A DNA stretch of 55,191 nt from Anaerolineaceae bacterium (lineage in GTDB: Bacteria > Chloroflexota > Anaerolineae > Anaerolineales > Anaerolineaceae), in assembly GCA_002702705.1 (NCBI GenBank), contig PABH01000019.1, forward strand, positions 1 to 55,191, written 5' to 3'. The number at the start of each line of letters is the position of its first letter. Position 1 is the first letter of the stretch. The position numbers were made by a program, and so were the translations under genes. This document shows positions 1-55,191 of the stretch, one piece after another. The notes below the pieces were generated by a model. It made no database searches and was not told where the DNA came from. It worked only from the letters and a program-made list of their open reading frames with translations.

Positions 1-345
1 ATCATTTTCTCCCTCCGCGGATCTTTTTTCCGCTTTAGGGTAACATTCTTTTTGAGCCAACGTTCCTATTTATAGTAAGATTAATTGTGAGGCAATTCGC
101 GGTATATAGGAAGCGATTTTCGTATGCTATAATTTTAATAATTGCATTAGAGAGATTCGTTAAAATAAGAGCGTTTATGTGAAATAATAGTTGGGTGTAC
201 ACATAAATATTTTTTCTCTCAATTTTTATGTGTACTTGCAGATCTTCAGTTTGTCGTTGGTCCTGATTTTTCACATTAATTAGAGCTCTCTAATCACATC
301 CATTTTTATAAGATCCTAGAGATAAGAAATTTTTGAAAGATAATA
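1..345. other. Non-coding upstream region, no convincing gene
   Basis: AT-rich stretch ahead of the response regulator. It contains a short hairpin-like GCGGA...TCCGC near base 16 and a palindrome at 279-294 (listed separately). The one long open frame on the minus strand (35-274) has no ribosome binding site and an unlikely amino-acid composition, so it is not called. Confidence 0.5.
279..294. promoter_or_regulatory. Palindrome upstream of the two-component operon
   Basis: ATTAGAG-CT-CTCTAAT is a perfect 7-base inverted repeat with a 2-base centre, 51 bases before the response regulator start. A related half-site, ATTAGAGAGA, lies near base 146. A binding site for the adjacent OmpR-type regulator (autoregulation) is an inference. 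OmpR-family sites are more often direct repeats, so another regulator is possible. Confidence 0.3.
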
Positions 346-1044
346 ATGCAAAAACATATTTTGGTTGTAGATGATGATGATCTCATGCGGCGTAGTGTGG
401 CATTTAACCTGGAACAGGCTGGTTATCTTACCAATAGTGCAGCCACGGCAGAAGATGCACTGGAAATTTCTACTCGAATTGTACCCGATTTGGTTTTGCT
501 TGATATTGGTTTACCAGGTATGGATGGGTTGGATGCTTTGCGTATTTTTAGGGAAAAAATTAATGCCCCTGTGATTTTTGTCACGGCTCGCAGGCGAGAG
601 TTAGATGAGATTTTAGGTTTGGAAATGGGGGCCGACGATTATATCACCAAGCCGTTTGAGATGGGTTTATTGTTAGCACACATCAAAGCAGTTCTAAGAC
701 GTTCAGGTGAACCGGTTAGTGCTGCTCAACAGATGGAGATAATTACTGTTGGGGACATAACCCTGGATCCAGGAGCCCATACAGTTAAGGTTGCTGGTAA
801 GGAAATTGAAATGACCCATCGTTTGTTCGATCTTTTACACACCCTTGTGTATCATGTGGGACAGGTGATCTCCACACGAGATTTACTTGCTTCAGTTTGG
901 GGTGCAGAATTCATAGGGCAACCACAGGTGGTTTATGTACATATACGGTGGCTTCGGGAAAAGATTGAAACAAAACCCGATAAACCGGAACGAATATTAA
1001 CAGTACGTGGTGTTGGATATAAATTGGTTCCAAAAGAATCCTAA
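346..1044 (+). CDS. OmpR/PhoB-family response regulator
   Basis: Two-component response regulator of 232 residues, the usual length for the family. An N-terminal receiver domain (about 1-120) has the acidic cluster D9-D12, the predicted phosphoacceptor D53 in LLDIGLPGMDG, T80 and the KPF lysine K102. A C-terminal winged-helix DNA-binding domain (about 133-230) ends in RGVGYKLVP, typical of OmpR/PhoB proteins. The stop codon overlaps the start of the next gene, a histidine kinase, by one base (TAATG), so the two are translationally coupled and surely a cognate pair. The stimulus and regulon are unknown. The HEAT/FtsH-like genes downstream are possible targets or partners by position only. Confidence 0.95.
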   Translation: MQKHILVVDDDDLMRRSVAFNLEQAGYLTNSAATAEDALEISTRIVPDLVLLDIGLPGMDGLDALRIFREKINAPVIFVTARRRELDEILGLEMGADDYITKPFEMGLLLAHIKAVLRRSGEPVSAAQQMEIITVGDITLDPGAHTVKVAGKEIEMTHRLFDLLHTLVYHVGQVISTRDLLASVWGAEFIGQPQVVYVHIRWLREKIETKPDKPERILTVRGVGYKLVPKES

Positions 1045-2471
1045 TGTTTAAAACCCTACGCACTCAGTTTATTTTTAGCCATATTTTACCTTTATTGATA
1101 GTGATTCCTTTGATGGGACTTTTAATCATTTATATGATTGAAAGTCGGTTTTTGATACCGTCCATGTTATCTGAACTGGAAAATAATGCCTTACTTCTTG
1201 GAAAACTTATTGGACAAAATGATTTGCTTTGGAATGATGTTGATTATGCAAACGAATTATTGAAAGAGGTTCCAATTACTAACCAGGGAAATTTAATGTT
1301 GCTGGATCGTAATGGATTTGTGATTGCTTCAAGTAATTCGGATCGTAATGATCAGCTCGGAATGCACTTTGATCTTTCTGGTTTATATGATCTTACACAG
1401 GATGAGAATACCGTTACTGTTCGTTATCGTAAAAATCTGGATGGGGAAATCGCAGACGCTTTTGCACCTGTCCTCAATCCCAATAAAGAATTATTAGGAT
1501 ATATTCGCCTTTCATATCAATACGTCACATTTTCCGATCAGCTTTATCAATTAAGATATTTGCTAAGTGGTATTTTACTGATCTCATTGATTCTGGGGGC
1601 CGGAATTGGTATTTTGTTAGCAATTAATGTTGGTAATCCTTTAAGACAAGTTACTCAAGCTGTGTATGCCCTTGCTAATGGAGAGCGAAATGAACCGCTT
1701 CCTGAAAAAGGCGCAATGGAAACACGGCGTTTATCGAGTGCTGTAAATGTTTTAATGGATCGATTACGCGGGTTTGAAGCGGCTCGCAAACGATTATTGG
1801 CTAATCTTGTACATGAAATTGGGCGGCCATTAGGCGCATTGCGGATGGGAATTGAAGCACTTTCACATGGGGCAGAACATGACCCTGATTTTTTTGCGGA
1901 ACTCTTGACCGGTATGGACCAAGAAACGCGGCGTTTACAAAAACTTTTGGATGACCTTGCCAGTTTGCATGAACAAGTATTGGGAGTACTTGAACTTGAT
2001 TATGAGGAAATTAACCTGAATGTTTGGATGCCGCAAATGCTTGCTCCATGGGAACAGGTGGCTGCAAAAAAACGCATAAATTGGACATTAAACCTAACTC
2101 AACCATCATTAATTTTACAAGCTGATCCACTCCGACTTTCCCAGATTATTGGAAATTTAGTCAGCAATGCCATAAAATTTACCCCTTCTGGTGGTTCGAT
2201 TTCTGTAGAAGTTGGCGCTGAAAATGATTGGATTTCCATAAAAGTGAATGATAATGGGCCCGGTATACCATCTTCTGAGCAGGAAAATATTTTTGTCCCT
2301 TTTATGCGTGGAGGGCAAGGCAAACGGTTTCCCCAAGGCATGGGTTTAGGTTTAAGTATTGTGCGTGATCTGGTAGATGCTCATGGTGGAAAAATTATGT
2401 TAGAAAGCGACTCTGCATCGGGTACGACTTTTGAGGTCTGGTTACGAAAATCCCCAAAAATAAAAATATAA
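1044..2471 (+). CDS. Membrane sensor histidine kinase
   Basis: Sensor kinase of 475 residues that should phosphorylate the response regulator encoded just upstream, with which it overlaps by one base. It has a transmembrane segment near residues 10-33, an extracytoplasmic sensor domain of about 135 residues, a second transmembrane segment near 172-195 and a HAMP linker. The dimerisation/phosphoacceptor box is LVHEIGRPLGALR, with H257 the predicted phosphohistidine. The ATP-binding domain follows: N box QIIGNLVSNAIKF, G1 DNGPGIP and G2 GMGLGLSIV. The H box reads HEIGRPL where HELRTPL is common, a modest variation seen in active kinases. The ligand cannot be told from sequence. Confidence 0.95.
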   Translation: MFKTLRTQFIFSHILPLLIVIPLMGLLIIYMIESRFLIPSMLSELENNALLLGKLIGQNDLLWNDVDYANELLKEVPITNQGNLMLLDRNGFVIASSNSDRNDQLGMHFDLSGLYDLTQDENTVTVRYRKNLDGEIADAFAPVLNPNKELLGYIRLSYQYVTFSDQLYQLRYLLSGILLISLILGAGIGILLAINVGNPLRQVTQAVYALANGERNEPLPEKGAMETRRLSSAVNVLMDRLRGFEAARKRLLANLVHEIGRPLGALRMGIEALSHGAEHDPDFFAELLTGMDQETRRLQKLLDDLASLHEQVLGVLELDYEEINLNVWMPQMLAPWEQVAAKKRINWTLNLTQPSLILQADPLRLSQIIGNLVSNAIKFTPSGGSISVEVGAENDWISIKVNDNGPGIPSSEQENIFVPFMRGGQGKRFPQGMGLGLSIVRDLVDAHGGKIMLESDSASGTTFEVWLRKSPKIKI

Positions 2472-2630
2472 TTGTTTTTCCAAAAACAAAAAACAATTTT
2501 CTTTTCCATATTAATGAGATTTTAGTCATTTAATGTTCCCTTAACGTTTTTATTAGTTTCTGGTAAAGACGACAGAGATAATTGCGGGTATCCTAAATAT
2601 ATAAACATAGAAGACAGTTTGGAGAAAGTC

Positions 2631-3164
2631 ATGGTAAATACACAAGAAAAAATTTCAGATTTAATTAAAGAACTTAGGGATGAGAATCCATTAAATAGAA
2701 GAAACGCCCGTATCAGTCTCGTACAAATAGGTGATGAAAGTTTACCCGCTTTACTGAAAGCCCTCGATAGTCCAAGTGAGTATACGCGATTGGAAGCAGT
2801 ACGTGCGATGAGATCTTTTTGGCAACCTTTGACAAGTGAGGCTCTTGTTCGAAAACTTATGGATGAAAAAGTAAGTGTACGTCACGCAGCAATGGAAGCA
2901 CTGATAAGTAAAGGCCGTAATTCGTTACATCCAATTTTGGTGGAATTTACAACCCATTTTTATTCTGCAAGATTGAAGGAAGGTGTTTATCATATTTTGC
3001 ATGTTCTTAAAGATAGACACTTGTTAAGGGCACCCGAAATTAGGCTATTCAATGCTTTGAAAAAGCAAGTTATTCCAGCTTTTAATTTTAATCCCAATAT
3101 AGAAGCCGCATGGTTAGCTGAAAAAGCGCTTGAGGCTTTAGAGCATGAGTCGGATCGTAAATGA
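2631..3164 (+). CDS. HEAT-repeat protein coupled to the FtsH-like protease
   Basis: Small soluble alpha-helical protein of 177 residues built from HEAT/PBS-lyase-type repeats. Segments such as NARISLVQIGDESLPALLKAL and VRHAAMEALISKG repeat at about 30-residue spacing. I chose the ATG at 2631 because GGAG at 2621-2624 lies 6 bases before it; a TTG at 2619 would put this motif inside the gene. The stop overlaps the next start as ATGA, so it is translationally coupled to the FtsH-like gene. HEAT repeats are protein-interaction scaffolds, so an adaptor or substrate-binding partner of the protease is a reasonable inference. No enzyme motif is visible. Confidence 0.8.
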   Translation: MVNTQEKISDLIKELRDENPLNRRNARISLVQIGDESLPALLKALDSPSEYTRLEAVRAMRSFWQPLTSEALVRKLMDEKVSVRHAAMEALISKGRNSLHPILVEFTTHFYSARLKEGVYHILHVLKDRHLLRAPEIRLFNALKKQVIPAFNFNPNIEAAWLAEKALEALEHESDRK

Positions 3165-4750
3165 AAAAAACAGCCCCCAATTCCTTGAAATTAACGCGCG
3201 AACAGTTAATTACTATTTTCTGGTGGCTCGTCTTTTTTGTTTTAACAGGTTGGAATGTTTGGCTATTATGGCCAAATATTACCCTTCCAATTATTTTAGT
3301 AATGTTTGTTTTCGGCTGGTTAAATATTAGAAAAGATAAATTTAGTTCTTATATTTTAAATGCTAAAAATGATAGGATGTATCATTTTCTCCCGGAATAC
3401 TCTGAAACAACCTTTAAGGATGTATTTGGATTAGATAACTACAAGCGTGAGCTGACCGATATAATCGATTATTTAAAAAATCCCTCAAAGTACAATAAAC
3501 AGGGGTTATCTATACCCGTAAAAATTTTGTTTTCAGGTCCACATGGAACAGGCAAGACTCTAATGGTTTACGCTGTAGCAGGGGAAGCGAAAGTCCCACT
3601 TTACAAGATGAAAGCAGTAGAAATTGTTCAATTGTTTGATGAATCAGGAGTTGCTGGTATACGTAATCTCTTTCAGCAAGTAAAAGCAAATGCTCCGGCA
3701 ATTTTGTTTATTTATGATCTGGATCGTATTGAAAAATTATTTGGAGAAGGAAGCTCAAAGGATAAAAACATACGGGCTATCAAACAATTTTTTTTTGAAA
3801 TAGAAGGGTTAGAAAAACAGTACGATATTGTGTTCTTTGCGGCCGTTAGTAATCCTGATTTGTTCGATTCTAAGTTGTTTGTATCAAGTTATTTTGACCG
3901 TCAGATTCGTATGCGCTTACCTATTCGGAGTGAACGAGAAAAAATTTTAGAGCAACAAAAACAAACCATGAAACTAAGTAATGATGTTGATTTAGCATTG
4001 ATATCCCGTTCGACAACTGGATTTAGTGGTGAGGATTTAACGAAACTTTGTCAAAAGGCCAAGTTGAATGCTAATCATGCAGGATATGAATCGCTTAGAA
4101 TGATTGATTTTGAGGAAGCGCTTGAGCAAATTGTGTTTGGTTCAGGTCATAATGCGATTATGAGCGATCACGATCAATTTGTTGTAGCCTGTCATGAGGC
4201 TGGGCACGGCATGATCGCCTGGTTATCTCCCTATGCAGATTTGGTGCAAAAGATAAGCATTTTTCCAGATGAACTTTCAATGGTATGTCCCGATGTATAT
4301 TATAGTATCTCGAGTTCTAACTTGAGCCGTGAATACTTACTGGCAAATCTACGCGTAATGCTTGGTGGAAGAGCTGCAGAAGAACTTCTGATTGGCGATG
4401 TCACAACGGGATCGGAAGGAGATTTGTTAGCGGCAACTCGTTTGGCCAAGTATATGAATACTCGTTGGGGAATGGGGGGATTAGGTTTAATGGCAATTCC
4501 CACTGAAAAAGAATCCAATATGATGGGCAGTGATATATATTCGATCTATCCATGTAGTGAAGAAACGGTCGCACTGCTTGACCGTAGTGTTCAGCAGTTA
4601 TTAAACGAACAATATGACGTGGTAAAAGAATTACTAAAAAAATCTCTAGAGCCATTAACTACGTTGGTGGAAACATTACAACGTGATGAAATTTTAGATT
4701 ATGAAGATCTGATGGAAATTATAGGACCAAAGGTTTATGGGGAAGGTTAA
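3161..4750 (+). CDS. FtsH-like AAA/M41 membrane protease with degenerate ATPase site
   Basis: Membrane-anchored FtsH-family protein of 529 residues. Two closely spaced hydrophobic segments (about 16-37 and 40-55) replace the usual pair separated by a periplasmic domain. The AAA domain keeps Walker A, GPHGTGKT (126-133). Walker B reads ILFIYDLDRI (181-190), so Y-D stands where FtsH has D-E. The second region of homology reads LFVSSYFDR where FtsH has LRPGRFDR, so both arginine-finger positions are lost. The M41 zinc peptidase looks intact: HEAGH at 345-349 and third ligand D421 in TTGSEGDLLAATRLA. Nucleotide binding may persist with weak or no hydrolysis while proteolysis remains, the reverse of plant FtsHi proteins. 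It is coupled to the HEAT-repeat gene upstream. Confidence 0.85.
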   Translation: MKKTAPNSLKLTREQLITIFWWLVFFVLTGWNVWLLWPNITLPIILVMFVFGWLNIRKDKFSSYILNAKNDRMYHFLPEYSETTFKDVFGLDNYKRELTDIIDYLKNPSKYNKQGLSIPVKILFSGPHGTGKTLMVYAVAGEAKVPLYKMKAVEIVQLFDESGVAGIRNLFQQVKANAPAILFIYDLDRIEKLFGEGSSKDKNIRAIKQFFFEIEGLEKQYDIVFFAAVSNPDLFDSKLFVSSYFDRQIRMRLPIRSEREKILEQQKQTMKLSNDVDLALISRSTTGFSGEDLTKLCQKAKLNANHAGYESLRMIDFEEALEQIVFGSGHNAIMSDHDQFVVACHEAGHGMIAWLSPYADLVQKISIFPDELSMVCPDVYYSISSSNLSREYLLANLRVMLGGRAAEELLIGDVTTGSEGDLLAATRLAKYMNTRWGMGGLGLMAIPTEKESNMMGSDIYSIYPCSEETVALLDRSVQQLLNEQYDVVKELLKKSLEPLTTLVETLQRDEILDYEDLMEIIGPKVYGEG

Positions 4751-4766
4751 GAAAATTATTTCCAAA

Positions 4767-5210
4767 TTAATCTTCGATATAAAGCAATCCGATTGATTTA
4801 ATATCAAACCCTTCCGGCCAGATGGTTTCCGAATTGTATTTCGCATTATAAAATGTGGAATCATCTAATAATGCTCCACTGAGATTAGCGCCGCGCAAAT
4901 CGGTGTTATCCAAATTGACACCTTTCAGCTTTGCATCACGCATATCACAGTTTTTAAAGTTGGCACCATCTAATACGGCGTGTTTAAAATTCGCTTCTTT
5001 TAACAACGCGCCTTCAAAATTGGCGTTGGCTAAAATGGCCCGCCTTAAACTGGCTCCTTCCAGGTTGGCGTCCTTTAAATTTACACCAATCAAATTAGTG
5101 CCAAATAATTCCGCATTTTTTAAATTTGCTTTTTCACCATCGGGATCACCTGCTAAAAATTTCTGATGGTTGCTGAGAATTTTATCCAGTACTTCAAAAT
5201 CAACTTTCAT
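4767..5210 (-). CDS. Pentapeptide-repeat protein
   Basis: Protein of 147 residues. Positions about 27-125 are tandem A(D/N)LXX repeats, such as ANLKNAELFGTNLIGVNLKD, which fold as a right-handed quadrilateral beta-helix. There is no signal peptide or membrane segment, so it is predicted cytosolic. A 25-residue N-terminal region and an aromatic C-terminal tail flank the repeats. Some pentapeptide proteins mimic DNA and protect gyrase (the Qnr/MfpA type), but most have no known role and nothing here singles out that activity. It lies convergent to the FtsH-like gene with a gap of only 16 bases. Confidence 0.85.
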   Translation of the reverse strand: MKVDFEVLDKILSNHQKFLAGDPDGEKANLKNAELFGTNLIGVNLKDANLEGASLRRAILANANFEGALLKEANFKHAVLDGANFKNCDMRDAKLKGVNLDNTDLRGANLSGALLDDSTFYNAKYNSETIWPEGFDIKSIGLLYIED

Positions 5211-5258
5211 GTGAATCTCCTATCAAACCGTTAAAGGATAAAGGTATTATAGAAATTA

Positions 5259-5284
5259 TAGTACAAAATAATATTTTTGTACTA
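5259..5284. promoter_or_regulatory. 10-base inverted repeat upstream of the pentapeptide gene
   Basis: TAGTACAAAA and TTTTGTACTA form a perfect inverted repeat around a 6-base AT loop, 48 bases upstream of the minus-strand pentapeptide gene. On the minus strand it is followed by TATAAT-like hexamers, so it could be an operator overlapping a promoter. It has no clear poly-T tail, which argues against a simple terminator. Confidence 0.35.
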
Positions 5285-5375
5285 ATATATTGTGATATTA
5301 TCCTTGTAATTAATAAAATAGCAGGTTTTTAATTTGGATAAAATTGAAGGAAAAATTATTATGGCTTGATGATCG

Positions 5376-6350
5376 TTAGGGAGTACTTATGCTTTCAGCA
5401 CAGCGAAAACCAAAAAATTCTTCCAATAAACCCACACCCGGTGAGCCTTCTGGGGGGTATCCATCGCGGTTTGCAGAACGTAATGCATATTGATTATCAA
5501 TCAAGGAACCACCGCGTAATACCTTTTTGTCACCATCTGTCGGTCCTTGTGGGTTAATCCAGGTGGTATCACTGCTGTAATAATCTTCGGCATACCAGTC
5601 ATTGACCCATTCATACACATTCCCCGCTAAATCCATTACACCAAAAATGCTCATGCCATTTGGAAAGCTACCTACCGCACTAGATCCGCTCTCGTTATCT
5701 TTGTTTTGATTATAATTTGCCTGGTCCTCATTTGGTTTATCATCTCCCCAGGGATAAATCCAGCTATTTGGTCCACGAGCTGCCATTTCCCATTCCGCTT
5801 CAGTTGGTAATCGTCGGCCAGCCCATTGGCAGTAATTATTGGCTTGGTACCAGTTTACAAATACAACCGGGTGGTTTTGGTACTCCTCTTTATTAAAATA
5901 TTTCAGGCTTTTCGGAGGATCACAATTTCCATCCTTTACACAGTTTTGGAATTGGGCATTGGTTACTTCAAACTTATCAATCCAAAATGCATCCAGGGTT
6001 ACTTCGTGGGCCGGTTTTTCATTTGTCTCACGATCACTGCCCATCGTGAAATTACCTGCCGGAACATACATCAATTCCATTCCATCCACTGGGCTGGTTT
6101 TTGTAGAACCGATGTTTATGGATGGTGTTGGGGTAACTTCTATCGTTGGGGTTAGTGTTTGGGTATGGGTCGACGTAGGGGATGGCAGGGCGGTGGGGCT
6201 TATGGCAAGCGGCTGTAAAGCTTGGTTGGTTTCTTTAGGTTCACGTAATAAATTTCCATTAGGTGCGCAGCCTCCAAGACCAATTATAAAAAATAAACCA
6301 ATTGCCAATAAAAAACTTTTTACCGCTATACTCTTATGATTAACATTCAT
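5376..6350 (-). CDS. Lipoprotein with FGE-sulfatase (SUMF1-like) domain
   Basis: Predicted lipoprotein of 324 residues. The ATG at 6350 is preferred because AGAGGT precedes it and the signal peptide then runs straight into the lipobox LGGC; a further upstream start adds 9 residues. A Thr/Pro linker (about 50-85) leads to a formylglycine-generating-enzyme-like domain: GMELMYVPAGNFTMGSD, RLPTEAEWEMAARG, YPWGD, GNVYEWVNDWY, VLRGGSL and C-terminal GFRCA. Real FGE oxidises a sulfatase cysteine, but most bacterial homologues with this fold are accessory or binding domains. No sulfatase gene is nearby, so an extracellular, surface-attached role of unknown function is the safe call. Confidence 0.9.
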   Translation of the reverse strand: MNVNHKSIAVKSFLLAIGLFFIIGLGGCAPNGNLLREPKETNQALQPLAISPTALPSPTSTHTQTLTPTIEVTPTPSINIGSTKTSPVDGMELMYVPAGNFTMGSDRETNEKPAHEVTLDAFWIDKFEVTNAQFQNCVKDGNCDPPKSLKYFNKEEYQNHPVVFVNWYQANNYCQWAGRRLPTEAEWEMAARGPNSWIYPWGDDKPNEDQANYNQNKDNESGSSAVGSFPNGMSIFGVMDLAGNVYEWVNDWYAEDYYSSDTTWINPQGPTDGDKKVLRGGSLIDNQYALRSANRDGYPPEGSPGVGLLEEFFGFRCAESISTP

Positions 6351-6464
6351 CTGAGAATTACCTCTTATGAGATACAAGGATTAATAAAAAATAAGGATAA
6401 ACTAGACTATAATTATACAAAATCCACATCCCGATCAAAATGAAACGTATCAAATTAAAGAAAA

Positions 6465-6496
6465 CACCCCGGTTAAGAAAAGCTTCTACCGGGGTG
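6465..6496 (-). terminator. Intrinsic terminator after the TerC-like gene
   Basis: CACCCCGGT at 6465-6473 pairs perfectly with ACCGGGGTG at 6488-6496. The minus-strand reading continues into TTTTCTTTAATT, and on the plus strand CTGTTTTT follows, so it may work in both directions. It lies 22 bases beyond the TerC-like stop. Confidence 0.85.
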
Positions 6497-6517
6497 CTGT
6501 TTTTAATCAGGAGTTTT

Positions 6518-7285
6518 TCAGGATTCTGTGGTTGCAGGAGCATCCGTGTCCGTATACTGTTTGTGAAGTTTGATGGGTTCGCGGGCGGAGGATCGCAAAC
6601 GCAGATTGAGCATTTCCACAAATACTGAAAAGCCCATCGCAAAGTAGATATAACCCTTGGGAATATGCTGGTGTAAACCTTCTACGATTAGGGTAAACCC
6701 AATCATTAATAAAAAGGATAGGGCTAACATTTTAACAGTAGGGTGTTTCTCGACAAAGTTACTGAGGGCATCGGCGGAAAAGATCATTCCGATAGCGGCA
6801 ACGATGACGGCGGCGATCATTACAGCCAGTTCATTCACCATACCGACAGCAGTGATGACGGAGTCCAACGAGAAAACAACGTCTAAGATCATAACTTGTA
6901 AAATGACGCTCCAAAAAGTAGCTTTTACCTTTGTGGATGCATGACCTTCTTCGCCTTCCAATTTTTGATGGATTTCGCTGGTGGCTTTACCCATCAAGAA
7001 CAGACCACCGATCAGAAGGATCAAGTCTCTTCCAGAGATTTCAAACGTCAAAATTGTAAATAAAGGTTCTGTTAATCCGATGATCCAAGAAAGGGAAAGC
7101 AGCAAAAGGATGCGGCTGATAACAGCCAATGCAATCCCGGTACGGCGAGCTTTGGGCTGTTGCTCCAAAGGTAGTTTGCTTGCTAATATGGAAATGAAAA
7201 TAACATTATCAACACCGAGTACCAGTTCCAGTGCTACCAGGGTTAAAAAAGCGATCCAGATTTCAGGGTTTGTGATCCAGTCCAT
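6518..7285 (-). CDS. TerC-family integral membrane protein
   Basis: Polytopic membrane protein of 255 residues with about seven hydrophobic segments. It carries the TerC signature LELVLGVDNVIFISILASKL near residues 19-38 and the second acidic repeat LDVVFSLDSVITAVGM near 134-149. Paired membrane Asp/Glu residues of this kind are typical of the family. Characterised relatives (Alx in E. coli, MeeY/MeeF in Bacillus) take part in manganese export or metal loading of secreted enzymes; others were linked to tellurite resistance. Metal efflux is therefore likely but the ion is not certain. The gene stands alone, with a clear terminator 3' and no manganese-riboswitch-like leader recognised. Confidence 0.88.
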   Translation of the reverse strand: MDWITNPEIWIAFLTLVALELVLGVDNVIFISILASKLPLEQQPKARRTGIALAVISRILLLLSLSWIIGLTEPLFTILTFEISGRDLILLIGGLFLMGKATSEIHQKLEGEEGHASTKVKATFWSVILQVMILDVVFSLDSVITAVGMVNELAVMIAAVIVAAIGMIFSADALSNFVEKHPTVKMLALSFLLMIGFTLIVEGLHQHIPKGYIYFAMGFSVFVEMLNLRLRSSAREPIKLHKQYTDTDAPATTES

Positions 7286-7445
7286 TTATGGGTTTCTCCT
7301 CTTTTTCAAAATTACTTACTAATTGTAAAAGAAAACCTCAATAATAAGAAGTATATATTTTTCAAAAATACTAACTTTTTTCTGCAGTTTTAAATTCTTG
7401 TTCATACTATAATAAAAGAAGACGGTTAAATAATAGGAGGGTTGT

Positions 7446-8654
7446 ATGGGAATTTCTGTTGGATATGCTCAAGCAAAAATCACACCAGATATAAGCAAAA
7501 CCATATATCTTGCTGGTTTTGACCGTAACCGCCAGGCAGAAGCAATTCATGATGATCTTTGGGTGCGAGTTACGGCGTTAAAATCCGGAAAAACCGCCTG
7601 TAAAGTGCTGATAAGCTGTGATTTAATCGGATTGGGATATTTAACCTGTCAAATAATTCGCAATTTGATCAACAGCGAGGTGCCTAAAGCGTCTATCCTT
7701 ATTTCTTGTACCCACACGCATCATGGGCCGGATACACTGGGTTTGTGGGGACCGGATATGTTTACAAGCGGTGTGGATGAAGCTTATTTGGATTGGGTAA
7801 TCAACACTGTAGCAGAAACTGCTTTATTAGCACTTGAACGATTATCTCCTGCGAAAGTACGTGTGGCGGCAGTAAATGTACCGGGTGTAGTGAAAAATAT
7901 TCGTGATCCATTAATCGTGGATGATGAATTCATTATTACCCAATTCCAGGATTTGGAAGGTGAACCGGTCGTGAGTTGGATAAACTTTGCCTGCCATCCA
8001 GAAACTTTGTGGAAATCTAACCCACTTATCACGGCGGATTATCCGTTTTTTTTACGACAAGCTGTAGAAGAACGTCTAGGTGGTGCGGCTGTATTTTTCC
8101 CTGGTGCATTGGGAGGAATGTTAACCCCGGATGTCAATGAACACAGTTTTTCGGAAGCGGAACGAATTGGAAATAAGCTCGCTTCCAGGGCTGTTTTAGA
8201 AATTGTTGGAGCGGAATGGTTAGATGACCCAATAGTAAATATGGAATCCCAAACGATTCATATTCCAGTTAAAAGCCCATTGTTGGAGGAAGCTATGGTA
8301 AATGGGTTAATCAGTGGTGTGAATTGGGTCGATGGATATGTGGAGACACGGGTTTCCCTTTTGCTATTGGGGAATATGGCGTTGGTGGGCGTTCCAGGTG
8401 AATTGCTGCCAAAACTGGGATTGTGGATTAAAGACTTCTTGATAACGCAGAAGGTGGCGACTATCAGCGGAATAATTGGTCTGGCAGATGATGAGATAGG
8501 ATATATCATTCCTCGGGAAGATTTTGTTTATCCGGTTGACCCATTTAACCCCGGGCAGCATTATGAAGAGACCATGTCAATTGGTCCGGATACCAGTGAG
8601 CGGGTTCTTGAAGGAGTGAGGCGATTGGTAAAAAGCTTTAAAATGGTAATGTAA
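7446..8654 (+). CDS. Neutral/alkaline ceramidase N-terminal-like protein
   Basis: Protein of 402 residues resembling the N-terminal domain of neutral/alkaline non-lysosomal ceramidases. It begins VGYAQAKITPD, as family members do after their leader, and has conserved metal-site-like segments CTHTHHGPDT (about 95-104) and NFACHPETL (about 182-190). A TADYPFFLRQ segment and GALGGMLTPD also match the family layout. Full ceramidases are around 650-700 residues and secreted. This protein is shorter and has no signal peptide, so many database relatives are simply called hypothetical. A hydrolase acting on an amide or ester is plausible; ceramide as substrate is not shown. The start is supported by AGGAGG about 8 bases before the ATG. 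Confidence 0.75.
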   Translation: MGISVGYAQAKITPDISKTIYLAGFDRNRQAEAIHDDLWVRVTALKSGKTACKVLISCDLIGLGYLTCQIIRNLINSEVPKASILISCTHTHHGPDTLGLWGPDMFTSGVDEAYLDWVINTVAETALLALERLSPAKVRVAAVNVPGVVKNIRDPLIVDDEFIITQFQDLEGEPVVSWINFACHPETLWKSNPLITADYPFFLRQAVEERLGGAAVFFPGALGGMLTPDVNEHSFSEAERIGNKLASRAVLEIVGAEWLDDPIVNMESQTIHIPVKSPLLEEAMVNGLISGVNWVDGYVETRVSLLLLGNMALVGVPGELLPKLGLWIKDFLITQKVATISGIIGLADDEIGYIIPREDFVYPVDPFNPGQHYEETMSIGPDTSERVLEGVRRLVKSFKMVM

Positions 8655-8689
8655 AGCCCATAGGTTTTTTTCCAATAAAAAAATTAAGC

Positions 8690-8718
8690 TTGACTTAACA
8701 AATGTTCGTTCGTATAAT
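8690..8718 (+). promoter_or_regulatory. Sigma70-type promoter of the lysine operon
   Basis: TTGACT (-35, 8690-8695) and TATAAT (-10, 8713-8718) are separated by exactly 17 bases, close to the sigma70 consensus. Transcription should start near 8725, only a couple of bases before the ATG of the first leader peptide, so the transcript may be leaderless. Confidence 0.8.
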
Positions 8719-8726
8719 CTTTGACA

Positions 8727-8795
8727 ATGAAACTTTCTTTTATCCAAATCACAATGATTACATCTGACAAGAAGGCAAAGACCAACAATACGTAA
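8727..8795 (+). CDS. Leader peptide 1 of the lysine operon attenuator
   Basis: Short frame of 22 codons starting 8 bases after the -10 box. The peptide is MKLSFIQITM followed by ITSDKKAKTNNT. Lysine codons occur at positions 2, 15, 16 and 18. Its stop codon (8793-8795) ends 3 bases before GUCUGGU (8799-8805), which can pair with ACCAGAC (8840-8846) in the left arm and loop of the following terminator. A ribosome at the stop would cover that segment; one stalled on the lysine codons would leave it free. No Shine-Dalgarno site is present, consistent with leaderless translation. The call rests on arrangement, not homology. Confidence 0.65.
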   Translation: MKLSFIQITMITSDKKAKTNNT

Positions 8796-8832
8796 TTTGT
8801 CTGGTAATTTTGTCGTTTTATTTTTTTAACTC

Positions 8833-8862
8833 AAACCTCACCAGACACGGTGAGGTTTTTTT
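8833..8862 (+). terminator. Attenuator 1 terminator hairpin
   Basis: AAACCTCACC (8833-8842) and GGTGAGGTTT (8849-8858) form a 10-bp stem with loop AGACAC, followed by a run of T. The upstream segment TGTCTGGT (8798-8805) can form an alternative 8-bp pairing with ACCAGACA (8840-8847), which takes three bases of the left arm and the loop. This is the classic mutually exclusive terminator/antiterminator pair. Confidence 0.85.
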
Positions 8863-8878
8863 ATTTCAGGATCAATCA

Positions 8879-8956
8879 ATGAATCAAATTGAAATTAAAA
8901 CCAATAAGAAGACGAGCAAGAAGCGAAAACCAATTTCTCCATTGGTGAGTTTTTAA
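8879..8956 (+). CDS. Lysine-rich leader peptide 2 of the lysine operon attenuator
   Basis: Frame of 25 codons between the two terminators, with AGGA 7 bases before its ATG. The peptide is MNQIEIKTNKKTSKKRKP followed by ISPLVSF. Lysine codons fall at positions 7, 10, 11, 14, 15 and 17, a strong excess. The last codons and stop (8944-8954, GGTGAGTTTTT) are themselves the antiterminator arm for the next hairpin. The spacing suits attenuation: about 15 bases lie between the last lysine codon (8927) and the arm, so stalling leaves the arm free while termination at the stop covers it. The shared K-T-N-(K/N) core with leader peptide 1 suggests duplication of one unit. Confidence 0.7.
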   Translation: MNQIEIKTNKKTSKKRKPISPLVSF

Positions 8957-8986
8957 TTTTCTTTAGGTTTTTAATATTATTCCTGG

Positions 8987-9016
8987 AAAAAGCTTACCAA
9001 AACGGTGAGCTTTTTT
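8987..9016 (+). terminator. Attenuator 2 terminator hairpin
   Basis: AAAAAGCTTACC (8987-8998) pairs with GGTGAGCTTTTT (9004-9015) over 12 bp with one G-U pair and loop AAAAC, followed by T residues. The alternative partner of the left arm is GGTGAGTTTTT (8944-8954), inside the end of leader peptide 2, giving an antiterminator of about 11 bp with a single bulge. It lies 22 bases before the lysX start. Confidence 0.85.
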
Positions 9017-9037
9017 ATTTATTTAGAAAGGAAAATT

Positions 9038-9892
9038 ATGCGTATAGGTATATTGTTTTCAAGGATACGAAAAGAAGAAAAGTTATTAGTGGATAGTTTT
9101 CAGTCGCGTGGTGTAGATTATGAAATGATCGATGTTCGGGATGTTGTGTTTGATTTACACGATCCGCAACCCTGGAAAAAATTTGATGTATTTCTTGACC
9201 GCTGTATTAGCCATTCACAGGCCCAAACCGTGTTAGAGATTTTTGAGGGTTGGGGGATTCCCTGCGTAAATTCAGCTCATGTACTGCGGATTTGTGGTGA
9301 CAAAAAAAATACCACCTTAGCATTAGCCAGCCAAAATATTCCAACCCCGTCTGTACGGATAGCATTAACCCCGGAGTCGGCTTTATTGGCGATTGAAGAA
9401 ATGGGATATCCGGTTGTTCTTAAACCTACGGTTGGTTCGTGGGGGCGTCTATTGGCTTTAATAACCTGCCGTGAAGCAGCCGAGGCTGTCCTGGAGCATA
9501 AAGCCACCCTCGGCTCTGTCCAGCATTCCATTTTTTATATTCAGCAGTATATTGAAAAGGGCAGCCAGGATATTCGAACCTTTGTGGTGGGAGATGAAAC
9601 GATTTGTGGTATTTCCCGCACCTCGGATCATTGGATTACCAATACGGCTCGCGGTGGTATTGCCGCGAATTATCCCATTTCACCGGAAGTAAATGAACTT
9701 TCACTGAGAGCAGCACAGGCAGTTGGTGGGGGCATTGTTGCTGTGGATTTAATGCGGGATGCAGACGGGAAATTCTGGGTAAATGAAGTTAACCATACGA
9801 TGGAATTTAAAAATAGTGTGGAACCGACCGGTGTGGATATCCCCGGTAAAATGGCTGATTATGTCATCGCCTATGCCCAGCAAGGGTCATAA
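9038..9892 (+). CDS. lysX: LysX, LysW-alpha-aminoadipate ligase
   Basis: ATP-grasp enzyme of 284 residues that joins the alpha-amino group of alpha-aminoadipate to the C-terminal glutamate of the carrier LysW, protecting it during lysine synthesis. It begins [17 protein letters not shown], a near-universal LysX start. It has ATP-grasp segments [12 protein letters not shown] (about 126-137) and [15 protein letters not shown] (about 246-260), and the substrate-loop motif GGIAANYP (about 206-213). AAAGGA 7 bases upstream sets the ATG at 9038; an upstream start would run into the terminator. ArgX, the ornithine paralogue, is the main alternative, but the homocitrate-pathway genes that follow favour LysX. 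Confidence 0.93.
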
Positions 9893-9931
9893 GATGCCAA
9901 TTCAGCTTGAAATCGTTTAGAGGAGTAGAAG

Positions 9932-11098
9932 ATGAGTGTTCAGAATTTTCAAATTATTGAATCAACATTAAGAGAAGGGGAGCAGTTTGTTAATGCATTT
10001 TTCACACAGGATCAAAAAATAGAGATCGCGCGATTATTGGATGCCTTTGGAGTTGAATATCTTGAATTAACCACGCCCCAGGCATCTCCTCAGAGCGAAA
10101 GAGATTGCATTGCAATTGCTAAATTGGGTTTACGGGCGAAAATTGTGACCCATACCCGCTGTACTTTGGCTGATGTGCGTCGGGCAGTGGAGACCGGGGT
10201 GGATGGTGTGGATGTAGTGATTGGTACATCTTCCCAACTTCGAGAGTTCAGTCATGGGAAAAGTGTACCTGAGATCATTCGACTGGCGGAGGAAGTTTTT
10301 ACATATCTCAAAGCGCAAAACGTTGAAATGCGGTTTTCCACGGAGGATAGTTTAAGAAGTGACCCAAATGATTTATTTGCAGTTTATGAGGCAGTGGATG
10401 CCTTAGGGATCAATCGAGTTGGGATTGCAGATACGGTTGGAATTGGAACCCCCATGCAGGTTTTTCGTTTGGTATCGGAACTTCGACAGCGAGTGAATGC
10501 GGATATTGAATTTCATGGACATGATGATACCGGTTGTGCGATTGCCAATGCACATGCCGCTTTGGAAGCAGGGGCTACTCATGTGGATACCAGTGTGTTG
10601 GGGATTGGCGAACGAAACGGGATCACATCCTTGGGTGGTTTGATTGCCCGGTTATATGCCATTGACCCGGCTTTGGTGCGAAAATATAACCTGCCCCTGT
10701 TGGTAGAACTGGATCAGCGTATTGCGGAATTGGTGGAGGTGGATATACCTTTTAATAATTACATCACGGGTTATGCCGCCTTTACCCATAAAGCCGGAAT
10801 TCATGCCAAAGCCATTTTAAATAACCCATCCACATACGAGGTTTTGTGTCCGGAGGATTTTGGTATGAAACGGTATATAAATATCGCCCACCGACTAACC
10901 GGTTGGAACGCGGTGCGTTCGCGGGCAGATCAATTGGGTTTGAAATTAAGTGATGCCCAGGTAAAACACATCACCAATGAAATAAAAATATTATCGGACG
11001 AGCATCCTCTTACATTAGATGACGTGGACGCACTGCTGCGTAATGAAAATCATCGCAGACCTGAACGATCCCAACAGCCGATTACCGTGAAAGCATAA
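9932..11098 (+). CDS. hcs: Homocitrate synthase
   Basis: Condenses 2-oxoglutarate and acetyl-CoA to homocitrate, the first committed step of the alpha-aminoadipate lysine pathway. The 388-residue protein has the DRE-TIM barrel signature [12 protein letters not shown] (8-19), [12 protein letters not shown], the metal-binding [20 protein letters not shown] region and [38 protein letters not shown] marks the sub-domain. Its layout follows Thermus homocitrate synthase more closely than isopropylmalate synthase, and it lacks the long C-terminal LeuA regulatory domain. Feedback inhibition by lysine at the active site is known for this family. It sits 39 bases after lysX with GAGGAG before the ATG. 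Confidence 0.93.
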
Positions 11099-11108
11099 GG
11101 ACAAAATC

Positions 11109-12347
11109 ATGGGACAAACTCTGACAGAACAAATTTTTTCTCATGCCGCTGGGCGGCCAGTCGTACCCGGTGAGCTGGTGGTGGTGCAGCCGGATGTGGT
11201 GATGAGCCACGATTCGTTAACCCCCGGCATTATTGATATTTTACAAAATGAATTCGGTAAAAATGAAGTGTTTAATCCGGATCAATTGGTCTTTGTTTTT
11301 GATCACGTTACACCTGCTTCAACCGTAGGCACAGCAGATGGACAAAACCGGGTACGGGCTTTTGCTAAACAGCAAAATATTCGGTTGTTTGATATAGGGC
11401 GTGGTATCTGCCATCAGGTATTGGTAGAGGAAGGGATCGCCCAGCCAGGGCTGATTGTCTTGGGAGCGGATTCCCATTCCACCAGTTATGGTGCAGTTGG
11501 TGCTTTTGGATCAGGTATGGGCTCAACTGACGTTGCTGTGATTTGGGCTACCGGGAAAACCTGGTTAAGGGTGCCTGAGACTCTGCGTATTCAGGTATCC
11601 GGGCGGTTTCGGGAAGGGGTTGGTCCCAAAGATTTGGCTTTGTATATTGGTAGGGTTTTAACGATTTCCGGTGCTACATATCAGGCCATCGAATATCATG
11701 GTTTGGATTGGCTGCCGCTTTATGGACGCCAGACTCTCAGCAGTATGGCAGTGGAGTTAGGTGCAAAAGCAGGCATTTTCCCCCCATCCGGCGAGGTTTT
11801 TGATCGTTTTCAAACACCCGAATGGTTATTTGTTGATCCGGATGCTCATTATGGCCAAACCATTGAGATTAATTTAGAAGATCTGGAACCGCAAATCGCC
11901 CTGCCGCATGCCGTCGACCGGGTGGTGGATTTGTCTTCTCTGGTTGGAACACCCATTCAGCAAGTGTTTTTGGGCACCTGTACTAACGGTCGTTATGAAG
12001 ATTTGCGCCAGGCAGCGGATATTTTAACGGGTAATCAGGTTTCCGAAAAAGTGCGGTTTATCGTCACCCCCGCTTCGAAAACCGATTTACAACGTGCGAT
12101 GGCGGATGATACGATCAATATATTGGTCCAAGCTGGTGCTGTGTTAACCACTCCAGGCTGTGGGGTTTGTATGGGACGCCACCAGGGGACTTTGGGTAAA
12201 AACGATGTTTGTCTTTCTACCGGTAATCGTAATTTCCGAGGCCGGATGGGTGACCCTTCTTCATCGATTTATCTTGTATCACCAGCAGTGGCGGCAGCCA
12301 GCGCGATAACGGGTGTGGTCACTGACCCGCGTTACTTAGAGAGATAG
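11109..12347 (+). CDS. lysT: Homoaconitase large subunit
   Basis: Large subunit of the aconitase-family enzyme that isomerises homocitrate to homoisocitrate through cis-homoaconitate. The 412-residue protein carries the three [4Fe-4S] ligands, C291 in FLGTCTNGRYEDL and C351 and C354 in TPGCGVCMGRHQG, with the substrate segment GADSHSTSYGAVGAFGSGMG (119-138). Subunit split and length match LeuC/HacA proteins. LeuC is the sequence alternative, but the genes on either side (homocitrate synthase, homoisocitrate dehydrogenase, LysW) point to lysine. It starts 10 bases after the hcs stop. Confidence 0.9.
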   Translation: MGQTLTEQIFSHAAGRPVVPGELVVVQPDVVMSHDSLTPGIIDILQNEFGKNEVFNPDQLVFVFDHVTPASTVGTADGQNRVRAFAKQQNIRLFDIGRGICHQVLVEEGIAQPGLIVLGADSHSTSYGAVGAFGSGMGSTDVAVIWATGKTWLRVPETLRIQVSGRFREGVGPKDLALYIGRVLTISGATYQAIEYHGLDWLPLYGRQTLSSMAVELGAKAGIFPPSGEVFDRFQTPEWLFVDPDAHYGQTIEINLEDLEPQIALPHAVDRVVDLSSLVGTPIQQVFLGTCTNGRYEDLRQAADILTGNQVSEKVRFIVTPASKTDLQRAMADDTINILVQAGAVLTTPGCGVCMGRHQGTLGKNDVCLSTGNRNFRGRMGDPSSSIYLVSPAVAAASAITGVVTDPRYLER

Positions 12348-12356
12348 GAGAAAGAT

Positions 12357-12848
12357 ATGGCTCGAATATGGAAATTTGGATCTGATGTCGATACGGATCA
12401 GATTGTGCCGGGTAGATATGCACCCTATATGCGCCCGAATGAAGATGTGGGAAATGCAGCCTTTATTGAAGCGAATCCGCTTTTTAATCAACAGGCAGTA
12501 CCCGGAGATATTATTGTCGCCGAAAATAATTTTGGCTGCGGTTCTTCCAGGGAATATGCAGTCACTGCTTTGTGCCGGCGGCAAGTGGGCGTCATCATTG
12601 CCAAAAGTTTTGCCCGCATTTTTTATCGTAATGCAGTCAATTTGGGTTTGGTGTTAGTTGAAGCGCCGCAGGTGGTGGATCAATTATCAGACGGGGATAT
12701 CTGTGTTTTGGACTTAGATCAAAACCGCATTTTAATTCGGGATAAAGAACTCGTTTTACCCGAGATTAGCCCTTTTGCGCGGGCGATTGTGGAGGCGGGT
12801 GGTCTGGTCGCTTATATCCAACGACATGGTTTTTTGCCAGGGGAATGA
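12357..12848 (+). CDS. lysU: Homoaconitase small subunit
   Basis: Small subunit (163 residues) that completes the homoaconitase active site with the large subunit encoded 9 bases upstream. It has the swivel-domain features WKFGSDVDTDQIVPGRY (5-21) and FGCGSSREYAVTAL (about 62-75), the latter being the conserved anion-binding GSSRE loop. The YAPYMRP stretch fits the loop that sets substrate choice in the LeuD/HacB group. AGGAGAAAG precedes the ATG. LeuD is the alternative by sequence; context decides. Confidence 0.9.
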   Translation: MARIWKFGSDVDTDQIVPGRYAPYMRPNEDVGNAAFIEANPLFNQQAVPGDIIVAENNFGCGSSREYAVTALCRRQVGVIIAKSFARIFYRNAVNLGLVLVEAPQVVDQLSDGDICVLDLDQNRILIRDKELVLPEISPFARAIVEAGGLVAYIQRHGFLPGE

Positions 12849-12858
12849 GGTGAGTGGA

Positions 12859-13872
12859 TTGAAAAAAATCTGTGTAATTCCGGGAGATGGCATCGGACCT
12901 GAGGTGATTCCGGCGGCAGTACAGGTTATGGAAAAAGTCTTACCGGATTTGTCGATTATTGAAGCGGAAGCTGGGTGGGGTTGCTTTCAAAAACATGGTA
13001 TTTCGGTTCCGCAGGAGACGCTGGATAAAATCCGGGATTGTGGGGCCGCTTTGTTTGGGGCAGTTTCTTCACCATCCACAAAGGTGGCGGGTTACCGTTC
13101 TGCTATTTTGACCATGCGTCAGGAATTGGGTTTGTATGCTAATCTACGCCCGGTGCGCTCCTTACCCGGAGTGTCTTCCCGTTCGGATGTGGATATGATC
13201 ATCGTACGGGAAAATACGGAAGGAATGTATGCTGGAATTGAAACCCTAAACGAGGGGCGTGCGACAGCTACCCGCGTGATTACCAGAGAAGCATCGTTGC
13301 GGATTGCAGGGGAGGCGTTACGTTTGGCGCAGTTATTAGGCCGAAAAAAACTAAGTATTGTGCATAAAGCCAATGTGCTGCCGATGACCGATGGTTTGTT
13401 TCGAGACAGCGTGTTGGAGGTGGTGCGGTCCTATCAAAAAGAAGGCTTGGATATCCAGGTTGAGCAAGTTTTGGTTGACCTGGCGGCATTCCGAATGTTA
13501 AGTGCACCACAAACGTATGATGTAATTGTGACCACCAATTTGTTTGGTGATATCCTTTCTGATGCGGCTGCCTATTGGGGAGGCGGCATGGGGCTGGCCC
13601 CATCATTGAATGTGGGTGATGGTTTGGCTTTAGCGGAACCGGTGCATGGTTCTGCGCCGGATATCGCCGGAAAAGGGATTGCCAACCCCATCGCAGCCAT
13701 TTTAAGCGCGGCTTTGTTAGTGCGTTTTACCTGGCAGCTTCCGGAAACTGCGGCAAGGATAGAACGGGCAGTTGAGAGGTTTTTGGAAAAAATAAAAATT
13801 GACGATCCTTCTGAATTGAAATCATTGGAAAGTACCCAAAATTATCTCGAAGGTATTTTGGCTGAATTATGA
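12859..13872 (+). CDS. hicdh: Homoisocitrate dehydrogenase
   Basis: NAD-dependent beta-decarboxylating dehydrogenase converting homoisocitrate to 2-oxoadipate. The protein starts LKKICVIPGDGIGPEV and holds the family segments LGLYANLRPVR, VDMIIVRENTEGMYAG (substrate region), KANVLPMTDGLF, NLFGDILSDAAAYWGGGMGLAPS and the NAD-site EPVHGSAPDIAGKGIANP. A TTG start at 12859 is preferred because GAGGTG (12847-12852) lies 6 bases before it; a GTG at 12850 would add 3 residues. The length (337) matches Thermus homoisocitrate dehydrogenase. IPMDH and isocitrate dehydrogenase are relatives; the operon supports this assignment. Confidence 0.9.
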   Translation: MKKICVIPGDGIGPEVIPAAVQVMEKVLPDLSIIEAEAGWGCFQKHGISVPQETLDKIRDCGAALFGAVSSPSTKVAGYRSAILTMRQELGLYANLRPVRSLPGVSSRSDVDMIIVRENTEGMYAGIETLNEGRATATRVITREASLRIAGEALRLAQLLGRKKLSIVHKANVLPMTDGLFRDSVLEVVRSYQKEGLDIQVEQVLVDLAAFRMLSAPQTYDVIVTTNLFGDILSDAAAYWGGGMGLAPSLNVGDGLALAEPVHGSAPDIAGKGIANPIAAILSAALLVRFTWQLPETAARIERAVERFLEKIKIDDPSELKSLESTQNYLEGILAEL

Positions 13873-13887
13873 ACTTAGGAGTTAAAA

Positions 13888-14058
13888 ATGGAAAATATTA
13901 TTTGTGTAGAATGTGATGCGGAATTTTCTGTTAACGAATCGGTGGAAGAAAGTGAAATTCTAGTATGCCCGGATTGTGGTGTTGACCTCGAAGTAATTTC
14001 TGTCAATCCATTAACGGTCGATCTGGCACCAATGGAAGAGGAAGACTGGGGCGAATGA
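13888..14058 (+). CDS. lysW: LysW, amino-group carrier protein
   Basis: Small acidic zinc-finger protein of 56 residues, the carrier to which alpha-aminoadipate is ligated by LysX. It starts MENIICVECDAEFSVNE and has paired cysteines in CVEC (6-9) and CPDCG (27-31), the zinc knuckle of the family. It ends in EEDWGE, with the terminal glutamate that forms the isopeptide bond. TAGGAG lies 8 bases before the ATG, 15 bases after the hicdh stop, so it belongs to the operon. LysZ, LysY, LysJ and LysK, which would complete the carrier-bound steps, are not in this window and must be encoded elsewhere. Confidence 0.95.
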   Translation: MENIICVECDAEFSVNESVEESEILVCPDCGVDLEVISVNPLTVDLAPMEEEDWGE

Positions 14059-14063
14059 TTTTT

Positions 14064-15173
14064 TCATTCTTTTAAATACCGATCAAAAAATTCAATGGTG
14101 CGGGTCATGGCACTACTGAAGTAATTGGATAGATTGTGGTTATCCCCTTCGTAGGTGTACAGTTCCACCATACCGTTCACATCTAAGATTTCCTGATATA
14201 ACAGCTGAGAAAATTCAAGCGGAACATCTGTGTCGGCGGTGCCGTGGTGCAGCTGCAGTGGGCCTGAAATATCTGAAACATAGGTATTGGAAGAAACGGC
14301 ATCCCAGAAAGCAGGATTCACTTCCGGTGAACCGTAGGTTTCGGTCCACTCCTGGCGCCAACTGCGTGCAAAGCTGGGTCGGGTGGGCTGCGGTGCAGAA
14401 CTGGGGCGGCGCCATTTGGTGATCAGGTCAGGGTAAGAAGCCACCACGCCAGCCCATATCACACCGGCTTTAATTTCGGGTGAAACCACCATCGCACGCA
14501 GAGTCAGGTAACCGCCCAGGGAATGGCCCCACATGCCAATTTTATCAGGATTTACCGCCGGGTACTGCTGCAAGCTGCTTACGGCGTTTAACACATCCGT
14601 TATATACCCCGGATCGCCGTACGCGCCGCGTGCTTCCCCTTCGGAGCGATCATGGCCGCGGTAATCAATACGAAAAACGACATATTGGCTGCGGGCCAGC
14701 CAGTCCACATACGCGATGTAACGTTCTGTGGTCCGGTATACATCAGGTGGTATATAACCGTGATTAAATACGATGGCTGGCCAACCATTTTGCGGCGGCT
14801 CACCGTTGGGGATGGTTAATAAACCGTATATTTTTAATCCTTCGGAAAGATAATAGGCATAAAACCGTTTATAGTTGGACCCGGCTTCCAATTCATTCTC
14901 TATCACAATCTGGCTGCCCGGGAATGATTTTTGACGCAAGGCTTCAATGCTCATTGGGTGGGGTGTAGGAGTTGGAGTGGAGGTGATGGTAGGGGTATGT
15001 GTTGGCTCTGGTGTGGCGGTGAATGTGGAGGTAAGTGTGATCGTGTTCGTATGACTTGGAGCAACTGGTGTGTCCGTTGAACTGTTTTGGGTTTGTGCCA
15101 TGAGTGAACAGCTCATCAGCAAGGTTGAGATGATAAAAATCAAAAACAGCTGCCTGAATCGTTTATTTTTCAT
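14064..15173 (-). CDS. Secreted lipoprotein alpha/beta hydrolase (S9-like)
   Basis: Predicted lipoprotein of 369 residues with lipobox LMSC (C22). A long Thr/Pro linker (about 35-73) is followed by an alpha/beta-hydrolase domain similar to dipeptidyl-peptidase/prolyl-oligopeptidase-like esterases. The nucleophile is S218 in GMWGHSLGGYL; D314 in HGTADTDVP and H346 in EGDNHNL complete the triad. An NHGY oxyanion segment is at 137-140. Starts at 15194 (ATG) or 15200 (TTG) are possible; none has a good ribosome binding site, and I chose 15173 because it gives a standard lipoprotein signal. The substrate (peptide or acyl ester on carbohydrate) is unknown. It converges on lysW with a gap of 5 bases. 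Confidence 0.87.
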   Translation of the reverse strand: MKNKRFRQLFLIFIISTLLMSCSLMAQTQNSSTDTPVAPSHTNTITLTSTFTATPEPTHTPTITSTPTPTPHPMSIEALRQKSFPGSQIVIENELEAGSNYKRFYAYYLSEGLKIYGLLTIPNGEPPQNGWPAIVFNHGYIPPDVYRTTERYIAYVDWLARSQYVVFRIDYRGHDRSEGEARGAYGDPGYITDVLNAVSSLQQYPAVNPDKIGMWGHSLGGYLTLRAMVVSPEIKAGVIWAGVVASYPDLITKWRRPSSAPQPTRPSFARSWRQEWTETYGSPEVNPAFWDAVSSNTYVSDISGPLQLHHGTADTDVPLEFSQLLYQEILDVNGMVELYTYEGDNHNLSNYFSSAMTRTIEFFDRYLKE

Positions 15174-15389
15174 GTGTTTTATTTTAAGGACCATTTTCAA
15201 ATGAACAACCCTTTGTGTCAGCTATTAAAATTTGCGTACAATAAATCAAAGAAGAAATGGTAAGATTTATCTTTTCAAACAAATAGCCTCACACCTTTTG
15301 TAAAAAATCCAATAATCTGGTTGGTAATTAATACTTTATGTATATAATTTTTTCTTAGATTATCATCTGTTTGAAAGGCAAAAAAAATT

Positions 15390-15872
15390 ATGCGCCAAAT
15401 AATTATTAAAATTTTTCCTGAAAATATTAATAATCACTATCAAGGTCAAAAAATAGCTTTGTATGTTTTTTATCTGGTGACTGCTTTCACTCTTTGGCGA
15501 AGCCAACATCATTTATTTTCAGCCGACGGTGGGGCTCAATCCATTGCGACCATTCCACTCGATTCATTTTCGAAGGATGGGGCAGCAGCAGTAATTGGCG
15601 TGTTTGGATTATGGGGGCTGTCTCAATTAATCATTGGACTACTATATTTGATCGTTTGTCTGAGATACCGTGCTATGCTGCCATTGATGTATTTGCTGAT
15701 GTTTTTTGAATATTTTGTTCGCGCAACTTATTTTCCTGCTTTTAAACCTATTCCCACATCAGGAACTGCTCCAGGTGCAGTTGGGAATTTTCCGTTGATC
15801 ATTATCTCCCTTATTATGTTTGTGTTATCTCTTTTACCACCAAAGAAAAAAGTCGTACAAAGCTTGGAATAG
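15390..15872 (+). CDS. Small membrane protein of unknown function
   Basis: Protein of 160 residues with about four hydrophobic segments: near 23-38, 64-88, 93-112 and 134-150. The N-terminus is short and cytosolic-looking, and the C-terminus is basic (PPKKKVV). I do not recognise a family with confidence. The topology resembles small DoxX- or DUF4345-like membrane proteins. No neighbour is coupled to it. A short AT-rich upstream region lacks a strong ribosome binding site (GAAAGGC about 10 bases before the ATG). Confidence 0.7.
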   Translation: MRQIIIKIFPENINNHYQGQKIALYVFYLVTAFTLWRSQHHLFSADGGAQSIATIPLDSFSKDGAAAVIGVFGLWGLSQLIIGLLYLIVCLRYRAMLPLMYLLMFFEYFVRATYFPAFKPIPTSGTAPGAVGNFPLIIISLIMFVLSLLPPKKKVVQSLE

Positions 15873-16000
15873 AGTTTGATGGAATGCTAGAAAACGTTAA
15901 CGATCATCATAATTAGCCTGCTATGGGTTAAAGGATTAACTAAGTGGGGAAAATAATATTCGTTTGTTTGTGAAATCTATGACAATTGCGATAAAAATAT

Positions 16001-16028
16001 TTGACTTTTAATTTTGGACTGGTAAGAT
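16001..16028 (+). promoter_or_regulatory. Candidate promoter of the prp operon
   Basis: TTGACT (16001-16006) and TAAGAT (16023-16028) are separated by 16 bases, about 80 bases upstream of prpB. Hexamers and spacing are reasonable for sigma70; no operator was recognised. Confidence 0.5.
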
Positions 16029-16109
16029 GAAATTAAGTTTGGGCGCCTTACAGCTTCATTTCTTTTTTGCCCTTGGGATCAAACACAAATTAAATCAATT
16101 GAGGTGATC

Positions 16110-17000
16110 ATGGATGGATTGACTTCAGCCGGCACACGTTTTCGGGCGGCTTTGGTTTCCGAAAAACCCCTGCAAGTTGTGGGGGTTCTCAATGCCTATA
16201 CTGCACTGTTAGCCCAACAAAGTGGTTTTCGTGCAATTTATCTCTCCGGTGGTGGAGTAGCAGCGGGTTCTTTGGGTGTACCGGATTTGGGTATCACAAC
16301 ACTGGATGATGTCTTAACCGATGTCAGACGTATTACGGATATTACGGATTTGCCCTTGTTGGTCGATGTAGATACAGGTTTTGGTGGCGCTTTTAATATA
16401 GCCCGCACAGTACGTTCTTTAATAAAATTTGGTGCAGCTGGTTTACATATGGAAGATCAAGTGCAAGCAAAACGCTGTGGACACCGTCCCGGTAAAGCCC
16501 TTGTGGAAGCTGAGGAAATGGTAGACCGAATCAAAGCTGCTGTGGATGCTCGCAGTGACCCTGATTTTGTAATTATGGCACGTACGGATGCTTTGGCTGG
16601 TGAGGGTTTGCAATCTGCATTGGATCGCGCCAGTATGTATGTGGCTGCTGGAGCAGACATGATTTTTGCGGAAGCGGTGACAGAGTTATCTCAATACCGC
16701 GCCTTTGTGGATGCGGTAAACGTACCTATTCTGGCAAATATTACCGAATTTGGTAAAACACCGCTGTTTACCACCAAAGAATTGGCAGCAGTTGGAGTCA
16801 GTCTGATTTTATATCCCCTTTCCGCTTTTCGTGCCCAAAGTGCAGCCGCTCTATCGGTATTTACAGCCATACGCCAGGAAGGTACCCAAAAATCCGTATT
16901 AGCACAAATGCAAACCAGAGCAGATTTATATGATGTTTTGGATTATCACCGTTATGAACAAAAATTAGATCAACTTTTTTTACAGGAGAAAAAGGAATGA
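16110..17000 (+). CDS. prpB: 2-methylisocitrate lyase
   Basis: Isocitrate-lyase/PEP-mutase superfamily enzyme (296 residues) that cleaves 2-methylisocitrate to pyruvate and succinate, the last step of the methylcitrate cycle of propionyl-CoA oxidation. It shows [20 protein letters not shown], the metal-binding [16 protein letters not shown] segment and the catalytic loop KRCGHRPGK that distinguishes PrpB from PEP mutases. The ATG at 16110 follows GAGG by 5 bases; a GTG at 16104 is the alternative. The stop overlaps the prpC start as ATGA, and prpD follows, so the functional assignment is strongly supported by context. Confidence 0.93.
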
Positions 17001-18157
17001 GTGAGCAAGTTTTAACAAAGCAGGAGCAAAAAAAGAAGAAATCAGTACAACTTTCCGGTTTACCAGCCGGATCAACCGCTATCTGTACGGTTGGGCGTGA
17101 AGGTAAGGAATTACGTTACCGTGGGTATGATATTAATGATTTGGCAGAATTTGCAACCTTTGAAGAGGTCGCTTATCTTCTAATCAATGGTGAATTGCCT
17201 ATAAAAAATGAATTGAATCGTTATCGTCGGAAATTAAAAAATTTACGCGGATTACCAGCCCCGGTTAAAGCAGTGCTTGAACAAATTCCTGCTGCTACTC
17301 ACCCGATGGATGTAATGCGGACAGGAGCATCGATTCTGGGATCAGTTTTACCTGAGCGAACAGATCACACCCCGGAAGGTGCCCGCCATATTGCAGATCA
17401 TCTTCTGGCGATTTTCCCATCAATGTTATTGTATTGGTATCATTTTACCCATCATGGCCGTCGGATCGATGTGGAGACTGACGATGATTCAATTGCTGGT
17501 CATTTTTTGCACCTTTTGCATGGTCATAAACCAAGTGAATTATATGAACGAACATTGGATATTACTTTTACTCTCTATGCTGAACATGAGTTTAATGCTT
17601 CTACGTTCACCAGTCGCGTCATCGCTGGAACAGGAACGGATTTATATTCCTCCATCACCGGTTCGATTGGTGCTTTGAAAGGATTTAAACATGGCGGTGC
17701 GAATGAAGGGGCTCTGGAAGTTATCGAAAGATACAAATCCGCAAATGAAGCTGCAGAAGATGTAAAACGAATCTTGCGTAATAAAGGTATCATCCTTGGT
17801 TTTGGCCATCCCGTTTACACCATCTCCGACCCAAGGGCAAAGATCTTAAAAGAATTATCCTGTACCTTATGTAAAGATTTTGGTGATGAGACCATGTGTG
17901 ATATTGCAGAACGGATTGAAGAGGTGATGTGGAACGAAAAGAAGATGTTTCCAAATCTGGATTGGTATGCAGCTGTAACCTACAATGTGATGGGCATACC
18001 AACGGCCATGTTCACGCCGTTGTTTGTAATGGCACGTACTGCTGGTTGGGCGGCGCATGTGATCGAACAGCGCCAAGATGGACGGATCATTCGTCCCTCC
18101 GCAGAATATACAGGACCTGAAACACAAGAATTCATTGCTTTGGAAATGCGGGAATAG
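16997..18157 (+). CDS. prpC: 2-methylcitrate synthase
   Basis: Citrate-synthase-family enzyme of 386 residues condensing propionyl-CoA with oxaloacetate. It has the short bacterial type II layout: [14 protein letters not shown] with [10 protein letters not shown] at the N-terminus, [14 protein letters not shown] (first catalytic histidine region), [14 protein letters not shown] (second histidine) and [13 protein letters not shown] (catalytic aspartate). It overlaps prpB by 4 bases and is followed 13 bases later by prpD. Many such enzymes also accept acetyl-CoA, so it could double as citrate synthase; no other citrate synthase is in the window. Confidence 0.93.
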
Positions 18158-18170
18158 AAAGGAATTCAGA

Positions 18171-19613
18171 ATGGGTGCTGGTTTCAGTAATGTCCGGCCG
18201 GAGGCCGATCTGGTTTTGCAAAAAATCGCAGATTATGTATTAGAAAAAGAAATTACAAGTGTGGAAGCTTACCAAACTGCACGATATGATCTTTTGGACA
18301 CCCTTGGCTGCGGTTTGGAAGCTTTGTCCTATCCGGCCTGTACCAAGTTGTTGGGTCCCATTGTTCCTGGTACGGTGGTACCAAATGGCGCACGAGTGCC
18401 CGGCACCCGTTTTGTACTTGACCCTGTTCAGGCTGCATTTAATATTGGGGCTATTATTCGCTGGTTGGATTTTAACGATACCTGGCTGGCAGCTGAATGG
18501 GGACATCCCAGCGATAATTTAGGTGGAATTTTAGCAGTTGCAGATTGGATTTCTCGAACCCGTGTTGCAGCTGGAAGGCAACCTCTCTTAATGCGTGATG
18601 TGTTAACCGCCATGATCAAAGCCCATGAAATTCAAGGTGTGATTGCTTTGGAAAACAGCTTTAACAGGGTGGGTTTGGATCATGTAATTTTGGTGAAGAT
18701 TGCCAGCACAGCAGTGGTGACTGCCATGTTGGGTGGGAACCGTGAAGAAGTGATCAATGCCCTCAGCAACGCCTGGATTGATGGGCAGGCTTTGCGAACA
18801 TATCGCCACGCACCAAATACTGGTTCACGTAAGTCTTGGGCAGCAGGTGATGCTACCAGTCGAGCGGTGCAGCTTGCATTGATGGCTTTAAAAGGTGAAA
18901 TGGGTTATCCCTCCGCATTAACTGCAAAGGGCTGGGGATTTTATGATGTCTTATTTAAAGGGAAAACCTTTACTTTTCCTCAAGAATTTAGTTCGTATGT
19001 GATGGAAAATGTGCTGTTTAAGATTTCTTTTCCAGCTGAATTTCATGCTCAAACCGCTGTAGAAGCAGCGATTACTTTACATCCTCATGTAAAAGACCGA
19101 TTACCGGAAATTGAAAAAATACAAATTACAAGCCATGAATCGGCCATCCGTATCATCGACAAACAAGGTCCACTCCATAATCCGGCTGACCGTGACCATT
19201 GTTTGCAGTATATGACAGCCGTAGGACTGATTTATGGAGACTTAACAGCCGCTCATTATGAAGATGAAACGGCAAGTAATCCGCTGATCGATCGTCTACG
19301 AGAAAAAATGGTGGTGGTAGAAGATAAAAGCTACAGCGAGGATTACCTGAACCCGAAAAAACGGTCGATTACCAACGCCGTCCAAGTATTTTTTGTGGAT
19401 GGCACGCAGACAGAAAATGTGGTGGTGGAATATCCTATTGGTCACCGCCGCCGCCGGGCAGAGGGTTTGCCGATGCTGGTGAAAAAATTTAAGACCAATT
19501 TGGCCCGACGCTTCCCAGAAAAACAAGTCCAACAAATTTTGGAACTAGGGCTAGATGACTCACGGTTCGGGAACACCCCGGTGAATGAATTTATGGATTT
19601 GTGGGTAATTTAA
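18171..19613 (+). CDS. prpD: 2-methylcitrate dehydratase
   Basis: MmgE/PrpD-family enzyme of 480 residues dehydrating 2-methylcitrate to cis-aconitate-type products. Family landmarks include [34 protein letters not shown] (conserved near residues 97-116), [23 protein letters not shown] and the C-terminal [19 protein letters not shown]. The ATG at 18171 has AAAGGA 7 bases before it; a longer in-frame start at 18078 would overlap prpC by 80 bases and lacks support. The three genes form a tight operon. No prpE, acnD or PrpR-type regulator is adjacent, so activation of propionate and control lie elsewhere. Confidence 0.93.
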
Positions 19614-19677
19614 AGATTGTTTGCATTCTGATGGAGTTCCAGTTATATTTATGATTACACTGGAGAAATAGTTAAAT

Positions 19678-20559
19678 TTGAAAACACAACCACCTTCCAA
19701 TCCGATTAAACCGAAACCTGTTCAACGTATTCGCCAGACAGCATTGATTATAGCTGGCGTGTTAGTCATCTTTTTTGCCACCTTTAATCTCTTGTTTGAT
19801 TTGGGTGTTATATCGCAAGAAGATTTGGACACCTTGCGAGTGCGGATCTTATATACAGCTACTCCTCCGGTAGTGGTGCAGTACCGTCCAGGTGCAAATG
19901 AGACCACCATGGGGGAAACACCGCAGCTAATCGATATTATTCCGACCAACACCCCGCAACCAACTCCTGTTTTGATTACAACGGAAGATAGTGGTTTTTT
20001 ACCGCTGCAAATCGAACAGTTGGAAATTGAACAAAGCCAACAAGAAAACACAAACAATGAAACTCCGCTGGTTGTTCCAATCGAATTAATTATTCCTTCC
20101 ATAAATCTGGATGCACCCATCATTCAGGCTGAACAAGATGAGATTATAACGGATGGTGTCACGTATGCCCAATGGCAAGCCCCTAACGAATTTGCAGGTG
20201 GTTGGCACCGTGATTCTGCTGGTTTGGGCCAGATTGGGAATACGGTTATCAACGGACACCATAATATTAATGGAGAAGTATTTAAAGACCTTGATAAATT
20301 AACCGAAGGTGACCGAATTTCAGTGTATGGTGAAGATGGAAACCGGTATAGCTTTTTGGTTACCAATGTAATGATCCTGGAAGAAAGAGATGCCCCGCTA
20401 GAGCAGCGGTTAGAGAATGCACGCTGGATTTTGCCCTCTGATGATGAACGGCTGACCTTGATCACCTGTTGGCCATATTATTCAAACACTCACCGCCTGG
20501 TGATTGTTGCCAAGCCTCTAGAAACCGATTCATTCAAACATGCTCAGCTGGGTGATTAA
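19678..20559 (+). CDS. Sortase (class D/E-like)
   Basis: Membrane-anchored transpeptidase of 293 residues with an N-terminal transmembrane segment (about 20-42) and a long Thr/Pro/Gln-rich spacer (about 60-130). The catalytic beta-barrel spans about 131-282. H194 in VINGHHN, C264 in LTLITCWPYY and R273 in THRLVIVAKP form the expected His-Cys-Arg triad. It should attach proteins with an LPxTG-like signal to the cell surface. A likely substrate with IPVTGG is encoded 1.4 kb downstream. The TLITCWP context is like class D/E sortases. The start is a TTG at 19678 with GGAGA 11 bases upstream. A monoderm envelope is implied. Confidence 0.9.
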   Translation: MKTQPPSNPIKPKPVQRIRQTALIIAGVLVIFFATFNLLFDLGVISQEDLDTLRVRILYTATPPVVVQYRPGANETTMGETPQLIDIIPTNTPQPTPVLITTEDSGFLPLQIEQLEIEQSQQENTNNETPLVVPIELIIPSINLDAPIIQAEQDEIITDGVTYAQWQAPNEFAGGWHRDSAGLGQIGNTVINGHHNINGEVFKDLDKLTEGDRISVYGEDGNRYSFLVTNVMILEERDAPLEQRLENARWILPSDDERLTLITCWPYYSNTHRLVIVAKPLETDSFKHAQLGD

Positions 20560-20884
20560 TTATAATAAGCAATAATATTCTTCTATTGCCTTTATTGTTA
20601 ATGACTTCGATCCAGTACACTCAAACGTACAAAGGAAAACTTTCTGAATAATAGTAAATTTTTTAAATTAGTAAAACTTATGAAGGATGATACTAACCAA
20701 CCAATAAAATATTGTATAACCTTTAAAAAAATGCTCGGTTTGTAAATATAACCAATTTCAAACATACACGTCAAAAAATTACTTTTAATGTGACAATTTT
20801 GCTGTTCGCCCCATGATTATTTAAGAATATGACCTGTTTTTTGTTTTGGTAATAAAAACAGTTAGAAACTGGTTTGAAAAGGGG
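20560..20884. other. Intergenic region between sortase and tandem RNA, nothing recognised
   Basis: AT-rich segment downstream of the sortase gene. I see no terminator with a clear T-tail, no credible frame and no repeat. The structured RNA begins further on, near 20951. Confidence 0.5.
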
Positions 20885-20913
20885 TTGACTTTTGTCAATT
20901 ATCGTGCAATAAT
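20885..20913 (+). promoter_or_regulatory. Candidate promoter of the RNA/response-regulator transcript
   Basis: TTGACT (20885-20890) and AATAAT (20908-20913) have a 17-base spacer, about 38 bases before the first structured RNA. A TATAAT at 20922-20927 lacks a -35 at suitable distance. The arrangement would put both RNA copies in the 5' leader of the downstream operon. Confidence 0.5.
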
Positions 20914-20950
20914 AAGACCAATATAATCTAAATAGTCGCAGTACAGTTTG

Positions 20951-21052
20951 GAGGCTATGAAACGAGCATAATTGGTCGCTTCTTCCTAATAATAGGAAGG
21001 GTGCTCGTGGAGCCAAGTAGCGAAACCGGCCGAGTTTTTGGTCGGTTCTTGT
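20951..21052 (+). ncRNA. Structured leader RNA, copy 1, with terminator (class unassigned)
   Basis: First of two near-identical elements. Pairings seen: P1 GGCT (20953-20956) with AGCC (21011-21014); P2 ACGAGCA (20962-20968) with TGCTCGT (21002-21008); P3 CTTCCT (20982-20987) with AGGAAG (20994-20999); and a pseudoknot of TCGCT (20976-20980) with AGCGA (21019-21023). A terminator-like stem follows at once, AACCGGCC (21024-21031) with GGTCGGTT (21040-21047), then CTTGTTTCTT. Conserved unpaired strings include TGAAACGAG, TTGGTCGCT and GTGGAGCCAA. It resembles a compact pseudoknotted riboswitch, but I could not match it to a known class. Confidence 0.75.
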
Positions 21053-21090
21053 TTCTTAAACCTTAACAGTTTTTATAATTATTATTTTGA

Positions 21091-21190
21091 GGCAGTGAAA
21101 CGAGTATTAATTTGGTCGCTTTTTCCTGATTGGGAAAAATACTCGTGGAGCCAAATAGCGAAACCGGCAGAAAAACTGCTGGTTTTTTTT
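21091..21190 (+). ncRNA. Structured leader RNA, copy 2, with terminator (class unassigned)
   Basis: Second copy, about 140 bases after the first. P1 is GGC (21091-21093) with GCC (21150-21152). P2 is longer here, ACGAGTATT (21100-21108) with AATACTCGT (21138-21146), and a C-G pair of copy 1 is replaced by T-A, which is compensatory. P3 is TTTTCC (21121-21126) with GGAAAA (21133-21138), sharing its last base with P2. The pseudoknot TCGCT (21116-21120) with AGCGA (21157-21161) is identical to copy 1. AACCGGCAG (21162-21170) with CTGCTGGTT (21176-21184) and a long T run form an intrinsic terminator. The response regulator start is 20 bases further on. Confidence 0.8.
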
Positions 21191-21209
21191 ATTTTTAGAA
21201 GGAGGCGCA

Positions 21210-21974
21210 ATGGTAGCAGATTTAAAGGACACAACTACCCACACAGAAGTCCAAGCTCTCGGTTTAGATCTGGATGAATCATTAAAACGGAATAAACGGG
21301 TAATGATTATTGACGATGACCCAGATACGGTAGAACTACTAAAACGAATTTTGCGTCTGGCAGATTTTGATGTTGCTTCTGCTCGGAATGGTATTGAAGC
21401 ACCAGTTATTGCAGAAAAAGTGGAGCCGGATGTAATTTTATTAGATATGATGATGCCTGAAGTGGATGGGAAAGAAACATTCCGCAATTTGAGAAAAGTC
21501 ACTCGTGCACCAATTATTGTTGTTTCTGCTTTGTCCAGTAAAGAAATGATCGTTGATTTATTAAATTTAGGCACAGATGATTATGTGACCAAGCCTTTTC
21601 ATCGTGATGAGATAGTTGCTCGGATTAATGCGGTATTACGGCGAAGTAAACAAAAATCAGTTTTTGATGGTGTTTCCATTCCTGAAATAGGTTTCATGAT
21701 TAATTTCTCAAAAAGAGAGGTTCAATATAATGGTAATTTTGTACATCTATCACCCAAAGAGTTTAACTTAGTGCAATTATTAGCCCAAAATCTGCCTCAT
21801 GTCGTTCAATACGATGAAATTGCAGAAGAAATTTGGGGAGAAACCCAATCAGACGTTAAAAATAGAATCAAGTACCTGGTTCATTTGATCCGAAAGAAAT
21901 TTTCCGCGATTAATCCTGAAATCGAAGTCATTATCACAGTTGATCGATTTGGATATCGTTTGCGCACAGAATGA
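21210..21974 (+). CDS. Response regulator with winged-helix output domain
   Basis: Response regulator of 254 residues with a 28-residue N-terminal extension before the receiver domain. The receiver holds IIDDDPDT (33-40), phosphoacceptor D79 in VILLDMMMPEVDG, and a TKPFHRDE lysine. A C-terminal OmpR-type winged helix (about 160-252) includes LSPKEFNLVQLLAQN and ends VDRFGYRLRTE. AGGAGG 7 bases before the ATG gives a strong initiation site. No histidine kinase is adjacent, so it is an orphan here. It lies directly after the tandem RNA and 33 bases before the surface-protein gene, so the RNA probably controls both. Confidence 0.92.
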   Translation: MVADLKDTTTHTEVQALGLDLDESLKRNKRVMIIDDDPDTVELLKRILRLADFDVASARNGIEAPVIAEKVEPDVILLDMMMPEVDGKETFRNLRKVTRAPIIVVSALSSKEMIVDLLNLGTDDYVTKPFHRDEIVARINAVLRRSKQKSVFDGVSIPEIGFMINFSKREVQYNGNFVHLSPKEFNLVQLLAQNLPHVVQYDEIAEEIWGETQSDVKNRIKYLVHLIRKKFSAINPEIEVIITVDRFGYRLRTE

Positions 21975-22007
21975 ATTAATTAATATTAGTTGGAAGGAGA
22001 GTTTATT

Positions 22008-23231
22008 ATGTTTTTCAATAATTTACGTTCAGGATTAAGAACTGCTTCTCATATCAGTTACTTATTGGGGGTTCTCAGTATCGTTTTAGCCTTGTCTTTA
22101 TCTTTGGTTAACTTCCCCGTAATGGCACAAAATATCAGTGGTGCTTCATTGGTAGCGAGTGGGGGTTGTAGCGGTGGTTGTAACGGTATTAGTGCTACTT
22201 TTACGAACCATGGCTCGGGTGACATGACAGAAGCTGTGGTTTATGAAGTCCAATCTCGTGTTAATGGTGTTTGGATCGTTGTGGATTCTGGCACGTTAGG
22301 ACCCTTAGCAAGTGGAGAAAGCCAGACAGTTTCATATAACCCTAACAATGTTTCCGGTACATATCGTTTCAAAGCATACCAACCAGCAGGCCATCCTGGT
22401 TCGGGTGTATTGTACTCAAGTGCTTGTAAATTTGAATGTGTATTGCCATCACCAACACCAGTGACGCCGACTGCTACCCCCGTTACCCCAACATCAACTC
22501 CGGTGACACCAACCTTTACACCAACCTTTACTTCTACACCGGTAACTCCGACTGCTACGCCCATTACACCTACATCGACACCGGTAACTCCAACATCAAC
22601 ACCGGTGACACCAACCTTTACACCCACATTCACATCAACCCCTGTGACAGCAACCCCACAAGAACCAACCCCAACCCCACAGGAACCGACTAATACGCCA
22701 ACATTTACTTCGACACCGGTAACACCGACAGCTACACCCATTACACCTACATCGACACCAGTAACGGCTACGCCACAAGAACCAACACCAACCCCACAGG
22801 AGCCTACCTCTACGCCACAAGAACCGACTCCAACACCTCAGGAGCCTACATCAACCCCTGTGACTGCTACGCCACAAGAACCAACGCCTACCCCACAGGA
22901 ACCTACCTCTACGCCAAGCAATCCTACGGAGACCCCTGTTGTCACAACCACTCCGGTTACAGCAACACCACAGGAACCGACTCCTACACCACAAGAACCT
23001 GGAACTACACCTCAGGAACCTACTAAAGTAGTTACACAAGTTCCGCCCACCAAAGTTCCAACGTTAGGTGTTCCATCCGTGGTTGACCAACCCAGTGTAT
23101 TGATCCCAGTTACTGGTGGTGATATGTCCCCTGTTTCTCCATTGGAAGCAGCTCAGAAGGTCGCCTTTAATCTCGGTTTGGGATTTGTCGGATTAGGTCT
23201 CGTACTGCAAGGACTTCGTAGACGTTTCTAA
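22008..23231 (+). CDS. Sortase-anchored Thr/Pro-rich surface protein
   Basis: Secreted protein of 407 residues. The ATG at 22008 follows GGAAGGAGAG; a TTG at 21990 is less likely. A signal peptide (about 1-41, ending VMAQ) precedes a cysteine-bearing beta-rich domain of about 105 residues (CSGGCNGISATFTNHGSGDM to ACKFECV). Then comes a Thr/Pro stalk of about 190 residues with TPVTPTATP and QEPTPTPQEP units. The C-terminus is a sorting signal: IPVTGG (366-371), a hydrophobic stretch and RRRF. This is the expected substrate of the sortase at 19678. The ligand of the N-terminal domain is unknown. Confidence 0.9.
   Translation: MFFNNLRSGLRTASHISYLLGVLSIVLALSLSLVNFPVMAQNISGASLVASGGCSGGCNGISATFTNHGSGDMTEAVVYEVQSRVNGVWIVVDSGTLGPLASGESQTVSYNPNNVSGTYRFKAYQPAGHPGSGVLYSSACKFECVLPSPTPVTPTATPVTPTSTPVTPTFTPTFTSTPVTPTATPITPTSTPVTPTSTPVTPTFTPTFTSTPVTATPQEPTPTPQEPTNTPTFTSTPVTPTATPITPTSTPVTATPQEPTPTPQEPTSTPQEPTPTPQEPTSTPVTATPQEPTPTPQEPTSTPSNPTETPVVTTTPVTATPQEPTPTPQEPGTTPQEPTKVVTQVPPTKVPTLGVPSVVDQPSVLIPVTGGDMSPVSPLEAAQKVAFNLGLGFVGLGLVLQGLRRRF
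22446..23026 (+). repeat. Thr/Pro coding tandem repeats
   Basis: Imperfect tandem repeats in the stalk of the surface protein. The first part uses a TPVTPT(A/S/F)TP unit and the second a QEPTPTPQEPTSTP unit, with codons varied (ACA, ACT, ACC, ACG), so the DNA copies are divergent. One longer block, TFTSTPVTPTATPITPTSTP, occurs twice (near 22521 and 22699). Repeat number is likely to vary among strains and could vary stalk length. Confidence 0.85.
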
Positions 23232-23268
23232 GCCGCATAATAAAAATATATATTGATCGATAACGAAA

Positions 23269-23298
23269 AGAATACCTCCGTAGTGGGGTATTCTTTTT
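23269..23298 (+). terminator. Intrinsic terminator after the surface-protein gene
   Basis: AGAATACCTC (23269-23278) pairs with GGGGTATTCT (23285-23294) over 10 bp with one G-U pair, followed by TTTT. It lies 37 bases after the stop. Confidence 0.88.
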
Positions 23299-23471
23299 CT
23301 CTAAAAAATCACCTTATTATTAAAATAGAAATTTTACACTTTTATAATATACAAAAAAGGTAAATAATATCTTGTATTTTTTTAAAAAAGTGCTACGATA
23401 GAATTTGTAGTTTCAGTTTTGTTTTTCATTGCATTTACAGTTTATTTTTCAAGGTTTAAGGAGATAACCGT

Positions 23472-23912
23472 ATGAAAAAATCATTCCGTATTTTTAGTGT
23501 TTTGCTCTTAATGAGCATGTTGTTGGGTTTATCTAGTACGGCAGTATTTGCTGAAGCTGAACAGCCCCAAAAGTGCCCAGAATTCACCGTGGGTATTTCC
23601 CACGGCATTGATGGAACCAAATTGGGTTTATCTCAGGAATTACCAGTGCTGGTAGAAGTTTATTTGGGACCGAACCATAAATTGTTTAAAACGATCCCAC
23701 TCAGTTACAAAGAGATGTATACTGGAGTCTTTCCGCGAGGAGAATATTTGATAAAGTTCTATTCGGTTGAATTACAAGCTTATGTAGATCAACTGCAGGT
23801 AGGGCCGGTGGTATTCCCAGGTTGTGTTGGCGTGGGTATTCATGCTCGCTTCCGCGATGGTGCTCCAGTAACCCTTGTCATTGTTCGAGATATGTATCCC
23901 GAAGCAAATTAA
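23472..23912 (+). CDS. Small secreted protein of unknown function
   Basis: Protein of 146 residues with a clear signal peptide (about 1-28, cleavage after VFA). The mature part has two cysteines (in KCPEF and FPGCVG) that may form a disulfide and alternating beta-type segments, such as VLVEVYLGPNHKLF and GEYLIKFYSVELQAYV. I recognise no family; the pattern suggests a single immunoglobulin- or transthyretin-like sandwich. It has no anchor. AAGGAG about 9 bases before the ATG supports the start. It follows the surface-protein terminator and has its own terminator, so it is a separate transcript. Confidence 0.8.
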   Translation: MKKSFRIFSVLLLMSMLLGLSSTAVFAEAEQPQKCPEFTVGISHGIDGTKLGLSQELPVLVEVYLGPNHKLFKTIPLSYKEMYTGVFPRGEYLIKFYSVELQAYVDQLQVGPVVFPGCVGVGIHARFRDGAPVTLVIVRDMYPEAN

Positions 23913-23931
23913 TTAATATTAGTTTTTACAG

Positions 23932-23959
23932 AACCGCCGGGAAAATCTCGGCGGTTTTT
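23932..23959 (+). terminator. Intrinsic terminator after the small secreted protein
   Basis: AACCGCCG (23932-23939) pairs perfectly with CGGCGGTT (23949-23956), followed by TTTC. It sits between convergent genes and touches the end of the minus-strand gene at 23959. Confidence 0.88.
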
Positions 23960-24831
23960 CATTTAAGCAAAACCATATACTGCTGGAGGAATTTATTCCA
24001 ATCCATTAAGAATGCCTCTTGTGTTGCGGCCCGCCCACCTTGCTCTTCGATCTTTTGATAAATTAAACAGCCGACTCTATAAGTGAGCCGCTGGGATCCA
24101 AAACAACTTTCCAGATATTCCTCCTGGGTGTGTGGTTCATTTTTGTCCAGCCAGTTCCAGACATCCAAGAACGCGGATTTGTTTTCTTTAATCTGGTCAG
24201 AATTTGACAAAACCTGGTAATCTGGCTCGTCCATAAGCCTGTGCTGCAGACGGAATTGGTACGGTACGAAAACAGCGTACCCTTCGTTTTGTGTCCACAA
24301 GCTAAAATAGTTTTTCCATTGCGCGGGTGTGATTACTTCATCTAAATTTGGGATGTGGTGATAACGTTCGTAGATCACGTGTATACATTCGTGAATAATG
24401 TAAGCAAGAAATTCGAAAGGCTCATTAAGATATGAAACACAATTAAGGTTTAAACAGACTGCGCCGTTAAAACCGATGCCTTTGTCGTAACCTATGATCG
24501 GATAGATAGGAATTTTAAGATTTTCATCTGGAAAAAAATCCAGTAGTGCTTCATGAACAATATCTGACCAAGCATTTTGATTTGAACGTAAGGTTTCAAG
24601 GAAGGCTTTGATTCTCATCGTGTTTTTTGCGACGTTATTCAACCCGTAAAAGTTTGATTGTTTTCCTTGTAACGCATTGTTTATATCGTTGTCTGTCAGC
24701 GCTGATGAAAACTTTTCTGCATGCTTGAGGACAATTTGGTAAGCAGGGTGTTCAAAAATATCCTTCTCAGAGGTTTTTCCTTCCAAGTACGCCAGAAAAA
24801 GTTCTGCTCCTGATAGGTCGAAATACATCAC
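23959..24831 (-). CDS. Putative zinc metallopeptidase (HExxH)
   Basis: Protein of 290 residues without signal peptide. It contains HECIH at 147-151 in FLAYIIHECIHVIYERYHH, and E183 in WTQNEGYAVF about 32 residues later, the arrangement of gluzincin-type zinc peptidases. The preceding segment, GFNGAVCLNLNCVSYL, is like the edge strand in such proteins. It resembles predicted DUF2268-type Zn proteases in outline but I cannot assign a family. The start overlaps the GNAT gene upstream by 4 bases, so the two are coupled. Confidence 0.65.
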   Translation of the reverse strand: MMYFDLSGAELFLAYLEGKTSEKDIFEHPAYQIVLKHAEKFSSALTDNDINNALQGKQSNFYGLNNVAKNTMRIKAFLETLRSNQNAWSDIVHEALLDFFPDENLKIPIYPIIGYDKGIGFNGAVCLNLNCVSYLNEPFEFLAYIIHECIHVIYERYHHIPNLDEVITPAQWKNYFSLWTQNEGYAVFVPYQFRLQHRLMDEPDYQVLSNSDQIKENKSAFLDVWNWLDKNEPHTQEEYLESCFGSQRLTYRVGCLIYQKIEEQGGRAATQEAFLMDWNKFLQQYMVLLK

Positions 24832-25370
24832 CGCTCACCTTGGAAAAAATCCGTTTCAAGTATGGCGTACACGAATTCATCAGCCCAACTATTATTAAAC
24901 CAGCGAGTTTGGCGCAGGTGTCCCTCCTGCTTCATACCGATTTTTTTCATAACATTTATGGAGGCTGTGTTTTTTGCGTGACAGAAAGCCACTACACGAT
25001 GTGCGTTTAATTGGATAAATGCAAATTCTAACATTTGGTATGCTGCTTCTGACGCGTATCCTTTTCCCCAATCTTCCACCCTTACTGTCCAACCAATTTC
25101 CCATTCTCTAATTTCAGGATTTTGGCTGGCTAAAGAAATCCGTCCAATAACCTTATCCTCCGGTGGTACTGTGATCGCTAGTTTGTAATATGTGCGTGGC
25201 GTATTGCATGAATCTTGAACTGCACGGTTCAGATATTCTAGGGCTGCTTCACGATCCACAATACCTTTTTCAAATTGTCGCATTTCTTTTTGTTTTTCAT
25301 AGCTTAGAAAAGTATCTAGATCGTTGAGGTGGAATTCCCGAATCAATAGGCGAGGTGTGGTGATGTTCAT
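24828..25370 (-). CDS. GNAT N-acetyltransferase (RimJ/RimL type)
   Basis: Acetyl-CoA-dependent acyltransferase of 180 residues. It begins ITTPRLLIREFHLNDLDTF, typical of the RimJ/RimL group, and has the acetyl-CoA-binding loop EDWGKGYASEAAYQML (about 98-113) and motif B NTASINVMKKIGMKQEG (about 134-150). Substrates in this group are protein N-termini, amino acids or antibiotics; none can be inferred here. GGAGAG lies 4 bases before the ATG. It is the first gene of a two-gene minus-strand operon with the putative metallopeptidase. Confidence 0.9.
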   Translation of the reverse strand: MNITTPRLLIREFHLNDLDTFLSYEKQKEMRQFEKGIVDREAALEYLNRAVQDSCNTPRTYYKLAITVPPEDKVIGRISLASQNPEIREWEIGWTVRVEDWGKGYASEAAYQMLEFAFIQLNAHRVVAFCHAKNTASINVMKKIGMKQEGHLRQTRWFNNSWADEFVYAILETDFFQGER

Positions 25371-25497
25371 TTACTCTCCAAGTGTATTTTCTTTTGTTAA
25401 TTATAAATGAATAAAAAGAACTCTCTTATATTTTACGGCCATCCATAATTTCTTCCATTAGAACTCTTGTAAATTCACCACAAATTCGTTAGTATTA

Positions 25498-25516
25498 ATC
25501 CTATATCCTATAGGAT
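25498..25516. promoter_or_regulatory. Palindromic operator candidate upstream of the GntR gene
   Basis: ATCCTATAGGAT (25505-25516) is a perfect 12-base palindrome, preceded by another copy of its left half, ATCCTATA (25498-25505). It ends 7 bases before the regulator ATG, where it would overlap a promoter. A GntR/FCD dimer commonly binds such a site next to its own gene; binding is inferred. Confidence 0.55.
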
Positions 25517-25523
25517 TATTCGA

Positions 25524-26198
25524 ATGCAGCCCCAACAAATTTTTCAAACCAAAGAAGAATATGCGTATCAAATGATTCGCCAGGCGATTCTTACCTGTGA
25601 ATTTAAGCCGGATGAAAAACTGGTTATTGATCATTTAGGCATTCAGCTGGGTATCAGTCAAATTCCGATTCGGGCGGCCATGCAGCGCTTGCAAGCAGAG
25701 GGATTGGTGCATATTATTCCCCACAGCGGGGCGGTGGTTTCACCCATCCGACCGGAAAAGGTTGAGGAGATATTTTCTCTTCTGGAGGTTTTGGAACAAA
25801 CTGCTTTTCGTTATGCTGCTGAAAAGATTACACAAGTTGATCTGGTGTCCTTACAAGAGTTGGTGAAAAAATTGGATGCAGCAGCAGATCAAGTCGATTT
25901 TAAATCTTGGGTAGGATTAAATATCCAATTTCATCGCCAGATTGCAGAAATTTCAGATATGCCACTCCTGCTGGAATTCACCCATCGCATTTTGGATGAA
26001 TGGCAGCGTTTAAGTAATTGTTATTTTCAACATTTACCGCCTTTACGTTTGTTAGCGGCACAGGCAGAACACCATCAAATTGTATTAGCTCTTCAAACGA
26101 AGGATGTAGAACGACTGCAGGAGATTGCTGTTACCCATAATCGTCAGGCAGGGCAAGCCTACCAAAACTATTTTCCCACGGCAAAACAGAAATCATGA
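25524..26198 (+). CDS. GntR-family regulator, FCD (FadR-like) subfamily
   Basis: Transcription factor of 224 residues and first gene of the carbohydrate locus. An N-terminal winged helix (about 8-74) contains LGIQLGISQIPIRAAMQRLQ, with VHIIPHSGAVVSP as the wing. The C-terminal FCD domain (about 80-215) is all helical and retains the usual metal-binding pattern, with histidines in QFHRQIAE and AEHHQIV. FCD regulators sense small carboxylates, sugar acids or fatty acids, so an intermediate of the adjacent pathway is the probable effector. The stop overlaps the next start (ATGA). The palindrome just upstream suggests autoregulation. Confidence 0.92.
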   Translation: MQPQQIFQTKEEYAYQMIRQAILTCEFKPDEKLVIDHLGIQLGISQIPIRAAMQRLQAEGLVHIIPHSGAVVSPIRPEKVEEIFSLLEVLEQTAFRYAAEKITQVDLVSLQELVKKLDAAADQVDFKSWVGLNIQFHRQIAEISDMPLLLEFTHRILDEWQRLSNCYFQHLPPLRLLAAQAEHHQIVLALQTKDVERLQEIAVTHNRQAGQAYQNYFPTAKQKS

Positions 26199-27139
26199 AA
26201 AAAATTCAAGCCTTAATAGCGAATATCCGCCCAAATCGAAAAATAGAAGGCATTTCAGCGGTTCTTCTCCCGTTTACCGAGCAGGCTGAAGTGGATCTGG
26301 TTGGATTTGAAAAACACGTAGAGCGTGTGTATGCGGCTGGGTTAACCCCGGCTGTGAATATGGATACAGGTTATGTAAATTTATTATCCGTGGAAGAACG
26401 GTATAAAATATTGGCGCTCACAGCCCGTATTAGTGCAGGCAGAAAATTTGTTGCCGGCGTTTATGTGGAGGGACAGCCGGATGACCTAACATTAGCTTAT
26501 CAAGCAGGGGTGGATCAGGTGGCCTCTGCGGGTGGATTGCCGATCCTCTTTCAATCGAATGGGATGAAACAGCTTTCCCCAGATGCATTAATTGTGCTGT
26601 TTGAGCGTTGTGCCAAAAGCTGCGGTGCTTTATTGGCTTTTGAATTAGGGGAAATGTTTGCCGATTTTGGACAGATTTATTCCCTGCCAATAGTTTCCGA
26701 GTTAATGAAAATCCCGGAAATTCTGGGATTAAAACATTCTTCTTTGCGACGTGATCTGGAATGGGAACGAATTCAGTTAAGAGATCAGCAGCGTCCTGAT
26801 TTTAGGATTTATACCGGTAACGACCTGGCGATTGATATGGTCATGTATGGTAGCGATTACCTGTTGGGTTTATCCACCTTTGCACCGGATTATTTTGCCA
26901 AACGAGATGCCTATTGGCTATCGGGGGATGCCCGTTTTTATGAATTAAACGATGTTTTACAATATCTGGGAAATTTTGCTTTCCGCCATCCCGTCTCTTC
27001 TTATAAACACAGTGCAGCTCAATTTTTGAAACTGCGTGGCTGGATTAAAACAGATAAACCACATCCGTTGGCGGTAGCTCGGCCAGACTCAGATATTGTT
27101 ATTTTGGAACAGATATTAAAAAGACTGGAAAGTTTATGA
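26195..27139 (+). CDS. DapA/N-acetylneuraminate-lyase-family aldolase or lyase
   Basis: TIM-barrel protein of 314 residues of the dihydrodipicolinate synthase superfamily. K180 in [12 protein letters not shown] is at the Schiff-base position. Where DapA-type enzymes have a GTTGE loop it has NMDTGY (55-60), and the usual YN.P tyrosine segment is replaced by [12 protein letters not shown] (148-159), so it is an unusual branch and not a true DapA. Within this operon it probably cleaves or rearranges a 2-oxo acid or similar sugar-derived intermediate. It overlaps both neighbours by 4 bases. Confidence 0.82.
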
Positions 27140-28560
27140 AAAATGTTAATCGCCTCTCGACGATAAAAACACCTGAACAATTTTCCGCCTTGATCCAAAA
27201 GCTGGGAATAAACCTGGGCTTTGATGAAACCTTGGCGATCGGGACTGAATCACCATTTGTAATGGATTATCGGTTAAAGGATGGTCGGACCATAGGCAAC
27301 CGGTTTTGTGTTCAGCCCATGGAGGGTTGGGATGCAATGGAAGATGGTACTCCAAGCAACTTAACCCGTCGCCGCTGGTTGAACTTTGGAAAAAGTGGGG
27401 CGAAACTAATCTGGGGTGGGGAAGCCGTAGCAGTGATGCCTGAGGGACGCGCCAACCCAAACCAATTGATTTTAAATGAAAATACCTTACCCGCTATTCG
27501 CGGCATGAGGGAGGATTTGGTAAAAACCCACAGTCAGGCGTTTGGAGAAACTGCTGATTTGTTGGTAGGGTTACAATTAACCCATTCCGGACGATTTTGC
27601 CGCCCTGTGGATAAGAAAAAACTTGCCCCACGTACTCTCTACAATCATCCTCTTCTCAATTCAAAGTTTGGTTTGGAACCCGACATAACCGTTCTCACAG
27701 ACCAAGAAATCCGAATGATTATCCAGGCTTATATCCAGGCTGCACAGTTGGCAGAGTTGGCGGGTTTCGATTTTGTTGATTTAAAACATTGCCACGGTTA
27801 TTTGGGTCATGAATTCTTAAGCGCAGTCGACCGACCAGGCTCCTATGGTGGCAGTTTTGAAAACCGCACCAGTTTTTTACGAGAGATGGTGGAGGGTATC
27901 CACTCTGCTTGCCCGGATTTGAGGATTGGTGTGCGGTTTTCCGCTTTTGATTTTATTCCCTTTGAAAAAAATCTTGAGGGTGAAGGCCGACCTGTTGACT
28001 ATGATGGTTTTTATCCTTATGCCTTTGGGGGTGACGGCAGTGGAGTTGGTGTTGATTTGTCGGAACCCGAGCAATTTTTGACCTTGTTGGAATCATTAGG
28101 TATCGAACTGGTAAATATCACATCTGGCAGCCCATATTATGTACCCCATATTCAGCGCCCAGCGATGTATCCCCCTTCAGATGGGTACTTACCTCCAGAA
28201 GATCCTTTGGTCGGTGTTGCCCGATTGCTCTCTGCAACGGCATCTTTAAAGAAGAACCATCCTGGTTTATTAATGGTAGGGACCGGGTATTCTTACCTCC
28301 AGGAGTGGTTGCCGTTTGTTGCCCAATTTGCTCTTCGAACCGGAGATACTGATTTTATCGGTTTGGGACGAATGATGCTTTCTTATCCTGAGTTTTGTGC
28401 TGATGTGTTGGCGGGGAAACCTTTGGATCGAAAAAAGATCTGCCGTACCTTTAGCGACTGCACCACTGCTCCCCGTAATGGGATGGTATCTGGATGTTAT
28501 CCGCTGGATCATTTTTATAAAAATCGTCCGGAAGCAAAACGATTAAAGGATGTTAAATGA
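27136..28560 (+). CDS. NADH:flavin oxidoreductase, Old Yellow Enzyme family
   Basis: FMN-dependent TIM-barrel oxidoreductase of 474 residues. It has [12 protein letters not shown] at the FMN site, [13 protein letters not shown] (about 140-152), then [20 protein letters not shown] (about 214-233) and a [18 protein letters not shown] segment, all landmarks of the OYE-like group. It is longer than classical OYE (about 350-370), with an extended N-terminus and inserts. No C-terminal NAD(P)-binding domain of the 2,4-dienoyl-CoA reductase type is present. In a sugar-catabolic operon it could reduce an enone or 2-keto intermediate; the substrate is unknown. It overlaps both neighbours. Confidence 0.85.
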
Positions 28561-29180
28561 AAAGGATCAAACAAATATTATTGGTTCACAGTGGTTGGTT
28601 CCACCCAACTTTGCTCGCACGTTGGTATTTTAAACGTATTCTAAAAGGAATGCCTGGATATTGCTTGACCACAGTGGATAGTTTGGAATCGGCGGCGCAG
28701 CTTGGGTTTGAAAATTTTCAGGCTGTGGTGGTGTATCTTCATAAAGAAAAAGTTTCATTAAAGGTTTTAAATAAATTTTCATCTTATATCAGCAAAGGCG
28801 GAGGTTTGGTTGGGGTGCACAGTGCCACTGCTTCCTTTAAAGAAGAGGATTTGTGGTTTCAAATAATGGGGGGACGTTTCTCCGGGCATGGGCCAATTGA
28901 GACGATCCATTACCAAAAATCTAAAGCAAGTGAATCTGCTTTTCGGGACGAATCTGATTTTTGGGTCGTTGATGAATTATACCGGCATGACCTTCAGCCT
29001 GGGGTACAGCCCATTTATGAAGCGGATTACGAAGGTGAAAAACAACCAATGGTCTGGATTTATAATTACGGTGAAGGGCGTGTCTTTTATGCCTGTCCGG
29101 GCCATAAAGCTGCCGTTTTTCGCAATCCGGTTTATCGCAGGGTATTAAGAAAAGGATTGGACTGGGTATGCAGCCGCTGA
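28557..29180 (+). CDS. ThuA-like protein
   Basis: Protein of 207 residues of the ThuA family, a class-I-glutamine-amidotransferase-like fold without the catalytic cysteine. Landmarks are [16 protein letters not shown] (about 79-94), [15 protein letters not shown] (about 103-117), [14 protein letters not shown] and [18 protein letters not shown] (about 171-188). ThuA was named from trehalose utilisation in Rhizobium and members often occur beside Gfo/Idh/MocA oxidoreductases, as here, in 3-keto-sugar metabolism. The exact reaction is not settled. It overlaps both the previous and the next gene. Confidence 0.88.
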
Positions 29181-30181
29181 AATTGGGGCTGGTAGGCTGC
29201 GGGGATATTGCCGGATATACGGCTTTATTGAGCAAACTGGTTCCCCGTGTACGCCTTGTCGCTTGTTGTGATATTAACAGGCAGCGGGCAGAACAGTTTG
29301 CTCGACGTTTTCGGATTCCGATGGTGTTTACAGATTATGATCAGTTATTATCACAATCCAATTTGGATGCGGTTTACCTGGCGGTGCCGCATCATCTGCA
29401 TGCGCCAATGGTAAAAAAAGCAGTTGCTGCCGGAAAACATGTTTGGGTTGAAAAACCATTAACCCGTACCTATCCCGAGGGCATAGACTTATACAGCACT
29501 GTTCAGGATAATGGGGTGAAAGTCGGTGTTAATTACCAGTACCGCTACGATCCTGGTTGTTTCCGCTTGGCACAAGCCATTCAGCAAGGCTATTTGGGGG
29601 ATGTGTTTCATGTTCGGATCAATGTACCTTGGTCTCGCCAGGAAACCTATTTTTCCGGTGCGGCCTGGCATGCTTCGTTTGAACAATCTGGCGGTGGCAC
29701 CTTGCTGACCCAAGGCAGCCATTTTTTAGATGTAGCAATGTGGGCGTTGCAGCAAAGACCCATTTCGACAGAAGGAATTACCCGTCAGGTGAAGTTTAAG
29801 GATGTAGAAGTGGAAGACCAGGCATTGGGTCTGGTGACTTTTGAGAAGGGCACCACCTTACAAATTCACAGTACAATGTCAGCCGCAGTGGAGGGTGCTG
29901 TATCCATAGAATTTTATGGAGAAAAAGGAACAGCCCATTACTCCAATCGTCCTTTTCCAAATGTCCGCTTTCTTGGGGTGAAACCACATGCTTTTCGGTT
30001 ACCGCGTTTTGGGGTTCATGCTTTGCAGCGAAGTTTGATTGGATTCTGTGACTGGGTAATAAATGATATATCTTATCTTACCCCAATCGACCAGGCTTTA
30101 CCGGTTTTGGCAGTTGTGGATTCGATTTATCAATCTGCCTTATCCGAGAAAAAAGTAAAAATTTCGGATTTAACCTTCTAA
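29168..30181 (+). CDS. Gfo/Idh/MocA-family oxidoreductase
   Basis: NAD(P)-dependent sugar dehydrogenase-type protein of 337 residues. The N-terminal Rossmann domain has GLVGCGDIAG (6-15), VACCDINRQRAEQF, and the family motif VWVEKPLTRT with the EKP lysine. The C-terminal domain contains the SGGGTLLTQGSHFLDVAMWAL stretch, with the conserved histidine of the substrate site. It overlaps the ThuA-like gene by 13 bases, a pairing seen in inositol, trehalose and keto-sugar loci. Its substrate is inferred to be a sugar or cyclitol. Confidence 0.92.
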   Translation: MQPLKLGLVGCGDIAGYTALLSKLVPRVRLVACCDINRQRAEQFARRFRIPMVFTDYDQLLSQSNLDAVYLAVPHHLHAPMVKKAVAAGKHVWVEKPLTRTYPEGIDLYSTVQDNGVKVGVNYQYRYDPGCFRLAQAIQQGYLGDVFHVRINVPWSRQETYFSGAAWHASFEQSGGGTLLTQGSHFLDVAMWALQQRPISTEGITRQVKFKDVEVEDQALGLVTFEKGTTLQIHSTMSAAVEGAVSIEFYGEKGTAHYSNRPFPNVRFLGVKPHAFRLPRFGVHALQRSLIGFCDWVINDISYLTPIDQALPVLAVVDSIYQSALSEKKVKISDLTF

Positions 30182-30199
30182 TATTATTCAGGAGAAATT

Positions 30200-31648
30200 A
30201 TGAAAGATTCTGAAAAATTAACTGTGTGGCAAAAAATTGGATATGGCCTGGGTGATATTTATGGTGGCGGATCCGGGACATTGGTAAGTTTTTATTATCT
30301 CTACTTCCTAACAGATGTTGTGCGTATCTCACCTGGTTTGGCAGGAGTAGTGATTCTGATTAGTAAAATTTACGATTCTGTTACCGATCCGTTTGAAGGG
30401 ATGCTGGCTGACCGAACCCGTACTAAACTGGGTCGGCGTAGACCATACTTGCTCGCAGGAATCCCACTGGTATTTTTATCCTTTTTTGCCTTGTTTTACC
30501 CAATCAATTATTCGGCAGAAAGTTCTCGTTTTTGGTATGTTATTTTTTCCTATCTATTCTTTTCGACAGTAGTCAGTATTGTTATGTTAAATTACAACGC
30601 TTTACATTCTGAACTGACCCTGGATTACAATGAACGCACCTCGCTTAGTTCAATCCGAATTTTATTTTCTACGGTTGCCTCGATTGTTGCCGCATTGGTT
30701 CCACTGGAGATTGTGAAGGGGTTTGCGGATGTTCGCCAGGGTTATATCACAATGGGATTGGCTTTTGGTTTGTTTTTTGCGCTACCCTACATTGCTACTG
30801 TAGCCGCCACCCGAGAGCGCAAAGAATTTCAGAAACCACCCGAAAAATTTAACTTCAAGAATGATTTTTTCATTCCGTTCAAAAACAAGACGTTTATCCG
30901 GGCGTTGATGATGTACTTGTTTGCTTTTGTCGCTATTGATACTGTTTCAAGCATTATCATTTATTTTATGAAATACTTCCTCAACAGAGGGTCCGAAGCA
31001 AACTATGTCAGTGGAACACTTCTGGTAGTTCAGGTTATCTCTCTCCCATTGTTTGTTTATTTGAGTAAAAAATTCAGCAAACAACGTGCTTTTATGATTG
31101 GAGCAGTGATCTGGACAGTCATGATGGCAATCAGTTTGTTAATCCAACCCGCTCAACCTAATGCAATTGTTTATATTTTTGCGGCTATTGTGGGTATTGG
31201 CACCGGGGGTGTTGTGGTGTGTATGTATGCCATTTTCCCGGATATTCCCGATGTGGATGAGTTACACAGCGGTCAACGTCGGGAAGGTATTTTTTCTGCC
31301 ATGATCACCTTTATGCGAAAGCTAAGTTCGGCTTTTGCGATTTTTCTTGTTTCACAGGCGATTCAAATTGCGGGTTATATTTCTCCCGTACAGACCGTGG
31401 TGGACGGAGTTACCAAATTAATTGAACAACCACAACCGGATTCGTTTATTCTGGTATTGCGGATGATGTTTGCTTTTGTACCGATTGTTTTGGTAGGCTT
31501 GGCTGCTATATTCGCTAAGCAGTATCCGCTTACACCAGAAAAGCACCAACAGTTGAATAATTTATTGGCTGTGTTAAGGAAGGACCAGCCTTTAACCCCG
31601 GAACAACAAGCAGAACGTCAATTATTAAAAGAAGAATTGGTTGGATAA
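30200..31648 (+). CDS. GPH-family sugar:cation symporter
   Basis: Membrane transporter of 482 residues with about 12 transmembrane segments, of the glycoside-pentoside-hexuronide:cation symporter family (MelB-like). The diagnostic N-terminal stretch, DSVTDPFEGMLADRTRTKLG followed by RRRPYLLAG, is present and the cation-site acidic residues lie in it. A 40-residue C-terminal cytosolic tail follows the last helix. It should import the glycoside, disaccharide or hexuronide that the locus breaks down. CAGGAGA precedes the ATG. It is co-directional with and close to both neighbours. Confidence 0.92.
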   Translation: MKDSEKLTVWQKIGYGLGDIYGGGSGTLVSFYYLYFLTDVVRISPGLAGVVILISKIYDSVTDPFEGMLADRTRTKLGRRRPYLLAGIPLVFLSFFALFYPINYSAESSRFWYVIFSYLFFSTVVSIVMLNYNALHSELTLDYNERTSLSSIRILFSTVASIVAALVPLEIVKGFADVRQGYITMGLAFGLFFALPYIATVAATRERKEFQKPPEKFNFKNDFFIPFKNKTFIRALMMYLFAFVAIDTVSSIIIYFMKYFLNRGSEANYVSGTLLVVQVISLPLFVYLSKKFSKQRAFMIGAVIWTVMMAISLLIQPAQPNAIVYIFAAIVGIGTGGVVVCMYAIFPDIPDVDELHSGQRREGIFSAMITFMRKLSSAFAIFLVSQAIQIAGYISPVQTVVDGVTKLIEQPQPDSFILVLRMMFAFVPIVLVGLAAIFAKQYPLTPEKHQQLNNLLAVLRKDQPLTPEQQAERQLLKEELVG

Positions 31649-31649
31649 C

Positions 31650-33659
31650 ATGCCTCACGAATATACTTATCAACTTACATTACCCGAGCCAAGCGAATAT
31701 CCTAAAACATTCCAGCCAGATTCCTTTTCAACAGAATGCTTTGCCATGAATTACGAGGATCGCCGGACAGCGTTTTTTGAATTTTTGAAAAATAATCCTG
31801 CACGAGACAATTTTAAAGCAGCTTTTCATGAAGTGGGGAGAATGGCAGCTGGAGATAATCCTCATTTAGGAATCTTGCAAGCAGCGTTGGATTATATCAA
31901 TCAACGCAGAGATTGTGCAGATTTTGTGATGCACAGCATCATCAGGCTATTGTATCAATTTCCAAATCACCCAATACTTCCTTATGATTTTTACAAAGAG
32001 GCTGAATTGGTTGTATTAGGTTTTAAGTATTGGCCGGATGAACCAGGGTTTGATTCAATGTGTACCTGGACAGAGAATCATCATATTCTTTTTGCCTCGG
32101 CAGCTTATCTGGCTGGGCAGCTTTATCCTCAAGCTGAGTTCACCAACTCCCGTCAGAGTGGTGAACAGAAAAAACGCGTTAACCGTGAGCGTATTCTACG
32201 TTGGTTAGATTTACGTTTTCAGACTGGATTTAGTGAATGGCTTTCACATGTATATTATGACGAGGATTTGGCTGCTTTAATTAACTTAGTTGAATTTTGT
32301 GATGATTTAGAAATCGTGGAAAAATCCAAAAAGGTAATAGACTTAATCTTGTTGGATATTGCAATTAACAGTTTTAAAGGTGTCTTTGCAAGCACTCATG
32401 GCCGTTCTTATGAATGGGTCAAAAAAGATCCAGCTGAAGAAGCAACAACAGCGGTCAGTAAACTAATGTTTGGCCGGGGTATCTTTTCCATGTCAGATAA
32501 TATGAGTGCGGTCTTGTTCGCGCTCAGTGAAAAATATAAACTACCAGTTTTTATATTTCGCGTAGCAAATGAAGATCCTGTAGAATTTAACAATCGGCAA
32601 CGGATGGGAATTCGTTTGTCCGAGCTACACCATTGGGGGCTTGATCCTGACCGCATGGAGGATGGGATGGCTTTATTGACTTTAGAAGCATATTTACATC
32701 CTCGAACGATTACAGGGTTTGTAAATATGTTGGATGCTTTTAAGTGGTGGGACAATGAGTTTTTTTCTCCTTTTGCTCCCTACCGTGGTTTGTTGAAGAT
32801 GGCGAAACGTTTAAGATTGTTGCCACTTCTGGCGCGAGTTCTTGAAAAAGATATTACCCGAAATACGCGGGAGGAAGTCAATCTGATTACGTACCGGACC
32901 CGCTATTATCAATTATCGACTGCGGTGGATTATCGTAAGGGATACGGCGGTGACCAGCAGCATATCTGGCAGGCCAGCCTGGGAGGAAAAGCGGTTTGTT
33001 TTACAACCCACCCCGCTCGACTCTCCGGACGGGTAGAAACTCCCAACTATTGGGCTGGTTCGGGTTTGTTACCCCGCGCAGCCCAATATAAAAATGTGAC
33101 AGTGGTTCTATACAAGTTAAAATCAATCCCAGCGTTGTATGTGCCAGTCCGTCATTTTTACACCCATGCTTGGTTGCCAAAAAATGAGTTTGATGAAGTG
33201 CTGCATGATGGACATTGGGTGTTTGCCCGGAAAGGCAAGGCTTATCTTGGGTTATATTCATCTAATCCAACTTTTTGGAATATGAATGGTATTTCGCCCG
33301 TCCCTGGGTTGGAGATAAGCAAAGAACCCAATAATTTTGGTAACGAGATCGTCGCATTAGGAAAACGACAGGTCTGGTTATGTGAATTGGGTGATGAAGA
33401 AAAATCGGGTAGTTTTACTGATTTTTGCCAGTGCCTAAGAATGGCAACTCCCCGTGTTTCTGGGTTGTCGGTGACGTATCAATCACCGAGTCAGGGATTG
33501 GTAAAATTTGCCTGGCAAGGTGATTTTATAGTGGATGGAAAAACAATCCCACTGAAAGAGTTTCCTCGTTATGATAACCCGTATGGTTGTGTTCCCTTCG
33601 GTTCAAAAGAGATGGTATTTGAGGATAAAGAGGGAAATTTCACTTTGGTTTTGGATTAA
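31650..33659 (+). CDS. Large protein of unknown function in the carbohydrate locus
   Basis: Protein of 669 residues without signal peptide. The first 420 residues are mostly helical with motifs such as TWTENHHILFASAAYLAGQLYP and SVIGP-free aromatic stretches like GFSEWLSHVYYDEDLAALIN. The last 230 are beta-rich (YLGLYSSNPTFWNMNGISP). The order (alpha/alpha toroid then beta sheets) recalls heparinase II/III- or alginate-lyase-type enzymes, with N-H and Y residues in suitable places, but I cannot assign a family. No lyase signature is certain. The ATG at 31650 is just after the transporter stop; a TTG at 31641 overlaps it. A glycoside-cleaving enzyme in the cytosol would fit the position. Confidence 0.75.
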   Translation: MPHEYTYQLTLPEPSEYPKTFQPDSFSTECFAMNYEDRRTAFFEFLKNNPARDNFKAAFHEVGRMAAGDNPHLGILQAALDYINQRRDCADFVMHSIIRLLYQFPNHPILPYDFYKEAELVVLGFKYWPDEPGFDSMCTWTENHHILFASAAYLAGQLYPQAEFTNSRQSGEQKKRVNRERILRWLDLRFQTGFSEWLSHVYYDEDLAALINLVEFCDDLEIVEKSKKVIDLILLDIAINSFKGVFASTHGRSYEWVKKDPAEEATTAVSKLMFGRGIFSMSDNMSAVLFALSEKYKLPVFIFRVANEDPVEFNNRQRMGIRLSELHHWGLDPDRMEDGMALLTLEAYLHPRTITGFVNMLDAFKWWDNEFFSPFAPYRGLLKMAKRLRLLPLLARVLEKDITRNTREEVNLITYRTRYYQLSTAVDYRKGYGGDQQHIWQASLGGKAVCFTTHPARLSGRVETPNYWAGSGLLPRAAQYKNVTVVLYKLKSIPALYVPVRHFYTHAWLPKNEFDEVLHDGHWVFARKGKAYLGLYSSNPTFWNMNGISPVPGLEISKEPNNFGNEIVALGKRQVWLCELGDEEKSGSFTDFCQCLRMATPRVSGLSVTYQSPSQGLVKFAWQGDFIVDGKTIPLKEFPRYDNPYGCVPFGSKEMVFEDKEGNFTLVLD

Positions 33660-33712
33660 TAAACCATCCAAAAACTTAACGCCATTGTTGAACTAAACCC
33701 GATAGAAAAAGA

Positions 33713-33743
33713 TTGATTAGAGAAAGAATTTTTAGTATATAAT
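33713..33743 (+). promoter_or_regulatory. Weak promoter candidate for the GH9 gene
   Basis: TATAAT (33738-33743) is well formed. The nearest -35-like hexamer, TTGATT (33713-33718), is 19 bases away, which is long. The 137-base gap suggests the GH9 gene can be transcribed separately from the operon. Confidence 0.35.
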
Positions 33744-33796
33744 CTAATTGTTCGAAAACCGAAAAATGCTAATTAAATAAAACCGAGGTGCACCAA

Positions 33797-36409
33797 ATGA
33801 ATAGAAATGCCTACCGGATGACTGCTTTGGCAGTGATCCTACTTTTTGTTATCCTGTTTTTACCAGGATGTCAGGAAAAAGCCCCTGTACCAATCAAACC
33901 CGATCCGACAAAGACCACGGAAGCGGTCACAGTTACGGTAACACAGACCCCGCAGCCGACTCAGGTAAAAGCCGCATTCGATACGCTTGTTCCACCAGAA
34001 ATTCCGGGTGAGTTAATTTACATTCCTTTCCCGGTAACGATCAATGTGGATGGGGATTTATCAGATTGGGAAGATATACCTTCCAGTTATGTGGATAGAG
34101 GATCAAACCTGCCTTCTTCTCCGGAAGAAAATGGATCCTTTACTGTTTCGATTGCTGCTGACATGGAGAATTTTTATATTACCATGTCCATGCCGGATAA
34201 AAATATTATTGCAGGGCAGCATGGTACAGAATTTTGGAATGAGGACTCAATGGAATTTTATTTGAATACCACGGATGACCTGAATACCAGAAGTTATGCC
34301 CCCGGAATTTTTCAGGCAAATATTAATGCTGCTGATATTGGAAATACCGATCCAAAAGCGCTAACGATCAGTGGGGTCAACCATGCCGATTTTGATATTC
34401 AAGGTTATGTTTTCAAAACGGAAGATGGATGGGGTTTTGAAGCCGCCGTACCTTTGGATGGTTTGTTGGAACCAAAACACGGAGTAGAGATTGGTTTTCA
34501 AGCGCAGATCAATGGCGCATCGGAGAAGGATCGCGATACGAAATTGATCTGGTCCAAAGCCGATACAACCGACCAATCATGGAATTTACCGATTTTATTT
34601 GGACGAGCTTTGTTTTTTGAACTTGGCCGCCAGGATATTCCCCAACCAAGTTTAGTGCAAACGTTGCCTACAGAAATGCCCGAGCCAACCCCAGTGGTGA
34701 TTCCATCCATGATCAGTGTAAACCAGACGGGTTATTTTCCCGAAGGTAAAAAGATGGCTTCCATCGCGTTTGGCGTCTTGCAGCCTGTTGATTGGCAGTT
34801 GGTAAATGATAAAGGGGAAGTTGTATTAACAGGCAAAACGGATATTTTTGGAAAAGACAAATCGTCCGGGGACTATTTGCACCGTATTGATTTTTCGGCG
34901 TATACCAAACCAGGTACCGGTTATCAATTGTTGGCACATGGCTTAAAAAGTGTCCCTTTTTCCATCTCGGATGAAATTTACTCACCATTAACGAAAGACG
35001 CATTAGCCTATTTTTATCATAACCGCAGCGGTATTCCGATTGAGGCGGACTATGTGGGTGAGTTATGGTCCCGTCAGGCAGGGCATATGACTGATAATGC
35101 CGTTACCTGCTATCAAGGCAAAGATGCGGCGGGTAATACATGGCCGGGTTGTGACTACCAGCTAAATGTACGAGGTGGTTGGTATGATGCTGGCGATTTT
35201 GGAAAGTATGTTGTTAATGGCGGCATTTCGGTTTGGACCTTACAAAATCTGTATGAAAGATTCCCAGGAGTTTTCCCGGATGGTTCTCTGAATATCCCGG
35301 AAAAAAATAATGGTATTCCCGACTTGCTGGATGAAGCGCGCTGGGAGATGGAATTTTTATTGGCAATGCAAATCCCCGACGGACAGCCGCAAGCCGGGTT
35401 GGTTCACCATAAAATGCATGATTTAGCATGGGAACCGGTTCCTAAACTACCGCCGAGTGAAGTTAATAACAACAGCGATTTTTCACAAGAGGGGATTGGG
35501 CGTTATCTTTATCCACCCTCCACAGCTGCCACGCTCAACCTGGCTGCGGCAGGTGCCCAGTGTGCCAGGATTTGGGAATCGATTGATCCTGTCTTTTCAG
35601 CACGCTGTTTAGAGGCAGCGGAAAAAGCCTGGACCGCTGCAGAAGCTAATCCCACTTTGTTTGCTGGGAATACGCCTGGCACCGGTGGTGGTAACTATGA
35701 TGATACGCAGGTTAAAGACGAATTTTATTGGGCTGCGGCTGAATTATTTATAACGACAGGTCAGGAAAAATATAAAACAGCCGTATTAAATTCCGAATTG
35801 TTTGGCGACGCAAATTCTTTTGATTGGCAGTACACTGCACCATTAGGTACTATTTCTTTGCTGATGGTGGAAAATGATCTGCCGGAAACACAGATTAATG
35901 AATTAAAGGCAAGTGTTCTATCCTTTGCAAATGATATGCTTCAACGACAAGCAGAGGATGGGTATTCGGTCTTGATCAAGGGTGATTATGTATGGGGCTC
36001 CAATGGAACAATTCTGAATAATATGATCTTGATGGGATTAGCCTACGATCTTTCCGGTGACAGCCAATACCTGGAGTCGATGCGAACCAGTATGGACTAT
36101 ATCATGGGACGAAACCCGGTTAATACCAGTTATGTCACGGGTTATGGTACATACCCCATGTTGCATCCCCACCACCGTTTTTGGGCAAACGATCCTGGCA
36201 ATGGTTTTCCGCCGCCACCTCCTGGCGCAGTCTCTGGTGGGCCAAATGCCAACCCTAGTGATGATGTGGCATTAAATGAGGGCCTGATGGACCGTCCGCC
36301 ATCCAAACGATACCTGGACGATATTGGTTCATTTTCCACCAATGAGGTGACGATTAATTGGAACGCGCCTTTAGCCTGGGTGGCAGTATATCTAGATCAG
36401 ATGAAGTAA
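33797..36409 (+). CDS. Secreted GH9-family glycosidase with CBM9-like domain
   Basis: Lipoprotein of 870 residues. The ATG at 33797 follows GAGGTG; a GTG at 33788 is the alternative. The lipobox LPGC gives C25. After a Thr/Pro linker comes a carbohydrate-binding CBM9-like domain (about 75-280, VDGDLSDWEDIP, NEDSMEFYLN). An Ig-like CelD_N domain follows (about 305-395, ISVNQTGYFPEG), then the GH9 catalytic domain. D464 and D467 lie in GGWYDAGDFGKYVVNGG and E850 in FSTNEVTINWNAPLAW, matching the family catalytic Asp and Glu. Most GH9 members are endo- or exo-cellulases; the substrate could also be xyloglucan or mixed-linkage glucan. It acts outside the cell, feeding the GPH symporter. Confidence 0.92.
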   Translation: MNRNAYRMTALAVILLFVILFLPGCQEKAPVPIKPDPTKTTEAVTVTVTQTPQPTQVKAAFDTLVPPEIPGELIYIPFPVTINVDGDLSDWEDIPSSYVDRGSNLPSSPEENGSFTVSIAADMENFYITMSMPDKNIIAGQHGTEFWNEDSMEFYLNTTDDLNTRSYAPGIFQANINAADIGNTDPKALTISGVNHADFDIQGYVFKTEDGWGFEAAVPLDGLLEPKHGVEIGFQAQINGASEKDRDTKLIWSKADTTDQSWNLPILFGRALFFELGRQDIPQPSLVQTLPTEMPEPTPVVIPSMISVNQTGYFPEGKKMASIAFGVLQPVDWQLVNDKGEVVLTGKTDIFGKDKSSGDYLHRIDFSAYTKPGTGYQLLAHGLKSVPFSISDEIYSPLTKDALAYFYHNRSGIPIEADYVGELWSRQAGHMTDNAVTCYQGKDAAGNTWPGCDYQLNVRGGWYDAGDFGKYVVNGGISVWTLQNLYERFPGVFPDGSLNIPEKNNGIPDLLDEARWEMEFLLAMQIPDGQPQAGLVHHKMHDLAWEPVPKLPPSEVNNNSDFSQEGIGRYLYPPSTAATLNLAAAGAQCARIWESIDPVFSARCLEAAEKAWTAAEANPTLFAGNTPGTGGGNYDDTQVKDEFYWAAAELFITTGQEKYKTAVLNSELFGDANSFDWQYTAPLGTISLLMVENDLPETQINELKASVLSFANDMLQRQAEDGYSVLIKGDYVWGSNGTILNNMILMGLAYDLSGDSQYLESMRTSMDYIMGRNPVNTSYVTGYGTYPMLHPHHRFWANDPGNGFPPPPPGAVSGGPNANPSDDVALNEGLMDRPPSKRYLDDIGSFSTNEVTINWNAPLAWVAVYLDQMK

Positions 36410-36423
36410 AGCGAGTAATACAT

Positions 36424-36515
36424 AAGGTGCGACGCACTTAGAAAAAGACGCTATCTTTTTACCCAATTCGTTTTTGATGCAGTTCGATCGATATCAAAAA
36501 AGTGCGTTGCACCTT
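36424..36515. repeat. Long inverted repeat between GH9 gene and recombinase
   Basis: AAGGTGCGACGCACTT (36424-36439) and AAGTGCGTTGCACCTT (36500-36515) are inverted copies, 16 bp with a single G-T pair. Each arm is itself near-palindromic (GTGCG-A-CGCAC). A short hairpin, AAAAAGA-CGCTA-TCTTTTT, lies between them at 36442-36460. It sits 44 bases from the end of a tyrosine recombinase gene. It could be a bidirectional terminator, a dispersed repeat (REP-like) or a recombination site; the sequence alone does not decide. Confidence 0.7.
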
Positions 36516-36559
36516 TCAAGAATAAAAACGAAAAACCGATCTACATGGAAGAATATTCA

Positions 36560-37597
36560 TTATTCTTCCTCACCAAAATCAATTGACTGAAGCTCATTTT
36601 CGATGCTGTCGATTCGGCGTTTATCTGGTTCAGGAGCGTAGATGACACGGGTGGTGGCTGGGGTGGAGTGTCCTAGAACGGCTTGTACATTTTCCAGCGA
36701 GGTGCCATTCTCAATTAGGGTTTTGGCATGCCAATGACGAAAAGCATGCGGGCTGGTAAAATGTTTTTTGCTGTCCAAACCGGATAATTCGGCCACTTCC
36801 TGCACAATACGCCAGGCGGAAACGCTAGAAATTGGTGCGCCATAACCTTTTTTGGCGTTCTTAAAAAATGAAGTAGAGTTCTTGCGGCGTTTGTTGGATT
36901 TTCCATGTTGGATGAATAACCAGGGTGAATTATCATCTCTGGCTGATAAATAGGCATCGAAAACAGTTAATGTATCCGGTCCTAAACGGCAGTGGGCGAT
37001 GCGGCCTGTTTTTTGCATGCGGATTTCTAGCCGGCCCCCTTGTAAGCGTGCATCTTCGACCTGCGCTTTTGTCAGGCTGCACAAATCACCAACCCGTAGG
37101 GCGGTTGCGCGTAAAGCCACAATCAGAGCCCGTTTGCGATACACATCCAATCGTTTCAAGTGCCCTTTGGGCATAGGCAGTTTCATTACGGTGGTTAACA
37201 TCTGGTTACCAAAATCTTCTGGTAAACGTTCGTGGCGGGAAGGTTGTTCTTCCGGGTTACCAATTAATGAGGTACGGCTGGCTTCTTGTTCTTCCTCGCG
37301 GGTGAAGCTGATCCAACCATCATAATTGGCGCGCCAAAAACGCAGAGCAGCGCGTAATACCGATTGGTACAATTTGCGCGTAGGTAAAGCGTATAGACGT
37401 TCTTCTTTCATCCAGCCGGTAAACTGTACCACGATGTTTTTTTGTAAAGCATTTGTTGGAAGTTGAATCGATTCTATTTCAGTCATATATTCCCCAAAAG
37501 CATCTAATGCTCGAAAATACAATCGCTGCGTGTTGTGGTTTTCGAACTGCACGTTGGTTTTAAAAACTGAAATCGCTTCGTGAATAGTAGGTGACAT
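36560..37597 (-). CDS. Tyrosine recombinase / integrase
   Basis: Site-specific recombinase of 345 residues with the complete catalytic set: R168 in TALRVGDL, K196 in RMQKTGRI, H284 and R287 in SPHAFRHWHAKTL, H310 in VLGHSTPATT, and nucleophile Y320 in RVIYAPE. An N-terminal SAM-like core-binding domain spans about 1-105. It is long for XerC/D and lacks phage-type N-terminal arm domains, so an element-specific or cassette-type recombinase is likely. No other mobility genes are adjacent. The inverted repeat immediately downstream is a candidate target. The ATG at 37597 has AAAGGAAA upstream. Confidence 0.92.
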   Translation of the reverse strand: MSPTIHEAISVFKTNVQFENHNTQRLYFRALDAFGEYMTEIESIQLPTNALQKNIVVQFTGWMKEERLYALPTRKLYQSVLRAALRFWRANYDGWISFTREEEQEASRTSLIGNPEEQPSRHERLPEDFGNQMLTTVMKLPMPKGHLKRLDVYRKRALIVALRATALRVGDLCSLTKAQVEDARLQGGRLEIRMQKTGRIAHCRLGPDTLTVFDAYLSARDDNSPWLFIQHGKSNKRRKNSTSFFKNAKKGYGAPISSVSAWRIVQEVAELSGLDSKKHFTSPHAFRHWHAKTLIENGTSLENVQAVLGHSTPATTRVIYAPEPDKRRIDSIENELQSIDFGEEE

Positions 37598-37786
37598 CGT
37601 TTTCCTTTAATATATGTTTAAAGATAACCCGAATTGAACATGAACGCAACCTGTTTTGAAAACAAGCAGACATTTTTTTCTTCCGCTAATTGCTGAGTTT
37701 TTGGAACAAATAATAGGGGCAGAGCATGAATTATTGAGGGTAGGCACTATATATGGGGGTGATTTCATCCATTAAAAACGACAGTT

Positions 37787-37909
37787 TTATTTGGTTTCAG
37801 CGTTATACCAATCACGGATTCTTCCCCTTTCCGTTAAGTAATGCTCATCAAAATAACATGGAAGTTCTCGAATCCCTGGAAGGTGCGAAGGATTAGCCTG
37901 ATGAAATCG
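37787..37909 (-). pseudogene. Possible C-terminal remnant of an unrecognised protein
   Basis: A minus-strand frame of about 40 codons ends at 37787 and reads RFHQANPSHLPGIRELPCYF followed by DEHYLTERGRIRDWYNAETK. It has the look of a protein C-terminus but no start codon or ribosome site, and it is interrupted by a stop upstream. It overlaps the last 17 bases of the MFS gene in another frame. A truncated gene left by insertion or deletion is one reading; chance is another. Confidence 0.3.
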
Positions 37910-39224
37910 CTTCTAAAGATTTGCCTGTTGTATCCGATTTAAGCGTGGAAATAACGATGATCGTGAAAAAAGGGGCTAGAGCAAGCATGGAAAAAACGAG
38001 GTTCAGGCTGCCGCCCTGCTGCATAATCAAACCGACAAAAATAGGTGCAGGCACACCACCTAAACGGCCAACCCCAGCAGCCCAGCCAGTAGCCAACCCC
38101 CTCATACGGGTGGGATATAACTCAGATGAAACAGAATATGCCATCCCCCAGGCCATGCCATTAAAAATCATTAAGAGGAATCCGGTTACCAGAATCCAAA
38201 TGTCATTTTGCGATAGTCCAAGCAGCAAGGTAGATAAAGTCAGCAACACCAGGGAGACAATTAGAAGATTAGTGCGTTTTGTCCGGTCAACCAGGAAAGC
38301 GACGATAAGTGTTCCGGGTATTTGACCCAGGCTAATCAATAAAGTTAAAAGAAAGGAACGTCCTTCGGTTATCTGGGTAGAAGCTAATAAAGTGGGCAGC
38401 CAAACAAGCACACCCTGGTAGAGAAAGTTCAAAGCAATCCACATGAACCATAATGAAAAAGTAATATGGGCAAAAGAACCAGACCAAATACCGCCAAGAG
38501 ATTTTTTTTGTTCAACAACCACTGCTTGAGGGAAAACGATTTGTATTGGAGTATCCTCAAAATCCAGTTTAATTTTGCGAAATTGATTTTGAGCCTCATC
38601 CAGTCTGCCTTTACCGATCAAGTATCGCATCGATTCAGGAAGTAGTATCCGGACCAAGAAACTGAGCAAAAAAGCGACACAACCAAATAGCATAGCTAAA
38701 CGCCAACCATAATTCAACACGACCTTGTATCCCACAAATGCTGCGAGGGTTCCACCTAAGCCCCAGCAGCCATTAATCAATACGGATAGGGTGCCGCGAA
38801 CTTTGGATGGAGAAAACTCGGTAATCAGCGTTGAAATAACGGGGATGATTGCCCCTAGACCGATACCCGTCAGCAATCTCATGACCAGCAGAGAAGTGAA
38901 ATTCCAGGCAGTGGATGAAATGAAAAAGAAAAGCCCCGATATGAAGAGAGCCCACACAAGGGTTCCTCGCCGGCCAAAGCGGTCAGCCAAAGTACCGCCA
39001 ATAATAGACCCGATGAACATACCTAACAAACCTGCACCTGCAATCATACCAAGAAGGCTGGAAGAGATTTGCCATTCAGCGCGTAACGAAGGCAACAGAA
39101 AACCAATAATCGTGACTCCATACGCTACCAGCGCCCAACAGGAACCGGACAATAAAATAAGTGCCAGGTGGAACTTGCCTAACCTAGCATGATCAAATTG
39201 GTATAAAATTTCTTTTTCATTCAT
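37893..39224 (-). CDS. MFS transporter (sugar/aromatic-acid type)
   Basis: Major-facilitator transporter of 443 residues with 12 predicted helices and a central cytosolic loop. The motif-A variant GGTLADRFGRRGTLVWALF lies between helices 2 and 3, and RVLLPESMRYL-type sequence (LLPESMRYLIGKG) marks the end of the first half, as in the sugar/SV2/aromatic acid:H+ groups. The ATG at 39224 is preferred; TTG at 39233 is upstream. No good ribosome site is seen, but TATAAT lies 8 bases before the ATG on the minus strand, which suggests a leaderless transcript. The substrate is unknown. Confidence 0.88.
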   Translation of the reverse strand: MNEKEILYQFDHARLGKFHLALILLSGSCWALVAYGVTIIGFLLPSLRAEWQISSSLLGMIAGAGLLGMFIGSIIGGTLADRFGRRGTLVWALFISGLFFFISSTAWNFTSLLVMRLLTGIGLGAIIPVISTLITEFSPSKVRGTLSVLINGCWGLGGTLAAFVGYKVVLNYGWRLAMLFGCVAFLLSFLVRILLPESMRYLIGKGRLDEAQNQFRKIKLDFEDTPIQIVFPQAVVVEQKKSLGGIWSGSFAHITFSLWFMWIALNFLYQGVLVWLPTLLASTQITEGRSFLLTLLISLGQIPGTLIVAFLVDRTKRTNLLIVSLVLLTLSTLLLGLSQNDIWILVTGFLLMIFNGMAWGMAYSVSSELYPTRMRGLATGWAAGVGRLGGVPAPIFVGLIMQQGGSLNLVFSMLALAPFFTIIVISTLKSDTTGKSLEAISSG

Positions 39225-39232
39225 GGTGCACA

Positions 39233-39238
39233 ATTATA
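39233..39238 (-). promoter_or_regulatory. -10 box of a possibly leaderless MFS gene
   Basis: TATAAT on the minus strand ends 8 bases before the ATG at 39224, so transcription would begin at or just before the start codon. The -35 region is poor. The same layout occurs before leader peptide 1 (8713-8718) and before the gene at 50674. Confidence 0.45.
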
Positions 39239-39341
39239 ACTGATGTGCTTGAGTTTTTATGGTTTCTGTTTTGCTTAGGGGTTGGGTTCTGAAGCTTGCA
39301 GTAGTGGATGTTTTATTTCATATGATCCTTTTTAGTCTTTT

Positions 39342-41039
39342 CTAAACTGCCTGTACACCACGAATATTTTGTGTCATTCGTTCAAACATGGCTTTACTGC
39401 GTTGAAAGCTTGGGCTGATCTGAGACTCAAATTCGCGTTTAATTTGAATTGCATCTTCAACCTTTTCATTTTCCAGATTTGTCCAAATCTCTTCAACGGT
39501 TTCGTTCATAAGATTGAGATATTCGCTAAAGTTTTGGACAAGGTCGGCATCTGCGTTACTAAGCAGGTTCAATTCTTTTTGAAGCAGGTCAAAATTGGTA
39601 GAGCTGAGTAGTGGAGAGAGTTTGGGCAGGATGCGGGCTTGTAAGTCTCCAATCCGACCACAGGAAGAATTTTCTTTTATCCATGTTTGATTATCGTAAT
39701 AATCCTTAAAGTCATAATAAAAATCTTCGAACTTTTGGGCAAAATCTTGCGGGTTTCGTCCGGTACGGCGGAATTTTGATGCAACCTCAACCTGAACGGC
39801 ATGGCTTTTGCTAAGCTCCTCAACCAATAGTTGTAAATCTTCCACTAATTTTTGGCCGTGGTCTTCAAGACGGGCATTGGACAAAACTTCATCCACAGCG
39901 GCAAAAGCCAAATCGGAATGGCGAAGGTACCTTTCATAAATCCGCCCAATTGGAAAGTCAATTAATTGGTTATCTTCCAATCGTGTGAACAGCACCGGTA
40001 CTCCCCAATCCCAGTCATCTTGAACTAGTGCTCGTGCTTCATTCATTGCCAGGTCAACTATACCGTGTTTCAACAGGCGGACATAAAATTGCCCAGCAAA
40101 CCTTTGCGCCAATTCTAAACCAACTTTTCCAGTCATTGCAACCACTGCTTGCAATCCTCCATCACCAACCAAAGCTGGTCCAAGGGGAATAAATGCATCA
40201 TGGCGTTCCTGTTTCGCGGTTTCGCAGGCTGCTAAAAAACTAAAAACGGGTGGTTTTTTGAGAACTTTAAATGCGGCTATCAATCGGTTTTGTTCGACAG
40301 GATCTACCAGGCCATCTTCATCTTCCAAGAACAAACCAATACCAACCTGGGTATAGGCACCGTGACAGAGAAAGTGCAAAAAATGGTACCCATCTGCAAG
40401 GTGTTGGCGAATGTTATTTAAGGTCGGTGGATTGTCGGTCCTACTTTCCAGGTACGTTACAGACAGTTCAGGAATTTGATCAAGTACAGCATGCAGTCTT
40501 TGACTCTCTTCAGATGATATTGGATGCAGTTGAAATCCACTTTCCAGGTTGGTGGGGGAGGCGATAACGACCAACAAACGCAGCGGCCGGGTTGTTATCG
40601 GGGAAGGACGGTCCCATTGATGAGGACGAATAAAACGAGAGAATGGGGTGATTGCCGTGCTGCCGAGGGGAAACCATTTACCCGAAATTGGATGATAAAT
40701 TCTTTCCCATAGGATTTCCTGAAGTTCTGGTGGTTCGATAACAAGCTGCACCCGCAACCCGTCACCACGGGCTTGTATAGCTGCGATGGATTCAGCATAC
40801 GAATCTCCAATCGATTCTTCACTAAAAAAAACTTTGCCCAAAGATTGCCCATAAGCTGAAGGGTCTGGCGTTAGTGCCAACAATTCTGCGGGATTAAATT
40901 GAAAAAGGGCTGGTTCAAAGTAACGCCAACCTGGGATATTCATCTGGATGTTGTAAGGCTCCCCAACGCTGCCAGGTTTCCTGATATTAATTTGCAGGTT
41001 GCTGTAGTCTTCACGTGGTCCAATCTGTTGATTAATCAT
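39342..41039 (-). CDS. CHAT-domain caspase-like protease
   Basis: Protein of 565 residues with a CHAT (caspase HetF associated with TPRs) domain in its N-terminal two thirds. The catalytic dyad is H226 in HFLHFLCHGAYT and C272 in FSFLAACETAKQ. The GGLQAVVAMTGKV stretch near 295-307 is also typical. The last 200 residues form a helical region with coiled-coil character and no TPR or WD repeats. CHAT proteases act in prokaryotic cell-death or signalling pathways, cleaving gasdermins or other partners. No gasdermin, sensor or adaptor gene adjoins it, so the target is not evident. GTGGAG lies 8 bases before the ATG. Confidence 0.88.
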   Translation of the reverse strand: MINQQIGPREDYSNLQINIRKPGSVGEPYNIQMNIPGWRYFEPALFQFNPAELLALTPDPSAYGQSLGKVFFSEESIGDSYAESIAAIQARGDGLRVQLVIEPPELQEILWERIYHPISGKWFPLGSTAITPFSRFIRPHQWDRPSPITTRPLRLLVVIASPTNLESGFQLHPISSEESQRLHAVLDQIPELSVTYLESRTDNPPTLNNIRQHLADGYHFLHFLCHGAYTQVGIGLFLEDEDGLVDPVEQNRLIAAFKVLKKPPVFSFLAACETAKQERHDAFIPLGPALVGDGGLQAVVAMTGKVGLELAQRFAGQFYVRLLKHGIVDLAMNEARALVQDDWDWGVPVLFTRLEDNQLIDFPIGRIYERYLRHSDLAFAAVDEVLSNARLEDHGQKLVEDLQLLVEELSKSHAVQVEVASKFRRTGRNPQDFAQKFEDFYYDFKDYYDNQTWIKENSSCGRIGDLQARILPKLSPLLSSTNFDLLQKELNLLSNADADLVQNFSEYLNLMNETVEEIWTNLENEKVEDAIQIKREFESQISPSFQRSKAMFERMTQNIRGVQAV

Positions 41040-41320
41040 TCAAATTCTCCACTTTACCATACTTTTAATAAGTCCAATTTAAATCTGATTGGAAGGTGGC
41101 GGTGGCGAAATTCTTTTTGTTTGGACTCACTCTCTGACAGGATGGCAAACCATTTCTTTGATAAGTAAGGTACCTGACAGATTTGAAGTTAATTGCTTGG
41201 AATAGTTAAATTATACAATTTTTGTTCGTGGTGTAAAATAATAATATAAGATATATCAGATGATAAAAGTGGGGATTCAAATCGACAGTTCAACAAACCA
41301 AACAATTTTGTTGGTAAACT

Positions 41321-42304
41321 TTAATCCCCTGCTGCTTGCAAAGCTGGCTCTCCAAAAACACGATTGGCGATCCGCAGATAACTAGCTGCAGCCTGGGCTT
41401 GAATGACGTAGGCTACAGCAACGATCAGTGCGATTTCCAAACCCTGTTTACCAAAGGCGACTACTGCAATTGCTAATGCTAATGATAAATTACGGATTAC
41501 GGTTCCGTATACCATTGCAATGGCATCTTCCCGGTTAAAGAAAAATTTGCCAATCAGTGATACGATACCAAAACTGATCCCATAAAATAACAGGAGGGGT
41601 AGAATCATATTTAATATTGTTTGAGGGTTTTGAAGGATGGACTTGGATTTTAAAACCATAGCAACAAAAATTATTGCAACCACCCCTAACGTCGCTACTG
41701 AAGGAAAAATAGGTTTGATTTCTGTCTGAAATTGTTTTAGGCCATATCTTTTGATGAGAAATGTCTGGGTCAGAAATCCAAGTATCATTGGTATAAAAAT
41801 AATGATTAAAACCTGTTGTAAAACTTTACCAAATGAGATTGATACCACTTCACCCATAAACAGTTGAATATATATGGGGGTGGCGATTCCCCCGAGCACC
41901 AAACCGATAATTGTCATTTTGATCGCAACAGGCACATTCCCTTTGGCGAAACCAGTCCAGGAAATCGTCATACCGCTGGTGGGTAATAATGCGATCAGGA
42001 ATAAACCAACCGCAGTGAGTGGCTGATTAATAAAAAAGACTTTTCCTAAAAAATATGCGGTGATGGGAATAAAAATAAAGTTGATAAGTTGGCTAATTAA
42101 CTGCACCCGATAGCTGCAGCCTGAAAAAACAGACTTAATATTAAGTGTAACCATCATGGGGTAAATCATTAATATGGTCAGTGGCAGAATCAAGTTTTGT
42201 AAAAACTGAGCTTCCCAGAAGTTGCCAACTGCTAATCCAAGGACCATGGCGATTGTAATATTTAATACGAGGTGTTTTCGAAAATAAAAAAGAATTTTTA
42301 GCAT
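41321..42304 (-). CDS. BASS-family transporter (bile acid:Na+ symporter-like)
   Basis: Membrane protein of 327 residues with about ten transmembrane segments. It shows SGMTISWTGFAKGNVPVAIK (about 110-129), IRNLSLALAIAVVAFGKQG (about 273-291), and the paired broken-helix regions with conserved Gly/Asn/Pro residues seen in the BASS superfamily. The length and the helix 4/9 style match YfeH/ACR3-related proteins more than mammalian ASBT. Substrate could be an organic anion or arsenite; no arsenic genes are adjacent. GGAG precedes the ATG by 8 bases. Confidence 0.85.
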   Translation of the reverse strand: MLKILFYFRKHLVLNITIAMVLGLAVGNFWEAQFLQNLILPLTILMIYPMMVTLNIKSVFSGCSYRVQLISQLINFIFIPITAYFLGKVFFINQPLTAVGLFLIALLPTSGMTISWTGFAKGNVPVAIKMTIIGLVLGGIATPIYIQLFMGEVVSISFGKVLQQVLIIIFIPMILGFLTQTFLIKRYGLKQFQTEIKPIFPSVATLGVVAIIFVAMVLKSKSILQNPQTILNMILPLLLFYGISFGIVSLIGKFFFNREDAIAMVYGTVIRNLSLALAIAVVAFGKQGLEIALIVAVAYVIQAQAAASYLRIANRVFGEPALQAAGD

Positions 42305-42373
42305 TAAGGCGGCTCCAATGATGGTGTTTAACCCAAATAATGATTAGATGAAATCCGCCTTAAAAAGTTACAT

Positions 42374-43603
42374 TTAATCTTGGGTTGCGAATAAACGTTG
42401 CGTGTTGTAATCTGTCTGCGGTTTTTTTGTAACGACAAAACGCAGGCAGAAAACGCCCGCAAAGGATAAGATGGACCAGAACAAGAAAGGTGCTCCGCTC
42501 CAGAGGGATTCCAGGCTGTTGCCGATTGGTGGTGCCAGGAAACTGCTGATGCCGCCAATAGCCAGAACAAAGCCAGTCGCAGTTCCAACATATTGATGGC
42601 CAATGCCTTCACTTTCCACGATCATGGTTAATAAAATGGTCATGAATCCATCTCTCACCATCCCAGCCAAAAAAATTCCGGCCCATATAAAACCGCCAGT
42701 GGAAATGCTGATCACCAGTGCGCCTATCGCGCTCATTAAGCCCGTAACCAATAACATTCGTTTTCTAGCTCCGAACCGATCAGACCAGAAAGCAATTGGT
42801 AAGATAAAAATGAGACTGGTGAAATGGAAAGCCGATAAGGCACTATCCGCGGTTAGTGGTGCCCATCCAATTGACCGTAAGTGCAGTGGTAGGTAACCCA
42901 GGATGCCTTGAACTCCTCCACCGACACCAAAATATACCAAGGCGATCAGCCAGATGTTTTTTTTTCTGGCGACATGTTTTATTTTTATTATTATGGAACT
43001 GGCTTGATTAGTAGAGGACTGTGAAAGCCCATCCGGGATGGTTTTAATCATCATCCATGGAATACTAAGCAAAGCACTGAGGGCACCATAAAGAATGAGA
43101 ACATTTCGCCAACCACCTATTAAAGGGGAAAGCACCGATGCACTAAGGAAAGAACCCATTAAAAAACCGAGTGCCATTCCCATTGAAATAATTCCATTGG
43201 CCAATCCTAATTTTTCGGATGGAAACCACATCCCACTAATTTTGTATCCGCTGTTTAGAATAATTGGCGTAAACGCACCGAGCAGAAAAACGATGATTGT
43301 TAATGAAATAAAATTGGTGGCAAAACCACGCCCTGCGCCAAGAAGACCGGTAGCCAAACAACCAAAGATAAAAATCTTTTTTGCACCAATCTTATCAATT
43401 AACGCTCCCCCCAATAAACTTGTAAAAATTCCCATTAACCCTGCACCACCCCACACTACACCCATTTGGACAACACTCAGGTTTAAATCAAGTGATATCT
43501 CTTCAGACAATACTGAGATTGCCATCGACGGTATGGCATAAACCAGCATATTGGTTATCACCACCAGGGTTAACAATATCCATCGATGTTTATTTTTGTC
43601 CAT
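42374..43603 (-). CDS. MFS transporter
   Basis: Major-facilitator transporter of 409 residues with 12 predicted helices. The N-terminal half shows GGALIDKIGAKKIFIFGCL (motif A region between helices 2 and 3), and the second half WSDRFGARKRMLL. It most resembles nitrate/nitrite or oxalate:formate-type MFS proteins in length. No substrate can be named. TGGAG precedes the ATG by 9 bases. It is 70 bases upstream of the BASS transporter on the same strand, so the two may be co-transcribed. Confidence 0.85.
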   Translation of the reverse strand: MDKNKHRWILLTLVVITNMLVYAIPSMAISVLSEEISLDLNLSVVQMGVVWGGAGLMGIFTSLLGGALIDKIGAKKIFIFGCLATGLLGAGRGFATNFISLTIIVFLLGAFTPIILNSGYKISGMWFPSEKLGLANGIISMGMALGFLMGSFLSASVLSPLIGGWRNVLILYGALSALLSIPWMMIKTIPDGLSQSSTNQASSIIIKIKHVARKKNIWLIALVYFGVGGGVQGILGYLPLHLRSIGWAPLTADSALSAFHFTSLIFILPIAFWSDRFGARKRMLLVTGLMSAIGALVISISTGGFIWAGIFLAGMVRDGFMTILLTMIVESEGIGHQYVGTATGFVLAIGGISSFLAPPIGNSLESLWSGAPFLFWSILSFAGVFCLRFVVTKKPQTDYNTQRLFATQD

Positions 43604-43876
43604 GTAAATTTGCTCCAGTGCGGAAATTGGATCACTAATCTTATCACAATGTTTAATTATTTTTTGGGGCTTTCGTTCCTGAATTAAAAATACCCTAGTT
43701 GATGATTACTTATCTGGATAAAATTCATGGAAGTAGGTTTGGTTAGGAAATCTTTAGGTATTATTAATTTTGAATTTACCTTGTTGTACTATAAAATAAA
43801 ATTACGAAAAATAAATTAATAACCCTAAAATTACCTTAGTGGGTCAGGATTGCATTTTTCATCTCTAGAGAATCTC

Positions 43877-46800
43877 ATGGAAAAGATCAACAAATCGAAA
43901 AAACAGTTTCTGGAAAAAGTAACTCAGTTAAAACAACAACTAGTTTCCATTAAAGATGGAAAAAATTATAAACGGTTATTTGATCAATCCCATGATAAAA
44001 ATGAAAATTTAATTTCTAAAAAGTCGGGTTTCGAAAAAAATCTACTGGATCAGCAAGTTCCATATCAATCCTTATTCGAACGAACGAATGACGCAGTATT
44101 TTTTATCGATATGGACGGTTATATTATTAATGTTAATCAGCAAGGTGCTGATATGTTGGGTTATTCTCGAGAAGAATTAATTTGTCAACACAATAATTTG
44201 ATAGTTCATCCAGATGAACAATCACAATCAGAAGAAGCAAAAAGAAGGCTCTTAGCAGGGGAAAATTTGCCGGTTTATCCACGGCTTTCAAGAAAAAAAG
44301 ATGGTTCCGAAATTACCGTGGAAATTAATACTGCTTTAATCCGTGATGCAAATGGAAAGCCGTTATTCATACAAAGTGTTGTTCGTGACATTTCACAAAG
44401 AGTGCAGGCAGAAGAATCTTTGCGTGAAAGTGAGATTTATTTCCGCACTTTATTTGAATACGCAGGGGATGCAATCTTTATTGAAGATGAAAATGACCGG
44501 ATTGTTGATGTCAATTTACAAGCTTGCCGTTTGTTAGGATATACGAAAGAAGAGTTATTACAATTAACTGTTGCCGATTTGCAGGCTCCCGAATACCGTG
44601 GAGCGTTGGGGAGTATTATTCGACATGAATTAAATAATAATGGGGACAAACCATTTGAAAAAGTCGATTTGCGGAAGGATGGTACACGAATCCCAGTTGA
44701 AGTAACCACAGTTAAATTAAAAAACGGGTATCGTGGACAAGTCATGTCAATTGTACGGGATATTTCGGACCGCAAACATGCTGAAATGCAACGGCAGGCA
44801 CTGGAAGACAAATTTACCAAAGCATTTCATACCTCACCGGATTCGATTAATATCAACCGACTGACTGATGGAATGTATATTGATGTAAATCAGGGCTTTT
44901 ATGAACTTACTGGATATTCTCCTGAAGATGTGGCGGGTAAGACTTCTAAAGACATTAATATCTGGGTAGATCCAAATGATAGAGAAAGATTGGTAAAGGG
45001 ATTACGAGAAAATGGAAAAGTATCAAATTTAGAGGCAAAATTCCGATTTAAAGATGGATCGATACGAACGGGATTGATGTCTGCTTCCATTATTGAGGTA
45101 AATGGGGAAACCTGTATTCTTTCAGTTTCTCGCGATATTACAGATCGTATTGAAGCCCAGAAAGAAATTCAGGAACACCAACAACGAATTAAGACCATAT
45201 TCAGTTCACTTAATGATGCTATTTTGGTCCATCCATTAATAGATGATGGTTTTGCTCCATTCATCGAAGTAAATGATATGGCTTGTAAACGATATGGATA
45301 TTCCCGTGATGAGTTTCTTCTTTTAACAATATTGGATATCATAAATCCAACCAAAGCTGTAAAACAATTTTCACTTAATATACGGGAAGAACTGATAAAG
45401 GAACGGCAAGTTACCTATGAAATGGTTCATATCAATAAAAATGGCCAGGCGTTTCCAGTGGAAGTTAATTCAAATCTCGTTGAACAATTTGGACAAATGG
45501 TCATCTTATCCGTTGTTCGTGATACCAGCGAGCGAAAGCGCGCTGAAGAAGAAATCAAACGAAATACAGAGGAGTTGGCAAGGTTATACCGTGCGTCCAG
45601 TGTATTGCTGCCAACCGCTGTACCGAATTTGAACATTTTAGCGCAATCAATTGTTGATTCTGTCCATTCTGATTTTGAACATGCCAATTGTAGTTTGATA
45701 TTAATTGAACCTGGTGAAAACCATCTGAGGCGAGTCGCTGCGGTTGGTGAATATACCCCAATCGTTTGGCAAGGTGGTTTGTATCTGGGTGGCGTTGGTT
45801 TGGTGCCAAAAGCGATTGCAGAAAAACGCATCATCAATGAACCGGATGTATTAAGTAACCCAGCTTATAAACCCAATTGGCCAGATGCCCGCTCCGAAAT
45901 GGTGGTACCTTTGATTATTGAAAACCATGTGATTGGGGTGATAGATGTTCAAAGTAATAATCCAAATGCTTTTTCCAAAGATGATGAACGGATTATGGCA
46001 CTGTTTGCTGAGCGTGCCGCCATGGCTGTGCAAAATGCTCGTTTGTTTGGGGATGCAAAACGGCGTTTGGAACGATTAACTGCACTTCGTCAAATAGACC
46101 AAGCAATTACTGGAAATATGGATTTGAGTTTAACATTAAATATTGTAGTGAACCAAATTATGCAGCAATTAGTTGTAGATGCGGTTTCTATACTATTATA
46201 TAAACCCGATTTGCAACAGCTTCATTTTATTACAGGTGATGGATTCAGAGCGAATACTCTAAAAAACACAAAATTAGGATTGGGTGAGGGATATGCCGGT
46301 AAGGCAGCTCTTGAACGTCGTTTGATTCATGTAACCAATATAGAAAATTTTGACAGTAAAGTTGAAGTTTCAAACCCATTTATTGAAGAAGGTTTTGTTG
46401 AATATTTTGGTATTCCATTAATTTCAAAAGCAAAAGTAATTGGTGTTTTGGAAATTTTTAATCGGTCTTTGTTGTCAAGAGATGGGGAATGGTTAGGCTT
46501 TTTAGATACCTTGGCGGGTCAGGCAGCCATAGCTATTGATAATATTGAATTATTCAGCAAATTGCAACAGACCAATGTCGAATTGGTGCACGCTTATGAC
46601 ACTACCATCGAAGGCTGGGCAAAAGCATTGGAATTAAGGGATATGGAAACCAAAGACCACAGCAATCGGGTTTTAGAATTGACTTTGATCATGGCACAGG
46701 AATTTGGATTCAATGAACAGGAACAAATGCACATCCGGCGTGGGGCATTATTACATGATATTGGGAAAATTGGCGTACCGGATGAAATCTTACAAAAACC

Positions 46801-47146
46801 TGCCCAATTGACACAAAACGAATGGGCTGTTATGAAATTACATCCTTTAGCAGCGTATCAACTGCTTTCCCCGATCCAGTATCTAAGACCCGCTATAGAT
46901 ATACCTTATTGTCATCATGAACGTTGGGATGGAAGCGGGTATCCACGTGGGCTAAAAGGTCAAGCTATTCCATTGGCTGCCCGAATTTTTGCTGTTGTGG
47001 ATGTATGGGATGCACTATCTTCTGACCGTCCATACCGGAAAGCTTGGCCCCAAGAAAAAATATTGGATTACATTATGGAACAATCCGGTAAGCAGTTTGA
47101 TCCAGAGGTTGTTTCATTGTTTTTAAAGATTATTAATAAAGATTGA
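43877..47146 (+). CDS. PAS-GAF sensor with HD-GYP phosphodiesterase output
   Basis: Cytosolic signalling protein of 1089 residues. Four PAS domains (about 55-180, 185-305, 315-425, 430-550) are joined by RxISxRxxAE-type linkers, followed by two GAF domains (about 575-725 and 740-890). A C-terminal HD-GYP domain (about 910-1085) carries the metal site H960-D961 in LLHDIGKIGVP, and G1021-Y1022-P1023 in GSGYPRGLKG. HD-GYP domains hydrolyse cyclic di-GMP, so the protein probably tunes c-di-GMP in response to redox or small-molecule cues. No receiver or GGDEF domain is present. The ATG at 43877 is favoured; a TTG at 43850 would add 9 residues. Confidence 0.93.
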   Translation: MEKINKSKKQFLEKVTQLKQQLVSIKDGKNYKRLFDQSHDKNENLISKKSGFEKNLLDQQVPYQSLFERTNDAVFFIDMDGYIINVNQQGADMLGYSREELICQHNNLIVHPDEQSQSEEAKRRLLAGENLPVYPRLSRKKDGSEITVEINTALIRDANGKPLFIQSVVRDISQRVQAEESLRESEIYFRTLFEYAGDAIFIEDENDRIVDVNLQACRLLGYTKEELLQLTVADLQAPEYRGALGSIIRHELNNNGDKPFEKVDLRKDGTRIPVEVTTVKLKNGYRGQVMSIVRDISDRKHAEMQRQALEDKFTKAFHTSPDSININRLTDGMYIDVNQGFYELTGYSPEDVAGKTSKDINIWVDPNDRERLVKGLRENGKVSNLEAKFRFKDGSIRTGLMSASIIEVNGETCILSVSRDITDRIEAQKEIQEHQQRIKTIFSSLNDAILVHPLIDDGFAPFIEVNDMACKRYGYSRDEFLLLTILDIINPTKAVKQFSLNIREELIKERQVTYEMVHINKNGQAFPVEVNSNLVEQFGQMVILSVVRDTSERKRAEEEIKRNTEELARLYRASSVLLPTAVPNLNILAQSIVDSVHSDFEHANCSLILIEPGENHLRRVAAVGEYTPIVWQGGLYLGGVGLVPKAIAEKRIINEPDVLSNPAYKPNWPDARSEMVVPLIIENHVIGVIDVQSNNPNAFSKDDERIMALFAERAAMAVQNARLFGDAKRRLERLTALRQIDQAITGNMDLSLTLNIVVNQIMQQLVVDAVSILLYKPDLQQLHFITGDGFRANTLKNTKLGLGEGYAGKAALERRLIHVTNIENFDSKVEVSNPFIEEGFVEYFGIPLISKAKVIGVLEIFNRSLLSRDGEWLGFLDTLAGQAAIAIDNIELFSKLQQTNVELVHAYDTTIEGWAKALELRDMETKDHSNRVLELTLIMAQEFGFNEQEQMHIRRGALLHDIGKIGVPDEILQKPAQLTQNEWAVMKLHPLAAYQLLSPIQYLRPAIDIPYCHHERWDGSGYPRGLKGQAIPLAARIFAVVDVWDALSSDRPYRKAWPQEKILDYIMEQSGKQFDPEVVSLFLKIINKD

Positions 47147-47303
47147 TAATATCCAAAGAAAAAACTCAATAGAGAACAGTTATGTAGGGAGGATTTATGC
47201 CATTAATTCACCATAAAGGATGCGTTAAAACTGATTCAACATGCAGAAAGAAGCATGAAAATACGCTACAATAGAAAAACTCGAACACATTCCCGGAGGA
47301 AAA

Positions 47304-48392
47304 ATGTTGAACAATAAACCGCGAAAGGTCCTTTTAACAGGGGCGTTTGGCCTGGTTGGAGAAGAAACAATTCGTGCATTACTGCATCAAGGTCACTCCT
47401 TAACCTGTTTGGATTTGGATACACCGGAGAATCGTACTCATATGCAGGATCTACTTCAAACAGGGACATTCGAAACGTTATGGGTGGATATTTGTGATGC
47501 TGAAGCAGTGAAAAATGCTTTCAACCAATGCAAACCCCAGGCTGTATTACATTTAGCCGCAATGGTTCCTCCAGATTGTTATGTAGATCCAAAACATGCT
47601 TATCAGGTGAATGTGGAAGGTAGTAAAAACTTGTTGGACGCAGCCAGACAATGTGAAAGTTTGGAAAGGTTTATATTTATTTCAAGTTATTCCGTTCATG
47701 GACCCCGCAATCCTAACAAAGAAATTAATGCGATTCGGGCAGATACACCGATCAATCCTGGTGATAATTATGCCCGCCATAAGGTAATTGTAGAGACTTT
47801 AGTTCGTGAAAGTGGTCTTCCCTGGAGTATTATCAGGTTGCCGGCTGTTTTTGGCTTACGTCCACAACAGGTTGGACAAGCTCTGATGAAATATTTGTTT
47901 ATTTTGCCACCAGAACGGCGCCAACATGCCATGGATGCTCGTGATGCCGGATTAGCTTTAGCCAACTCAGTTCATGCAGACATCTTGTTTCGAACCTTAT
48001 TACTGGGTGGTGATGCTCCCGATTGGATGCGGACTGCTGGGGAATTTTTTGGTGCTATTTTTCAAGCACGCGGTTTAAAAGCAATTCCAGATCGATATTT
48101 TCGCAATCCCGACCCTTTGGTTGATGAAGCCTGGTATTACGAAGATTGGGTGAATACGGCGGAATCCCAATTGTTATTGGATTATCAAAAACATAGTTTT
48201 AATGACTACCTTAATGAATTAAAAAAACAAGAAAAAATTGGTCCAGGCTGGTTGATGAATTTAATGTCTCCTCTGGTATTGAAACAATTAACAAAACAAT
48301 CACCTTATGACAGGGATCAGGATTCATTGGATACACTATCACACTGGCAAATAGTTTGTAAGGTTTTTGGTATTCCAATAGATTCCCCCTAA
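47304..48392 (+). CDS. NAD-dependent epimerase/dehydratase (extended SDR)
   Basis: Extended short-chain dehydrogenase of 362 residues. LLTGAFGLVGEE (10-21) is the nucleotide-binding TGxxGxxG motif, with YARHKVIVE (about 155-163) supplying the catalytic Tyr and Lys, and SSYSVHG the Ser segment. It probably acts on a nucleotide sugar or related substrate, but the C-terminal 100 residues are divergent (KLPDRYFRNPDP-like). GGAGG 5 bases before the ATG is strong. The next gene begins 53 bases later. Confidence 0.87.
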   Translation: MLNNKPRKVLLTGAFGLVGEETIRALLHQGHSLTCLDLDTPENRTHMQDLLQTGTFETLWVDICDAEAVKNAFNQCKPQAVLHLAAMVPPDCYVDPKHAYQVNVEGSKNLLDAARQCESLERFIFISSYSVHGPRNPNKEINAIRADTPINPGDNYARHKVIVETLVRESGLPWSIIRLPAVFGLRPQQVGQALMKYLFILPPERRQHAMDARDAGLALANSVHADILFRTLLLGGDAPDWMRTAGEFFGAIFQARGLKAIPDRYFRNPDPLVDEAWYYEDWVNTAESQLLLDYQKHSFNDYLNELKKQEKIGPGWLMNLMSPLVLKQLTKQSPYDRDQDSLDTLSHWQIVCKVFGIPIDSP

Positions 48393-48445
48393 CTCAAATT
48401 GGACGTTTTATAAGGGACAAGGTAGAATAAAAATCGAGGTGCCGT

Positions 48446-49042
48446 ATGTATTTTTATTCGACAAATACCAAATTAAAACACCACTGGTTATTTATGATCT
48501 TGTGGAGTGTTGTCATTTTAATGATAGGAATTTATATCCTGGTTGACACGCATGATTTTGCTCAGATTTTAGCATGGGCTTTTGGTGTTTATCAGTTGAT
48601 TAGTGGTGTTATTGGCATAACGATTTACATTCGGTTATTTAATAAACAGGCTGTTCCCAAAACAATGTTGTGGCAGGGAATCTTGAGAACACTGGTTGGT
48701 ATCCTGGCAATCTTTTTGCCCATTCTGTTTGTGCGTCTTAGTTGGATGATGATGTTGTATTTATTGGCAACACAGTTTTTAATTTCTGCTGTCATGGATT
48801 TTTCCTTGGCTTGGCGTGTTCAGCGCACTGGATTTCCCTTAGGTGTTTCTTCTAGTCAGCATTATATGAATGCTGTCTCCTCATTTATCGCAGCGCTAAT
48901 CCTATTTTTAGCACCTCGATTTATTGGTTTATTTTTATTAAATCTTATATCGATCTTATTAATTTTGATTGGTGGGGGATTGTTGGTGACCTCTACCCGA
49001 TTGTGGTGGCGTGAAAAAAAATCCCTCACGATCAGCAAATAA
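48446..49042 (+). CDS. HdeD/DUF308-type membrane protein
   Basis: Membrane protein of 198 residues with six hydrophobic segments in three helical pairs, beginning LFMILWSVVILMIGIYILVD. The repeating W/G-rich pattern fits the HdeD (acid-resistance membrane protein) or DUF308 family. Function in the family is poorly known. GAGGTG precedes the ATG by 6 bases. It follows the epimerase in the same direction but with no strong functional link. Confidence 0.8.
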   Translation: MYFYSTNTKLKHHWLFMILWSVVILMIGIYILVDTHDFAQILAWAFGVYQLISGVIGITIYIRLFNKQAVPKTMLWQGILRTLVGILAIFLPILFVRLSWMMMLYLLATQFLISAVMDFSLAWRVQRTGFPLGVSSSQHYMNAVSSFIAALILFLAPRFIGLFLLNLISILLILIGGGLLVTSTRLWWREKKSLTISK

Positions 49043-49167
49043 TTTTGTGTAAGGTATTAAACGGTTGAAGATTGTACAAATAATCTATATGATTGTCTAA
49101 TATATATCTATAATTAAACTATTCTAAGCTGCCGCATTTCCTCTAATCGCCTTGAAAGGTATTTTTT

Positions 49168-49848
49168 ATGAATTTGACCCCTCAATTATTCAAAGAGCGC
49201 ACTATAATTTCTGCATTACTACCTTACGATGACCAACAAACCGTTAAAGATTTGCTTGGCTTTTGTAAGGGTTATGAAGGGGTTGCAGTGTTACCTGCTT
49301 ATATCAAACTAATTAGAGAAGGCCTTCCAAGTGATGAGGGTTGTAAATTAATCGGTGTTAGCGGATTTCCGACCGGTGGGGTTACCAGCAAGACCAAAAT
49401 TACTGAAATTCGTGAATTGTATTACCATGGAGCAGATCGTTTTGATGTAATGATTAATACCGGTTTTGTATTATCAGGTTTATGGGAAGAAGTAGAATGT
49501 GATTTATATTCTGCCGCAAGAGCAGCAACAGGCAGACCAATTGTGGTTAGCCTTGAGATTGCTTATATGCAGCAAGAACATATCCGTCAGATTTGTAAGA
49601 TTTGTGAGGGGATTGGGGTAGAAGCTGTCAGCACTACCAGTGGCTGGTTACCACGACTGCCAAAATTTGATGAACAAAAATTCCTGCGTGAAACATTGGA
49701 TCCATCGATAAAAATGCAAGCAGCCGGGATTATGAGTTATGATCAGTTTTTGGATGCCTTAAATGCTGGTGCAGACCGGTTTATGATTCGTTATCAGCAT
49801 GCTGAAGCAATATTAACGCAATTAAGCGATGATGTTGCCGGGTTGTAA
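49168..49848 (+). CDS. DeoC-like aldolase homologue lacking the Schiff-base lysine
   Basis: TIM-barrel protein of 226 residues of the deoxyribose-phosphate aldolase family. Preserved landmarks are ISGFPTGG-like GVSGFPTGGVTSKTK (63-77), ADRFDVMINTG with D93, and a second lysine K182 in IKMQAAG. Where DeoC has the imine-forming lysine in KTSTG, this protein has STTSG with S155. An intact DeoC mechanism is therefore unlikely. It may be a divergent aldolase/isomerase, or a non-catalytic homologue. AAAGG precedes the ATG. The gene is separate from the carbohydrate locus. Confidence 0.8.
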   Translation: MNLTPQLFKERTIISALLPYDDQQTVKDLLGFCKGYEGVAVLPAYIKLIREGLPSDEGCKLIGVSGFPTGGVTSKTKITEIRELYYHGADRFDVMINTGFVLSGLWEEVECDLYSAARAATGRPIVVSLEIAYMQQEHIRQICKICEGIGVEAVSTTSGWLPRLPKFDEQKFLRETLDPSIKMQAAGIMSYDQFLDALNAGADRFMIRYQHAEAILTQLSDDVAGL

Positions 49849-49849
49849 T

Positions 49850-50674
49850 TTAATCCTTGTAATAAACAACCATATTTTGTAATACACCCCATGAGTTCAA
49901 AAAGACCTCAATTGGGATTTCATAAAACCGTCCGTTATTCATATATCGGATGTTTTCTTGGTTATATCCTGTAACAATTACCGTGTGTTCATAAGCCGCG
50001 ACAATGGTCGTGTTTCCTTCTTTATCTGTATATTCAGCTGGGATACCGCCTACCATATTACCAATTACCCAGGCTATCACCGGTTGATTGCTGGCAATTT
50101 CTTCCTTTAAAGAATCTAAACTGAAGTTTTTTGCTGCCTGGGCTGGTAACTCGTATTCATCTTTTAAGACTTTAGCAATTGGTTCAGCATGAACGCCGTA
50201 AGAATAGGGCGGAACCTGTCCCCAAGGATCGTGGACATCACCAACAAAACCTTTATCAGGATTGTCTGAGATGGGCAAATTAAATTGAATATTGGCCTCA
50301 TAAACCAGGACACCAAAAAACCCAGCCCAGTCTGCTGCAGCACTTGATTCACAGCTTATCGCGTAGGTCTGGCGATGGCCCTGGATGCCAGTGATATAGT
50401 ACTCATCGGGAATGGGGGTTGGCGTGGGGTCTGGCGTTAGTGATGGGATTGCGGTATTGGTGGGTAATGGAGTTGCAGACGGACGTAATGTTAAAGTGGG
50501 TTCCAGTGTATTGGTTGGTTGGATGGGTGGAAGAGTAGCAGCTGTCTTCTCGGCTTTAGCGGGAATATTTGGTGAAGTGTTTGTTAAGCCGGCTGCTGCT
50601 ACATCAGGGCTGCATCCGGTAATGATTATCATGATATATACGTAGATTAGAATTATTCTTATCTTCTTTGTCAT
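49850..50674 (-). CDS. Lipoprotein with C39-like peptidase domain
   Basis: Predicted lipoprotein of 274 residues with signal peptide and lipobox ITGC (C21). A Thr/Pro linker (about 45-90) precedes a papain-like C39-type domain. The predicted nucleophile is the cysteine in YAISCESSAAADW, and the histidine is in AYEHTVIVTGYN, followed by a NN/D-type segment YMNNGRFYEIP. Many extracellular C39-like domains of Gram-positive and Chloroflexota proteins are cell-wall or bacteriocin-related peptidases. The start has TATAAT 9 bases upstream on the minus strand, suggesting a leaderless message. It converges on the DeoC-like gene. Confidence 0.82.
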   Translation of the reverse strand: MTKKIRIILIYVYIMIIITGCSPDVAAAGLTNTSPNIPAKAEKTAATLPPIQPTNTLEPTLTLRPSATPLPTNTAIPSLTPDPTPTPIPDEYYITGIQGHRQTYAISCESSAAADWAGFFGVLVYEANIQFNLPISDNPDKGFVGDVHDPWGQVPPYSYGVHAEPIAKVLKDEYELPAQAAKNFSLDSLKEEIASNQPVIAWVIGNMVGGIPAEYTDKEGNTTIVAAYEHTVIVTGYNQENIRYMNNGRFYEIPIEVFLNSWGVLQNMVVYYKD

Positions 50675-50683
50675 TGTTGGGTC

Positions 50684-50712
50684 ATTATACCGGATTCTGT
50701 TGTAAAAGTGAA
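50684..50712 (-). promoter_or_regulatory. Promoter of the C39-like lipoprotein gene, probably leaderless
   Basis: On the minus strand TTCACT (50707-50712) and TATAAT (50684-50689) have a 17-base spacer. Only 9 bases separate the -10 box from the ATG, so the message would start about 2 bases before the start codon. Confidence 0.5.
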
Positions 50713-50840
50713 AAACAATAAGTGACTTGAAACAACTTCATTGACTAGTGAATTTTGATTCACAACATGTGGAATAAAACATTTTTTTTAAACTTCACAA
50801 AGCTAACCTCCCTTAACGAAAAAAAGGATATACTTAATAA

Positions 50841-53984
<3,144 letters not shown>

Positions 53985-54054
53985 CAAAAGGGATGCTCGG
54001 TAATTTGTAAAGTAGATTGAAAAGAATAGTTATACATGGCGTATAAAGAAAATT

Positions 54055-54104
54055 TTTGGGGGTCAAAAATTGGTGAAACCGATTCTTGACCCCCAAATCT
54101 TTTT
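54055..54104 (+). terminator. Strong intrinsic terminator after the beta-galactosidase gene
   Basis: TTTGGGGGTCAA (54055-54066) pairs perfectly with TTGACCCCCAAA (54086-54097). An inner stem, AATTGGT with ACCGATT, extends it to about 19 bp with loop GAA. TCTTTTTT follows. It starts 71 bases after the stop. Confidence 0.9.
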
Positions 54105-54210
54105 TCAGTGTTACTTTGCGAACAGTCCTGAAAAGGGATGGAGTTAGGCTTTTATTTAATCTAAAAAAGGACTAAAATAAGACATTCGCGATAAGAAAAA
54201 TAGGGGTTGT

Positions 54211-55191
54211 ATGGACAAGCTCCGCTCTTCTTTTATTAATTTACTAAAAAATAACCAAGAATTACACGTTCTCCTCAATGAGCAATATCTTATCCAAACG
54301 TTAATCGTCCGGAAATCGTATAACAAACCTTCCCATTCGGACGATCAATTTTCGGGTCTTTTGTTGTGGGATTTACTGCCGGAGCAGTGGACTCAAAGTC
54401 TTTGTGAAACACCGTTTACTGCTGAAAAGAAAAGATCAATAAACCTCAATGTAGATGAAATCACCTTTACTCTTTTGGAAGAAAAACAATCTACTCAGTT
54501 TATCAGTCTTGTTATATTTTCTGAATTAAGAAAAGAAAGCCAAAATTTCACAACCATTCTGCAGCAGCTGGCGTTAAAACTATCGGGAGAAGATGACCTG
54601 CAAACGTTGTTGTCCGCCACTCTGGATGCCTGTTTAAGTGTAAGTGATATGGATTCTGGTGGAGTATATCTGATTAATCCAGAACAGGGCCAGCTTGAAT
54701 TACAATACCATAAGGGAATGAGTCAGGATTTTATCAATGCGGTAAGTGTTTACCCTAAAGAATCGGATCGTTGGTTGTTGATTCAGCGCGGAGCTCCAAT
54801 TTACTTGATATATGAAGATATCCCTTTAACAAAAGATGAAACATTAATCTCAGAAGGGATTAAATCCTTGGCTGTACTTCCAATTCGGTATATGGGTCGG
54901 ATAATGGGTTGTGTGAATGTAACCAGCCATCAATTTACAAATGTAACGCCAGATCAACGGCACCAATTAGAATCAATTATTGTTCAAATTGGCGCAGCAT
55001 TGAATAGAGTACAAATTCGCCAACGCTGGGAAAAGGAAACAACCAAATTCCGCCAGCTTTTTGATGATTTATCTGGTTGTTTTCTGTTGGTCAGGTTTGA
55101 TGGAAAGGTGCTTTTTGTTAACCAGTATTTATTAACAACCTTGGGTTATCACCGAGAGCGCATATTAAATCACCCGGTTTTTTCGCTTTTT
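54211..55191 (+). CDS. GAF-PAS sensor protein, 3' part cut by the window edge
   Basis: Open frame of 327 codons that runs off the end of the window. The first 110 residues, beginning MDKLRSSFINLLKNNQE, are not recognised. A GAF domain follows (about 120-265, with AVLPIRYMGRIMGCVNV-like core and GGVYLINPEQGQLELQYHKG), then the start of a PAS domain (about 275 onward, FRQLFDDLSGCFLLVRFDGK). The output domain (histidine kinase, GGDEF or other) lies beyond base 55191. The ATG at 54211 follows GGGGTT; ribosome-site support is moderate. Confidence 0.8.
   Translation, partial: MDKLRSSFINLLKNNQELHVLLNEQYLIQTLIVRKSYNKPSHSDDQFSGLLLWDLLPEQWTQSLCETPFTAEKKRSINLNVDEITFTLLEEKQSTQFISLVIFSELRKESQNFTTILQQLALKLSGEDDLQTLLSATLDACLSVSDMDSGGVYLINPEQGQLELQYHKGMSQDFINAVSVYPKESDRWLLIQRGAPIYLIYEDIPLTKDETLISEGIKSLAVLPIRYMGRIMGCVNVTSHQFTNVTPDQRHQLESIIVQIGAALNRVQIRQRWEKETTKFRQLFDDLSGCFLLVRFDGKVLFVNQYLLTTLGYHRERILNHPVFSLF

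Follow-up and report, generated by a model that had tools for sequence, protein, structure and literature searches.

Organization of the locus

The window, that is, the whole stretch of DNA analysed (55,191 nucleotides of contig PABH01000019.1), belongs to an Anaerolineaceae genome assembly of 5.9 Mb in 74 contigs (GCA_002702705.1). On its forward strand, two related RNA elements lie in series between a sortase gene and the gene of an OmpR-type response regulator, which is followed by the gene of a repeat-rich protein (Table 1). The regulator of the preliminary description and the sortase were confirmed by domain matches; that the regulator is an orphan was judged by eye among the open reading frames. 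The repeat-rich protein contains proline/threonine repeats and ends, as read by eye, in LIPVTGG, a hydrophobic stretch and RRR, an ending common to a homologue. No Pfam match was found for this protein, and its score with TIGR04087 was 31.4 bits, below the cut-off of 80. Judging from its sequence, it is probably a sortase substrate and would be attached to the surface. The reported place of the elements before a regulator and a surface protein is supported, with the surface character read from the sorting-type end. Upstream of the sortase gene, three open frames at 16104-19613 resemble by eye methylisocitrate lyase, citrate synthase and PrpD, and this region is possibly a methylcitrate cluster.

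Table 1. Features of the tandem element locus (positions in the window)
Feature	Position	Strand	Basis
Sortase gene upstream of the switches	19678..20559	+	PF04203, 91.5 bits
Sigma-70-like promoter, TTGACT-17-AATAAT, TG before second hexamer	20885..20913	+	Consensus match only, 10/12
Copy 1, riboswitch aptamer of c-di-GMP-II type	20941..21040	+	RF01786 41.0 bits; model R1 72.3 bits
Copy 1, pseudoknot 5' strand TCGCT (partner 21019-21023)	20976..20980	+	Sequence; counts in relatives
Copy 1, hairpin P3 (extra hairpin in loop)	20981..21000	+	Predicted fold; helix counts in relatives
Copy 1, extra nucleotide between P2 GCC strand and A61	21015	+	Which of two adjacent As is ambiguous
Copy 1, pseudoknot 3' strand AGCGA	21019..21023	+	Sequence; counts in relatives
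Copy 1, terminator; 5' arm is AACCG strand and first bases of P1 3' strand	21024..21047	+	Terminator scan, fold
Copy 2, riboswitch aptamer of c-di-GMP-II type	21079..21178	+	RF01786 47.3 bits; model R1 73.2 bits
Copy 2, pseudoknot 5' strand TCGCT (partner 21157-21161)	21116..21120	+	Sequence; counts in relatives
Copy 2, extra nucleotide beside A61	21153	+	Position ambiguous within AAA
Copy 2, pseudoknot 3' strand AGCGA	21157..21161	+	Sequence; counts in relatives
Copy 2, terminator with T tract; AACCG within 5' arm	21160..21186	+	Terminator scan, fold
AGGAGG ahead of regulator	21200-21205	+	By eye
OmpR-type response regulator, first gene past the switches	21210..21974	+	PF00072 and PF00486
Repeat-rich protein, hydrophobic N-terminus, LIPVTGG sorting-type C-terminus (by eye)	22008..23231	+	Open reading frame, homologue

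Structure and classification of the two copies

Both copies are present as described in tandem and start about 10 nt further 5' than had been noted, because the outer helix P1 begins there. In an alignment that includes the flanks, mean column identity between them is 83%. The P2 strands are ACGAGCAT/GTGCTCGT in copy 1 and ACGAGTAT/ATACTCGT in copy 2; the compensatory change from C-G to T-A can be read directly from these sequences, and the two pseudoknots are identical, as had been stated. The structure exceeds chance expectation by three lines of evidence: fold z-scores of -4.23 and -3.08, computed with the terminators included in the folded stretches, 72-73 bits from a model built without either copy, and covarying homologues. 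Both the riboswitch-like structure and the tandem arrangement are supported.

A scan of the whole window with Rfam at the gathering threshold gave no match, and the copies look unassigned because that scan is empty. In a relaxed scan of 381 nt, however, both copies matched RF01786 (c-di-GMP-II) over the full length of the model, with E values in this search of 1.8e-9 for copy 2 (47.3 bits) and 1.1e-7 for copy 1 (41.0 bits), and RF01786 was the best model of its clan for both, ahead of four weaker clan matches. Neither score reaches 53.5, the gathering score of RF01786, which is an annotation cut-off of Rfam and not a biological feature. Eleven other matches of the relaxed scan (STnc240, SpF25 and others, with E of 0.09 and worse) were dropped as chance. 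A strong Rfam match had been named as what would make the class a known one; the match exists, at sub-threshold strength, and the full-model matches speak against the label "unassigned". The copies share with RF01786 the helix P1, a split P2, the internal loops, a pseudoknot and nine contact bases. They differ in the pseudoknot, which is GCAC/GUGC in the family consensus and UCGCU/AGCGA here, in the addition of P3, which is placed after the 5' strand of the pseudoknot and before the 3' strand of P2, in an extra base beside A61 and in their score below the gathering level.

Relatives and covariation

In the source genome, RF01786 matched eight times at E <= 10, each time below the cut-off, and the weakest of these matches mean little because 10 of 14 control genomes also match at this level, again with none over the cut-off. 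Six elements of this genome were taken as real: the window pair, a pair on contig C64, and singles on contigs C62 and C27. Among 400 genomes of the phylum, 103 matched RF01786 at E <= 0.001 and 48 exceeded the cut-off (0 of 14 controls). In the order of the source organism, 15 genomes matched, the source genome included, none over the RF01786 cut-off among the matches listed.

Seeded from the RF01786 matches, a lineage model (R1) was aligned from 15 elements of the order, one of them from the source genome (C27) and none from the window. Six of 21 rows were left out, namely the four regulator-linked copies of the source genome, G018b and G028, and several elements were never in the model set, e.g. 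L044, L053, L058, L059, L066-L073, L078 and L079. In the window, R1 gave the two copies 73.2 and 72.3 bits, and the next match scored 11.1; five of the six source-genome elements scored at least 51 bits, and that on C62 scored 33.8. Absence of homologues or of covariation had been named as an argument against a real structure; it is contradicted by R1 matches at E <= 0.001 in 122 of 301 genomes of the order and by the covariation of the helices.

Covariation was counted over 28 pairs in 128 matches, which comprise 116 distinct relatives. Double-sided changes were found in 26 of the 28 pairs, 86.9% of cells were paired, and the covariation score was 0.556, as against 0.177 for shuffles and a maximum of 0.121 for the structure in slid positions. 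All five measures exceeded all 500 shuffles and all slid versions, in counts that lean towards P1, P2 and P3, the helices to which the alignment was fitted. The pseudoknot is absent from the model. When it was counted by itself, 98.9% of cells were paired, compared with 94.8% after shuffling, and its covariation score was 0.127, whereas shuffles gave 0.046 and slid versions no more than 0.092. Almost all of its double changes fall at the last pair (UA, AU, CG, GC, UG), and the other four of the five pairs hardly vary. The extra hairpin P3 was 78.1% paired, and P1 was the weakest helix, with 70.7% of cells paired. The alignment used (A4) keeps at least five rows of another architecture (L044, L058, L067-L069).

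One of these rows is the single element on C62 of the source genome (C62:21160-21277; L044 7160-7279), a c-di-GMP-II-type element with the canonical GGGCAC/GGTGC pseudoknot. Its extra sequence lies on the other side of the loop, it passes the cut-off of RF03169 (c-di-GMP-II-GAG), and it is found upstream of the gene of a 1611-residue protein with a hydrophobic N-terminus. The architecture differs from that of the window copies, and therefore two structural subtypes coexist in one genome.

Ligand pocket

Ligand-contacting positions are given here in the numbering of structure 3Q3Z, with our own, tentative mapping of the numbers onto the motif. As listed in PMC7288161, the contacts are A13, A14, U37, G39, U60, A61, C68, A69, A70, C71, C72, G73 and A74. 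Both copies retain nine of the 13 (A13, U37, G39, A61, A69, A70, C71, C72 and G73) and depart from the list at the other four, with G at 14, C at 60, A at 68 and G at 74. The changed positions are not taken as defining, because 14 and 60 pair together and represent a pair exchange, 68 lies within the pseudoknot, and g at 74 and g/c at 14/60 are also the letters of the RF01786 consensus.

Most of these bases are kept among the distinct relatives: A61 in 114, A69 in 116, A70 in 115, and C71, C72 and G73 in all of the 116, and, of 111 relatives with letters at these positions, U37 in 109 and G39 in 110. Position 74 is G in 100 of 116. A13 is variable (76 A, 28 C, 7 G and 3 T in 114 relatives with letters).

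The extra base between the P2 GCC strand and A61 occurs in 23 of the 116 distinct elements. It is present in 20 of 29 regulator-linked elements compared with 3 of 87 others, and two of those three follow a regulator in the same genus. An insertion of a single base next to the pocket, as seen in the majority of the regulator-linked copies examined, is possibly new, and it may mark common descent only. The regulator-linked copies might form a tuned or re-targeted branch of c-di-GMP-II, with shifted affinity or a changed cyclic-dinucleotide preference, which we consider rather unlikely. If the affinity were shifted, the c-di-GMP threshold of the regulator would differ from that of the other surface-gene switches, and a regulator-first cascade would follow.

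Terminators and transcriptional control

Each copy has its own terminator, as had been described: two intrinsic terminators were found in 20560-21260, compared with 0.5 +/- 0.9 in shuffles. In the window, the free fold is that of the terminator; 9.0 and 11.2 kcal/mol are needed to hold AGCGAAACCG in single-stranded form. The same design is widespread in the relatives. In 83 of 114 elements, and in 27 of 2280 sequences with a shuffled downstream part, a hairpin whose stem begins exactly with AACCG is followed by a T-rich tail; under a looser rule, with the stem starting anywhere in the first six bases, the counts were 84 of 114 elements and 41 shuffles. Two of the 116 distinct elements were untestable, and 30 or 31 of the 114 did not pass. 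Failure of the element C64b was, by reading, due to the T-tract rule only. The tandem pairs at L117 646-872 and L120 537-750 contain no copy passing the test, and they may be decayed or rely on a different expression platform.

Promoter-like sites in the region number nine, compared with 2.4 in shuffles. Control of the regulator by the switches is most likely transcriptional, because a promoter-like site precedes copy 1 and the AGGAGG ahead of the regulator sits past the second terminator. As far as can be judged from sequence, the locus has the organization of tandem riboswitches for the same ligand, in which each of two aptamers is joined to a putative expression platform of its own.

Conservation of the gene order and the wider regulon

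Among the named relatives found, the nearest is Chloroflexi bacterium HGW-Chloroflexi-10, in which contig PHBZ01000002.1 carries, in this order, tandem elements (61.8 and 57.8 bits), a regulator 73% identical to that of the window, a LIPVTGG protein 43% identical over 420 columns that are partly repeats, and a sortase-like protein 42% identical to the window's sortase. Relatives of the regulator at E <= 1e-60 were found in 51 of 147 genomes of the window's family. At 23 of 30 related-regulator loci examined, an element is located on the same strand no more than 450 nt upstream, with six doublets; at the remaining seven, no element was found within that distance. Seven genomes of the genus, the window's included, have such a regulator: in six of them a doublet precedes one such gene, and in G595 a single element does. 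In the eighth, G742, no such regulator was found at E <= 1e-60.

A second tandem pair exists in the source genome on C64 (L045 7132-7368), before a regulator 81% identical to that of the window. The contig ends about 600 bases past this regulator, and the two genes before the pair resemble, by eye, those before the pair of HGW-Chloroflexi-10. A triple array was seen at L126 4353-4746 before a regulator of the same kind; a terminator-like hairpin follows each of its copies by eye, and the first copy failed the terminator test.

After neighbouring copies were merged, 101 units were obtained, chosen with a bias to the window's family: 87 single, 13 double and 1 triple. In six units no open frame was found, and one downstream protein, which contains a masked run, was excluded from the Pfam scan. 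Both domains of an OmpR-type regulator are present in 19 of the 94 proteins encoded first downstream, each scanned over at most 450 residues; DUF11, beta-helix, MBG, SpaA-like, PKD, bacterial sugar transferase and ABC-2 matches occur in ones to sixes, and many proteins have no match among the 25 families listed. A hydrophobic N-terminus was found in 65 of 76 non-regulator downstream proteins, compared with 14 of 42 window open reading frames, a small control that includes overlapping frames. Doublets precede regulators in 8 of 19 units and other genes in 6 of 82 (Fisher p 5.7e-4, kinship ignored); when the single element L160 124-222, which lies at a locus end and has a regulator downstream, is moved to the regulator group, the counts become 8 of 20 and 6 of 81 (p 8.9e-4, kinship likewise ignored). 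In the source genome, matches at E <= 1e-10 number 39 for GGDEF and 5 for EAL. The regulators and hydrophobic N-termini among the downstream proteins suggest a surface regulon controlled by c-di-GMP in one order related to Chloroflexi.

Proposed function and alternative explanations

The two copies are very probably complete riboswitches of c-di-GMP-II type, arranged in series; each has an intrinsic terminator of its own and would act as an ON switch for the regulator and the surface protein. An ON switch is predicted because the strand that holds the ligand is also the strand that makes the terminator. Without ligand, the AACCG strand and the start of the P1 3' strand would fold into the terminator and transcription would stop. 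With c-di-GMP bound, the pseudoknot, the AACCG contacts and P1 would hold this strand, the terminator would be blocked and transcription would continue. The response to c-di-GMP is expected to be steeper than that of one switch, because both copies must be passed. Expression of the regulator and the surface protein, presumably transcribed together, would rise with c-di-GMP.

The alternative that survives best, and which we still regard as improbable, is a variant that keeps the aptamer fold but has a different cyclic dinucleotide or a related molecule as its ligand, as may be the case for the c-di-GMP-II-GAG and c-di-GMP-II-GCG families. The copies share with RF03169 (GAG) the overall fold and a UCGC/GCGA-type pseudoknot that resembles its consensus; copy 1 scores 38.9 bits with this model compared with 41.0 with RF01786, and both the extra base beside A61 and the G at contact 74 would be compatible with an altered ligand. 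The RF03169 consensus, however, has G at position 69 (GCGAGACCG), which appears to be its defining base and is also present in two GAG matches of the phylum that could be read (L273, L274), whereas both copies, like every one of the 116 distinct relatives, carry A there. Moreover, RF01786 is the best model of the clan for both copies, and the 39 GGDEF matches of the genome suit c-di-GMP. Membership in either variant family was rejected on sub-gathering scores (copy 1 is under the gathering score of 40 for RF03169, and its 31.6 bits with RF03170, GCG, are under 47.9) and on A at position 69 in place of the G69 of GAG; copy 2 is absent from the matches of both models among the 150 first-look candidates scored, and may still have a weak match with them.

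Still less probable are OFF switches, in which the ligand would promote termination. A terminator placed directly 3' of each aptamer would suit such a device, but here it takes the aptamer's own AACCG strand, so that bound aptamer and terminator are mutually exclusive; furthermore, all four class II switches of Clostridioides difficile treated in PMC6200980 are ON switches, three of them before known or putative adhesins. The new riboswitch class proposed in the preliminary description draws on the empty gathering-threshold scan and has hardly any probability left, being opposed by the relaxed scan, with its full-model matches to c-di-GMP-II, and by most of the contact bases being kept. Two plain terminators after the sortase gene, with no sensing function, can practically be dismissed: the elements are terminator-like and start about 380 nt past the sortase stop codon, but the aptamer core is conserved and covaries, and the placement before regulator and surface-type genes recurs in other genomes.

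Relation to known systems

For the two ON switches favoured here, the class, the tandem form and both kinds of target are already known. A survey of c-di-GMP-II (PMC9481103) lists 59 doublets and 9 triplets, most of which precede a surface-anchor gene in members of Paraclostridium and its relatives; Chloroflexi are not mentioned in the parts of the survey drawn on here. The window pair resembles those tandems, as the survey describes them, in having switches of the same class in series, which there mostly precede a putative surface-anchor gene, and differs in its host, a relative of Chloroflexi in place of mostly Paraclostridium and close relatives, and in its gene order, with a response regulator first and a probable anchored protein second. 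The cmrRST operon of C. difficile, according to PMC12548384, encodes OmpR-type regulators and is activated through a c-di-GMP riboswitch. The likeness lies in OmpR-type response regulator genes under an activating c-di-GMP riboswitch; as described in PMC12548384 and PMC6200980, one riboswitch, an invertible element and autoactivation operate there, whereas a doublet is found here. Riboswitches in general are given as enriched in Chloroflexota among other phyla in PMC12452182.

Among open-licence papers, none naming both c-di-GMP-II and Chloroflexi was found, nor was the lineage subtype or its regulon, which is weak evidence of absence. The subtype with the extra hairpin and the changed pseudoknot is possibly new. 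The Rfam cut-offs miss some members of this common lineage subtype, and other members pass only as c-di-GMP-II-GAG though they have no G69; such regulons are therefore probably under-annotated or mislabelled.

Several elements from other genomes of the order also exceed the RF03169 cut-off. The element on C27 of the source genome (L046 7998-8103) has RF03169 as its best match, with 41.3 bits against a cut-off of 40, yet carries A at position 69; its RF03169 label is possibly a mislabel. The genes after it are, by eye, those of a polysaccharide-export ABC transporter. In the phylum, 46 of 201 genomes have RF03169 matches above its cut-off; one of the genomes, G179, alone has 18 at E <= 1e-4.
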